NCBI GenBank assembly: GCA_025677835.1
Contig: JAIXMR010000079.1
Location: forward strand, 1 to 64,000
Length of the DNA stretch: 64,000 nucleotides
Direction: 5' to 3'
DNA from: Sporodiniella umbellata
Lineage: Eukaryota > Mucoromycota > Mucoromycetes > Mucorales > Rhizopodaceae
Position 1 is the first letter of the stretch. Each line of letters begins with the position of its first letter. Position numbers and translations under genes: made by a program. Below the pieces are notes generated by a model, which was not told the DNA's origin, searched no databases, and was given only the letters and a program-made list of their open reading frames with translations. Below, in pieces: positions 1 to 64,000 of the stretch.

Positions 1-598
1 AACATCCATTAGCCTTATACTGAAGGTTGCTTAAAAGTACTATTATGTTGGTAAGGGCAGCACTTTATTGTTTTGGTTTAAATTGTTGTTTTTCAAGTAA
101 ACTGTTGTATTGAAAATTAAGCTGTGTTTTTGTTGCAAGCTAAATATTTTTAATAAAGTAAATGATGCCTATTGGGAGACCGTTGATAACAGCCAAAAAA
201 CCACCAGGAAACACAAGTATCAGCATCGGTGTAGATACATATGCTTGTATTATAAAAGATCAATAATAAACACAAAAGTAGATTTAATATATGATTGATT
301 CAACTCGTTAATAAACCTTTTTTTCGTGGAGAGAAGGGGATCTTTTTTCTCAAAAGGTGTAACGCAAGTCGGTTTAGTTTTATCAGTCACCAGCAGCTGC
401 AAATAGAGTCTTACTGTTTTATGAGAAAAATAATAGAGTGTAGTGAAAGCCTAACAAGACGAGAAGTGGAAATACCGCCAGATATTGTGCAATCGGTATA
501 ACTCCGCATAGAGCATCTTGATTTTTGGCATATAAAAGTCAGCAGCAAAGTAAAGAATCTTTTTTTTTTTTTCAAAAAAAAAAATCTTTGAAATCACA
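1..598. other. Left-edge intergenic region
   Basis: AT-rich sequence upstream of MRI1 with paired T and A homopolymer runs near 560-585. Two short open frames at 110-298 and 295-501 have no recognisable domain and no splice partner, so they are not called as genes. The region presumably holds the MRI1 promoter; no clear TATA element is visible next to the start codon. Confidence 0.4.
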
Positions 599-1800
599 AT
601 GAGTAGTAAGACTAACATGCAAATGAGTTCTTTTTTTTTTCTTTTTTTTTCAACTTCTCATCGTTTACTTTAAACCTCAACTAAAAATTAGGCTCCAAGA
701 CTCTTGAGGCAATCCGATACGAACGGGGCAGTCTTTCAATTCTTGACCAACTTGTTTTACCTCATGAAACAATTTTCGAGTCTGTTCTGAGCGTGCAAAA
801 CGGGCATGCAGCTATAAAAACTATGAAAACCCGTGGTGCACCTGCTATTGCTATAGTAGCTGCTCTTTCTTTGGCTGTAGACGTTTATTCTCGCTTCAAT
901 AACGGTGAGTTCAAGACTGTAGATCAAGTAGCTGATTTTTTGAACCAATCACTTGAATATCTTAAGACTTCAAGACCTACAGCAGTCAATCTTTTCGATG
1001 CTGCTAACAAATTGGGTGTACTTATTAATGACAGCACTGCTAGCACTCCTGGGGAACTTGTTGAAGCTTACCTCCAAGCAGCGGAGAAAATGCTTGTAGA
1101 CGATGTGGAAGATAACAAAAACATTGGCAGATTCGGTGCGCAGTTTATTCAGAAAAACGCTAGAGACGTCAGTAATTTGGCTGTTTTGACACATTGTAAC
1201 ACAGGGAGTTTGGCTACTGCAGGTTGGGGAACGGCCTTGGGTATTATTCGTGAATTGAATCAGAAGGGCAATTTAAAACACACATTTTGTACAGAGACAA
1301 GGCCTTATAACCAGGGGTCTCGTTTGACAGCATACGAGTTAGTTTATGAAGACATTCCCGCCACATTGATTTGTGACAATATGGTATCCGCATTACTCAA
1401 GCAAAATCCCGAGGTACAGGCCATTGTTGTAGGCGCTGACCGTGTAGCTGCTAATGGAGATACAGCCAACAAGATCGGTACTTATCAGCTGGCCATCGCA
1501 GCTAAGCATCATGGCATTCTTTTTATCGTTGCAGCACCTTCTACTTCTATTGATCTTAGTACTAAGAGCGGTCAACAAATCGAAATTGAACAGCGCCCCA
1601 AGGAAGAGCTGGTTACTGTTTCAGGTGTTCGCGTTCAAGATAATGAGCCCACCACTATTCGCACTGCTGCTGAGGGAATTAATGTATGGAATCCCAGTTT
1701 TGACGTTACACCAGCTGAGCTTATCTCTGCTATTGTTACTGAGAAAGGCGTAGTTGAGAACCAGAACGGTTTTGATATGGCCTCGTTTTTGAAGCAATAA
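599..1800 (+). CDS. MRI1: Methylthioribose-1-phosphate isomerase (MRI1)
   Basis: Converts 5-methylthioribose-1-phosphate to methylthioribulose-1-phosphate in the methionine salvage pathway; cytosolic. The second exon (692-1800) carries the aIF-2B/MtnA family hallmarks: [16 protein letters not shown] near residue 50, [15 protein letters not shown] near 205, and [20 protein letters not shown] near 250 with the catalytic Asp. The start is supplied by a 7-nt first exon, ATGAGTA at 599-605, followed by a GTAAG donor. The intron (606-691) ends in TTAG, and joining gives [16 protein letters not shown], the expected family N-terminus. The joined frame is 372 codons, 371 aa, usual for eukaryotic MRI1. 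It belongs to the eIF2B alpha-like superfamily, but the RGAP and GADR contexts favour MRI1 over eIF2B subunits. Identity is secure; the tiny first exon is inferred from phase and homology. Confidence 0.94.
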
Positions 1801-2535
1801 ACATCTCTTTTTTTTTTATATACATTTATAATGTTTTTAAAAGTCCTCACAACAACCAGGAAAACGAGGGCGAAATTTTTTAGTGCTACACTTTATCTTT
1901 GAAGCTATTCTGTTTTTTATTGGTCATTTACTTTTGCGATGTAAAACCTTAGTAAAGCTCACAAAATGAGGCAGAATATATTAGGTATGCAAGATATTAA
2001 AAAAGTGTGAAAGGCAAGGTAGAAATTACCAAAAGAAAATATTCGTTCACTTGAAAGTGTTGCCTTTTTGACATCATCTTCTATTACAAATATTTATATT
2101 TATATAGAATTTGGAGCTTTGATAAAAGTAATTTGAGTATAAGCGATAGTGTTAAATTCAAGGCTATAATTTGAAGTGTTTATATGTCTCAAATATATAA
2201 AAACAGACAAAAAGAAAGCAAAAGGCGATTTTTTGTATAAGACCACTATTTGTCTCGAGACATTGCCCGCTTTCTATCATGAGCGTACTATCTTTTTCTA
2301 GCCTATTTGGTATGATAGTTGACATATCAAAAAAGAATTTTACACGCAAGCTTTTGTACATAACACTGAAAAGAGCTATTCTAACTACAAACGCTGGGGA
2401 GTTGTCAGTAGAAGAAATTTTGTAGTCATATTCAATAGCAAAAGTAAATATAAATAACAAGTAGCTTTTAGCTCTTTTGTTATTTGTTCATACAAAACTG
2501 CTTATTTTTTTTTTTGAGGAAAGGATATTTATGTT
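1801..2535. other. Intergenic MRI1-SPO11
   Basis: About 735 bases of AT-rich sequence between two genes on the same strand. It should contain the MRI1 3' end and the SPO11 promoter. I see no open frame with family resemblance on either strand. Confidence 0.5.
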
Positions 2536-4282
2536 ATGTCCACTCTAGACTGGCTTAATGATAGTTCTCAAGATACCATACCCAACTCTACTGTTCATCA
2601 AACGCGAGAGAGGGTAATGAAGGAAATTGAATGTTCTTTATTAGAAGTCGCCAGGTCTTTATTGTCCAAAAACCCAGTTAGATTGCCCGTCAGCTCAAGC
2701 AGTAGATCAAAAAAGTAAGTTAATTTAAAACGAGGTATGCAAATTCGGTTTTTTCTTTTAAAAAAAAAAGGCAACAACAAAGAATATCAATTAGTCGCCC
2801 AACGAGAACAGTTCGATTACCAGGGAAGAGATCAGCTAAGGCACTTGGTATACATAAGGAAACAATAGCTAGCGATACATACAATTCAATCTTTATAGCT
2901 CGTTATCTATCTGTACTGAGAATGATATACGAAGCTTTGGCTTATAAAGTAGTAGTGACTAAGCGTGACATGTTTTATAGAGACGTGGAGTTATTTACTA
3001 CGCAGAAAGTAGTGGATAGGGTAAGTTATCATCTCTTGTTGTTTAAAAGCATTTAAAAAAAGTGTCATAGATAGTAGATAATGTTTCATACTATTATAAT
3101 GTGCCAAGATCCAGTCTCAATGTTGTATGTTACAATATACTTGCGCATGTGTCTATACTAAAATTTTGAGCCAGAGTGCTTCTTCTAAAGGGCTTATATT
3201 TGGCCCTATTCTGCTTCAATTGAAAAATGGTAAACTGATGAATTGTATGACGTCTATTAGCTCTTTGGATTCCCATGATGAGCAGGTAGCCTATTTTTAA
3301 TATTACACACTGTTAAAGTTTCTTATACATAAAATAAAACGCAGGGTTTATTGATACCACCTATTAATCAAGTATCGAGAATATATTGTAAAGCAAAATT
3401 TATGCTTATAGTTGAAAAAGAGGTAGCTTTTTGATATTTTTAGGAAAATATAACAAAATAGGACTTGATGCTACCCCTTTCAGAATAAATAGGCTACTTT
3501 TCGGCATTTAGTATCTGTGGGATATTGTCAAAGCTCTTTAGAAAGCTGCATTATGGTCACTGTAAGAAAGACGCTTATTTTGAACTTGTCTTTTTTCGAG
3601 CCCTTCTCCTTTTTTTTTTCAGGGAAAAGGGTACCCAGATCTGTCTACTCGACACTTTGTAAAAAGATTCTCTAAAGAATACAGTCATTTACCTATTTTT
3701 GCGTTAATGGATAACGATCCTCATGGTCTGGATATCTATGCCACATACAAATGGGGAGCCAGGGTTTGATCTAATTAAAAACAAAAAGCTGATGACTAAT
3801 AGGACAGGCATTTGCTTTTGATGTAATCAATCTAGCAGTCCAAAGCATAAAGCTCATAGGGATTAGTTGCCGAGACAGGATACAGTAAATGTCAAGAGTA
3901 TTTGTTTATTAAGGCTCGTAATGCTTTTTTTTTATATAGATTTAGTATTCCTGAAACGTACTATATTCCGCTTACACGAAGGGACAGATCAAAGTGCTTA
4001 AGTATGGTCAAGATATGTAGTATTCATGAGACTCCTGGATCTAGTCAAATGAGAAACCGAGGTTGGGAAGACAGCGACTATCAAGTAACTACACAAGATC
4101 ATCGACTTTATGTGTAGGGAAACTTGTATCATTATAGCTGATGATTCATAACCTTTGCTTTTAGAAATGAAATTTTTGAGTTGCTAAGAACCAATTATAA
4201 ATGCGAATTGCAATCTCTTTATTCTGCAAGTCCTTATGGTTTATGCCAATTTCTTAACAAGAAGCTGTTGAAATATATTTAA
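2536..4282 (+). CDS. SPO11: Meiotic recombination protein SPO11 (topoisomerase VI A-like)
   Basis: Makes the programmed double-strand breaks that start meiotic recombination, via a tyrosyl-DNA transesterification. Ten exons fit GT-AG rules and close in phase: 2536-2714, 2795-3020, 3071-3124, 3175-3285, 3345-3422, 3493-3561, 3623-3763, 3808-3884, 3940-4113, 4165-4282, for 408 aa. The winged-helix part has TKRDMFYRDVELF, whose last Tyr (about residue 121) matches the catalytic tyrosine of yeast and human SPO11. The Toprim part shows LIPPINQVSR, LIVEKE (metal-binding Glu), MVTGKGYPDLSTR and MDNDPHGLD (Asp-x-Asp). All key residues are present, so it looks functional. No stop or frameshift is needed. 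The penultimate exon (HETPGSSQ region) is the least conserved and least certain. EMC3 follows only about 70 bases downstream on the same strand. Confidence 0.92.
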
Positions 4283-4353
4283 AGCACCGTTATATGTTTT
4301 TTTTTTTTTTTTATTTCTTTTGTTCTCTTTTTTAAACAAGAATAAAGTATAAC

Positions 4354-5262
4354 ATGGCTGATGCGTAAGTGTTCCTACCCTCATACGTTTTCTGTCGTGT
4401 GTATTAAAACAAAAGGGCATCTTTTTGAAATAGACAGCGTATGATTTTAGATCCAGGTAAGGATGATTTGGTCATCCAGAGTCCTTTTCTGACCAGCGTT
4501 TTCTGAGCAGCCATTCGAGACTGGGTTCTTATTCCTGTGATGGTGGTCATGGTTTTGGTGGGCATACTGCGTCACCATATTACTATGCTTATTACAGGAG
4601 TTCCAAAGACACCTCAACCAAAAGCAATTAGAGAATCGTAAACCGAAAAAAAAAAAAAAGCTGAATGTCTCTCATCTAAACACCCTTTTTTTTTTTTTTT
4701 TTGTATATAGAAAAGCACTTTTGCGAGCCATGCGATTGAGAACACTTGGAAATATGATTCCTCAACATGCTTTTATTGCTCGCAAAACATTTTTAGCTGA
4801 AGCGTTTGAAAAAGGAGAATATCTAAAGAAAAGTCCTCAGATCAACCAAGACAATGGAACACCCCCTAACCCGATGACAGATCCAGATATGATGGAAGGC
4901 ATGATGGACGGTTTAAAAAAGCAAATGACTAATATGGTGCCCCAAATGATTATTATGGGATGGATTAACTTCTTCTTTCAAGGATTCGTTGTTAGTAAGT
5001 AAAGCAGACATGAGCTGTGTGAAAGTAGAGTGCGGTTAACAAAAGGTATGATAGTCAAGCTTCCTTTTCCATTAACTCCTCGTTTCAAGTCCATGTTACA
5101 AAGTGGGGTAGATACACGCGATATGGATGTATCTTGGGTATCCTCACTTTCTTGGTATTTCCTTAATTTGTTTGGTTTGGGCAGTGTTTTTTCACTTATT
5201 TTGGGTGATAATAATGGTATTTGAAACAAAACAAAACCAAAAAAAAACCAAAAGTAACAACT

Positions 5263-5299
<37 letters not shown>

Positions 5300-5559
5300 C
5301 TGCAGGTGTTGATATGACAGCCATGAGCGCCATGCCTGGCCTAATGCCCGGTGCAGCACAACCAGGTCAACCTCAGGATTTTAACAAACTCTTTTTGGCT
5401 GAGAAAGAAAATGTAATGATTACACCCCACGTATGGGATTTAGATAATGTAGAAGAGAGATTATTGAAAAAGTATGGTAAATCAGTACATAAAATAGCAA
5501 CAAGTCACCATGAGCTTTCTACAGACAAGCCAAAAAAAAACTTTAATAAACGTCGATGA
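4354..5559 (+). CDS. EMC3: ER membrane protein complex subunit 3 (EMC3)
   Basis: Core EMC insertase subunit of the YidC/Oxa1/Get1 superfamily, which inserts tail-anchored and some multispanning proteins into the ER membrane. Six exons (4354-4364, 4434-4456, 4511-4637, 4711-4994, 5055-5216, 5300-5559) join to 288 aa. The first membrane helix is [19 protein letters not shown] after ILDPAIRD. Family signatures follow: [18 protein letters not shown] in the cytosolic part, [48 protein letters not shown] and SLILGDN. The C-terminus has [15 protein letters not shown]. The 11-nt first exon and 23-nt second exon are unusually small. The last intron ends in an uninterrupted run of 33 T before AG. Confidence 0.94.
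5217..5299 (+). other. EMC3 last intron with T33 tract
   Basis: The intron starts GTATTTG and its polypyrimidine tract is a pure T run (5265-5297) directly before the AG acceptor. It is the clearest example of the poly(T) intron ends seen in many genes here. Confidence 0.8.
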
Positions 5560-5631
5560 ACTGTTTTCTATTCCCCTCCCTTCTATTTTTTTTTTTTTTA
5601 TGTGCTTGAGTGTATATATTTATATATTGTT

Positions 5632-7023
5632 CTATTGTTTGGAAGGTGCAAAACCTACTCGAGCATTTTCAAAATCATATACAGAGTAATAACTTCGTAA
5701 GAAGGTATCACCTAAGATAGCCAAGGGTGTCTCAGCTTCAGCAATGCCCGAAAAGCACATGTCGTTGAGAGAGTTGATAACGTTTGAGGTACGTGCACGT
5801 ACAAGGTCTTTGATAAGAATAGGAAGTTCATGATCACCCAATTTGAACGTGATAAAATCCTTGTTATCTGAATCAGCAAGACTACAGGGCATGCGCCAAC
5901 CATAAAGAAAGTTATATTTGGCTTGAGGGATCGATGCATGAATTTCTTTGGACATGGCTGTGGGCAGAATAATTAAAGTGGTACCGGTATCAACAATGGC
6001 TGGCATACTCTTTCCTCCCATTACATCCTTGTTATTCACCTTGATAGCCTTCATATCCACCTGCCAGTATTTCTTTTCAGTCACAGGTACAAATTTAAGC
6101 TCCCCTTTATAATATTGAGGATTCACATCACCAAAAACCTACATAGGAATAGTCAGCGATACAGTCCAAAAAAAAAAAAAAAGTAAAGAGGGGATATACG
6201 TCGTTTACTTACAATCTCTCCTTTACCACCATGCTTTGTTTTTCCTAAATGAAAGCTTACAATTGGATTTTTGATTTCACCCGACAGATGCAAATCCTGT
6301 ACAATAGATCTTTGAACGCCTGTATAGGCTAAAGAAGGAAAGGCCAAGCCAAAGATACCATCAAGAAAACGATCCTGCGCCAATTCAGGCGTTTCGGAAG
6401 AGACCAGACCTACTAGTTGATTGTTTTGTTTGTATTCACCCAAATGGACTGTATCATGCGCTGTGTATCCTTTGACACTTGAACCGTCGCCATATTGTAA
6501 CATCCAGGTTTTATTTGTCACCAGTTGAAAAGTAGATGATTTTGAAGGTTCAAAACGAGCATGGTTACCACATGTCTGCAAACACATGGATGAAGGAACC
6601 CAGATATCAGAGCTGCCTGTATCAAAGTCCATACTAAAGTATTGAGGAGGTGTCCCGATTGCTATTTTGCCCACATACTTTTACAAAAGAAAGTTAAAAC
6701 AAAACAGGCAACACTAATAAAGAAAGGCACTCTATGTTACCTCGACATCAACATAAGCACTTTGCAGGTCGATACCTGATACAGCGGTATTTATTCTTGA
6801 ATCCAATGTCTGATCGATAATACCGTACTTTCCAAGTGCGCGTCTAACTCTTTTTAATGTACTCATTGCTGTACTCTGAGTTTTCTGTAGTTCCACACTA
6901 AGAAAACAGATCAACAAAAAAAGTTTTTTTTTATTATTATTATTTCTTGACTTACTTTAGCAATTGTGCACAGACAAAAGCGGCTTCACACAATAAAAAT
7001 GCAAGCACTAAACTTCTTTTCAT
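5632..7023 (-). CDS. Secreted aspartyl protease, family A1 (rhizopuspepsin-like)
   Basis: Pepsin-family endopeptidase, probably secreted or vacuolar. Exons on the minus strand 7023-6956, 6897-6741, 6677-6213 and 6138-5632 join to 398 aa, the usual size of zygomycete pepsins. The N-terminus [20 protein letters not shown] is a signal peptide. A basic propeptide ([12 protein letters not shown]) follows, then the mature enzyme from about residue 75. Both catalytic aspartates are visible: [14 protein letters not shown] in the first lobe and [13 protein letters not shown] in the second. The flap has [12 protein letters not shown] and the C-terminus [16 protein letters not shown]. One cysteine pair ([11 protein letters not shown]) follows the first active site as in rhizopuspepsin. 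It could be a vacuolar saccharopepsin-type enzyme, but no targeting signal separates these options. Confidence 0.93.
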
Positions 7024-7317
7024 TTGAATTGAATCCAAAAAAAAAAAAAAAGAAAGGAAAAGAGATTGATAGAGTAGAGTCAATCCTTTTCAGCACATTA
7101 TATATAATTTTAAATATAAAACCAAAATAAAAAAAAAACAGTTTTAATAGTTGAAACATGAATCTTTTAAGGTGTTTTTACAGACTTAAAAGTTTAAAAA
7201 AAAAAAAATTCGAGTTAAATGTTTTATTAATTATAGTTATTATTTGATAGTTACATGAAAAAAAAAAGCCAAGGGGAGGGGGGGGGAGGGGGTGATGAGT
7301 TTTTTTTTTTTTTTTTG

Positions 7318-9020
7318 TTAGTGTTCTTCACCATCTTTTTCCAAAGTGATAGTTTCGATACGATTTGCTTTATCAGCCATGGCACCTTCCAAAACCTCAA
7401 GCGGTAATGTTTTACGAGGATTGTGCTGAAAGACGATATCCATTTCTTCTAGAGTATAGCCTTTTGTTTCTGGGTAAGCCCAATAGACATGAAGACACAT
7501 TAAAAAGTTGAAGGCGGCAAAGAGAAGGTAAAGACCATAATGAATACGTTGCATGAGCAAAGGGACGACAAAGTTCAAAATCCAGTTAAAAAGCCAGTTT
7601 GAAGCTGTAGAGAGAGAGACAGCCATGGCTCTGACACGCAAAGGATATATTTCGGCAGGATAGACCCAGCCAAGGGGTCCCCAAGAGGTAGCAAAGGTAG
7701 CGACAAAAAGATAGATACAGGCTACAACACCATTGGCGTGTGTTTTTGAGTCGATACGGACGTACCATTTATCGTCCTTTGGGTCCAGATACCATGGGTT
7801 GACTGCGAGAATAGCGCCTACAGCCCAGAGAAAGATAGACATCACCAGGGCACCTACGATCAAGGTAGGTCGGCGACCCCAGCGATCCACAAATAGAATA
7901 GCGGGGACGGTCATGACTACGTTAACTACATAGGAGATACCGGAAGAAAGCATGGTGGCCTCTTGTGAGTTTCCGATGCCTGCCTGTTCAAATAACAAGA
8001 CTGCATAGAACATGATGATGTTCATGCCTGTCAGTTGTTGCCAGATCTGAAGACATACACCAAGGAAAACACGGTAGCTCATACCCGGTTTGAGAAGATC
8101 CGCATAGCGATGTGAGGCCACCTCATTATCGAAATGGATCGTTGCTCGGATCTCTTCCATCTCCAGCAACACGTTGGGATGGCTGGGATCTCCTTGACCA
8201 TGAATATCGGCCAATACCTTCAAAGCTTCTTCCATACGGCCTTTATCTGCTAACCAACGAGGAGAAAATGGAAGGAACCCCATGCCACAGACTAGAATCA
8301 CAGCAGGCACGCCCTGGACAGCCCATGGAATACGAAAGGCGGCTGTGCTGTTGATGTATTGGCAACCATATTGAATCCAAAAACTAAAGCAGAGTGAAAC
8401 CAAAAGGGTTATGAACGATAGAGGATGCCTTTTTTTTTTTTTTTTTTTTTTTTACTTACGAAAGAAAGATACCCCAGGTAATACTCCATTGTTGGACAGA
8501 GACAATACGACCTCGAATGTTCTTAGGGGCTATTTCGGATTGATAGAGTGGTACCACCATTGAAGTGACACCTACCGATAATCCATTGAGTACACGACCC
8601 ACGCAAAGCATGGGAACACCATTGGATGCCGCCTGGAGTATAGAACCCAAAATGAAAACTATAGAGGCCCCTATCAATGTATATTTACGAGAATATCGAT
8701 CCGAGGGATATCCAGCTACCAAAGCACCCACAAAACAACCAGCGGATAAAGCACCATTGATACCTCCTTGAAGTAAAGAGTCGGGATAATTAAAATATTC
8801 ACGATACCTTTATATTGACTCTTTAAAAAAAAAAACTGGAATGTCTTTTTTGTTTTCTTACTGTTTCGTACCAATCACACCTGAATTTGATCCAATATCA
8901 AATCCAAACATGATACCAGCTAATGCAGCAAAAGCGCCAATGAACTATAAAATATCAGATCAAACAAACTCAATTGGATCTTACATAAACATTGGATGTA
9001 ACTCTTGATGTAATACTCAT
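7318..9020 (-). CDS. MFS sugar transporter (hexose transporter family)
   Basis: Twelve-helix major facilitator of the sugar porter family, probably proton-coupled monosaccharide uptake at the plasma membrane. Four exons (9020-8985, 8944-8862, 8807-8460, 8383-7318) give 510 aa. Signatures in order: GIMFGFDIGSNSGVIG in helix 1, GYPSDRYSRKYTL between helices 2 and 3, PFSPRWLADKGR before the central loop (usually PESPRWL, here Phe for Glu), QQLTGMNIIMFYA in helix 7, VDRWGRRPTL between helices 8 and 9, and PETKGYTLEEMD at the C-terminus. The substrate cannot be told from sequence. The third intron contains about 23 consecutive T. Confidence 0.92.
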
Positions 9021-9796
9021 AGACACAAACTGAACTTGTTTATATTAGTGAAAAGCAAAAAGAGAAAACAACAACAATAAAAAGGGATTAAATTAATAAA
9101 AAAAAAGGCATAAAGCCACAAAAGAAAAAAAAATAAAAAAAAAAAAAAAAAAGGGGGAGAAGCAAAGTGCTTTTATATGATTGTCAATGAATAGCCTTAT
9201 TTCTTAAAACGGCACTATTTAGCTTTATTATTATTTTTTTTTTTTTTTTTGGCTGTCATTTATCATATGATTCAAGGCTGTATTTTTGTCCCGTTTTCTC
9301 TCTCTCTCTCTCTCTCTTTTTCCCTACAAGGGAAAAAGGTTGAATTGACTCTTTGCCAGCTGGGACCAACTCAATTTCAGCCGACCACAAGCTTAAGTAA
9401 TCAAGGTTTTAAAGACAATCATGGAAAAGGGAGGGGGCAGTGTTTTAGAGATATTTCTATATACATAGAAAGAAATAAATACACAGAGAAAACAGTGAAC
9501 TATTAAGCTTGTTTTTCATTTTTATTTTCATTTTTTTTTTTTTAAACATCAAAATTGAAATGAACAACGTCCTGTTGGAAGATCAAAACAATCACAATAA
9601 GAGAAAATGGTCAATGTAACACTAAAGGTTTACCGGATGATTAGGTATAAATCAAATTAAATTATTTAATCCAGCTCTCTATTTTCGTTATCAATTGAAA
9701 GAAAAGAAACATGACTCCAAAGAAGAGAGTTTCTTTTTCAGCTTTTATTGAATGAGTACTTGTATAGAATTTGGTCGGTTTGTACACCTATGAATG

Positions 9797-9832
9797 TGTG
9801 TATGTGTGTATGTGTGTGTGTGTGTGTGTGTG
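9797..9832. repeat. TG microsatellite
   Basis: Alternating TG (with TATG interruptions) on the plus strand, intergenic. Confidence 0.85.
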
Positions 9833-10472
9833 GGTATCATGCCTGTGCCATGTTTGCCTGTTTTTAGAAAATACAGCGTGTGTATGTGTTGAACAAAAAG
9901 TTGGACTGCTCTTTTTGTTTTTGGTCAAAATAACCTCTTTTGAAAGTCAGTTCAGCCATTGGTTTCTTATGACTGTTTTAGACTACATACTCTCACCAGC
10001 ATCGAGTCTTTTTTTAGACTTTAATAGCAGTATTGAATACCAAAAATGAGCAAGCTTTGGTTGACATTACCACGACTTTCTTTTACTACTTGCTGTTCTC
10101 TAGTGTGTCTGCAGATTTTTTTTTTTTTTTTTTCATCCAAAGCCTATAGAAAGTGTTTGCATTGACCATTAAGAATATGCTTTTTTTTTTTTTCACACAC
10201 ACACACACACAGTTATTGAAGCAGGATGGATTTAGAATTGTTTTAACCTTTTTCAAAAAAAAAAAAAAAAAAACGAATGGAATAAAACCAATCCATCCCT
10301 TTTTTTTTATACTTTACCCTACCTGAGTGAGCTGATTGTCCTTTTGGAAAAGGCAAAATATGAGTTTGGTTGGCTGTGATGTGACGCATGAGAAGAGGTT
10401 AAAATCTTATGCAGACACGATCCAGAAGATAGCCAAAGAGAAACAGGGTGACATCATCCATGGGGGGGAGAG

Positions 10473-10480
10473 TATATAAA
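10473..10480 (+). promoter_or_regulatory. TATA box of the 80-aa gene
   Basis: A TATATAAA octamer lies 44 bases before the ATG at 10525, just after a G7 run. It is one of the clearest TATA elements in the window and suggests a regulated or strongly expressed gene. Confidence 0.6.
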
Positions 10481-10524
10481 CACCATGCGAATGTCCGCTC
10501 TTTCTTTTCTACCAAACAAACAAA

Positions 10525-10767
10525 ATGAACCCCAAAGACGAAAAGCCACGACCCGACCTACAATCGAGTATGCTTGAGCAGGAAGAGATTGAAAAGATAA
10601 AGAATGCTACCCACAATCATATATTTGATAAATCCATGGGCATGCAGAGAAGAAAGAGCTGGATGGACAGCGTTAGGCACGGTATTGCTGATATGCACTC
10701 GAGGGATCCGGACCGATTTGGTTCAGTAACTTCAAAATTTGATGACAACTTTGGCAATGCTTTATAA
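10525..10767 (+). CDS. Small hydrophilic protein, 80 aa, unknown function
   Basis: An intronless frame of 80 codons starting MNPKDEKPRPDLQSS. I do not recognise a family. It is highly charged, has no signal peptide or membrane segment, and has a predicted helical middle (EQEEIEKIKNATHNHIFDKS) followed by a basic stretch with a possible kinase site (QRRKSWMDS, RRxS). Support for it being a real gene: a good TATA box 44 bases upstream, an A-rich leader directly before the ATG, balanced codon use unlike the surrounding low-complexity sequence, and isolation from other genes. It could be a stress- or stage-induced small protein, but nothing in the sequence proves that. Confidence 0.6.
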   Translation: MNPKDEKPRPDLQSSMLEQEEIEKIKNATHNHIFDKSMGMQRRKSWMDSVRHGIADMHSRDPDRFGSVTSKFDDNFGNAL

Positions 10768-10991
10768 AATAAATCGTTTATTGATATAAATAAATACATA
10801 AAAAAAAAAAAACACGGTTTACCTAAAAAGAAGTAAGTAATTTTGTTAGGGAGAGATAGAGAGAGAGAGAAAACCGAGTTCAGGGTAGTCAATTTAAATC
10901 CTGGAAACCACGGAAAAAGAAAAAAAGAGCAGAAATCAAGGGAAAAGTCTCCTCACCTAAGGTTTAGAGTCTCATATTGATTCGTTTCTTC

Positions 10992-11452
10992 ATGATCTCC
11001 CCACCCGTCAACGGTAGTATTAAAAGCTCTGCCAATCCTCAAAGAACTCAAGGAAACGCGTTACTAAAAACACAGGTGTCTCTAGATGTGGGCCTCACGT
11101 CATAGAATGGATATAACTAATGTCTCATCCTTATGGTTTTCTCTCTCTCTTGGGTTACATGACTTACTTTACCTGCGACTTGAATAAATAAGATCATTTG
11201 CTTTGCAGCGCATGGTATTATTGATAAAAGAGAACGCTAGAAGAAAAGGTGAGTTTACTGTAAGGCAATACAAAGTTGTTTTTTTTTTCGAGCTTCAGTA
11301 AGCGATGAAAGTACTATCTTCATAATATTCAGAAGCAGAACTGACGAATTTGACTTTTTGATTTCATCCTTCTCGAAAAAAAAAAAAAAAAAGAGGAAAG
11401 CTAATTACCTTTTCCAAAACATTTTGTTCAGTTAAAGAAATCAAGTCTAAGA
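10992..11452 (+). CDS. Possible small spliced gene, unknown
   Basis: A tentative gene. ATG at 10992 opens a 28-codon exon to a CAG/GTGTCT donor (10992-11075). An acceptor TTTGCAG at 11208 starts a 40-nt exon (11209-11248, RMVLLIKENARRK) with a GTGAGT donor. A third exon from 11299 reads VSDESTIFIIFRSRTDEFDF before running into an A17 tract. Phases close across both introns, which is mild support. I recognise no family, and the frame ends in lysine-rich low-complexity sequence. It may be a small gene, a fragment, or chance. Confidence 0.25.
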
Positions 11453-11857
11453 AAAAAAAAAAAAGGGTTAAAAAGAGATGCCAAACATGGTTTTCTTGTG
11501 AGAGAAGAATCAGATGGTGGTGCATGTTAATAAATCCATTCTTTCACGTATGCTTCAGAAGCGTGGATGCATTTCGTCACTTTCTTCTTTCAGTTGTAGT
11601 GTTATTTCACTTACCATTGATTTGTTTTTTAAAGAAAAAAAAAAAAAAAAAAAAAAGAAAAAGAAAAAGAAAGGAGGTTTTTATAGTGCCTGTTGACAAA
11701 CCAAAAAAAAAATTTTGTCTACTTTTTTAGGGCAGTCACTATTTACAACGGAGAAAAAAAAAAAGAGAGAGAAAGGAGGGGGGAAGGGCTGAAGTTGATT
11801 AAAAAATAGAGACAGTCAGCCTGAGTTTTGCTATGGAAAGGTGTGAAGATATATTTG

Positions 11858-13045
11858 TTAAGAAAAGTATTGTAGCTCTAGACCGATGGTACGTATGGGG
11901 TGAGTTGTCTTTAGATCTGCAGTGAGACCTAAGCTGAACAGGGTATTCTTGAAGCGACCTTCCCACATCAAGGCGAGTCCTTGAGCAAAACCCCATCTGG
12001 CCTTGATCAAGCCTTCCAGCTTCTCAGTTTTCTCAAACTTGACGACACCATCGTTTTCTTGGAGGGTAGATGGTTTTTTGGTACGGTATTCGAGACCAAA
12101 GGCAAGATCGCTCTCGTAAGAGTAGATACTGAAATCGTAACGTGAGCACAGGGCGAGTTCGTCCGCCACTTGGGCCACGTAGCTTGTAGACATGTGGCCG
12201 ACGATGGGGTTCAAGGTGAAAGTGAAGCTGACGGGACTTTTCAAGGTACGGTAACGAAGACCCATAGACACTAGGATTCTCTCTTTAACAGGGCGTATAT
12301 CAAAAAGCACTTACTTCCACCGCTTTTATCGAGCACGCCATAATACACTTCGGTGCCCGTAGACCATTGCCCGCTGGCGGTTTTGAGCGTATATAGTGTT
12401 CTGAGGCCCAGAAGACCATCGTCTGAAGTATAAGAACTTTCAGAACACCAGCACCCACGATCGTATTGAAACTGCATGGCAACCTAACAGACCTGGTTAG
12501 TCTTCTCCACCGTTTAGGCAGGGAGGTGCTTACTTGAGCTGTAGACCGAGGTGAATGGACAGCAGTCATCAGGTACTGCGCATGCTTGCTTAAGCGACGT
12601 ACATACATGGCTTCCATCGTCGCTCCTGGAAAAAACATACGACCATAGAGCAAGGAAGGATCTAAATAAGACAGATGAGCTCCAGAAAGGCATCGTCAAG
12701 AAGAGAAAAATGACTACCTGTCGTGTTTGGATTCGCAGGTCGAACAGCAATACGAAACCGATCGACCAAGTCTTGAAAATCCACCGTGGCGCTGGTGTCA
12801 ATATCGAGGGGATGGGAGGTATACAGATAGCCCACACTGCCATTCAACTGAGGCAGGACAGTCAGTGTATAGGAAGGTTTGAAATAAGGCGTGGGCAATT
12901 TGGAGACAATCAAAGAGAGTCCTTTGGGTGTATGGAAATCGAGTAAGGCTCTTGACCAAGAACACAGATTGGAATATTGATTTTCTTGATTCCAACCTGA
13001 CGATTGATAAAATCGTTTTAAACAATATTCCATAAAATCGTACAT
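11858..13045 (-). CDS. MDM10: Mitochondrial outer membrane beta-barrel MDM10 (ERMES/SAM)
   Basis: MDM10 is the beta-barrel subunit of the ER-mitochondria encounter structure and a partner of the SAM complex. Four exons (13045-12718, 12661-12534, 12483-12315, 12270-11858) close in phase to 345 aa. The start MYDFMEYCLKRFYQSSGWN and the next block DNQYSNLC-like (ENQYSNLCSWSRALLDFH) are nearly invariant in fungal MDM10. SKLPTPYFKPSYTLTVLPQL and GSVGYLYTS follow. The C-terminus has KARWGFAQGLALMWEGRFKN and ends in LELQYFS, resembling a beta-signal with a terminal aromatic residue. Fungal MDM10 proteins are often longer (over 400 aa); this one is compact. A CA repeat lies directly upstream of the start. 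Confidence 0.94.
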
Positions 13046-13049
13046 GCCT

Positions 13050-13082
13050 ACACACAGACACACACACACACACACACACACA
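13050..13082. repeat. CA microsatellite between MDM10 and MET2
   Basis: A CA repeat fills most of the 84-base gap between the MDM10 start and the MET2 stop, with an A-rich run after it. Confidence 0.85.
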
Positions 13083-13129
13083 AAAGAAAATAAAGAGAAA
13101 AAAAAAAAAAAAAAAGAGATTTATTTATT

Positions 13130-14549
13130 TTACCATTGGGTGATGTCAACCTCTGCCTCACCAAAAAGACTGCTTTTCGTTGCTTTGACAGAAGGGGTGG
13201 AGGTGCAGAGAGGCAGGGAAACGAGATGAGGCAAAGTACGGTGAAGAAATGTAAGGAGATGACGGTTGATTTGATCGAATTCGAGTAGGAAGCCGTCATG
13301 ACCATCGGGACTGTCGATGACGACCATTTCTGCGTGAGGTAGACTGTCAGCGAGCCGGTACTGTTCGGAGATGGTGAACAAGCCATCGGACTGGATACCG
13401 ATGATCAAGGCGGGCTGTTGAATGTGGGCAAGGGTACGTTCGTAGGCTTCTTCTGAACCACCACAGGAAAGATCGTGCGAGTCCATCTTGCGGGTGAGGG
13501 CAATGTAGCAGTTGGCATCGAAACGATGGACGAATTTGGTGCCTTGGTAGCGAAGGTAGGATTGGGCAGAGAAGACCAAAGGGGTTGGCGTAGGCGGATC
13601 GTTGATAGTTCCAGGCTCAAGTGGGATTTGTTGGGGATGACCTTCGTTGTGGATCCAGCGATTGGCCTGGGAGCCAGAAGGTCGCTTGGCTGGCCCACTG
13701 GATTGGCGGCCAAAACGCGATTCAAACGAATCGCGCGATCGATAGGTGAGGAGTGCGGACATGCGTGCAGCGGACAGGCCAGAGACGGGCGGGTTGTTTT
13801 GGGTATAATAGCCCTCGACTGCGGAGAGAGGTTTGAGTGAAAGGTGTGGCTAAGGCGTAGATGACTTACCGTAGGCTGGATCGCTGTAGATCGACTGTCT
13901 CTGGGCTTCTCCCCAGCTGATGCCCCAGGCAGAATGTCGACCGGAAGTGGCGATGGGCACAATCGAACGCACATAGTCTGAACCCAGCTGAGCCCACTCG
14001 AGTACCTGCATGCCTCCCATCGACCCGCCAATGCATACCGCCACCTGCTTTACCCCCAGACTGTCCAGAATCAAACGATGAAGCCTAACATCGTCCCGAA
14101 CACTGACCAAGGGAAACTCAGGGCCATAGACACGCCCGGTGTCAGGGTTGAGGCTCAGAGGGGAAGCCGAACCATACGGAGACCCTAGCACGTTACAGCA
14201 CACAATAAAGAACCGCGTCGGATCAAACGCTCGCTGAGGACCCATCAGTGGACCCCACCTACATCCTTTTGCCTTAGTCGTCTTTTGTGCACCGTTGGAT
14301 TTTCTCTTACCAATCTTCAACGTCCGCACTCCCAGTCAAAGCATGGCAAATCACCATACAATTGTCAGCTTCCTTGTTGAGCTGTCCCCACGATTTCCAC
14401 GCTACTGGCACTTGCTTTAGACAGACGCCAGATTCTAGCGTGTATTCTGGTATGATACTAATCCTTTGATCTTCAATGAGTTTCGCCAGATGGTTTTGTG
14501 AGAGTACGTCAGGGACTGTTTCTAAAGTGTGGAATGTAGTAAAAGTCAT
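13130..14549 (-). CDS. MET2: Homoserine O-acetyltransferase (MET2)
   Basis: Transfers acetyl from acetyl-CoA to homoserine, the entry step of fungal methionine synthesis. Three exons (14549-14311, 14258-13870, 13818-13130) join to 438 aa. It is an alpha/beta hydrolase-fold acyltransferase. CHALTGSADVEDWWGPLMG is the oxyanion region, GPLMGPQRAFDPTRFFIVC follows, and CIGGSMGGMQVLEWA holds the nucleophilic Ser near residue 160. IGIQSDGLFTISEQ carries the catalytic Asp and DSPDGHDGFLLEF the catalytic His. The fungal insertion between the cap and the C-terminal strands (KRPSGSQANRWIHN region) is present. With MRI1 this makes two methionine-metabolism genes in the window, but they are 12 kb apart and not an operon-like unit. 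Confidence 0.95.
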
Positions 14550-14565
14550 GAAAGAAACAATAAAG

Positions 14566-14598
14566 GTTTTTTTTTTTTAAAAAAAAAAAAAAAAAAGA
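14566..14598. repeat. T(n)A(n) palindromic tract upstream of MET2
   Basis: A T run passes directly into an A run of about 18, forming an A/T palindrome upstream of the MET2 start. Similar tracts occur at 25160-25195, 36542-36566, 55249-55266 and 58398-58421. Confidence 0.7.
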
Positions 14599-15169
14599 AA
14601 AGCTTTATATACCCAAAGAGAGGGGGGGTTTCCATCACCCGTACAGATACTGTGATGGAGCAGATGCCTTTTCAATCCAATCAAATGCCTGATGGATGAC
14701 ACCAGACAACCTTGACAATCTACATGAATCGGAGTTTCCAAATCCCAAAAAAAAAATAAAAAAAAGCGACATTCTTGGAATGGATTTGCGCTTTAGAATC
14801 CCTTGGTTTATGCCGCGGCTAAAACAATGGCTAAAAAATATATATATTTTTTTTTTTTTTTTTAAGATGGGCTCGCTGTGACTCACTCTAGCCATTGGCA
14901 GCTTGAATGGAAAGTCTTAAAAACCCGGTTGTTCAGGTCATGCTATCCCCTGTTTCTGTCCATAGCGCTTATAATGCACATTCTTTCTTGGGCTTACATA
15001 ACCCTTACTTGGCCTACGTAGCCTTGCTTTGAGGGTCTTGAAAGACTACTTTGGAAAAACTATGACGTAAGACTTTGGGAGACATGCTTTTTTTTGAAAA
15101 GTGTGAGAAAAAAAAAGGCAAAATGAATTTGTTTTTTTTTTCTCTCCTGTTTAGAAAAAAAAAGAAAAG

Positions 15170-16150
15170 ATGAAGCGTTTTATTCAACGGTTTCGTTCGA
15201 CTGTTGGAAAACAACGAGGTTATTCTTCTTATTCTGCAGACGATTTACACTTTATTACCTATACAGCCTGGCACCCCAAGAACCGAGAGAGAAATAAGGA
15301 CCCGATACCTTATTGGAAGCAGCGCCATCGGATTGGTAAGGTAGATGCGGGAGAGGATGCTTTTTTTCTTACGCAGAGCGCGCAAGGGCTGGCGATGGGT
15401 GTGGCGGACGGTGTGGGGAGCTGGCGTCGGTTTGGGATCAATCCAGCCATGTTTGCTTGGCTCTTGATGGACAACGCAGCCAAGATCGCTCGTGGGCAAA
15501 CAGAGGCAGGTACCATCCTGAAGGCAGCCTATCAAAAGGCGCTGGAGGAAGGCCAGGTGTTTGGGAGTAGCACGGCCTGTGTACTCTATGTGAATCGCGC
15601 TGGGGAAATGAACGCTTGCAATCTCGGGGACTCTTCTTTTCTCTTGGTTAGAAATCATCAACTGCTTTACAAGAGCCCTTCTCAACAACATTATTTTAAT
15701 TGCCCGTAAGAAAAAAAAAAAAAAAAAATTGAAGGGGTGAACAATCACTGAGCGTCCCAAACTAGATATCAACTCTCAATTATACCTCCCAACCTCCCTC
15801 AGTCCCAAAGCTTGGTTAGCGATCAACCCCAGGACGCAGCCACCTGTCGACTTCAACTGGAACGTGGCGATCTCTTGTTATTAGCCACCGATGGTTATTT
15901 CGATAATATCTATACTGAGGAAACGCTAGAGATGATAGAGCATGCCTTAAGGGCGATGCCTGCCTTACACCTCGAACCTGCCCATGCCCGCATCCGACAG
16001 CTCACGCACACCTTGACCTCTCGCGCCCGGCGATTGAGCCTGAACCCCAATCGACTCAGCCCCTGGGCCCAAGAAGCCCAGCGGTATGGAAGTGGCTTTC
16101 AGGGTGGTAAACTGGACGATATCACCTGTACGGTCTGTTTTATTTATTAA
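15170..16150 (+). CDS. PTC7: PTC7-type protein phosphatase 2C
   Basis: Metal-dependent Ser/Thr phosphatase of the PTC7/PPTC7 group, mitochondrial in yeast and animals. Two exons (15170-15705 and 15766-16150) give 306 aa. The N-terminus MKRFIQRFRSTVGKQRGYSS is basic and fits a mitochondrial presequence. PP2C metal motifs are visible: DAGEDAFFL, VADGVGSW, CNLGDSSFLLVR, LLLATDGYFDN and GGKLDDITCTV at the C-terminus. FNCPYQLSIIPPN spans the splice junction and matches the family FPYQLS block. It converges with the next gene, and the two stop codons overlap at TTAA (16147-16150). Confidence 0.93.
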
Positions 16151-16982
16151 TGAGGGTTGTATAAGGGCCATAACGAGGCAAAGAAAACCATCACGCCACG
16201 TTGGTACACCCCACGCGCAGGAGGCATACGCCAACCTGAAAATCGCCCTGTTTGATAAGCGAAAAATAAAAGGGCCAAGACATGGTAAAACACAATCTTG
16301 CCCACACTCGCTCCTTGACATACCATCAACAGAACCACTGCCAGTTTCAAAATCAACCATAAATGATTCACCCACGCCAATTGGATCGAAAATCCACGCT
16401 GGATCACTCGCCCTGGCCTTGCTGCCGTTACCTCGGGAGCTGGCGGCGTGGCTAATGTCGGGGCAAGTACAGGCGCAAGGAAATACTGTCCACTAGAATA
16501 ATAATAATAACAATGATAATAATAAAAAAAAACATACATCAACACTACTTTTAAACCGGATGCTTACTTTAGCCATAACAATTGATAGCCGTTGTGCGAC
16601 ACTGGGTTGACTGGATTGCGTGGCGGCGTAGGGGGTGACGGGCTAGCCACAGTTGGGCTTTCTATTACCGGAGCGGTCGTACTAGGCTTAAGAACAAGAT
16701 GAAAAATAGGTTCGCTCGCTGCCTATAGAATCTTTCAACATCTTTTTTTTTTTTTGTCCTGCGCTTGCTTACTCTGCTTAGCACACTCTCCATTCTTTCC
16801 GTATCCTCTAATAACCGTCCACTGTAGATAATCCGTTGGTCGGAAACCGTAGGCTGTTGAGGATGAGAAAGTCGAATGGCTTGTTTGAGTGAGGCTACTG
16901 TAGCATCTCTCTCAAGATGAACCACAAGTGTTTCTTCTAAAGAAGGGGAGCGAATGCGAATCGTTAATTCCTTTTCACTCAT
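16147..16982 (-). CDS. Ubiquitin-like domain membrane protein (HERP/USA1-like)
   Basis: Likely an ER membrane protein related to HERPUD1, a scaffold for ER-associated degradation. Three exons (16982-16773, 16722-16568, 16492-16147) join to 236 aa. Residues 1-75 form a ubiquitin-like fold: ELTIRIRSPS, ATVASLKQAI, SDQRIIYSGRLLED. A HERP-type extension FHLVLKPST follows, then a Pro/Ser-rich linker. The C-terminal half has two hydrophobic stretches (HLWLILKLAVVLLMVC and VFYHVLALLFFAY) that should be paired membrane helices. It could alternatively be a DSC-complex (Dsc3-like) subunit, also a Ubl-TM protein; a profile search would decide. Its stop overlaps that of the PP2C gene. Confidence 0.78.
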
Positions 16983-17088
16983 CAAAAATAAAAGTGAGAA
17001 AGAAAATTAAAAGAAAAATAATAAAAAGAAAAATAAATCTAAAAAAAAAAAAAAAAAAAAAAAGAGAGAATGGATGCACAGGTACCCT

Positions 17089-17466
17089 TTATTTGATTTT
17101 AGCGTACACTCGATTCGACCTTATCCGTCTTAATTGAGCGATAGAAGCAGCGGCCATAGAAGAGAGAGGTAAGGAGATCAAGATGGCTGTCGATGGCCTA
17201 CCTACTGTAATCAGCGTATCGTCCTCGTCGTCACTGACCATCGCTTCATATGAAAAGCGATGGTTGGACACCAGACAAGGCGACAAGGCAAGCTGGCTGT
17301 ATCGAAAGGTCGGCTTTATAAAATCAATAATTTCACTTTCATCTTCTCTATCAAAACCAAAACGGAAGCGTAGTCCACTCTTGAAAACTTTGGGTTCTTT
17401 TGTAAGCTGTCTTAATGAAGGGTAGAGAAGTGGCGGTAGATCATCCTCTTCAATGCCTGATACCAT
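17089..17466 (-). CDS. Hypothetical protein, 125 aa
   Basis: Open frame from the ATG at 17466 (MVSGIEEDDLPPLLYPSLR) to a stop at 17089. Upstream codons to 17505 lack an ATG, so 17466 is taken as the start. It has an acidic N-terminus, a central FKSGLRFRFGFDREDESE segment and a second acidic patch (SDDEDDTLITV), with no membrane helix. I do not recognise a family. Codon use looks coding, and it sits between two confident genes on the same strand, 107 bases from the start of the HERP-like gene. It could be the last exon of a longer gene whose upstream exons I could not find. Confidence 0.5.
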   Translation of the reverse strand: MVSGIEEDDLPPLLYPSLRQLTKEPKVFKSGLRFRFGFDREDESEIIDFIKPTFRYSQLALSPCLVSNHRFSYEAMVSDDEDDTLITVGRPSTAILISLPLSSMAAASIAQLRRIRSNRVYAKIK

Positions 17467-17747
17467 CACAAGAAAAAGAAACCAATCTACGTATAAGCCT
17501 GTCACTCCAAAAAGCTTTCAGAAAGAAAGAGCTCAAATTCTCTTTAGATGTAAGAAAGGGGAAACTCTTTTATGTAATGGGGTCGACGTGATAAAGAGGA
17601 GTAAAAAGTAGAGGCCAAGCTCCCCTTACTGAGAGAAAAAGAATCCTTTTTTTTTTTTTTTTAAAAGAAAGCTAGAAATATGAAGGGGTGTGGTTTGGAG
17701 GGGATTTATTTACAAATGAAAGTAATAATAACAATAAGGTTTTTTTT

Positions 17748-18819
17748 CTATACATTTAATGTGATGTCTCTTTTACAAATAGGGCACTAAAGAGACGTAT
17801 GATTAGGGATATTAAAAGAATTTTAATTATTACTTACGAGTTTCTTTTGGGTGATTAACCAGCCATCCACACAGAGAGCGTGGAAATGATGTTTACAAGG
17901 TAACAGCCTTAGCTCATGTCCAGGTTGATAGTCTTCCAGGCAGATAGCGCAGCCGTCCATCGCTTCGCTTTCTTCAGAGCTGAATATTTTAATACCCAGC
18001 TGGGAGACGACAGAAGCCGGCGCCAGCTCTTTCTTTTGTTGCATTTTCTGCCTTAGTCTCCAGAAAGTATAAAAGAAAAAAGTCATCACACAAGGCGAGA
18101 CAAGCACCATAAAGAAAAGATCCTTCAGTGGCCTTAAAAAAAAAAAAAAAAAAAAAAAACATATTAAAGCGGGAGGCAAAAAACCTTTTTTTTTTTTTTT
18201 TTGTTACCAGTCCAGCTCAAGCGTATCTGATTGTAAAACTACCATCAATGGCGAATCCAATAACCGATCAAAATGAAGTAAACGGTTGTATTCTTCTTTG
18301 CCTAAATACAAGCTGGGTATGTCGATATCAGACGTGTCGCCTTGTAAAAGAAAGAGATTAAGAAAAAAAAAAGTTTTTTTTTTTTTTTTTTTTATAATGC
18401 TTTTACGTACCAAAGGCAAACATAGTGACTTTTTCAGATCTTTCCATATCCCCTACAATCACAGCGATCGCCCCACTTTCCTGCATCTTTCTGACTTTGG
18501 TGACAAATGAACATTGACCTCTTTGAACAAGCGCGATCCAGTCCATATGCGGCCTGGTAGTCAAACTACAGCCGGTCGGGTCTGTCTTGGGCTCTGCTAA
18601 ATAGCCTATCTTTCCATACTTGGATACCTGAGGTCCAAAAGCAGCTGGGTAATCCATTAGAGTTTCATTGGAAATCTTTTTATAGACAATAAAAGGGCTT
18701 ATTTTAGTCATATTTTTAGAGCTGTCTGTGTATCGTTTATATAAGCTTACCAATAAAAGTGTAGATGCTTTAGCCAGCAAGACATTGAACAATAACAGTA
18801 AAAGAAAAAGGAGTTGCAT
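17748..18819 (-). CDS. PA-TM-RING ubiquitin ligase
   Basis: A membrane E3 ligase of the protease-associated/RING-H2 group (RNF13/GRAIL type), expected in endosomes or vacuole. Four exons (18819-18411, 18340-18208, 18132-17838, 17786-17748) give 291 aa. The signal peptide is MQLLFLLLLLFNVLLAKAS. The PA domain includes GPQVSKYGKIGYL, WIALVQRGQCSFVTKV and SGAIAVIVGD. One membrane helix is LFFMVLVSPCVMTFFFYTF. The RING-H2 starts CAICLEDYQPGHELRLLPC and KHHFHALCVDGWL, and the last 39-nt exon supplies the final CPIC pair (CPICKRDITLNV), completing the zinc ligands. The final exon is so small that automatic annotation could truncate the RING. The presumed intron near 18700 was rejected because the frame stays open through it. 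Confidence 0.9.
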
Positions 18820-20323
18820 CGAAAAAAGGTGTAATCGATTGGTTTTTGTATAAAGACTTTGGTGTCAAAAAAAAAAAAAAAAAGTACACAAAACCAAGAA
18901 AAAAAAAAAAAGAAAAAAAAAGAAAAAGAAAATGAGGAGAAAAGAAAGAGCAAGAGAGAGAGAGAGAGAGAGAGAGAGTAGCTATCATAGTAACAAGCAG
19001 CACTCAAAAGCTCTACACACACAATGACATATTGCAACTCCGTCAATGCAAAACTTTAAGTTCAAAACAAGAACAAAACTCACCAAACCCTTTCATCTAT
19101 GGCTTATACGTTCAAATAACAAAGAAACGTTGCTTAGGAAATATAATGATTGTCTTTTGCTGCTTGTGTTTGGTTGCCTATTATTATTATTGTTATTGTT
19201 TTTCCAAAACATCTTATTTAGTTCTTATTCAATCTTATTTAAGCCTATAAAAGCCTTTTTGTTTTACGTTTTATCGACTTTACAATTTTTTTTTTTTTTT
19301 TTTAGCAAGACGAATGATGAGATTGGATACAATAATGAATAACGTCTGCATGAATTCTAATGCCTGGAAAAACAACGATTGTCTTTAGAGTACTTTTGCT
19401 GAATTTTTGAAGGGAGAGGGGGGGGGCTTTTTGTTTTTAATTTTTGTACTCTTGTCATTTAGCTCAGTGAAAGATGGCTTAGATTTGTTTTTGTTTTTGT
19501 TTTTGGTTTCTTTTGTCACAAGAAAAAGGGAAACTTTATGCCAAATGACACATTGAAACTATCATTGTTTAACAAAGAAAGGGTCTGATTTCAACCGGAG
19601 CGGAATATATATACACACATTAACATAGGTTGACTGTAAATACACATTTTGGCGTTTGCATCTTATAAATCTTTTTTTTTTTTTCTTTCGATCCTTGTAT
19701 GCTCCGACTCTTATTTTAATGTAGTACTAGCCTGAGCCGCGCTTCCCCTACATAATGCCTTTCACAAAAGCTCAGCAAATAACCCCATATCTTTATTAGA
19801 ACAAACGATAAAAAAAAAAAAAAAAAAGAGGAGAACGATGATGTCGAGTTTTTTTTTTTTTTTTTTTTTTTTTTTCTTTTTGGTTTTTGTACGGTAAAAT
19901 AGAATAAATTAATTAAAGCACATAATAACCATTCTTAATGATTATAATACAGAATAAAGAATGATGCACGTTGACCGTTTAGGACAATAAAACCCTTTTT
20001 TAAGAAAAAAAAAAAAAAAAAAAAAAAAAATAGCACTGGTGCATTTGCTACAGCATGAGTTTTCTACCCTATCAAGGCCCAGATTTCCAAACAGGGTGTA
20101 GGTAAAGGGAGAGAAAAAGGAGTATATAATGCCAATAAAATATTCCAAAGGCCATAATATATACGCATCCAAAAAAGCGTCCTTGAAACATATTACTATC
20201 TTTTGTTAACCCTTTTTATTTCTCCACCTTTCAGAATGTTTTGTGTAACTTCCGGAACAAACCGATACCAGAGTCGAGACAAAACACAACCCCTTGTTAA
20301 TCAAGACTTTATAGATAAGAGCC
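18820..20323. other. Intergenic region PA-RING to RFC1
   Basis: 1.5 kb of promoter and 3' flank with no supported gene. It holds an AG repeat near 18953-18978, poly(A) and poly(T) runs up to about 27, and TATATACACACAT at 19606. Short open frames within it are low-complexity translations of the homopolymers. Confidence 0.6.
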
Positions 20324-20790
20324 TTATTCAGACTCGTCACTAGTCTCTTCCTCTTTGGAGAGTCTTGTTTTTTTGGTGACTGGTTCATCGTCCATTTGAA
20401 ACAAAACAGGATGGCTGTTCCTATTGTATCTGAAAACAGGATTAAAAAGCCCAAAAAAAAAAAAAAAAAAGTGGACATGGCTTTTTCCTTTTACCTTTTT
20501 ATAAAACTTGAATAGGATTGACGTAAAAAGTGATCAGATGATCCCAAAAGATCGTTGATAGCAATAAGGTCTTTTCTGTCAAGATAATGATGATCCATAT
20601 AGCGCGCTGCAAGCATGTGTTGACCTTTTTTGATGTGATCAAAAATACGTTCGTTCAATGTTTCCAAATAGTTTTGTCGTAGCTCCCAAGTATTACCGGA
20701 GCTTGTTTTTCTCATTTTCAACTGGATCTGTCTTATGTCTTGTGTTGCCTTTTTTACTTGGGATTGATGAGAAAACCATCTATAGAAACC

Positions 20791-20821
<31 letters not shown>

Positions 20822-22613
20822 TGTATATGAGAGAGGTATGTGTTTGGCTTTCTGTTTTCTTTCTATTTACGTAGGAAATTGAGACCGATGATGCGTATAG
20901 CCTTTCATATAAAAACTGGGTCGAACACACGAAAAAATAGAATGGTGAGGCATCAGAGACCACGAGGGATCTAGGCTGTGGATCTTTCGATCCACCAAAT
21001 CGCCATCAGCTATAGCTTCGATGGCCTGGCTTGTACATATCATTGTTTTCAAACTTTCTTGAGTATTGGATTTATGACCCACATTCACCGGTTGATAGAT
21101 ACCGTAATTTTCCTTTAATATCCATACATGAGTTATTGTATCAAATAAAATGGTTTGTACTTGCATAGATCATCAGAGGAGCCATCAATGGATCGTAAAA
21201 GTAAACGAGATATTTATCTTCCAAAGTTTTTTGTCGCCACTGACTAATAGACATCAAAGCGCCAGGCATTTCAAACAAGTTCAAGTCGGTGTTTTTAGCG
21301 TTAGTTTGGCCACTATCTACAGATGAACGGATATGTATCTCTCGAGTTTCACTCACATTCTCTTGGACCTATCAAACCCCAACGTGCTCTCTTTGATAGA
21401 GTAAAGAGATAAGATAGTTAGCATTTGCCGTATATCACTTCCAGTATAAAGCGCAAGTTCGTTCACCGCGTTGGGTTGTATTTTAAGTTTCTCTCTATGT
21501 ATATATGGAATCATTTTCTACAGACTTTCTTTTTGCCTACAAACCTTGTAGCTATTTCCAAAATTTTGGGCTGGATTTGGGCAGCTGGTGTTCTTTATTG
21601 ACGTGTATCAAATAATTCAGTCTTATGGCTAACCCCAGCCTTTTTATATATATATATACCTTTTGAATTTAAAATGAAGACATATTCTTGTTAAAGACTC
21701 CATCTTATTTAACCTTTTATCGTTACATATACAGATGATGGGCACTTTGCTCTTTTTGATCAGGAATACTAGTTCCTGTAAACCCCCTCGATCTCCTACC
21801 GTCATTCCATCTACTTCATCAATAATCCACAAGGTTTTTTTGGCATGTGCCTGATTCTTTTTTTTTTTTTTTTTTTTGTATAAATAAGAGGGAAGGGATT
21901 GTTTAAAGCCGTTAGGTCACACTATGTATCTATGTACTTGAGTATAAAAGAATTCGGTAATGGATTGATGCTTGGTTCCAGACGACAAATATTGTTCCAT
22001 TTGATACTTGCTACGTTGATGACTTGCGTTTAATTCCAGAGGTAAAAAATGATGCTCATAAGCAACAAGATGGGCTGTGGTTGTTTTTCCTATACCCGGT
22101 GGGCCACTGATCAAGACTGCAGTTTGATCAGGAGTCCAATCTGTCAACCATTCAGCAATTTTCTTGATCCCTTCTTTGTTGCCTATGATCTCTGTTGTTT
22201 TCTGAGGTCTGTATTTGTCAGTCCATGTCATCCGGGACTCTGTCGATGGTACTTTTTTGGATGACTGCTTTTTTCGTAAAAAGAGTGCAGGTTTAGAAGG
22301 CAATTTTTGAATCAGCAGAGCCAATCCTTTTTCACCCAAAATACGAGTACCCAACTGTTTAGCTTTTTTCATCTTGCTCGGTCCTGGTTCTTGACCTGCG
22401 ACGAGAAACGAAGTTTTCCCGCTGACGTTGAGCGTAATACGACTATAGAAACAATTGGATGATGACACTGTATTTTTGAAGGATAGTTCTTCGTACCCTC
22501 CATGACGTAAAATCACATCTCGACTTTGCTCTCGAGTTAAATGATCAAGCTCACCAGTTAAGACAAACGTTAGGCCTTTCAGGCAATTTTCAGAACCTGT
22601 TTGAATCGTATTG
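20324..22613 (-). CDS. RFC1: Replication factor C subunit 1 (RFC1), N-terminus unresolved
   Basis: Large subunit of the clamp loader that places PCNA on primer-template junctions; nuclear. Read from high to low: a BRCT domain (NCLKGLTFVLTGELDHLT, RHGG joined across an intron to RITLNVSGKTSFLVAG), the AAA+ core (TWTDKYRPQ, ISGPPGIGKTTTAHLVA as Walker A, LPLELNASH, LWIIDEVDGM as Walker B) and the C-terminal collar (KLKIQPNAVNELALYTGSDIR, QMLTILSL). The RFC1-specific tail has FPTWFSHQSQVKKATQ and ends HPVLFQMDDEPVTKK with an acidic terminus. At least eight exons. The first solid exon starts after a CTAG acceptor near 22614, so the start codon lies in small upstream exons, possibly within 22760-23040, which I could not fix. 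Yeast Rfc1 has about 150 residues before BRCT; most of that seems missing or shorter here. Confidence 0.9.
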
Positions 22614-22627
22614 CTAGTATTCACCAA

Positions 22628-23458
22628 AAAAAAAAAAAAAAAAAAAATAAACAGGTATTTAAAAAAAGCAAATTTTTGGTAATCTACGTTCGTGGTTGTT
22701 TTCGAATGGGTTGGCTAATAAAATAAATTAGAAAAAATAAACACAAAAGATATTTCCAAATCACTTACAAGTTGTCTTCTTTATCCAAGACTTTATATAA
22801 TCAATAAGTGATGAGTGTATTTCTTTCAAAGGCAATGGTACCTTTTTGAGCCTTGAGAGTTGTTAGACTATAACAACAATAAGCTACTAGATAGGCATTG
22901 AAACAACAAACCTTGTTTTGTGTCTTTTAACAGGTTGGCTAATCACCAAAAATAAATAAAAAGAACTGTTCATAACATGGGGACTTAACATACAAGTCAT
23001 CATCTACGTTAACTGATTTCAAGAAAATATAAAAAAAAATAAGGGGGGGAGGGGTATATATATATATCAACCGATAAGGTTCTTTTTACCAGCCATCTTC
23101 TTTTTTCTTTGATTTGGCTATGAAAGAAATGTTATCCCTTGGGGTTTTTTTTTTTTTTTTTTTTTTTTTTGTAGCGCCTTTGCTTGCCATTTCAAATATA
23201 CTACTTTTTCTTCTTTGTTTTTTTTTTATAAAAAAAACAAAAACCAAAAAAAAAGAAAAAACCTTGATTGGCTTGATAAACAAAGAGCTACCTCTTTTAT
23301 TGATAAATCGAATTGGATTTTGTGGTAGTTAAATTGTTGTTTTTTATTTTGATGGGAGGGATAAAAGTCGTTTCATAGGGGATGACATGTACATAGGAAT
23401 AGTGTGTGTGTGTGTGTGTGGGGGGGGAGGTTTTCTTTCTTTTTTTGGATATGTTTTT
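22628..23458. other. Presumed RFC1 5' exons and intergenic sequence
   Basis: On the minus strand a segment near 22776-22850 reads VPLPLKEIHSSLIDYIKSW and ends at a GTAAGTG donor, so it may be an N-terminal RFC1 exon. A further possible exon near 23000 reads LKSVNVDDDLY. No ATG links them securely. From 23041 there is a G-rich run, a TA repeat, T and A homopolymers and a GT repeat at 23403-23420. Confidence 0.35.
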
Positions 23459-25156
23459 TTATGAGGATGATTTGTCTAATTTTTTCATCCAATCTTGAGG
23501 TATAGTTGGAATGATAGTTTCATCTAAAAGAGCCAATTGTGTGGCGGTGGGTACACGGAAAGGCAACATGAAATTAGAGTCTTTTGTTTCTTCTAATTGT
23601 TCTGATTCTTCTTCTAATTCTTCTTTTGCAGACCCATTGATTTGAGGCTGGGTTGGCTTTGAATCCAGTCTGGTATTTTGGATTGTACTGGAGATTTTAG
23701 GTTCGTTTGTTTCATAACGGTAGTTGGCAATACAGCGCTTGATCTGTAGTGTGTTGAGTGCATCAAACATATTAGTCATATCTAGACTATCCAGCTGTGA
23801 GATGCATTGCAGTAACTGGACAAGTTGAACTGTGGGCTTCAGATAGCTCAATAGGGCAGATGGCAGATGGTTACTCCGGACCCACTCTTCAAGCTCGGCT
23901 AGGTTCATTCGGACCTGCGCTGCTTTCGATCGACAGAGGTTTTTCTTCTTGGTCAAGATGTGGTTGAAAAGCTCGCAAGACATAAAATGAAAGAATTGTG
24001 CAATTGCCTGGACCACGATAGTCGAGTGAACCTCATACGATTGAAGTACATACAGCGTACAGCCAAGCAGGGTAGTCAGGGTCTCGGGCGATATCACCTT
24101 CTGATCCGCTTCCATGCTCTGTTGACGTTCCATCAACGTACTCTTTCTTCGAAAGAATCTTTGCCAATCGTCTGCAAACTCTGTCTGCACCATGCCTGTA
24201 TTGGGGTCGTAGTCTAAGATGGCCATCTCGAGTATCTGGGACAGTCTTTTCTCGGTGTCTTGTATCAAGCAAGTGTACGTTTCGAGAATAAGTTCAGACA
24301 GTCTCAGTTGATACTCGGCTGTGGTGGTCATCAAGCCACTGTCTCTTTTGAGGTAATAGAGCAAACGTGTAATGTTTGTCATCCAGTAAGACAACACATG
24401 AACGTTATCTGGGTTACGCTAAGAATAGATAGTCTGCATGAGTTTTTTTTTTTTTTGGGGGGGTTTTCTCCGCTCACTTTGATTGTTTGGCTTATACGTT
24501 CAACTGCACCTTCCATCAAAGTCTTTTTCAAGTCAGAATCACCATAAAAGTAATGAACAAAACGCGCGCTAAGAAAGATGACGCTGGCAGGCAAGAAAAT
24601 GTCTTGCGAGTTGTGTATGGGTAAACTGATGTGGGTGATGACCGTATCCAAAATCCAAGAGAGATGATCTACAGCGAATACAAACATCTGGGATGGATTA
24701 CAGTTTTCCCAATCAAACTCGACCTCTTTTAGCTCACTCATATCATCGGCGTCGTTTTTGTTGAGGTTTTCGTTGCCCTGTTGTTGTTGTTGTTGTTCTT
24801 CGTGTGCTATTAAATATTCTTCAATTAATTTAGGTCTATTTTCATTATCTAGGTTTAATAAAGAGTCGTAATTTTCTTCGTAGGGGTAATAATGGTCCCT
24901 GGAGGCCATAGAAAGTGTGCTCTCAGCTGTAGTCAATCCAATCACACTGGAGGTGGTAGAAGAGACACTGGCCCTGGGCATTTGGTTATTCGCCAAAATA
25001 TCAGCGATGTTTGAATGCGTTTCCTCTTTTGCAAAGTCCAACACCGTTCTTCCTTTGGCAGACTTGGTTTGCGGGGAAGCTCCATGATCCAATAGCAGCT
25101 TTACTAGTGATTCATGATGATTGGTGGTAGCCCACATCAATGCTGTCCAACCATCT

Positions 25157-25194
<38 letters not shown>

Positions 25195-25704
25195 AGGATT
25201 TCTTATGTATAAAAACACACATGGATTTCTCTTTGTAATTACTTTACGTGCGTCTTGGCTCTCTACCTTGGCCCCTGCTGTCAATAAAGCGTGCGCCACT
25301 TCATACTTTCCAAAACAAGCTGCATAGATCAATGGCGTTGTTCCGTCTTGGTCTTTTGCATTGATATCAATCGACTCCTTTTGGGTGTTGAGGTAGTGCA
25401 AAACCTTTTCGAGATCTCCGCTGGAAGCCGATTTCAAAAACAATTGAGTGCATCTCTCTCGCTTACGATCCTGGTCATTGTCTTCACGCTCAAAAACGCT
25501 ATCGTCTAGGTCTTCTATGTCCAAAGTATCGGTGGCTGCACTACTGATAGTAGAAGGCAAGCTGATCCTATTGCCTAAAATGTCGGAAAGTTGCTTATAA
25601 CTTTCAGCAATGCGTTGCGACATTTCATTGAATGTCATATTTTCAAACTGCTTTCTCAAATCCTCGTCATGAGAAACACTAGTAAGCGATTCGTCAGTAA
25701 ACAT
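23459..25704 (-). CDS. Ankyrin repeat and dilute (DIL) domain protein
   Basis: Three exons (25704-25248, 25154-24478, 24418-23459) close to 697 aa. N-terminal ankyrin repeats include KDQDGTTPLIYAACFGKYE and, across the first splice, DAHGWTALMWATTNHHESL. A low-complexity linker with Gln6 (24780-24797) follows. The C-terminal half is a DIL domain like the cargo-binding tail of class V myosins: NVHVLSYWMTNITRLLYYLK, then the long helical bundle with ILEMAILDYDPN and HFMSCELFNHILTKK. There is no motor. Ankyrin-DIL proteins are known in fungi such as fission yeast. The role is probably in membrane or cargo tethering. The start is 296 bases from the divergent ankyrin-FYVE gene, so a shared promoter is likely. 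The first intron contains a long T run meeting an A run. Confidence 0.88.
24780..24797 (-). repeat. CAA/CAG-type repeat encoding poly-Gln
   Basis: A triplet repeat inside the ankyrin-DIL gene encodes six or seven consecutive Gln between the ankyrin and DIL domains. Confidence 0.8.
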
Positions 25705-26000
25705 TCTTTTTTTTAAAAAAAAGAGAGAAAAACGATAAGAATAAAAGGAAAAAAGAAAAGAAATATGTGTGTATGTGTGTTTGCATCAATTAAATTCAAT
25801 TGAGCGGAAATTAAACCCTAATGGAGTAGGAAAAAAAAAAAAAGGAGAAAAAAGGGCAACTACAGAAAAAAAAAAAGGTGTCTCAAAATGTAGGTGTGTG
25901 TGTGTGTGTATGTGTGTTTTTGTACGATTGTTTGTGTGATGTTTTATTCACTGCCGTTCTTTTTTTTTTTTTTTTTTTTTTTTTTCTTTTTCGAAAAACT
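25705..26000. promoter_or_regulatory. Shared divergent promoter of two ankyrin genes
   Basis: The 296 bases between the two divergent start codons hold T and A homopolymers and a TG repeat at 25891-25918. Both genes must draw their core promoter from here. A T run of about 25 ends 16 bases before the plus-strand ATG. Confidence 0.5.
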
Positions 26001-28062
26001 ATGATTGATTTTTGTGCGCCAGCCATACCAGGAGAAGCCCATAAATATTATGGGTACTCGCACAACAAATACATTAAGCTACCTATTTCCGTCCCCACAC
26101 CTCCTGTCACGCCCACAATCAAGTACAATAAATCACAAGCCTACAAAACCATCCGGGCAGTGGCTTTGTCCAACAACTTGGCTCTCTTGAGACAATTCGT
26201 ACAAATCGTTCCTGACCCAGTCGCCATTTTTAACGAACCTTACCCTGCCACTGGCTTGACCGCTTTGCATTTCGCAGCATCCCGCGGATGTTTAAAAATA
26301 GTGCAATGTCTAGTGGAAGAATACGATGCCCAAGTCGATCGGGTCGATAACGAAGGCGAGGTATAGACTCTATTCCCCTTGATATCCTTACTGACTTTAT
26401 ATATAAAAGAGCGCCTTGTTGAAAGCAGCTTATAATGGTCATTTTCTCGTCGTACAGTATTTACTTGACAATCATGCCAATGTCCATCAAAAAGACAAGG
26501 ATGGCTGGACTGCTCTTCATAACGCTTGTTCAAGAGGTTATTTTCGAATCGTACGGCTTTTGGTGGAAAGAAAAGCAGAGGTGAATGCTACCAGCAACAT
26601 GGGGCATACACCTTTAAGTAAGTGATCCATACCCTCTCTTTTTTTTTTAAATACTTTAACCATTCTATAAAGTCAACGCTGCGTCAAAGGGTTATATGTC
26701 GATTGTAGAATATCTATTGGATGAAGCCAAAGCCAATCCTTTGATTAAAAACAACTTTGGTGAAGCGGCTTATGATGTCAGCGCTGCAGCAGGGGAATCT
26801 TATATTTGTGAAATGCTTGAAAGAGCAGGTCGTCAGTGTTGGGATCTTCAGTCTACCAAAGGTAGAGATATACGTATAGCGATAGTGACTTACATATCCT
26901 GCTTGACTAGATATTCTGAATGCCAGCCAACATCGTATATTAGGGGATACTTACAACCTACTTGAATTCCATGTGTCTGTTATTGTCGTCTTGCACGAAA
27001 ATCAACGATCTGCGTCCTTGTTGGGTCTCTCCCGTCCTCAGTTTAGTCCAGACTATTTGAACAAGCATGATCTAAGGGGGTCATGGTCGATACATCCCAC
27101 AGGAGAGCCACGCACAAAAGAGAGGGTGAATTTGCCTGAAGCGAACAGCAGTAGCCACCGGATCTCGACTTTGGCGCATTGGTATTGGCTTACCGACTGG
27201 CAAATCGACTACAGCGATCCCCGTGTGGACCCTACCTCCGGTTGGCAATACGCCCGTTCATTTGAAGATGAGGAGTCCCTTTGGACTCCTGTGGCTCCTA
27301 CCAGTGGTCATTGGGTCCGACGTCGACGTTGGGTGCGGGTGATGAAACGGCGTATGGACCTGACCCAAGGCTCCTGTGAAACTCTAACTGAAGAGCCATC
27401 GACTGACTATCTCCTCATGGCTGAAACGCTGGTTCAATCGGCTCTTACTGAACTTCCGGAATCAGACGAACAGGAAATCCAGAAAATTTTAAAGGAGAAT
27501 CTTGAAAAATACCATGACGCGGTCCAGATACTCTATCATGGCATACAAGGTAAACACACACACACACATAATAGAGTCTTGTTTTTTTTTTTTTAACCCA
27601 TTGATTTCAGAAGAAAAGAATTGCCTAAGAGAACACCAGGCCTCTACTTTAATCAAAACTTACATGACTCAGATCGAAAAGACCAACACTCAATTGATGA
27701 ACCTTTCAATCACTGACAACTCGCTTGAGACGCGCGACCTGACAGAGCCAGAGATAGAGATTTCCGAAAACTGGTCTCAGGATAGAAACAGTTGGAATAC
27801 GCCTACAGTCTGGGAATCGGATGAACAGGCCAAGGCCTGTAGAGGCTGTGAAAGACGGTTTGGTTTACTCTTAAGGCGTCACCATTGTCGTAAATGTGGA
27901 CTTGTCTTTTGTGACAAATGCTCTTCTAGAAAAGTACTCTTAAATGCTGCAGATATTCTGCAAGACCCCCGTGGACCATTGGAACCTCCAAGTATTCTTG
28001 TCGCTCGACCCCAACGTCTATGTGACAAATGTCATGATCTACATGACTATAATAATCATTAA
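26001..28062 (+). CDS. Ankyrin - dysferlin/Pex24 - FYVE protein
   Basis: A phosphoinositide-binding endosomal protein by architecture. Five exons (26001-26360, 26410-26617, 26673-26861, 26911-27549, 27611-28062) give 615 aa. Residues 85-270 are about five ankyrin repeats: GLTALHFAASRGCLKIVQ, SALLKAAYNGHFLVVQYL, DGWTALHNACSRGYFRIV, NAASKGYMSIVEYLL. The middle carries a DysF/Pex24-type domain with the Trp/Arg pairs WYWLTDWQIDY, GWQYARSFED and GHWVRRRRWVRVMKRR. The C-terminus is a FYVE zinc finger with the signatures WESDEQAKAC, RRHHCRKCGLVFCDKCS and RLCDKC, so PI3P binding is expected. All eight zinc cysteines or histidines appear present. The gene is head-to-head with the ankyrin-DIL gene. Confidence 0.9.
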
Positions 28063-28069
28063 ACTTATA

Positions 28070-28106
<37 letters not shown>

Positions 28107-31100
28107 CCCCTTTCACAATATACACCATACCAATTCCTTTTGTTTCACTCCTTTTTTTTTTTTTTTTTTTTTTTTTTGTTCGTATTTATGTTTCCATTCA
28201 AAATAAAGTCAAAAGTTTTAAATTAAAAGATCCATGTTTCTGAAAACAAGCAAAAAGTATTATCTCTGTTTTTAAGCAGACGTTACTACTCTCTAACCAC
28301 TCTACAATTAAAGTTCCTGGCGTAGTTAGTTGAACTTCTTACTCTTTGTTTAGTCTGTTAAGCTTTTCAAATAATTTTAAATAGCACTGTTAGCTTTTGA
28401 TTTTTATGAACCTAAGTTTTATTGATTGCAAACACATGCTGTATGTTATCACTCTCCCTTTTTCTCTTTGGTTAGCTTTCAAATACAGAAACAGAGCGTG
28501 GTAGTCCCTCACGTCTATAAGATTATGCTACCATCTATACAGCAACAAACAAGTCCACATACATACTAGATCAAAATAATAGTAACAAAAATATACGTCA
28601 TATCAAAGACGCTATCAAAATTGCCCTACAATATGACCTTGCTTTGATAACAAACCGCAGGTGGTGTTACACTATCAATATGGCGTGGATAGTTGAAACA
28701 ATACCAATGAATAAAAATAATCGAATAAAAAAAAAACGACAATACTTTTTCTTTTACTGAAGCTGGTCATCTAATATCATTTATGTTATTAATATCCATG
28801 ACATCAAGTATCAATAAATCAAAATATATATTTTAATTTTAATATGGATCATAAAGCCTGCTTTTTTTTTGAAGTATAATTTTCTGATACTAAAAAAAAC
28901 CTTGTTAGTCTAACGTTACAGTTGTCTTTGTACAAAGTTTTCAAAAAGAAAGCCCTTCAACTCCCAAAGCCAGATGGCCCAAGCATATCCAAAAAAAAAA
29001 AAAAAAATACAGTCATTAAACTAAGGTCTCAACCCCCCCCCTCTTTTTCTCTTGGTAGTTCCAAAACATTTTTTTTTTTTTTTTTGGCTTTATTAAACTA
29101 TACAATAAATCAAACAGTACAGCCAAAGAAGATACATCAAGCCCCGAATTCACATATCCATAGATGCATCTGTTTTCAAAAGAGTGGCACTTTCATCGAA
29201 AAGGGGCTTTTTCTTTGACTTGTCTTGACCCTCAAGGAACAAGTCTTGTGACAATCTTGGTTATACAGTTCTGCACCTAATGAACTCAGAACCTTTTTTG
29301 GTTTCAAAATGGAAAACCAAAGCTTCGGCTACAGTTTTATCTTGTTTCGGTAAATCTGATAACAGAAGCCGAATTATTAAATATATATATATCCGAATAT
29401 TCCAAGATAGCTATTAGAGTATAATAAACCAACTCTATTAACTGGTAAGCATTTGTAAAATGTGAAATGACATATGAACACAATAGGGAAGATACAATCC
29501 ACGTAAAACAGAGTTGTACAGAGTATTAACACGTTGATTCATATCATCCATTACCACATAAAAAACAGTTCCTGGAAAACATATGACAAACTCTCTTTCT
29601 AAAGCGGTTCAATTAGCATACACTCGTTGAAAAGATGTGAATACCAACTGACAGAATGTGTTGTTACCTTTTGCCATTTTCTATCATTTTGACCACCGCC
29701 CATACAATAGACTATTAGGAGGCATATTGCCTTGACTGAACAAAAGGAGTAGAGCATAAGGTTAATCACACTGTAGTGCATATGGGGCGGGAAAAAAAAA
29801 AGATTCTCTCCTTTCTGTCTTTTTCATATAGTTTAGTGATGATCTACTTTCTTTAGAAAGGAATTTGGTGTACAAGGTCCCAAACATAGTAATCGTTTCC
29901 AACAAACAAGAGTAAATCCGCGACTGATAAATTAACTGAGCCTTCATACATTAGATTGTCATATATGAAGGAATGATAAATAGAGACAATTTATAAAAAA
30001 AAAAAAAAAACCTATTTGACTCTCTAGTACTCTCTATCCTCCTCCTCTTGTATGAAAGGTTTTTCAAAACTATCTACAACTCCTTTTATTCCAATGTTGA
30101 ATAGTTTAGGGAAAATGAGCACTCAAACCAAAAAAAAAAAAAAAAAAAAAAAAAAGAGAGCCTCCGCAAACGTATTTTATTGCCGGTCTCGGTTGCTTTT
30201 GAGCCCGATAGGCTACTTGATTGCTTTGGGCTTTTGTATATCTGCCGATAAAAGAACCAATCTATGAGCTTGTTTGCTGATAACTTTTTAGAGTTTTATT
30301 ACTGAACTAGTTTAAAAGTCCCTGTGATACTTGGATCTACACTGACTATTGCCAAAGACAGGTTAAAGCACGTTAGTTTTAATAGAGTTTCTCATTTCAG
30401 TAAACAAAAATGTACTGTCAATGCTAAACATTCATACTTTATGAGCCCGACATTTGAGTGTCTTTACAGTAACTAAAAACAGCAGCTACATTGAGGATCG
30501 ACAGAATGCCTTGCCAATAATAGACACGATGTAAAACTCCAAAAAAAAAAATTAAGAGGCTGAGTTGGAGCTATGCAGATATTATTAGTAGCATGGAGAG
30601 GTTTAATCTTTTTTCTTAATAAAGAGCACTTCAAAAAGGCAAATATAGACGAGCTGACGTTGATATAATGTATTTCAAACGATTCAACAAAACAAACCAA
30701 AAACTGTGTTATATTTATAGAAGCAAGCGTTTAGATATACAACCGTCTTTCAGAGACGCGTAATCTCTAGTTATCATTGCCTTCATTTATTTTTTGAATC
30801 AAAAAGCATAATAGACCTTATTTTGCCAAAGTTTGTACTCGAATGTTTTTACGCTTGCTTTGTTTAAACTTGCTGTGTTTGTATATTGACCTGAGACCTT
30901 TTTCGATCATTTCTATGTGTACTTTTAAATTACAATCTTTCAAGCGAAAAATATATAAAAAGAAAACCGAAAGCGCACGACCACTTTTTGGCATAGTCTA
31001 GAAAGCTATACATACTTTAAAAGCGCGCTTGCAATACTTGTGAAACCGAGTAGCAAATGTAGTACATCAAGCACAGAATCAAGAAAAAGAAAGGGCATAT

Positions 31101-32276
31101 TCAGCTGGCGGCATCTGAACTAGGATGAGATATCCATAGGAAAACCGATGCGGAGCAACAAAGAATTCTTTTTCCAAAAAAAAAGGGGGCAGTCAACATA
31201 TATCGAGATTGCCTATTCTGGTAAATTAAGCATTCATTTTTTTTTTTTTTTTTTTTTTTTTTTGTCGTTGTAGCGCCACAAACTATAATACAAAAGTAGA
31301 TCAGGTTAAGTTCTTTTGTTTAAAAGTTGTATTTACAGCTACCGCTCAGTCATTGTACACTCTACTTGGTAGTAAAAGGGACGTGTAACGCGTTGGAGGC
31401 TAACCTTGGTGTAACTGTGTCAATTGTTCTTTTAAAAGAGTGTCTATTCTATGAATTCTTTATTTAAAGTATAATCGAATCGTAGTAGTGATATGACCAC
31501 ACTCTTTGCAGTCCATTCTAAACCAAACGGCGAACCTACGCTAAAGCAAACTGTGTGAATTCAAAGTCTGAATGTAACAACCAGTTTGAACAAAAGTCAC
31601 TTCGGATCCTTTTTAATTATTATCTCAAGTGATTAAACAACTCCGTTGTCTGAGAAATGTATGAAAAAGGGTTCCCTGTTTTCAAGCAAAAGGTTTATAG
31701 CAGAGGTAATGTGTACTCTACTATTTGTGTTGGTGTCTAGTGTTTTTTTTTTTTTTTTTTTTCTTTAACAGGATGGTGACTCGTAAAGAAAAAGTCAGGA
31801 ATTCATCCCAGGTCAGAACAACATTACTATCATCCGATTTGCAGCAAAAGTCGAGCTTCGACTCCAAGATATGGTGGTGTACACAATAGATATCGGCGTT
31901 TTTATGAACCTGATTGAGAGACGGCGGGTTTTGTTACTAGAGAATATAGTGGATTCTGTTTCAAGAGCGATAAAGACAACATGTATTGATATTAATTAAT
32001 GGCGGTATTAATAAGTTTTGGTCTGCTACTTCAGGAACCCTAGAGAGATATTGTAAGGGCAAGAGTTGTTGGGTAGGTTTCTATTGATTGGCTATAATTA
32101 AGTAGCGCTTCTAAGAGCGATTATTCGCCACAATACCATTCATATATAAACTCTGTCTTTTTTTTTTTTTTTTTTTTTTTTTTTCAATATTCTTTTTGTA
32201 TTTTTTTTCCTAAAAAAAAAAAAGCAAAGAAAATTTCTTCCGTTTATAGAAAAAGTCAAGGGAATTTCAGGCCCTG
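28063..32276. other. 4.2-kb region without recognisable genes
   Basis: AT-rich sequence with no open frame above about 100 codons showing domain features and no splice-linked coding blocks I could recognise. Homopolymer tracts occur at 28076-28101, 28151-28177 and 31240-31263. Some stretches (28480-28700 and 31000-32060) are of normal complexity and could be untranslated exons, non-coding RNA or old repeats. Confidence 0.5.
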
Positions 32277-35200
32277 ATGTATTTGATATACTATTTTGCT
32301 TTTATTTTATTGATTCAACATGTGTTCTCACTACTGGCACCACAAGACATCAGTAACAAAACGGTTTTCAACATAGGCGTCGTATTTCCTCACCTGTCCG
32401 AACCTATCAGTCCAGAGCTTATGGATATTGTAGTCACCAACGAATTAGCTATCAGTTTGGCGGCTGAATCTATCGAAAAACTCAATATATTGCCAGGTTT
32501 CTTGCTTGTTCCTCCTCCCCCCTTTTTTTTTTTACAGAAAAAAAAAAACGATAGAAATTGATCTTTTTATTGGGAAGCATAGATGTTCAACTCAATATCA
32601 CCCGATATAACTCTTCTTTACGAAGTGACGGTGCAACTGCGTGGGAAGCGTTTAAAATGTCTGAGAACAACATAAAGTAAGGCATACTCTTTATTTTTGA
32701 CGTAGATCCCTTTTTTTTTCTAACGCCCGCCACCCTACAGAGCAGTAATAGGGGATGTCATTATGGACTTGACTCAATCAAGTGCCTCTGTAATGAGCTT
32801 ATGGCACGTACCTCAATGCTCACCTTCAGACGATCCTATCAGTATGGCTTTTCCCTACCTTTTTCGCACCACAAGTACTATTACTTCACACGGTGGTTCT
32901 TTGGCTCAATGGGTCTATCAAATGGGTTGGAAACGGTTTTCAGTAATGTATACAGACACCAATTTAGGAGGAAAAAGTAAAACCATACGCATACGCCGTA
33001 CAACATAGATTTAATGTCTTCTTGTTTTTTTTATAGTTGTCTCTGGTGTTGCCAGTCAGTCCAAAAGTCTCGGTTTAACAATTGTGAAAAGTTTACCTAT
33101 TCTCAGACCTTCAGAAGATGCAATTGCAGGTAAATGATATAACATAAATATTTTTTAAAATAAAAAATCATGCAATGCTGTCCGGATCGCTTATGGCTTC
33201 ATTTAGAAAACCTGATTGACCTGAAAAATTCAGGCTCACGTGTTGTGGTATTGATTGCATCTAGAAGGTTTTTATTAAGGACGGTTATTAGTCAAGCAAG
33301 GTAAAAAGAGAGTGACCAGGCTTCGTCTGTCATGATCTCAACGGACTTTCTATTGTATAAGAAAATTAGGCTTATTTAGTGAAGGGTGGGTTTGGCTGCT
33401 GGCAGACGATTCTATATTCCATACAACACCCAAGATAGATATAAATAACCCTATTTACAACGGCCTTATGTATATGAGCAATGTGTGGAACCGTAAGTTA
33501 ATTAAAGGATTTTTCTTTTGTTTTGGTTAATTTAACTTTTTTTTTTTAGTAACAGGTGAACCAGCTTATGATAGTCTTCAGGAAAGATGGTTACAGCAGC
33601 CCGTGCCAAGCAATTAGTAAGTAAAACCAATCATTTTTTTCTCGGTTTTTGTTTGACAAATAAAATCAGCTCGAATCCCAACGATTGGAACACGCTTGGA
33701 TTATCTCATGGTGCACCACAGGCATATTCATGTCTGGAGCTTTTTGCTCACGGAATTAATAAAGTAATATAAGAAGAAAACTGAACAAGGAGCAGAGCAA
33801 TAGACTAATTTTGAAAATAAAATAGGCGCTGGATGAGTATCCTGGTGGCAGATCTGCGGGACTAGTAGCTCTTGCTGATCATAGCTTTAATACTTCTAAC
33901 ATGTTACCATCTTTCTACAATTTTCAATACAATGGACCTGCAGGTGAATATATAAAAAATAGAAACTTCCATTACTTGATTTACTAACCAGACGTCGGGT
34001 TACAATCCGAATATAGGCATAATGAATTTTACCAACGCAGGTACAAAGAAAAAACATAGATTTGTATCAAGTGGCTAATCTATATATTGAAATAGGGGAC
34101 CTAGTAGATGGGTAATCTTGGAAAAGAACCGTGGACAAAACATGGATACTTATTTTTTTTTTTTTTTTTGAATTTCAACAGTCACTTTAAGGTATCTTAT
34201 TTGTTAAATGGTCAAAGCATACCTTATGCCACGCTGAATTCAACAATGTTCCAACATTTATCGAACGATAGTATTGTGTATCTTGGCGGAACTACGACAC
34301 AACCTCCGGATATTGCTAGTCAAACATGTAAGGATAAATAACAAGGATTGTACTCGAAAAAAAATTTTTTTTTTTCAAGAAACTCATTTTCAAAGACTTG
34401 AACCCTACTATTTACAATGCGGCAGGAATTGTCATTATTGTGTTATGTTCCGTAGGTATTCTGGCTTGCATTTTGTCTGGTGTTCTCATCATGATGTATC
34501 GCCATCTGAAACCAATAATGATTTCTAGCCCAGTCTTTTGTTATTTACAGCTATTGGGACTTATCATGTGCTATTTGTCCTTGTTGGTTAAAGTGGGAAA
34601 ACCCTCACCAAGCATCTGTATCTCTCGCCAATTTTTGTTGCCTATGGGCTTTGTTTTTGTCATTGGCAGCATTATTGCAAAAAACTTTCGAGTGTACAAG
34701 ATGTAGGTGATCGTTGTCTGTCAAAACCCCACCGCTAACTTTTTAAGTTGATAGCTATCAAAACGTTTACACCGTACGCACCTCCAGGCTACGCTCGGCC
34801 TATCTGCTCCGTATTGTCGGTATATTTCAGTTATTTGTAATCGTTCCTTTTGTTGTCTGGAATGTGGTATACAAGATCAAAGTATCAAGTTACCAATTAA
34901 GCCCGAGTAGCTTTTGCTACTATTGTCAGTACGATTACACATTGAACGGTCAGGATGGTCGATTAAATCTAGCACAGCTTTTTGTAATCATTTGGATCTT
35001 TGTCTTGATCATTTCGGCCGCCTTCCTGGCTTTCAAAACTCGAGGTGTCAGCAGTAAATGGTCTGAAACAACCCAGATGGCCTATGTGAGCTAGTAAGCT
35101 GCCTTTCTTCTTTGATAGACGACTGATTTTTCTTTTTCTTTATTAGCAATTTAGCTGTATCAGCCATTGTATTGATACCTTCACTGATGCTGTCAGACGG

Positions 35201-35996
35201 CAACTATATCATAACACTCTGCTTAAATATCGCTGCCATTCTATTTGGTGCAACCTTTACACTCATTGTGCTTTTTGTGCCCAAGTTGATTTTTATATGC
35301 CGTCATATTCGAGACACATCCAGTCGTCTCAGTTTGTTCCGAATGAACTCTCAATCCAAAATGAGTCTCTCACCTCTTGGACGGCCATTGGACAAGATGT
35401 TTGAAGATATTGAAGATTCTACTCTCAAAGCCCATGAGGGTATGCTGCCTGTAAAAAAAGTAGCTAAACTTCATTTCTTTTCAATTTGGGAGCTAAAACG
35501 TATTTTACTGGTCCCTCTTCAAAAATACTTTATTTTATCAGACGTAAGCTGCCCCCAAAATCTGATGTTGTATTCACCTTTGTTTCTTATATAGAACTTG
35601 GGACAGAATGCCACCTTTTATAACTATGAAAAATGTGATATTGTCCCATTAGGAAAAAAAGAGCATCATATCTTTCGAGTATTTACAGAAGAAGGGACTT
35701 GTTTTCTGTTTCAGGTTTACGATGTTGAGTCGCTGGAACGCTGGGTTGGGTGGTTTAACACAGGCCCTGAACCGCCTGAAATTAGCCTACCGGAACCAAG
35801 CCAGGCGCCGGGAAGAATGCCAAAAGATAATACTATTACCTTTGGTCACACACCTACAAGGTACCCTCAATCCTCAACACATAACTCAAGCCGGTTGACT
35901 TCTCAAACTTCACTCTATACCAACCCATTGCCCTCTACAGAAAGTCATAACTCGTTCGGTGTTCCTCACTCTGCATGGTCAAGATACCCAAAATAA
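32277..35996 (+). CDS. Class C (GABA-B/mGlu-like) G protein-coupled receptor
   Basis: A plasma-membrane receptor with a large extracellular ligand-binding domain and seven helices. It begins with a signal peptide (MYLIYYFAFILLIQHVFSLL). Small exons encode the periplasmic-binding-like Venus-flytrap domain: FNIGVVFPHLSEP, AVIGDVIMDLTQSSASVMSL, AFPYLFRTTSTITSHGG, QMGWKRFSVMYTD, GLFSEGWVWLLADDS, PQAYSCLELFAHGI. The 7tm_3 part follows from 34398: AAGIVIIVLCSVGILACIL, VFCYLQLLGLIMCYLSLL, PMGFVFVIGSIIAKNFRVY, IVGIFQLFVIVPFVVWNVVY, LFVIIWIFVLIISAAFLAF and NIAAILFGATFTLIVLFVPKL. The cytoplasmic tail after about 35300 is over 150 residues, with a PH-like stretch (FRVFTEEGTCFLFQVYDVES) and a Ser/Thr-rich end. 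About 14 exons; inner boundaries are approximate. The ligand is unknown. Confidence 0.87.
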
Positions 35997-36061
35997 TCAA
36001 GTTTTTGTATAATTGCTGGTGTGGGCGCAGAAATTGATTACTATTGTTATTTATTTTTACG

Positions 36062-37495
36062 TTATAAAGACACTGTTTCACCTAATGAAGTCGTAATAAA
36101 TCTACTGTCGGCCGTAGGGGTCCAGAGTTCTGTCAGTAATTGGCGTGGCGATCGATAGTTTTCGTCCGATTGAGAAAAAGTCCCCCAATGGATGCCAATT
36201 GACAGGGAAGGACAGCCTAGATCTCTATGGGCATATACGGCCTCCATTGGATTCATATGGAGTGAATGGAACAGGCTGTGTGGCTCATAAGAACCGATAG
36301 GCAGTGTGGCTATACTAAATGGACCGTAGAGGTCATGGATGCTTTGAAATAGCTCTGAAACATAACCTGTAGCCCCACTATTTTTTTTTATTAAAATCAA
36401 AACGATCTTTCTTTGCACTTGAACTTACCAGAAAAATATCCTGTGTTTTTCTGACCGAATGACAAAACTGCACCAAAGAGATTTATCTTTGTTAAAGTAA
36501 GATCCACTCTCGTGCTGTTTGTATAGAGTTTAAAAGAACTAGTTTTTTTTTTTTAAAAAAAAAAAAGTACGTACCATCGCAGGTACACATGCAATATGAA
36601 TATCATGTCTAACTTTGTGATGTATCTCTTGCCACCAATCCAACTCTACGACATTATCCACACCTTTTTTTACAAACCAACTCCTCAGTCCTAGAGGTAT
36701 ATACCAAGTCACACTGTTGCCTAATACCGTGACAACCTCTTCATCTACAGCATACTGTCAATAATAGTAAACCGAACAAATATCCTTTGTTTACCTAAAT
36801 GGTCAAAACGGTGTTGTGAAACAAGCACAATGTCTACTTTCCCTCTCAAATCGTCTATCTCAAAGGGGCAAGGTCTTAGTCGTTTCTTGTGGTGTATCAC
36901 CGGGTCTGTTAAAATTATTAGGCCATCTAAACTGAAAAGGCAACTTGACTGTCTAAAAAGCCGCGCTTTATATGATCAGCCTTTTTTTTTATTGCAACAA
37001 TTTTTCCTTTCTTACCCTAACCAAGTAACTGAAGCTTTTTTTTCTTTCAATGTATCCAAATCGGGTTTGACAACAGGTAAACTCTTCAAATCCTGTTTCA
37101 TAAAAAGCGGGAGAGCAACAATTTAATAAGTATATAATGATATATTTCCCCACTACTTTTTTTTGTGTATGCATCTATACCTTTGTTGAATAGCTTTTTT
37201 TCCCAAACAGGAATAATAAAGTATTCCAAATAGAAACAGAAGGATTCCATTCTTTGAACGGATTCACAAATTGGTCGTCAATCTTTAAACTAGCAAGTTT
37301 GTCTTGTTTTCGCAGAAGGTGTCTACGTTTGTACATGGCCTGTTGGCGAATGGCTTCCTTCAGATCCTGTTTGTGGGCAGCATTCAAAGAGTAATAAAGT
37401 AGAGCTGAAGCGCTGACAGATACTATCAGTGTGGGAATAGTGTAAGGGTGATCGAAAGGAATAGGAAAGTTGACAAAGGAAGGTCTTTTGGTCAT
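36062..37495 (-). CDS. NAPE-PLD/FMP30-like metallo-beta-lactamase fold protein, metal ligands lost
   Basis: Six exons (37495-37181, 37092-37016, 36943-36795, 36744-36575, 36514-36429, 36377-36062) close without stop or frameshift to 370 aa. The family is N-acyl-phosphatidylethanolamine phospholipase D, mitochondrial FMP30 in yeast. Residues 20-40 form a membrane helix (TIPTLIVSVSASALLYYS). Family blocks: FVNPFKEWN, LPVVKPD, ASVTWLG, ILTDPVI, VTWYIPLGLRSWF, NVVELDWW, LPIGSYEPHSLFHSLHMNP and SIGIHWGTF. The metal site is altered. The HxHxDH motif (SHNHYDHL in the family) reads SQHRFDHL, so the first His is Gln and the second Arg. GDTGY reads GATGY, losing the bridging Asp. The GHAT stretch after WLG is shortened. 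Intact splicing with a broken active site suggests a pseudoenzyme rather than a decayed pseudogene. The block at 37175-37495 looks like a separate small gene but splices in phase to the rest. Confidence 0.82.
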
Positions 37496-38504
37496 GGTCT
37501 ATAAAAGTAAATATATATAAGAAAGAAAAGCAATAACAATTAAAAATAAAAACCCTTTTTCCCCACAACGTATATACACACACCACTCGCTGTGAATTTT
37601 TCTCAGTGTTTTTTTTTATTGTTTGATTACCTTATAATTATATTTATCTGCTTTTTTTTTTTTTGGGGTTCTAACAGCCAAGGTGATTAATTTTCATTTT
37701 TGGGGAGGAGAAACAAACGGTACCTTTTTTAATAAAAAAGAAATCAAATGGCAAAACAAAAACTTTGTAAACTCCAATCATGTCAACAGCGCAAAGCTTG
37801 CTCAAATATGATCATGACACGTGTCATTTTTCTGACTTGTAAGAGAGGGGAACTGTGCTTATAGTGTAGTATTTGGTACAAAAAGCTTGTACAACCAATG
37901 CAAAAAAACGACCTTTTAATAGGCTTGTAAAGGTTTTTTTTCTGTAATTTAGCGTTGTTTTCTGTTGAATTAAATGCATACAACCATTAGTGCTATAGGA
38001 TTTCCCTTTTCTTTCTTTAGCCTCATCGGAATAGAGATTATTGAAGAACGCGCTTTACAGCTTTAACGGTAATAGGTCTATATATAGTTTATAGCCGAGT
38101 AAGTAAAAGTAACCAGACTTCAAAAAACTGAATAAATAGTAGTTGCGTTTTTATGTCTCACAATAGCTTGAATTGTAGCCTATTATAATAATTGTTTAAA
38201 ATGTATCTCAAAGTCTAAAAAAAATAAAGCAAAAGTGTACCGCAACTACATAGTATTTCACGTATTCTTAAAAAAAAGATAATACCTGTAGAGCCTAACA
38301 AAAAATACTATCAACTAAGACTTGGTTTACATTAAAGCGCTCATAGTTAAATATTGTAGTGTTTGCAACGTTTCCATTAAAAAAAAAAAGGCAAATGTCA
38401 GCTAGGTTACTGAATGCCTACTTTTCAATTCAAAAAATATTTTGGGAAAACAGTACATACTCTATCTTTTTTCTTTTGTTCAATTTTCAATCTCATAAAA
38501 GAAA
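37496..38504. other. Intergenic region
   Basis: One kilobase between divergent genes: the NAPE-PLD-like start and the zinc-finger protein start. It is AT-rich with T and A runs and no supported coding segment. CACGTG at 37818 (ACACGTGTC) could be an E-box-type site, without further support. Confidence 0.45.
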
Positions 38505-39433
38505 ATGTCAACCATTTATAAACCAACAAAAAGACTGATCCACATCAATGATCCTTTCTTTCAAGACGGCAACATTCTATTAAGAGGATTTTGGCTAAGA
38601 AAAGAAGCTCAGACTAACAACGAGATACAGCTTATTCTACAAGAAACACAAAGTGCACTTTCAAAGTAAAGTATGAAGTAGAGAATCAGAAAAAAAAAAA
38701 AAAAGGTACTTACACGGCTATTTTTAGACAGATACCAATTCGATGTGAGCCTTGTAGAATTCAGTTACCAAACACAATGGCTTATGAAGAACATTATGAA
38801 GCAAAACATACACACGTCTGCTTGACGTGTAACAAAGTGTTTCCTGGCTCGCTTTGGTTAAAGTTGCACATTGACGAGATTCACAATACTATCTTTCTTA
38901 TTCGGAAAGAGCGAGGCGAAAAAATACATGCATGCTACGTAGAGAGTTGCTCAAAGTTTTTCTCAACTCCAAAGATGCGCCGCTTACATTTGATTCATAA
39001 ACATAAATACCCTACGCATTTCCCTTTTGATCTCGTCTTTACCGGTACTCTCAGTTTTCAACAATTAAAAAAAAGAGATCAAAACAACAAGAGAAGACTC
39101 AAAAAGTTGAAAGGAGATATTGATATGGACAGACTTCATATTTCAAAGAAAAATAACGTCAAAGACATTGAGATGGATTTATCGCATCACTCAGAGGAGA
39201 GTATAACAAAGGAAGTGGGCATGAATCGAAACCGCTATAAAGAAGGGAACATTGTAAATATGGACCAACCTCGCGATCCAGAAGAAAGTAAAACTCAAGA
39301 AGTGGAAATGAGTGAGCTGACGGACGCCTTTGAAAGGAAGCTGAAAATCCCAAAATCAATTTCTTTTGGAAAGCACGTTAACCGCTCTTTATTGTTATCA
39401 TCCAAAGAAAAAAAGAAAAAGCCCCAACAGTAA
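38505..39433 (+). CDS. C2H2 zinc-finger protein, ZNF511-like
   Basis: Two exons (38505-38665 and 38728-39433) join to 288 aa. The second exon starts KQIPIRCEPCRIQ, a degenerate first finger with YEEHYEAKH. Two further fingers follow: CLTCNKVFPGSLWLKLHIDEIH and CYVESCSKFFSTPKMRRLHLIHKH, then YPTHFPFDLVF. This finger spacing and the HKYP.HF.F end match the conserved ZNF511 family (nuclear). The C-terminal 130 residues are basic, Lys-rich and low complexity, ending in KEKKKKPQQ, and could act as a nuclear localisation signal. Molecular function of the family is poorly known. The gene converges on RFC4, with about 40 bases between stop codons. Confidence 0.82.
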
Positions 39434-39471
39434 GAGAAAAAAAAAGAAGCTGGTCTTTTTCCTAAAGATTT

Positions 39472-40775
39472 TTATGCAGCTTGTACGATAGCAGAAATTT
39501 GCATCAATAAATTCAATATTTGTAAATGCTCATCACCGCCTTGTATAAGACTAATATCAGTATTAGATAGTATTTGTGAAATGTGAGACTTTTGTAAAGT
39601 AGACAGGGTTTCGTCTTTTACAACAGCATCATGCAGTTGTACTAAGAGGTTTTCAGAAGAATAGCCATCTAGGACGATTCTCTCAGCAACGTTTTCAATA
39701 TCGTCGGTTTCTTGGCTCGACCAAGCTTCAATACATTGCTGAATGATTTCTTCTGGAATCCGGCCAGCCATTTCATATACCATAGCAGGTGTGATAGGTT
39801 GTGATTCGCCAACTAAAATAAATCCACTTTGTAAAAAGGTAATAGCCTTTCTTAAATCGCCTCCAGAGCTTTCAATCAAGGCCTTCATTGTATTGGGTCC
39901 AAGTTGGACGTTTTCCTCAGAGCTGATCATATCTAAGCGAGATTCTATTTTATCGATTGAAAGAGGTTTGTATCGAAACTTGGCGCAACGTGAAGTAATA
40001 GGCTCAATAATACTGATAATACAGCTTCAGTATATACATTGATTTAAAAACAAAATGCTCCTCTGCTATTTACCGGCTAACGTAATTGCAAACGATACAG
40101 AATCGTGTAGTAGAAGAGTAAGTTTCCATTGTTCGACGTAAAGCTGATTGGGCATCTTTTGTCATTGAATCGGCTTCATCCAAAATGATAATCTTGTAAG
40201 GTGGACAGGGAAATCCGCTAATATAAACCAAGCCCAAACAAAGTAGCTTTTTAGAAGAGGGAAGCAAAGGGATTTGGACGCATTGGTTGATGTACTCACC
40301 TCACTTTGTTTGTAAGTGTTGTTTTTGAAAAGTTCTTCACTTTTTCACGGACAACGCTAATACCTCTTTCGTCAGAAGCGTTTAATTCAAGCACTCTTGA
40401 CTTCATTAGCTGTGGTCCATAAAGCTCATTGGCTAGCGCCAAAATTGTAGACGTTTTACCCGTTCCTGGTGGGCCATAAAACAGCAAATGAGGAAGCTAT
40501 AGTAAATTCGAGTTAGCAAAAATCAAGACGTTTTTTGGTTGTACATTGTCAGATTGAAGTGCTTTCTTTAACACCAAGATAGTTTGCTCTTGAGAAGAAA
40601 TGTCATCGATTGTTTTAGGACGACTATTATGTTTGTGATCAGAATCTTTAATCTTTTGACTTCTTTATCTTTTTTACTATTTCTCAACCCAAGGTTGTAT
40701 GTGTCTAGCTGACGGTTTCTTTCCTCCTTTGGGTGTTGTAGCACTGCTCTTTGCTGCAAAAAAGTTTAGGCTCAT
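39472..40775 (-). CDS. RFC4: Replication factor C subunit RFC4 (yeast Rfc2)
   Basis: Small clamp-loader subunit; nuclear. It starts [20 protein letters not shown] and continues [14 protein letters not shown] across the first intron. Walker A is [38 protein letters not shown] follows, and Walker B is [15 protein letters not shown]. The Arg finger region is [20 protein letters not shown] with [18 protein letters not shown]. The tail [14 protein letters not shown] and the C-terminal collar fit the family. NASDERGI with the FPCPPYK insertion favours RFC4/Rfc2 over the other small subunits. About six exons, with GTAAAA and GTACAA donors that are weaker than average. It is the second RFC subunit here after RFC1, 17 kb away. 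Confidence 0.92.
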
Positions 40776-41021
40776 TTTCTGTTTCTTTTTTCTTTCTACT
40801 GAATTAAAAGACCCAAAAATAAAACGCGAAAATTTAAAATTATTTTTTTCAATTCCTCTTTTGTGCGGAGGTGTTGACAAATAGACATCTAAAATGACCG
40901 TAAATACATGTTTGGGTTCCTACAAAACATAGAGGTAAAGGCAGGGTGAAGATCAACAGAGAATATTTAAGATTTATTTATACACAATAACTGTATTGTC
41001 CAATGGCATACATGTCACATT

Positions 41022-42426
41022 TTACGAGCTTTGTTTAGTTTGTGCTAACCAAGTTTTAAATTTTTCGTCTTCCTCCCTTTGAGCTTTGGAAGGTGGATAC
41101 TTGGATGCACTTGGCAAAGGATTTTCGTCTTCGCTCTCTTCTTCATCCTCCTCCATATTCTCTTCGTCCTCCTCTTCCCACTTTTCATCACTCACTAAAA
41201 GAGATCAAAAAAGAAAAATTATCAGTCGCGTTCATATACTTAACATTAGTACAACATACAATCGTTATTCAAAGGAACCTCTGACCCCTTAGAAACCTTC
41301 ATATCCTTCATTAACTTGTTCAATTGCTTTTCACGATTCTTTTCTTCCTTAACCATCTATTACAAAGCTACAGTGTTAAGAAAGATACGATCAAAACCCA
41401 ATTATACAACTACCTTTTCTCGGATAAGCCTTTCAATCTCAGGCTTATACTCTGTTTCGTATTCTTGGGCTGCTTCTTCAACTGCACTAAAAAAATCGTC
41501 TATACCAGCGCCAGTGACAGCAGAGACACCTACAACCTTGAGATGATTGTAGAACTCATCAAGTACAAGACTCATGGAGGACATCAGACTGCTCATGTAA
41601 GTTGTGTCTTGTGCCAAAGCCATTTGAAACTTTTCAAAATCAGTCATCCATTCTACTGCAAACTCGTGTGAGACGACGTCAGTCTTATTAAACACAAGGA
41701 TAAAAGGTAGTTTAGTCTTATAGAGAATACTGCAGGCATACAGCATGTTACTCATGAATGTGGCAGGAGAGGTTGTGCGTGGAGTATCAATGATGTATGC
41801 TACCATTGTAGGATATGAGGCGGCTAACGTGTCAGTGATAATTGCGCCTGAAGCAGACCATGTAAAGATTTCAATTTGACCAGGTGTATCAACTAAAATA
41901 TGACTGCCGTTTTTTTTTTTAAAGAGAAAAGTAAATGACATAGTACAACTTAGTTTTAGATATGTGTAGCTACCTAACGCTGTCCGATCTCTTGCCAACT
42001 AAATCAAGCACTTGATCAAACTTCGTAGTAAACAAATTAAGACTGGTCAAGATACCGCCGTTGGGCCCAAGGTTGTATCTATTTTGAGTGAAAGATCAAA
42101 ATCTAGTGTTATTATATTGCAACCAAAATAATGAAAAATCTCAATTACTGTTTCATCACTTCTTTGTAGTTCACTGTATCACGTACATCGATGTTGGCAG
42201 TGAATGGAAGCGATCCTACGGCAGGATCGAGATTTAACACATAGGGTGGCGTTTTTTTCTCGTGAAGGTGAGCGTTGATTCTCTTTTAAAGAATTCTACT
42301 TAGCCAATTGTACGTTGAAAAAAGAAAGAAAGAGCATGAACTCACCTGCATAAAAGTCGTTTTTCCTGAGCCGGCCATACCGATACAAAGAATAACAGGT
42401 GGTTGTTTTTTATCCGAAGTAGACAT
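41022..42426 (-). CDS. NPA3: GPN-loop GTPase 1 (GPN1/NPA3)
   Basis: A GTPase needed for assembly and nuclear import of RNA polymerase II. The N-terminus has [14 protein letters not shown] as the G1 loop. Next come [20 protein letters not shown] and the family-defining GPN loop in [16 protein letters not shown]. The G3 motif is [18 protein letters not shown] and the G4 motif LVFNKTDVV. The C-terminal third ends in an acidic stretch ([19 protein letters not shown]) and a conserved tail ([11 protein letters not shown]). About seven exons; inner boundaries are approximate. The acidic tail distinguishes GPN1 from GPN2 and GPN3. Confidence 0.93.
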
Positions 42427-42749
42427 TATAGTTGTATGTAGTGTGTATATTTATATGTATGCAAGTTTCTATGCCGCAAGAATATAAAACAAAAATAAAA
42501 AAAAAAGAAATAATTGTTTGGATGCAATTTTTTTCTGTTGGGACGGCGAATTTTTCTCGGCAAGACTTTGTGCCAATATCTCCCACTAGTAAAGGCTCCT
42601 TTTTTAAGAAAAAGTAACCCGTAACTTTTTTTTTTGCTTATTCTAACTATCAAGCGGATAAAGCCTCGAAATTTGTATATCTCAGTGTGCAAAGGATATG
42701 TTAAAACGCAAAGAAAAGTCACGAGGCGTATAGTGATTTATTAAGATAT

Positions 42750-44232
42750 TTATTTGGAATAATTACTATAAGCCCTAATGCCTATAAATGCCACGAGAGC
42801 AATTGCAGTATATACCCATAAATTTTGAACACTTTTCTGTCTATTCATTTTCTGATAAGGACTTGACATATCTGAAGATTTTATATTGGTACTAGCAAGT
42901 TGGCCTGACTCTGAAATTTCTCTAATCTCATTGAACATAGCAATATTGAGCCTTATAGATTTGGCAGCCTCTTTGACGACCATTTCTAGACAAAGCAGTT
43001 ATATTTTTTTTCTTTACAAAATGAGTTTTTTTTTATTTTACCTTGTGTCTCTGCATTCAAGTTAGTACAATTTAGACGCTCACGATAAATGCCCTTAAAT
43101 TCTGCTTCATTTCCAAGATTGTTGAACTGATAAAAGTTTGAGCCCTCCGTAGAATCCCAAATAGTGGTGTTTACATCATACTTTAAGATATGCTTTTTTA
43201 AGCCCCTCAAAAACGTTGGCCCACCTACAGTTTTAGAATAATATATATTGGACAATATATTACCATTTAAATCACCTAAATATCTCGAGTAACTATGGGC
43301 TATTAAAAGGGCAGATTCTGTTTTTGAAGCTTTTTCCATAGCCGATACATAAGATTTGACGGTCGATATCATGTTTTTAGGGCTAATTAAATCTCCGACT
43401 TTGTCCTCACCATAAAAAAACGCCAGATCTATTTTTTTTTAAAAAAAGTTGGAAATTAAGTCAATCACGAGTAATTTAGTATATACCTTTTAGTATAGAC
43501 TCTCTTCGATTCAGCTCCTTTGGAAAATGAATCAAATTTACAGCGGGGTTTTTTTTATGTTTCTCAAGTAATGACTCCAGAGTACTAGAAAAAAAAAAAA
43601 GCGTGAGTGAGCAAGCTCAAGTGCAATAACGTACAACACTACTTGTAAATAAAATAGAGCGAGTTGAGATAAAGGCCATATTCATCAGTGCCAATATTTC
43701 CTCTTACAAACGATCTATTTGAAAGTCAAATATAAGCATTATTCTTGATTATACTTCAATCGTACTGCGTAAACGAGCTACTGGTAGCTAGTGTATGAAG
43801 CTCCTGTATTCCTGCATGCATGGCTACACCCAACTTAAGGCACTCTGTAGGTTTCTTTTTTTGATCGCTAAACTCAGATTTGACATTTTTGGGGGGCTGA
43901 AAACCTACTCTAAACAAGTTAATAATGTAACTTCAATACTATAGGAACAAAACCTTCTTGTTTTTGTTTGGTGTAACTTTCCATGTTGGTCCGCATTTCA
44001 ACGCTTTTTTCGTTGACGGAATCATTAAAAAACGGACAGTCTACTTACATCAGTGAACTAGTAAAGCAAAAAAGATCTCCTTTACCTTCTAGTGAAGTAT
44101 TCCTAATCGTCAATTTATAAATGTAAGCTATAGACAAGATATTGGCATTTAAAATGTAAGTTACAGGTGTAAAGAAGCATTTTGAACAGAAGTATCTGAT
44201 GTATGAGTGGTATTATTGTCTTGGTTTGTCAT
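42750..44232 (-). CDS. Heme oxygenase, tail-anchored
   Basis: Degrades heme to biliverdin, iron and CO. The catalytic core is recognisable: the proximal heme His region is KLGVAMHAGIQELHTLATSS. FPKELNRRESILKDLAFFYG follows, and the distal helix is LIAHSYSRYLGDLNGNIL, matching the family HAYTRYLGDLSGGQ with the key Gly-Asp pair kept. FYQFNNLGNEAEFKGIYRERLN is the next conserved block. The C-terminal end SVQNLWVYTAIALVAFIGIRAYSNYSK includes a single membrane helix, so it should be anchored in the ER facing the cytosol. The N-terminus has a hydrophilic extension of roughly 70 residues before the core. About eight exons, some tiny; start at 44232 (MTNQDNNTTHTS) is the best ATG but not proven. Confidence 0.86.
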
Positions 44233-45394
44233 TCAAGCTTTAAAATACTAGTAAAAAAAAAGACAAAAGGTAATTTTGGAAGCTATTTATATTCGAAAAA
44301 AGTAGAAATACTTAAAAGGCAACTATATAGTGTAGCAGAAAAAAGGCAGATAAATCTTTGAAGTACATAAAAAGCAAAGTTTTGATGAACATGACAGGAG
44401 CAGTTTACAGCTAAAACATGTAGTTTTGCCATACAAGTCTAGCTACAGTCTTTAATTCTATGATATAACATTGCACTTGTATCGCTTTTATATCGCACGT
44501 TATAAAAACGAAATAGTCGTACAGAGTTTGAGTTTATAGAATGAGCAACAAACCTTAGATTATGCATATTGTACGTGATCAAACAGTTAAACAATACTTA
44601 GCGAATGTGTCACTTTATCTTCTTTTAATCGCATGCTCTTATTCACCTGAATTATTTTGGGAGTTTGTAACAACAAAATAAAAAAATATTTTCTTATCTA
44701 TACTTTCAATATTTTTGTTTCTGAAGAGAGCATAGCCGGATTATTATTCCTTTTACAAATAGAGCGAATTTATGCTGAAGCGTGCTTCTGGTGATAGCGC
44801 ATAGAATCAGCTTAGAGTCAACATATACTTTCAATACTGAAAAAGTGTTTTCAAAATGGTTATTGTTTCTCACAGCTATGTAAGGTAGGTCCTTTATCAA
44901 AACATTTCTTTTAAAAGCCTAGTTCACAATTTTTTTAAAAAAAAAAAAGATTTTTGTGTCAACCAGTTTTAGAGCTACTAAATAAGAAGGCCTCGCGTGC
45001 TCCATCTATTCCATTAGGGAAAGACCGAAACACTGTAGCTTTTCATAGATGGTTTTTTATTACTTTGTTATTTAGTTACGAAGTATTCTCAGTAATCATT
45101 TTATTCATTTATTGTTGTGAAAAGACCCTTATAGCTGTGAATTTTATGTAGATATTCAATAATATAAAAATTTGAAGTGTCGTCTTTAAAACTGAAACAC
45201 AGTAAAATCTCAAAACATAATGATAAACGTACAAACGTTTCCAGTGGTATACATAAAAAAGCTGACAGAGATCACAACTAATATTAACGATAGTTATTCT
45301 CAGACTTTAAACAATAACGATGATTATTTTATTATTAATAGTAAAAAAGGTAATGAGTTTATAGTAGATGCATGTTAACAAAAAATTTAAAACA
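44233..45394. other. Intergenic region, start of the gene-poor half
   Basis: AT-rich, no supported coding sequence. Contains the heme oxygenase promoter and the left flank of the DIRS derivative. Frames at 44706-44900 (-) and 44954-45151 (+) show no domain. Confidence 0.5.
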
Positions 45395-45568
45395 TAATGT
45401 TATGTAGATACGGATTATATGAAGTATTGAAAGCATTACACGAGAGCAGAGGACCTTTGTTGTTATTATCATTCTTTTTATTGTTTTATCGAACTTTTAC
45501 TACATATAAATATATATAAACTGGAGCTTTTTGACTATAATATTGACTCCATCTTCTTTGTGAGAACA
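45395..45568. repeat. Left end and inverted terminal repeat of DIRS derivative
   Basis: 45395-45458 is the unique outer part and is repeated inverted at 45620-45683. 45455-45568 is the terminal repeat proper and is repeated inverted at 46240-46347. Confidence 0.8.
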
Positions 45569-45570
45569 TA

Positions 45571-45598
45571 ATAATAATAATAATAATAATAATAAAGG
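45571..45598. repeat. AAT trinucleotide repeat
   Basis: About nine consecutive ATA/AAT units inside the DIRS derivative, between the terminal repeat and the central region. Confidence 0.85.
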
Positions 45599-45619
45599 GA
45601 AGAGGAGGGCGGGAACAGC

Positions 45620-45709
45620 AAAGATCCTCTGCTCTCGTGTAATGTTTTCAATACTTCATATAATTCGTATCTACATAACATTACACTTCGAGCTGTCGGA
45701 TTTTTGTTG
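45620..45709. repeat. Internal complementary region (ICR) of DIRS derivative
   Basis: The first part is the inverse of the left element end and the second part the inverse of the right element end, overlapping at ACATTAC. This is the arrangement thought to template circle closure in DIRS replication. It overlaps the 3' end of the recombinase frame (KCNVM stop at 45671). Confidence 0.78.
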
Positions 45710-46105
45710 TGAATTTAGAGCAAGAACCTTCGTAAAATCAGTAGAAGTTGTAACAAAAATCCTGTAGAATTGTTCAAAAAGATTTTTTGAGGACCAATTT
45801 CCTTGTACTACGATATCGTCTACTGAAATTCCTGACTGAGCTGCTAGTGTAGCTCCCAATGCTCTAGCTTTTGGTAAAGGCATACTCGGTTATCTGGTCA
45901 TCTTCGTCATGATCAACTGTACGTGCTTTGATATCCTTTTTCGTCCCATCGCTTCTGAATACTTGTTGATTTTTCTAAATAGAGCGCTGGTCTTTATATC
46001 TGAAAAAATCGGGTGTGGTACCATAGCCTCTTCAAACATAGCTTCTGATGGTATAAAATCTGCATCTGGAGCTCGTAATACGACATTAGGATCATCGCTA
46101 ATCAT
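45671..46105 (-). pseudogene. Gag start fused to tyrosine recombinase C-terminus
   Basis: Two frames on the minus strand. The first (46105-45890) reads ISDDPNVVLRAPDADFIPSE and is gag-like, then passes into RISKHVQLIMTKM, the start of a recombinase C-terminal region. A stop follows. The second (45883-45671) reads KARALGATLAAQSGISVDDI, VVQGNWSSKNLFEQFYRI, with the Arg, the G-W-SS block and the catalytic-type Tyr of DIRS recombinases. The RT-RH part between gag and recombinase is absent, so this is an internal deletion joined in frame or nearly so. Not expected to be active. Confidence 0.75.
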
Positions 46106-46239
46106 AGGAGACTATTGAAGACGTTTCTCGAGTTGATCAATGCGTGCAAGTGAAGTATTAGCCCATACGGGAGGTTGTTCATCATTTGACATAATTGATC
46201 TACGGTTGTGTGAGTTCAAGAGCGTAGTAAATTTGTTCG

Positions 46240-46369
46240 AACAAAAAGAAGATGGAGTCAATATTATAACCAAAAAGTTTTAGTTTATATATATTTGTAT
46301 GTAGTAAAAGTTCGATAAAACAATAAAAAGAATGATAACAACAAAGATCCGACAGCTCGAAGTGTAATG
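46240..46369. repeat. Right end and inverted terminal repeat of DIRS derivative
   Basis: 46240-46347 is the inverse of 45455-45568; the terminal 46338-46369 is the inverse of 45678-45709 in the central region. Confidence 0.8.
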
Positions 46370-46955
46370 TGCTCTATTGCGTTACTATAGCAATTACAAA
46401 ATACGAATTTCATAAGGTTTTATTGAACTTTATCAGGCTTTTCTAAAAACTAAGCAAATCGCAATTTTTTTTTAGTGTTGCAAGAGTTTGACTAATAAAT
46501 ATTGCTTTTGATACAAAAATTGTTTGCGCTTAGGTTCTCTTTTGTTATAATAATAATTTACGTTTAAAGCTGAGATACTATAGCTATCTGTTATTTTTAT
46601 TTTAAAAAAAAACATATTATGTTTCTTCGCATAATTCGAGTTTATTTAAAGCCAACTAATCAGATTAGTGAGACTGTGTGTATGCGTATAAATATATTAT
46701 TATGGCATTTTGAACTATCAATATTCTAATCCTTGTAACCATGAATATAGAGGCATTTTTACATTTGTATTAGTCGGAAGAGTTGTTCAATTCTCACTGT
46801 AGACGGGACACAGTAGTCTCGAGAACTGCAATCATAATGTCTAAGGAACGACTTTTTTGTCGAATGTGGCCATCCAATGTACTGTCCAGAGAGTGTGTAA
46901 AATATAGTCGATTAGGGATATAAAGTGGATTTTAGGGGCTTCAGTGCTATTGTGG
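46370..46955. other. Intergenic region between the DIRS and LINE relics
   Basis: AT-rich, no supported gene. The 3' flank of the LINE relic probably lies in the right part. Confidence 0.4.
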
Positions 46956-47340
46956 TCAGCTGTGGGGTAATCAAGCCATGATTAACTTGTATCACGCATT
47001 ATTTAACAATCGCAGCATTGTATTTAAATTGAGGGGGGAATTCCTTCAGCACCAATGGCCACAAATCGTGCTTCTTGATACATTCAAAGAAAAAATGCGA
47101 TTCAGCCTCTATTGTCTGAGGGACGAACATATGTAGTAGCAACTTACTGGAAATTTTGCGGTGGATTAAGCAAAGCCCAGCGTTGCGTACCGCTATTGGT
47201 AAAGTTTTTTCCCAAAAGGTGGTCCAAAAAACATGTTCCAGTGACTCATCTAATGAGGTTCTTTGTGTAGGTCTGTTCTTCAGGAGGTAGCGACGGAAAG
47301 TTTGTGGGCGGCTTGGTATATAATAGTAAGAACAATGATA
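46956..47340 (-). pseudogene. LINE (non-LTR retrotransposon) ORF2 C-terminal relic
   Basis: A continuous frame of about 125 codons on the minus strand with no ATG. It reads SRPQTFRRYLLKNRPTQRTS, then EHVFWTTFWEKTLPIAVRNA, HRKISSKLLLHM and ESHFFFECIKKHDLWPLVLK, ending in a stop near 46956. The layout (FW..FW, then arginine and LLH, then E.HFFF.C..K...W) matches the zinc-knuckle tail after the reverse transcriptase in fungal LINEs. The first two cysteines of the CCHC motif are gone, so it is decayed. Upstream RT motifs are not recognisable. Confidence 0.62.
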
Positions 47341-50300
47341 GTGTCAAATGAATGTTGGCAGCAATTCACCATAGTTAGACGCCTAGTCCTGATATCTATG
47401 AAGGACGCCTTGCTTTATATAGTATTGTCGTCTTTCTTGACTCTGGCAATTTTTTGTTTTTTAACCCTCTGCCACATTTAGTGTCCTTTGTCCTACGAGT
47501 ATTGATATTATTTTTTTGGTCTTGTTAAATTTAGATATTTTGTCTTATTTGGATATAGTGGATATATTAAAATGAGTTCTTCCTTTGGCTATGACGAAGT
47601 TGGTAGAATCTAATATCCTGTATGAAAAAATACCTATTTCTGTAAATTCTCATCTACTTAGTGCTGCCTATTTAAGCTTATTTATAATCCCATCAGGAAA
47701 GAATAAAAAACATTATATAGCTAGTTTTGGAAATGTCGACAACATTTTTCTCATATATCCAAAAACAAAACACACCTCAGATGGCATGTAACTACTATTC
47801 CTGAGCCTGAAACGAAGACAGCAAGTGTTGCGCTATCAACAGTTCTTTATTAAAATCTGTTTAGGTACCAATATAGTTTTTAGTATAAAATATAGAAAAT
47901 AACCGTGTATACGCACTTTAGTCTTTTCACTTAAACAAAACTACCTATACTGCGATAGATATAAAATAGAAACGAAGGGAGTTTGATAGAGCTTGTATAG
48001 GTTTTATTTCAGAAATAAGACGATAATTGATATATGGCAAATGCAAAATTATTTACATGTTTGAGAAATTAACTATTTCTTTGTGAAAGTATTGGATGAT
48101 TAGAAAACTATTTCCAAATAGCCTAGAATAATTTCGGGGCTCGTGTCACTCAGTTTGTATGTTAAGACTATAAGCTGTTCAGCTTATGGTTGACACTTGA
48201 AACTATCAAAGCAGTGAGACGATACGCATTTGAGTCCCTATGGAAAGAGTTTAGCTAACAGAAGCGGCTAAGACCATTATGTTCGTTATTAGTCATTTTC
48301 TAGTCTATTCACAATTATAGTTCAATCTTAATTGGTAGTGCAAGAAGAAAATCATATTGGATTCGTCATGAGTTGCTATAATCGGTTTCACTCTATAAGT
48401 CAAATAACCTCTTTGTCTTTAACTGTATATAAATTACGTGTGTTCACAACAGGAGAGCCTGAATGCTCCCTCTCTCCCACCTATATTGCCTTTGTTATTT
48501 TATTTCGAATTGCGAAACTATTGATAATGGTACACAAGTCTCTTTATTTTTTTTTTTGGGTACATATTTTGAGAAAAAATAGTAACAAAGTCAAAGTCTC
48601 CTACTCTCATTAACAATTTGAGTGTCTCATTTTATTCACACAAATTTTACCAAAAGAGATGAACCATATTTAATTTTGAGAGTCTTATAGAACATCCTCT
48701 ATCTGAATAAAAGTGTGGTTGATATGTTCGTATATATTGTTTTATCTATATTTCTTCACTTGGCTTATTTATTGTGCTATTTTCCTGAAAGAAAGACCAA
48801 ACATTATTCCAAATCTACATTTGAAATTAACACTTGAATAAGCTTATATATAAGAATCATATTAACAATGCGCAGCTTATAAAAATATGTTGAAAATGTA
48901 GAGTTTTATTGATTCTCAATGAGAGTTTGTAAAGAAAAATTCTGATGAGTATAACCACAAATTTATAATGTTTAGAAACATTTTGTTGAATACTTAAGGA
49001 CTCCTTACAATATTCCATTTTCTTTTTGGGCTATTTAGGGTACATATGCATTCTGCCCCATTTAAAGAAATAGATAAAGGTCTGATAATATTGTTTCAGC
49101 TTGTGAGCGAACTCTAAGGTAAGAGAATGTGTGTATGCATGGTACCAAATAATCACTGCTATTTATAAACGGATTTTTGGAAAGAAAGCTATATTTATAT
49201 ACTACCCAAGGCTATTATGTATTTGAATAGAACATTAGCAGCAAAAGTATTTAATCAGCTGCTTTTTAAGGATAACCTACTATTTGTATCCTAACCTAAG
49301 GGTTTGTTGTTAGAATTAAGCAAATTAAGTATCCCTGGTTTGGGAAAGGGGACGATCAGATAATGTTATGAAAAAGCTTAAAAAAATACTATTCAAAGTA
49401 TTTCCTCTTAGAATAACCTTCTTTTCTACTTCTCATTATAGTCCGAAGCGAGAATTTACTTTTTTCGTTGCGTTGCTTCTGATCTCAAGATGATTTGATT
49501 TTCAGTGTAGCTTTCACAAAGTGGATCTGTAGCTTTAATTGCAAGATTTGGTCCAGTTGCTAAAATCTAAAAAGACAAAAACATTGTATATGTTTGAGAG
49601 CTTATTTTCGGTCTTTGTGCTCTTTTGAAAGCAGTAGAGATATCTCCAAGGTTAGCACTATCCATCAATTCGCTACTCTCTTTAACTTTGCGGGCGGCTG
49701 CTGACTTTACCTTGAAAGCCGGTTCTCTGGGATAACTACTTTGATTCCTGCGCTAATACAATTAGGTTTACAGCCTTTGATTCATTTTTCATTATATAAC
49801 ATCCTCATGTTTTTGAAATAGCTTTTAAAGTTTCTAACAGTCTTTTGTTTTCTCATTGATCTTTTGTGCTTACCCTTGCCGACTCTTCCCAATCCATGTA
49901 AGATTGGATAATTATAGGAACTACTTGGTGATCGTTTATATAAGCAAAAAAAAAAGGATAAAAATTAGAAAAAAGAACAGCATAGAGCCTTAAGCGTGAT
50001 GTCAAAGAAACGAATGAAAAAGGTGTGGCTACAACTAAAATATAGTTTTTTTTATAAAGCGCGCCACATTTTCGGCAGCGCTATTCCAATTTTTTTTATC
50101 TATAGTATAACAAACAAACCAGAAAGAAAATCGATTTGTCCAAATGGCTTAAAATGCAAAGACGTTTAAAGATCCGCTATTTGTTGCTCAAGAAGAACCA
50201 ATGAAGCTAGGCTTTCCATAGCCGTGGTTTGCTGGGATTTGTATGTTTGAATATAGAATACATAGACAGAGAACGATTGTTTATTTAGTTCTACCAAAAG

Positions 50301-50841
50301 AGAAAACAAAGTAAGTTTTTTGAGAGAAAGTAAGAGATGGGCTAAAAAGACATTTCGCAAATGCAATTCTTATAGTGAATAATAAGAGATGAGAAAGGTG
50401 TAACATGACTTTAGAATGTTCTCTAGAATTCCATTTGTATAAAAAAGGCAAGCACACTAGGGTATTCCGACCCACTTCAGGTTAAATACTTTAAAGCAAG
50501 TCCAGTCCATTTCGCAAACGTGCAGCTTCAGCATTGTGCTTAACAACGAAACTAAGTTGTACTGTCTTGTATTCGCTACTTTTATTTATCAAATGAAAAC
50601 CGGTATGAAATAGGAGCTATAAGTAGTGGGGCAAGAAAATAAAAATTGGCGCAAGTCTAACCCAATCATCAAAATACTCCTTCAAAACCTGTACTAAACA
50701 CTATTTTGGTAAGTCAAAAAAAAAAAAAAAAAAAAAAAGAAAGCAGACGAGGCTCAATTCTTTTCTTTCATTCTTTTTTTTTTAAAAGAACATTTCATTT
50801 TCAAACCAACTTTTCAACCACACTTAAAAACAATAGTCAAC
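47341..50841. other. Gene-poor 3.5 kb
   Basis: No confident gene. Frames at 47591-47791 and 48332-48613 (+) have no domain features. The segment 49440-49960 (-) is listed separately. An ORF at 50166-50366 (-) ends AMESLASLVLLEQQIADL, which looks protein-like but has no partner. The right part must include the promoter of the PAS-GATA gene, with an A20 run near 50720. Confidence 0.45.
49463..49960 (-). pseudogene. Possible decayed spliced gene
   Basis: Three protein-like segments on the minus strand in order: YINDHQVVPIIIQSYMDWEE ending at a GGGTAAGC donor near 49870; SSYPREPAFKVKSAAARKVK continuing SSELMDSANLGDISTAFKRA after a GCGCAG acceptor near 49750; and ILATGPNLAIKATDPLCESY with RSEATQRKK and a stop after a TTTTTAG acceptor near 49570. 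No donor lets the second and third segments join at a normal intron size without losing sequence, and I find no start. It may be a real gene with exons I cannot place, or a relic. Confidence 0.25.
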
Positions 50842-51943
50842 ATGGATGCTGGACAAGTCATGCAGATTAATGATTTTGCATCTCAAGCACTAACTGCTCG
50901 TTCAGCACAACCAACTGCACAAAGTGGACCTGCTGAATTCATGAAACGTAGAAACTGGTCTCAAAACGTTCTTGAGACACTTCGAGATGTAGTCCATGTT
51001 TTATCCAGCGAACTTAAAATCCTTTACTGTTCTCCTGCTTCCCGAGAGTTTCTTGGATATCAAACGAGCGAGTTGATGGGACGAACTTTTACGGAGTTTC
51101 TTCATAGCGACGATGTTGACCTCTTCCGCCGTGAATTTGCGCTATCACAACAACAGCGATCTATTTTGCGTGCCACCTACCGCTTTTTGAGAAAAGATGG
51201 GAAATATACCTCGCTTGAGACACGCGGACACTTTCACAAATCCACTTTCTTTGGATCTGCTCGTGGTGTGCCAGCAGAAACAACAAAAACGATGGATCGC
51301 TTTTTGGATTACAAAATGGAAAATGAGCGACTGAGGCGTCAACTTCAACAGCTTAAGCAAGCCAAGAAGCAACCAAAACAAGAGCCCTCTCCTCAGACAT
51401 CTGAATCTACAATAGCGCTTGAAGATGAAGAGGACGATTTTGGCGACGACTTTGAGCAACTGTTTGCTGCAGCTACAAATTCGAGTGTTTATACCCAAGG
51501 TGTCTTGAGCTCTTTTGGTGCAGCTGAATCTGTCAATCTTTTTACAGGTCTCAACTTTGATCTTGGAGAACGCTCACGCGGAATATCTCGGGGAATTGAA
51601 GGCGAGCTCTTTAATATGTTGATACCTACTGAAATAGGAAATGAAGCATTGAATGAAACAGACGCATTGAAAGTGAGCAAAAAGGTAAAAAGCCCAGCAC
51701 AACATTTTATTTAAAAAAAATGCGAGGTAACACTTAAAATTTTCAATAGCGAAAAGGCGAAACCAACCAAAATCGAATTTGCACTGACTGTGGAAGAACA
51801 GATGCTCCTGAATGGAGAAAAGGCCCTAAAGGACCAAAAACGTAAGTTGTTTTTATTTATACGTTCGTTGTTGCTTATATGTATGTAGTTTATGTAACGC
51901 CTGCGGTTTACGTTGGGCCAAAGCCAAGAAGCAGCAAGACTAA
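50842..51943 (+). CDS. WC-2-like PAS-GATA transcription factor
   Basis: Homologue of the white collar 2 group, partner of the WC-1 flavin photoreceptor in blue-light responses; several copies are usual in Mucorales. Three exons (50842-51684, 51750-51841, 51889-51943) give 329 aa. Residues 45-140 are a PAS domain: [57 protein letters not shown] and [18 protein letters not shown] coiled-coil stretch ([16 protein letters not shown]) and an acidic segment follow. The C-terminal GATA finger is [20 protein letters not shown] with [11 protein letters not shown] across the last intron, with all four cysteines. It lacks a LOV cysteine motif, so it is a WC-2 and not a WC-1 type. The final exon is only 55 nt. 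Confidence 0.93.
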
Positions 51944-52190
51944 ATATGACAGTAATAATAAAAAGGCAAAACACTTGCTGATATATGCCTTTTTTTCTGG
52001 TTGAAAAAGTAATACACCGGACTATAAATTAGAAAAAGAAAATAAAGTTGCAGTGTTTATAAACATTTAAAATTACCCGCTTCACAGACTTTCTACTAGT
52101 CCCATTCACTCGCCGATCCTACCACCCAGCGATAATACGCTACTATTCCCTTTTTCAAATTCACTCTGGTTTTCTTTTATTCCATAACAT

Positions 52191-52244
52191 AATCTAAAGC
52201 ATAATTTTTTTTTTTTTTTTTTGTAAGGAATCTAAAGCATAATT
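52191..52244. repeat. 16-bp direct repeat around poly(T)
   Basis: AATCTAAAGCATAATT occurs at 52191-52206 and again at 52229-52244, separated by a T run and GTAAGG. It has the size and shape of a target-site duplication with a poly(A) tail on the minus strand. Confidence 0.6.
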
Positions 52245-53470
52245 GCGACCGTCTTACTGAAATTATAATTTCAAGCTACGCGGAGCAACAAATAAAAACA
52301 TTTTTTAAAAAAATTGAAAATACGCCCGTTGTTTTTGGAGGAGGGACCTATAACTTGAAAGCTTTTTTAGTTAATTTCATTGTAGAAATTTCAGCTTCCA
52401 TTATTAAAGTAGCTGAAGAGCAAAAAGTGGTGATTTGGAAAAATGTCATTGAGGAGCTATCAGATCTGATCAAAGATAGTTATGACGGGAGAAATAAAAA
52501 AGTTTACAGAGGCGATTGGAAACGCAGAATTAAACAAGTGGCTCAAATGGTGGCCTACAAGCTGGAGAGATTTGATAGCAATGTCTTTGTTCCTTTGACA
52601 TCAGTTCCTAGGCCTTCTGAAAAATCGCTGGGCTCCAATTGCAAGTTGGCTGTAACCGAAATTCAACGCGTCTTGGCAAGTTACGAAAGTATACCTGACT
52701 CTAGAAAATGAAGATTATCTACAGGCCGAGTGGTTGACGACGAAATGAAAAAGCTAGCCCAAAACTGCGTATATGAACACCCAGTCCATTCGATGATTTT
52801 GGAACCAGATGATCCAATATGGAAGAACTACTTTTCTGAGTATGAACTTCTGGAAATTAAAACACATTGTTTGCAAGCGCTACCACCCTTATCAGAAGCT
52901 ATGGAGGTCTATTTAAGCAAATATGACCAAGATTGGAAATCAGGTGAAGAGCTTTACGAATTTGCCGACAGTCAGAAGCACCATCCAATCATCGAGTTTG
53001 ACAAGAAATGGGTACGTGAAAGCTTCATAAGAGCATCCGAGTTGTTCCTTTACCAAGATGTGCTCTATTTGAATGGGGCTTCAGAGTCAGACTTACTTCA
53101 CAATATATGGCCCTTTGTTTATCGTATATTCAAAGACCAGAATATAAGTGCCTCGTTAGGAGAGAAATCAAGTGTGGCAGTAGCCTTGGGAAGGAATGAA
53201 GAGAGATGTCTGGAAACGGTGAACAAGAGGTCTAGGAAAAAAATGGGAGCAAAAGTAGATGTTTTGTTCAAAGTATGCAAGAAAGAGCTGGGCTCGTGTG
53301 AAGTGGGATTGGATGATGTGACGATCGTAGACGACAAATACTTGGATAATGGCTTGATGAAGTTGCCAAAAGTACTTAGGGATATGCTTGCTATCTTGGG
53401 AAGTAGTGACCCCACAAAAATAAACGAGTTGAGGGTAGTAGGATTTCTGATGATGGGTAAATTTAAATAA
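52211..53470 (+). pseudogene. Degenerate gene of a repetitive family with possible PD-(D/E)XK-like domain
   Basis: Coding sequence is open from about 52223 without an ATG (NLKHNCDRLTEIIISSYAEQ), runs to a TGA at 52708, and resumes in another frame from about 52727 to 53470. The two parts can be joined by a 36-nt GTATAC...CTACAG intron, giving SRVVDDEMKKLAQN at the junction; a frameshift is the alternative. The C-terminal part has SEYELLEIKTHCLQALPPLS, then NKRSRKKMGAKVDVLFK followed by ELGSCEVGLDD, and ends LPKVLRDMLAILGS, VVGFLMMGKFK. The Asp-x(n)-Glu-x-G spacing resembles a nuclease-like core. The end looks truncated and the start is missing, so I call it a fragment of a mobile or multicopy family, not a working gene. 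Confidence 0.5.
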
Positions 53471-53762
53471 GGGAGAGAGAAGAAAAGGCTTATAAATAAA
53501 CTTCTCGTACTAACTATTTGTAAAAAAAAAAAAAAAGGCAATGAAGCTGGCATCTGCTAAAGACAAAAACAATACAGCGCTACAAGCTTCATGCTTGTTC
53601 TAAGAAACAATGTAAAAGACATCTTATATAATCAGTTACTTTGAGAGCCTCTCTTTGTTTCAAAGCTACAAGCTTTTACTTGCAGGAATAACCACGAGAA
53701 GGTGGAGGCTCATCTATTCCCAAAAAAAAAAAAAGAGCATGCAAGCGTTTTTCATCACACGA

Positions 53763-54081
53763 ATTTCTAGTCAGAACTTCAAAGAGCATCCTCAACTAGG
53801 CCCAAGGTGACTGGAGCACTAGAGAAGTCAACACCAAAACTTTTTTAAATGCATTTCTAGTCAGAACTTCAAAGAGCATCCTCAACTAGGCCCACATCTA
53901 AAAAAGTCCCCCAGAACCAAGGTGTAAACATTCCCACTGTCACATTTCTGATCCGAGCAGTCGAGTATAGAGCAACATCTGCAACCAGGCCCATGACAGT
54001 AAAAGTACCAAAAAAGCTTACATTGCTTATGCTACCACATTTCTAATCAGAACTTCAAAGGGCGTCTTACAATTAGGCCCA
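53763..54081. repeat. Four-copy tandem repeat, about 91-base period
   Basis: The core ATTTCTAGTCAGAACTTCAA (extending to TAGGCCCA, 42 bases) is identical at 53763-53804 and 53853-53894. Diverged copies lie at 53944-53993 (50 bases) and 54039-54081 (43 bases). Spacing is about 90-95 bases; the spacers between cores are much less alike. Confidence 0.8.
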
Positions 54082-54239
54082 TAGTAGCAAAAGCATAAAG
54101 AAAAAAGAAAAATGAAGAATGTTGGTACTAGTACACTATTTTCAAGTCCCGAAAAGGGAGGTGAAGTGACATAGTCACACAGACACTGCAGGTAGAGATA
54201 GTCTATTACACTTCGATACAACAAGGTCCAGTGAAGAAT

Positions 54240-55132
54240 ATTACAAAATGTTAAGGCTTCCTAGTTTTCGAATCTTTTTTTTTTTCTTTTTGCTTTTCAT
54301 TTTCTTTTTACTTTCAAGCTCTCTCTTCTTTTATATTTCTTTCAGCCACGTTTCTTTTTTACAATGGTATAAGTTGACCTGAAGGTATTTCTTTTTTTTC
54401 TAAAAAAAAAAAGCACAGCTACTCAGTCAAATTGAGTCTTTCTTTTATAAAGAGCGCATCTAAAGCTATAGAGTTTTTTTTTTTTTTTGAAGTCTGTATG
54501 TATCGATTTCTTCTGCTTTGAAACCTCAGACAATATCTGCTATGATAGAAAGTAAAACAGCTGAGGAGCCTAAAAAAGGGGTAATGGCATAAAGTGTCTA
54601 ATGCAAGGGAAGAAGGAAGTGTTCCGTCATGAGTCATTTAATAACCAAGTATGCTCCTGTTGTACTGCTTGTCTAGCAATCATCCTTTCAGCTTTTAACA
54701 GGTGAAATCCAATAACTTGGACTGTGCTTCGTAGTCACCTTTAGACTGTCTTGCGTAGCCTTGGGTTCGGTTCATGAGCAACGTTGTACAACAAAACCAT
54801 TTATAGATTCTATGTAAAACTAAAAAGATTAAAGAAAAGGGGACATTTTTCATGTATACTATTGCTTTTACAATTTACACTCTTTTTGGATAATAATAAT
54901 TTCTCTGTCATTTGAGTTTATAGAAAAAAAGAAACAAAGTATAAAAAGTATAAAACGTTGCTCAATGATGAGGCCGAGTATTAAACTCGGATTTTTTTTT
55001 TTTGGCTACTGTTCTTTGACAAAGACACAAAACAGAAAGGCTTTGCTTTTTTTGTGTTTGTGACAGGTTTACAGTATTTGATTTTGGTCTGGGGTTCTAC
55101 GGTGGCCTTCTTATTTTGGCCTCATGATTTTT

Positions 55133-55164
<32 letters not shown>

Positions 55165-56293
55165 TTCTTTATTCCCTAGTTTTAAAGATTCAATGTTAAG
55201 AACCCAGTAACTGAAATCGGCTGTGCTATTTTAATACCGCCATTATTGTTTTTTTTTTAAAAAAAAGTCTAGGCCTCCTGTATAATCTTTTGTTTATCAT
55301 TCCGATTCTTATTCCCACAAGCTCTGTTTGTGGGTGAAGATTGAGTACGACAAATATCAAAATAAAAAAAGGGAAATAACAGGTATGTTATTTTGGAAGT
55401 AAAGCTCTTTCTTGTTTAAACTTTGGTATTGTGATGTATTCACGTGGCTATCGCTTAGTGGTCACCTTTAATTAGTACTGACCTCAGATTGACAGGAACG
55501 TTTTTTTTTTATTTTATTTTATTTTGAAATATCTGACTGTAGAACCGTACTCGAAGGTATACATCTAAAAAGTAAAGTGTAAAGCAAGATACTATTGTTC
55601 AGCAGTATCGATACTTAAACATTAGCGCCCCACTCATGACCCTGTAGAAAAAAAAGTCTGGCCTCTCCCCAAATGAAATCTAACATGCCATTTACAATGC
55701 AAACTTACACACGCATGTAAAGAGAGTAAGCGACTATCCGGGTACACTCAGTATTTCGGATTCTCGTAAGCTAAGCCTAAGTCGTCTTTTAGTTATTGCT
55801 TAGAGCGTCCTTCCTCTTGATACTCTACGTTATCAAGATTTACCCATTCAAAACTTTTACTTTGTCAGTAACATACACAAACATGAACCAGAATGTAGCT
55901 TGTAGCTTGGCTTTTTTCGAGCCTTCTGATAGCGTCTTTGTTTACTTAATCTGGGGATTTACAAACGAAAGGTTTTTTTTTTTTTTTTTAGTTTCAAGTT
56001 CAACGATACTAAAAGTGGGCAGCACTTTGTTCGGGCCGGACAACATAATTTATTTGAATCAACTGTACATAGAGGAATTAAAGTAAAAAAAAAAAATGTA
56101 TATATATATAAATGTATATAGATTCCGACGCCCCAATATAGTAATCCTTGCTACATGGTGGAGCGGGAAGGCGTGGATAATAAAAAAAAAAAGCAGGAGA
56201 AAAGGAATGGGAGAAAAAAATAGAGTGATTTCTTTTTTTTTTTAGGGTATAAAAGTAAAAAAAAAAAACTTTGTGTGTACTTGTGTTTTCTTT
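54240..56293. other. Gene-poor region
   Basis: Two kilobases of AT-rich sequence with no supported gene. A TG repeat lies at 55137-55163 and T/A runs at 54390-54413, 54474-54488 and 55249-55266. The frame at 55796-56086 (+) has no domain. Confidence 0.55.
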
Positions 56294-57260
56294 TTAGAGG
56301 TGTGTGATTCGTTTGATTCGGTTACATTCTGACAAGTGGTCACCACGATACTTTATCAAGTATTCGCCATTTTGCTTGAAAGTTACCGTTTTATTCACTG
56401 GGCAGCCCTATTTCAAAAAAAAAAAAAATAAAGTTTGAATATTATAAAAAAAAAAATTTCACAGTGTTTTGTTTGTTGTTATTTACCTTTGTGCCGTTGG
56501 AGCATTTGTAATATATGCTTTTCAGGCCAGATTTTTTATGGATGGTATTTCCGTTATTCTTCCAGAGATAATCGTCACTGTATGGAAATTCTTTTGTTTC
56601 TATGATAGTTGTTATGGCTTGAATTTCACGTTTGCGTTTTCTAGAGAGTTGTATGGTTTCTGTAGGAGGTGAAGGAGGAAAGGTACTAGGTCTGGTAGTA
56701 GGAGTAGTACTACAGAAACGGGTAAGCACATCTGGATGATGATGAGAGATAGAGAGGACTTACGTATCGCTATGTGTGATAGAAGCATGATCAGACAGTT
56801 TAGAGGGAGGTTCTTTTCTTTCGGCTGGGTGAAGGAGTATGTCAATACTGCTCTTTCTCGCCTCTTTTTGGGGCATGGCTAAAGGAGGTAATGTGGAACG
56901 AGGGGAGAAATCGCTCGAGTGTTCTTTTGATGGAAAATGGGGAAGGACAGGTAAAGGAAGCTTGTGGGTGTTTTTTTCTTTTCTTTGTCGTTCGAGAGCG
57001 TAGTCTATTTCTTTTCTACGCAACTTGGCCTCCTCTGCCTTTCGACGGTCCTCTTCTACTTTACTTGAAAGAATAAGGCCCAAGAGGGCAGGCTGAGAGC
57101 CATAGACTTGAATTGCTTTTTCTACCGAAAGCGAATCGTTACTTGACATAGTTTCTTGCTCAGCCTGTTTAGAATAAAGATGATAGTTGGAAAGTGGAGG
57201 GGAAAGGGGATACGTTGGTCTTTTATCGATTCTGGAAGGCTGTAAGGAATAGCTTGTCAT
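56294..57260 (-). CDS. WRKY/FLYWCH-like zinc-finger protein
   Basis: Three exons (57260-56764, 56709-56487, 56407-56294) close to 277 aa. The first 200 residues are Pro/Ser/Lys-rich, with a helical charged stretch (KVEEDRRKAEEAKLRRKEID) and a basic run (SRKRKREIQ) that could be a nuclear signal. The C-terminal 70 residues resemble the WRKY-GCM1 superfamily: YSDDYLWKNNGN in place of the WRKYGQK strand, SIYYKCSNGTKGC for the first zinc pair, and YLIKYRGDHLSEC for the second, giving C-x6-C and H-x3-C. The 114-nt last exon holds half of the zinc ligands. Likely a DNA-binding protein; target unknown. FLYWCH and WRKY folds are related, and sequence alone does not settle which is closer. Confidence 0.75.
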
Positions 57261-60200
57261 TCAACAATGTCTAGAAAAATAAAATGTGTTTTTTTTTTTT
57301 TTAAAAAAACAAAAAGAAAAAGAAAAAAAATAGGGAACAACGGGTCCTTTCATAGTAGCAGGATATAAAAAGGATTTGGTAATTTGTTGATAGTTTTGAT
57401 TTATTTAAATCCAGCCTTTCCTCTATTTCCCGCTTTAAGCAGCTGCCTATATAAATAAAACAGTTGGAAAAAAAAAACTCCCCCACTCACTCCTCCTTAT
57501 TGTCACATGAATTTATTTTCCGGTGTAATCGAATGGCCTGGATGTACTCCCGATTTTTATTTCTTCCCGTCTAATTAGTGCGAAAAATCTACAAAATGAA
57601 ACAAAATGAGGTAAAAACAAAGCACAACAATGCATCATCAAATAAAAGGTACATCAATCATTTTCAATCCTATCGAATCATTTTTTTTACACGGAAAAGA
57701 ATACAAATAAAATTTCACACGGGTAAAAATCAAGCTCTTCGGGTCATCTATGTGAAAGAAGACTACAAATATGGAAACATTTGTTTACCTTTAAAAAAAG
57801 AAGAGGCGGAAAACAAGCCTCTTTTCAATTGCAGTGTACCCCACCCCGCTTTTTAAGTATTTTTCCGCTTTCTTCCCGAGCATATAAATTCTCCAATAAG
57901 CGTGTCCCACTTTAATTTAGGGATGAAAGGGTCCCATCGGGGTTACACTACCAAAGAGGATAATGAAAGAGTAGAACCAGAGCAGAAAGACCGAAGCCCA
58001 TACAAAAAAGCTTTGTTTTTATTTTTGTTTTTTTCGTGCTTTAGTTTTTTCCTTAATCTGCCTTGTTTTTAGTTGTTATTCTTTTTGCCCTGATCAAGCT
58101 TTTTTTGTACCTCTTTAAAAATTTCCTCTCGTGATACGCTTTCCACATGAGGATTGACCGTGAGAGTTTGACACGTTGCTTAACCATTGGTAGAGTTTTG
58201 TGGGGACAAAACCCAAAAAAAAAAGATAAAGGCAAATGTCTTTTTTTGTTATTTTATTTCAAAAACACTCTCAAATACAAAACCCGGTTTCTTCCGCTTT
58301 TAAAATGGGATTGAAACAATTGGGCTTGGATAGATATTTTCCCATTGGCTGAAGCCAAGTTTTATTGATTGTTTTAAGGCTCTGCTCAATAGGCTTTTTT
58401 TTTTTTTTTTTTTAAAAAAAAAGAAAGAAACATTTTATTTGAAAAAAAATAAAGAAAAGCTTTAACTGTAGGTTAAGAACATTTTTGAGAAACAACTCTT
58501 ACAAAAAGTGCTCTTTTAACAAATCGGGATAACTCTTCTATAAAGGGCAAATAGACCTGTACCCGCCCCTTCCCCTTCTCTTTTCTTTTAGTGTTTCGTT
58601 CTTATTTCCTTGGCTTCGGCCCTTTCTACTTTGTTACTGGAAAAAAAAATATTGGTTCTTTTCTAATCTCATACTCTTGGTTTGATCTCAGCAGCATAAA
58701 TGTATATATGGTCTTTGCACAAATCGAAACAGCGCTCGTTCTGTTCTTTCTTTTCTTATTTGAATGTTTTGTGTATTGCTTTCTTTATCTCTCTATAGGG
58801 CTTTTATCGGAGTCTTGTTCAGTTACTAGTCCTGCCTTAAAATGTGGGGTAAAAAAAAAAAAGAACATCATTTTGTATGAATAAGCATAATTCTAAATTA
58901 TGCCGAAAAAAAAAATAGCTTTATCGTCTGTCTAAAGAAAGATAAAAAAAATTTTTTTTTTTATGCTGACACTGTTACTTGACTATTTTTTTTTTCTTAA
59001 ATCAAACACAGTTTCTGTTTTGCTTACACACACGACCTTTTTTATAACAACCTCCGTTCATAAATGTTTATTTTAGGACTAGACGCATGTTGACATCTGC
59101 TGTGTCTCTTGTGACATGCTTCGCAAAAAAGCTTAATCTTAATTTTTTTTAATTATACAAGAAGAATAAAGATGGCGTCTGCTCATCTGAATTCTTTTTA
59201 TAGCCTATAATTCCAGGTTTCTTTTTTTTTTTTAGTCTTTTTTTTTTAAAAAAAAAATTATAGACAACTTTGTTTGTGTGTATGTTCTGGGTATATACTC
59301 TAACGGATACTTAATTTATTTTTAGCAAAAAGTATCCTGCATGTTTTCGGACTTTAAGTGTCAAAAAAGAAAGACAGGGCACTCTGTATCTTTACTTTCG
59401 CACTACTTTCCGCAATATATAAATATATACATTAATCAATTCATTAGTAACTTCAAAACAAAGTGTATGAGTAAAAACCTTTTCGATTCATTTATTGAAT
59501 TGTTTATTTAAGGATTTTACTACAAGACTAATCTTGCATAAAGAATAGCATACAGAGCAGATTCCTCAAGATCGTACAATAAAACCGTTTCAGATAATAC
59601 ACGCGTTTTTTTTTTTTTTATTTTTTTTTGGCCTTTTTATTATTATTATTGACATACAGCAGCTTTGCCTTTCTAGTACATGCCTTTTTTTTATGTATAT
59701 AAAATGAAAATTCGGTGACTATTGTACCTGTCCCTATTGCCTACACATCAAAAGAATTTTAAAGTCTAGTTTAAAGACAACACATAACTACATATATACA
59801 AACACACATATATATATATATATATATATCAGTCACATTAAACGTAAGCTACAGTATTTTGTGCGTGTATGTGGATTTTTCTTCATAGCAAAAAAGATTG
59901 TGAGTCACCTTCCGGAAAAAAAACTTTAAACTAGTTATTTCAATCTTTTCCCGATCTAATAAATCTAGTGTTTGTGTTATTATTCAAATAACAAGCGTTA
60001 AATAAAAGCAATTCCAGTTTTCGTTTCAAACTCTATGTTTGTTTACTTGAAAAGGCGTCTTTTCTTTTGTCAGATATTTTTTTTACCTTATTAATAGTAA
60101 AACTCTGGGCTTCTTCTCACTGCAGGTTCGATTTGAGGCTAAAGATAAAGCATAGATAGTCATAATGCATTTTGGAAAATCTGAGTGTTTTTTGAAGGGA

Positions 60201-63200
60201 AAATACAAAATTGAGGGAATATCATTAGTTATAGTACATTGCTTTTTAACTGGAGGTACATAAAAGAAAATCCCCAAGAAACCAGTCTTTTTCCTAGAAT
60301 GGAATCTCTCTTACAATATACACTGTATATATATAAGCATCTCATGTTCCTATATTGTTTGATAAATCATAAATAGCCTATTTTAGAACACTCACTAGGA
60401 GAACTTCTTAAAAAAAAAAAAATAGAAATAAAGAAAAAAATAGGTATTACCTTGTAGGATAATACCAAATGAGACAATTGGTAAGAGGGAATTATACCCA
60501 ACAAGATTTATTCCTGAAAACCGACTTTTTTTAGTACTCAGTCTAGCTGCACCTCAACTTTTTCTCATGCTTTCTGTCCTCCTGTTTTTCTTTATAGATG
60601 ATCTTACCATTTTTGATTAATTCCTTTTTTTTTGGGAGTGAAAAATAGCTCTTGATTGACAGTGATAGATAAGAAAAAAGCGGGGAAGAAAACGTGATAC
60701 TCCTCTCAGTTAGGTTTGGATACATTTCCCGTTACTTTCCATCATTATTTTTTTCATATAACTCTAAAAACACAAAATGATTTAAAGGGGTACAAAAGAT
60801 TTTGAAGAAGCAATAAAAAAGGCCTTATCTATTCTTTCAATATAAAGCTTTTTTCCCTTATTTCTCTCCTTTTATACCGCGCTTCTCAAAAGTATACAGT
60901 TTTTTTTTTTTTTTTCTTACTCAATTTTTAAACCAATCAATCTATGTTCAGCCATTTTCCTTTCTTTATACTAGTAAAAATATTGGAAAGAAACAAAAAA
61001 AACTTTAGCCTTAAAAGGACTAATCAGTCACTTTCAATACATGTGTACACGTCACTATATGTAATGAGCCTACTCAAATATAAAGGCTCTTCTTTTTTTT
61101 TTCAGCTTTATCTTTTCCAAAAAAAAAAAAAAAAAAAAGAAAAGACTCTAGTAATAAATAGTAGAAGGAAAAGTCCTAATACGATGATGACACCATGCAA
61201 TACATTTATTTAGTTATATTGCTCTGTTAGCCAAAGTATACTTGCAATGACTCGAGAACTTCAATTACATCATTTTACTGCGCTTTTTCTAGTTTTTAGA
61301 TAATGCTCAAATAATTTTATAAGCTTTCGTAAATTTGAAGTTTGAAAAAGCAAATTTTTATAGCTCTTTTTTTTACTTGTTAAAAGCTGAGAAAAGGCGA
61401 GGTTCTATAAATTTATATTAAGCTTACATTCGATAGTATTTTTGTTCACTTTTCTATTAGTTTATTAAAAGACGAATTAAATAGATATATGTCTCAATGT
61501 TGAGTAAAAACTGTTTCCGAAGCCATGTGAAAGCTCATGTCTTTAATCACATGCGTATATTTGCTATTCAATTTGAATTGTATGCCTCCTATACTATGAT
61601 AATAACTTTAAAAATCTACACAAAGTTAAATGCCGATACTTGAATTAGAACAATAAGATCAATAAAAAATTTGACTAAATGTCTTTCTGTCAACTGTCAA
61701 GATAAAGCACATGTCAACCACGATTGGTGTAACCTAAAAGTGATCTGTGGATTTTTTGTACAACTCTCCTCGAAGGTCTCTTCAAAGACATCTGTTTAGT
61801 ACAAAAAAAAAATAGAGGATTAAACTCTCAATTTATAATTGGTAAAGATGTTTAGTGGTATGTGCACACCAGGTTGCGCTTTATAACCCGTATTATTGTA
61901 TTTTTTTTTTTTTTAGCTCTTTGTTAGCCTCAGTTTTTACCTTTTACTTTTAAAAGCATTCAAGGGATTTGTTTTATAGAATTTCACTATGCTGCTTTAT
62001 AATTGAAAAAATTTAATACTGGCTTTTGTCTTCAGGTCCATAATTTTGAACGATCGTCGGTGTGTGCCTAGTGAAGCCCAAAATTAGGTAATCTGGGGTC
62101 CACAAATATTATTTGTCAGGGGAGTTTTTTTTTTTTTTTTGGTTTTATTAGTAATCCAGCCTCTCAAGTTCTTGTACTGCAGAAAACTAAAAAAAAGATT
62201 CTGTTTCCATTCAATTTCTCAGAAAATTCTGAAGCAAATCGCTGTCAACATCAACTCTTTTTGAGTATTCCTGGTTGAAAAGGTGAGACAATATCTTCAT
62301 TTTTCTAATGCCGCTAAAGGAAATTTGCGCAGGACTCTATTTGGCATTTGCGAAATTGTTTAGTCTCTGTTTTAGCCCTATAGCTGGATAAAATATTTAT
62401 GTAGTGCGCCCTTGAGACAAAAAATTGTATTAAATGTAGAAGGCCATGATGCAAAAGAGGTCTGGCGGAAAATCTGCTAAACTAATATCTAGCTTGAGCC
62501 CTATCAAGTCACAGAGGATGCGTATAAATATACATATAAATCAAACAGTTTGCTGACTCGGTTCTGTACACCCCAGCAGTTGTTTATCATATTTTGCTCG
62601 AGACACACTTTTCCAGCAGAGGTTTATGTGGAGTCATTCCTTATTTTTGCTCTTTTTGTTTCGCTTTTTGTATCAAACAGTCGAGCTGCTGCGTTACTTG
62701 AAAAATTACAGATGGTAAAAACGTTTCTCATCATGCCGAAGCTTATACAGCATTATGAGCAGTTTAAACATAGATTAAACTAGTTATATAAAGCTAAAAT
62801 TGGCTAAAACTAAAATACTTTTGTAAGCGCCTTGGCGGCTCTTTTAGGAGTTTCACATTCGTACAAAGGAGGAAGGGGAATCGAAGTACTTAAAGAACGT
62901 AACAACCTTAGAGTTTCAACTAATTGTGAATATAGGACAACGTTTTTTTGTTTCGAGGTGTGTTTTGACAAGAAAAAACTCCAAGCTTGAAAAGCCTGTA
63001 CGAAAATTTAGTATTGTTATACAGCTGTAACAAACTAAAAATAGAGCCAAATATTTTATGTTTTCTTCTAAGTTCTGTGTACTATATATGGGTTTTTTTT
63101 ATTTTGAGTTTTTCAATGTTTAGGCAGACAAACTGAGCTTCAAATGCTTGGTTTTTGTTCCCAAAACGAAAACAGAAACGTTTTCTTTTTAAGAAAAAAA

Positions 63201-63497
63201 TCAAAATATAAAACAAAAAGGAAACACAAAGTAACGATACAAGAGTTTTTATGCTTTGGAAGCGAGCAAAAAGTCAATAATGACTACCTCAATATGACAA
63301 AATTGTGCAATAACATGAAGAATCGCAAAATCAAAATGCCATAACAATTATTAAGCCTTGTGTTACACAGACTTATTAATCCAAAACTTGCATACAAAAA
63401 AAAAAAGAACTGGATTATTAATCGAGCAACTATAAATTGTTCTTGAACTCCCTTCTTTACCTTTTGTTATTAACAAAAAAAAATAGCGAATTCTAAA
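57261..63497. other. 6.2-kb region without recognisable genes
   Basis: Very AT-rich, with T/A homopolymers (58398-58421, 60901-60915, 61120-61138), a TA repeat at 59811-59830 and short open frames only. A 92-codon frame at 57578-57856 is Lys/Asn-rich without a domain. Stretches of more normal complexity (62030-62760) have no frame I recognise. It forms the largest gene-free part of the window. Confidence 0.55.
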
Positions 63498-64000
63498 ATG
63501 ACATATGGTAAATATATGGAGAGGGAGAGTGTTGAGCCATGTCTGATTTTTGGGGCTAGATAATATCACCCTCTATACTGCCCGCGTTTGTCCTTTTGCT
63601 CAACGCGCTGCTATTGCATTAAAAGAGGCCAATGTAGAACACGAAACGGTGGAAATTGATTTGTTGAATAAACCGGATTGGTAAAAAATACAAAAGATCA
63701 ATATGTACCTATACATGTACATATCTACATCGTAGTAAACGGTGCGAGCTAACCATCAATTTAGGTATGGGGAAATTAACCCTGATTTAAAGGTTCCTGC
63801 ACTTACGATAGGCGATGAGAAGCTTGCAGAATCTTTAATTATTATCGAATATATTAACGACCGTTTCCCGGACAAAAAGTAAGTTTTAACTCCATTGCCT
63901 ATAAAAAAGACTAAAACAAAGTAGCCTGTTACCCAAAGACCCTTTAAAGCGTGCTCGTATCCGCTACTTTATCGAGTTTTTTTTTTCAAAGTTTTTCTCC
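63498..64000 (+). CDS. Omega-like glutathione S-transferase, 5' part
   Basis: Partial gene running off the right edge. A 10-nt first exon (63498-63507, ATGACATATG) joins 63560-63680, then 63765-63878, then 63925 onward. The product starts MTYDNITLYTARVCPFAQRA. CPFAQR is the cysteine active-site motif of omega-class transferases (thiol transferase or dehydroascorbate reductase activity rather than classic conjugation). The thioredoxin fold continues with NPDLKVPALTIGDEKLAESL (cis-Pro and the glutathione-binding E-S pair) and IEYINDRFPDKK. The helical domain begins LLPKDPLKRARIRYFIEFF. Three phase-matched introns within 430 bases support the model. The real C-terminus is outside the window. Confidence 0.9.

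Follow-up and report, generated by a model that had tools for sequence, protein, structure and literature searches.

The question raised by this locus is whether a small unit with the ends of a DIRS retrotransposon belongs to a family of its own or is the remnant of a larger element. The unit, 975 bp long, is located at 45395-46369 of the window, the 64,000-nt stretch of Sporodiniella umbellata DNA analysed here. From the sequence alone, it had been proposed to be a miniature DIRS element, possibly of a non-autonomous family mobilised in trans. It could also be a single copy shortened by deletion.

Ends and internal region of the unit

Comparison of inverted segments revealed three inverse pairs of the ICR/ITR design of DIRS elements, arranged on the minus strand, which is the coding strand (Table 1). 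The left outer end matches ICR half 2 inversely over 70 nt (94%; 66 matches, 4 mismatches), and the right outer end matches ICR half 1 over 33 nt (97%). The two ICR halves overlap at 45678-45683, and the circle-junction sequence GTGTAATGTTATG is found where half 1 meets half 2. These matches bear out the sequence-only reading that the halves of the central block are the inverse of the outer ends. The inverted segments also align as they were described: the longest exact inverted repeat of the unit has 41 nt, compared with a maximum of 14 and a mean of 9.8 in 500 dinucleotide shuffles. The view of the termini themselves had to be modified. A core pair of 103 nt with 92% complementarity is present, but it is set in from the left end by 65 nt and from the right end by 25 nt, and the outermost ends pair with the central block only, not with each other. 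A DIRS architecture with its cis sequences kept was nevertheless recognised correctly: the unit has both ITRs, both outer ends, and both ICR halves, and each pairs with its partner.

Table 1. Positions of the features of the window unit and of the solo elements
Feature	Position	Strand	Remarks
Left outer end (coding-sense 3' terminus)	45395..45464	(-)	inverse of ICR half 2
3' ITR core	45460..45562	(-)	103 nt, 92% complementary to 46242-46344
Spacer	45563..45613	(-)	AAT-type repeat and purine-rich tract
ICR half 2	45614..45683	(-)	inverse of left outer end
Predicted tyrosine recombinase, C-terminal fragment	45674..46033	(-)	EQFYR region kept, upstream part gone, overlaps ICR
ICR half 1	45678..45710	(-)	inverse of right outer end
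Gag-like start fragment	46034..46192	(-)	ATG at 46192, in frame with recombinase fragment
5' ITR core	46242..46344	(-)	pairs with 45460-45562
Right outer end (coding-sense 5' terminus)	46338..46370	(-)	inverse of ICR half 1
Solo C34	L012:4782-5021		family 1
Solo C111	L013		family 1
Solo C101	L015		family 1
Solo C8	L017		family 1
Solo C185	L062		family 2
Solo C90	L070		family 3

Both ends have AAT in common (45396-45398 on the left, 46366-46368 on the right), which is present in the ICR as well, and the unit has a box in four copies, at 21, 662, 744, and 909 in coding coordinates. Around the insertion site, the two ends of the window copy have only TAATG in common. In ten of ten family-1 left ends, T is the last of the three bases preceding GTTATGTAG, the other two being variable. 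The 300 bases on either side of the unit are single-copy in the assembly.

Coding remnant and deletion junction

Between early gag and the final ~120 recombinase residues, nothing of the element is left in the unit. What remains is a fused gag-recombinase frame (minus strand, frame 0) containing two in-frame stops, one per fragment, and no frameshift. Aligned with residues 283-406 of the protein of another copy, C38, the recombinase fragment shows 82% identity. On the gag side, 46084-46192 is matched by the 5' end of C112; 46034-46083 has no match in any other copy found by DNA search, and its gag label follows from continuity of the frame alone. The deletion junction had originally been placed near RKRISKH. 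A position at this motif was rejected: the match to the C38 recombinase continues for 28 residues upstream of this motif, to AMVPHP, and the junction is therefore located near 46027-46033, with protein identity beginning at 46027 and the DNA match at 46033. The proposed joining of a gag start to a recombinase C-terminus thus stands as an in-frame fusion from the ATG, but at another junction and with two stops. No RT match was obtained in the unit, in line with the reverse transcriptase having been reported as absent from this copy.

Assignment of the recombinase fragment is by relationship. The C38 copy retains RT and recombinase sequence; its RT matches PF00078 (E 4.1e-23) above the Pfam cut-off, and matches to PF00336 and Dam are below it. 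The recombinase frame of C38 comprises 407 aa and is related to RO3G_08694 of Rhizopus delemar (56%), the predicted structure of which matches Cre, XerH, and Flp with a mean pLDDT of 54.6 and TM-scores to Cre below 0.4. Through C38 and this relative with its low-confidence model, the fragment is assigned as a predicted tyrosine recombinase. Pfam gave no match for the recombinase and none for the two window fragments, and a search of solved structures by sequence yielded one match with E 0.81. The missing Pfam match and the weak fold model would count against the tyrosine-recombinase reading. At gathering thresholds, Rfam detected nothing in the window or L009, and ARAGORN found no tRNA in the window.

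DIRS relatives in the assembly

The ends of the window unit are common to nine other loci, plus the diverged relative C166; relatives sharing the ends, C38 with its RT and recombinase sequence included, were thus found as the sequence-only reading had anticipated. Two further DIRS families were also detected, family 2 (C1 and solo C185) and family 3 (C187, C46, and solo C90), neither of which was among the DIRS matches of the family-1 DNA searches. Some copies stop at contig ends, which are found at C11, C112, C122, C187, and C46, and further copies may be collapsed or missing.

Several of these loci showed peculiarities of their own. The family-3 copies C187:113889-117089 and C46:337220-340416 are located near contig ends, and their 3' ends are 99% alike. 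In C187 the RT and recombinase frames are open; in C46 the recombinase is open, and the RT match is in two pieces, one with a TGA. From these sequences, the family of C187 and C46 was possibly active recently. At C112:277846-277915 (L011:4847-4916), the 5' end is preceded by ~45 bp of the outer sequence of the opposite end, inverted. This arrangement suggests either insertion into an older end, which would be self-targeted, or inversion by the recombinase between two GTGTAATGTT sites. The first ~75 residues of a predicted Gilbertella persicaria protein (P0011, 474 aa) resemble the C-terminus of a DIRS recombinase and are followed by other sequence; a fusion or an annotation artefact is possible.

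The window unit is very probably a relic

If the unit were a member of a true non-autonomous DIRS family that relies on full-length elements for copying in trans, its ends and ICR halves should be complete and match one another, as they do, and C38, a relative with RT and recombinase sequence, is present in the same genome; the fused frame without frameshift would also be consistent with such a family. However, the 33-mer spanning the junction has a single match in the 25.9-Mb assembly even with up to 3 mismatches allowed, no other DNA-search match to the unit spans the deletion, and the recombinase remnant shows past coding constraint. The non-autonomous family originally proposed is therefore very unlikely; mobilisation in trans of the single window copy is conceivable.

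Past constraint was apparent from the comparison with C38, which over 117 codons of the recombinase C-termini revealed 14 synonymous against 16 non-synonymous differences, a dN/dS of ~0.3 derived from small numbers and from two branches taken together. This value speaks against a lineage that had persisted for long after its release from coding constraint. In the published DIRS model, the outer ends are re-copied from the ICR in each round, and mismatches between them are hence a rough clock. Outer ends differ from the ICR at 4/70 and 1/33 positions in the window copy, at 4/67 in C38, and at 3/70 in C11. Judged from these sequences, end mismatches and dN/dS appear easier to reconcile with the relic of a coding lineage than with an old lineage of non-autonomous copies.

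Consequently, the unit is very probably one copy of a DIRS1-like tyrosine-recombinase retrotransposon that has suffered an internal deletion and is now dead. It is a deletion derivative, not an autonomous element, and in this assembly it does not make up a separate family but belongs to a small number of relics. The fused frame without frameshift could be read as having once been used, which would count against a dead relic; nothing else tested supports such use. An intact relative, as judged from the anatomy and the published DIRS model, would be transcribed from ITR to ITR and then reverse transcribed, the cDNA would be closed into a circle by bridging on the ICR, and the recombinase would insert the circle at a short match without target-site duplication.

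Permuted solo blocks

Searches of the assembly for these repeats revealed seven loci, distributed over three DIRS families, that contain a block of ~210-340 bp with permuted order. Six are solo insertions (Table 1), C156 is composite, and the solo counts are lower bounds. Those of family 1 are short insertions with one ITR core. A further candidate, C6, was dropped as a solo because gag-like sequence follows its core, as seen by eye.

In coding orientation, a normal 3' end reads ICR half 1, ICR half 2, spacer, core, and 3' outer end. This order is present in the window copy, C38, and C11, in C1 of family 2, and in C187 and C120 of family 3. In the solos, ICR half 1 comes last, after ICR half 2, spacer, and core, and a good 3' outer end is missing. 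The spacer between ICR half 2 and the core, as found in the window unit, is also kept in the family-1 solos. Order was determined with BLAST probes for C34, C111, C185, C90, and the C156 block, and by eye for C101 and C8, in which the remnant of ICR half 1 is too short for the BLAST step. Matches to ICR half 1 in C34, C111, and C156 are 93-100%. Matches to the 3' outer probe are weak in these three (69% over 62 columns, 82% over 39, and 74% over 34, respectively) and start at the common box. Relative to half 1, half 2, and core, the solo order is circularly permuted, with closure through this box, which is present both at the 5' edge of half 1 and where the core ends on its 3' side. At the join of core and half 1, ~10-12 bases are missing in C101 and C8, both of which also have ~10-base gaps elsewhere.

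Other rearranged ends were observed. In C156:90897-92469 (L069), the left end is solo-like, ICR half 2 is joined to pol at AACAAT, a 6-bp match, and a normal 5' end is found on the right; the same ~30-bp sequence occurs inverted on both flanks. Two family-3 relics, C137:79174-79492 (L068) and C169:127970-128227 (L071), consist of ICR half 2, core, and 3' outer end. They start at the ICR junction, and their flanks look palindromic and MITE-like by eye. At C44:2651-2880 (L014), the recombinase C-terminus is joined to the 3' outer end at the common box, with loss of ICR half 2 and the ITR core.

Possible origins of the solo blocks

We tentatively read the permuted solo blocks and C156 as fossils left in the genome when DIRS reverse transcription was short-circuited, a process in which mini-circles were formed and then integrated; we put the likelihood of this reading a little below even. 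First-strand cDNA synthesised from the 3' end of the RNA to ICR half 1 would begin and end with the same ~10-nt box. Its 5' end would already be annealed on the ICR, as bridging requires, and the advancing 3' end would meet that end. Closure on the box would yield a circle of ~210-340 bp with one circle junction, through which the recombinase would insert the mini-circle. By its sequence, C44 would be the complementary linear joint, from the box of half 1 to the 3' outer end. An exact closure at the box was no longer assumed, since the order core, box, and outer end is also that of any normal 5' end read backwards. By eye, no fixed difference exists between 5' and 3' ITR cores, and a join or crossover is therefore not placeable within core and box.

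The solos could instead have arisen in situ in two homologous steps: the interior would be inverted by way of the ITRs, and a deletion would follow between ICR half 2 and the 3' outer end, which are in direct orientation after the flip. On paper, this route leads to the same product as the mini-circle, repeats of ~100 and 45-70 bp are available for it, and ITR cores without fixed difference would not tell a join in the core from one at the box. One end of C156 is also ordered as if the interior had been flipped. However, apart from C156, none of nine order-informative loci is flipped, and C137 and C169 show the normal order too. The informative set consists of ten ends, the 5' and 3' ends of the window copy and those of C38, C11, C112, C1, C187, C46, C120, and C6; C122, C44, C166, C4 (not informative), and C165 were left out of the count. 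Inversion and deletion is a serious but doubtful explanation. C156 would fit neither this route nor the mini-circle simply.

Alternatively, the solos could have originated once and then spread as a MITE-like family through cut-and-paste by the recombinase. Both outer ends are retained in them, and with these the half sites of the recombinase; 7/209 sites differ between C34 and C111; and a tree of eight 3'-end units (supports 19-86) sets C34 and C8 apart with a support of 86. However, each of three DIRS families has a solo, and the four family-1 solos do not form one clade in this tree: C111 and C101 are placed elsewhere, with supports of 61 and 19-52. The difference between C8 and the other units is 19-36%. 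A single origin with subsequent transposition is thus unlikely.

Comparison with known elements

The DIRS1-like elements RoDIRS1, MciDIRS1, and PblDIRS1 of Mucoromycotina resemble the window copy in ITRs of ~100 bp, outer extensions matching the ICR only, an AAT circle junction, and a ~10-nt box in both ITRs and both ICRs, but they are 4274-4402 bp long, compared with 975 bp (Piednoel et al. 2011, PMC3266345). The ICR of RoDIRS1 is given as 59-44 (PMC3266345), with the larger value first and the order taken as left-right, whereas in the window copy the half belonging to the 3' terminus is larger (~70 vs 33). In DIRS-1 of Dictyostelium the ICR is complementary to both ends, as in the window copy, and an ICR-templated circular cDNA was proposed (PMC5633606); its ITRs, in contrast, have ~300 bp (PMC3266345, Table 3). 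Circular cDNA of DIRS-1 is reported from laboratory strains of Dictyostelium without agnA (PMC5633606, section 8). The solo AB repeats of Ngaro in Cafeteria are, like the DIRS solos, terminal-repeat-only relics of a tyrosine-recombinase retrotransposon (PMC8547959). Ngaro repeats are split direct repeats, however, and one recombination explains a solo, whereas DIRS repeats are inverted, and one recombination between ITRs would only invert the interior.

Section 8 of PMC5633606 does not describe a circularly permuted solo for DIRS-1 of Dictyostelium. The word 'solo' is absent from PMC3783388, PMC3266345, PMC5633606, and PMC9210276; it occurs once in PMC2685390, in a reference title, and three times in PMC5006619, referring to LTR elements in the passages shown. 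Titles and the beginnings of abstracts revealed no solo or permuted DIRS, which does not establish absence from print.

Significance of the solo blocks

The window copy itself is an ordinary relic, and the permuted solos are the part worth following. Bridging on the ICR was reportedly proposed in 1985, the literature on the model being said to include Cappello 1985 and Poulter and Goodwin 2005. According to section 8 of PMC5633606, full proof is still lacking for the model of an ICR-templated circle in DIRS replication, and this gives the solo blocks their importance. If true, the short circuit would be sequence-level evidence for the bridging step. Being short and gene-free, the solos could pass for MITEs; as permuted, end-only insertions with a predictable structure, they would be a simple diagnostic for genomes, and they would point to a specific small circle in cells.
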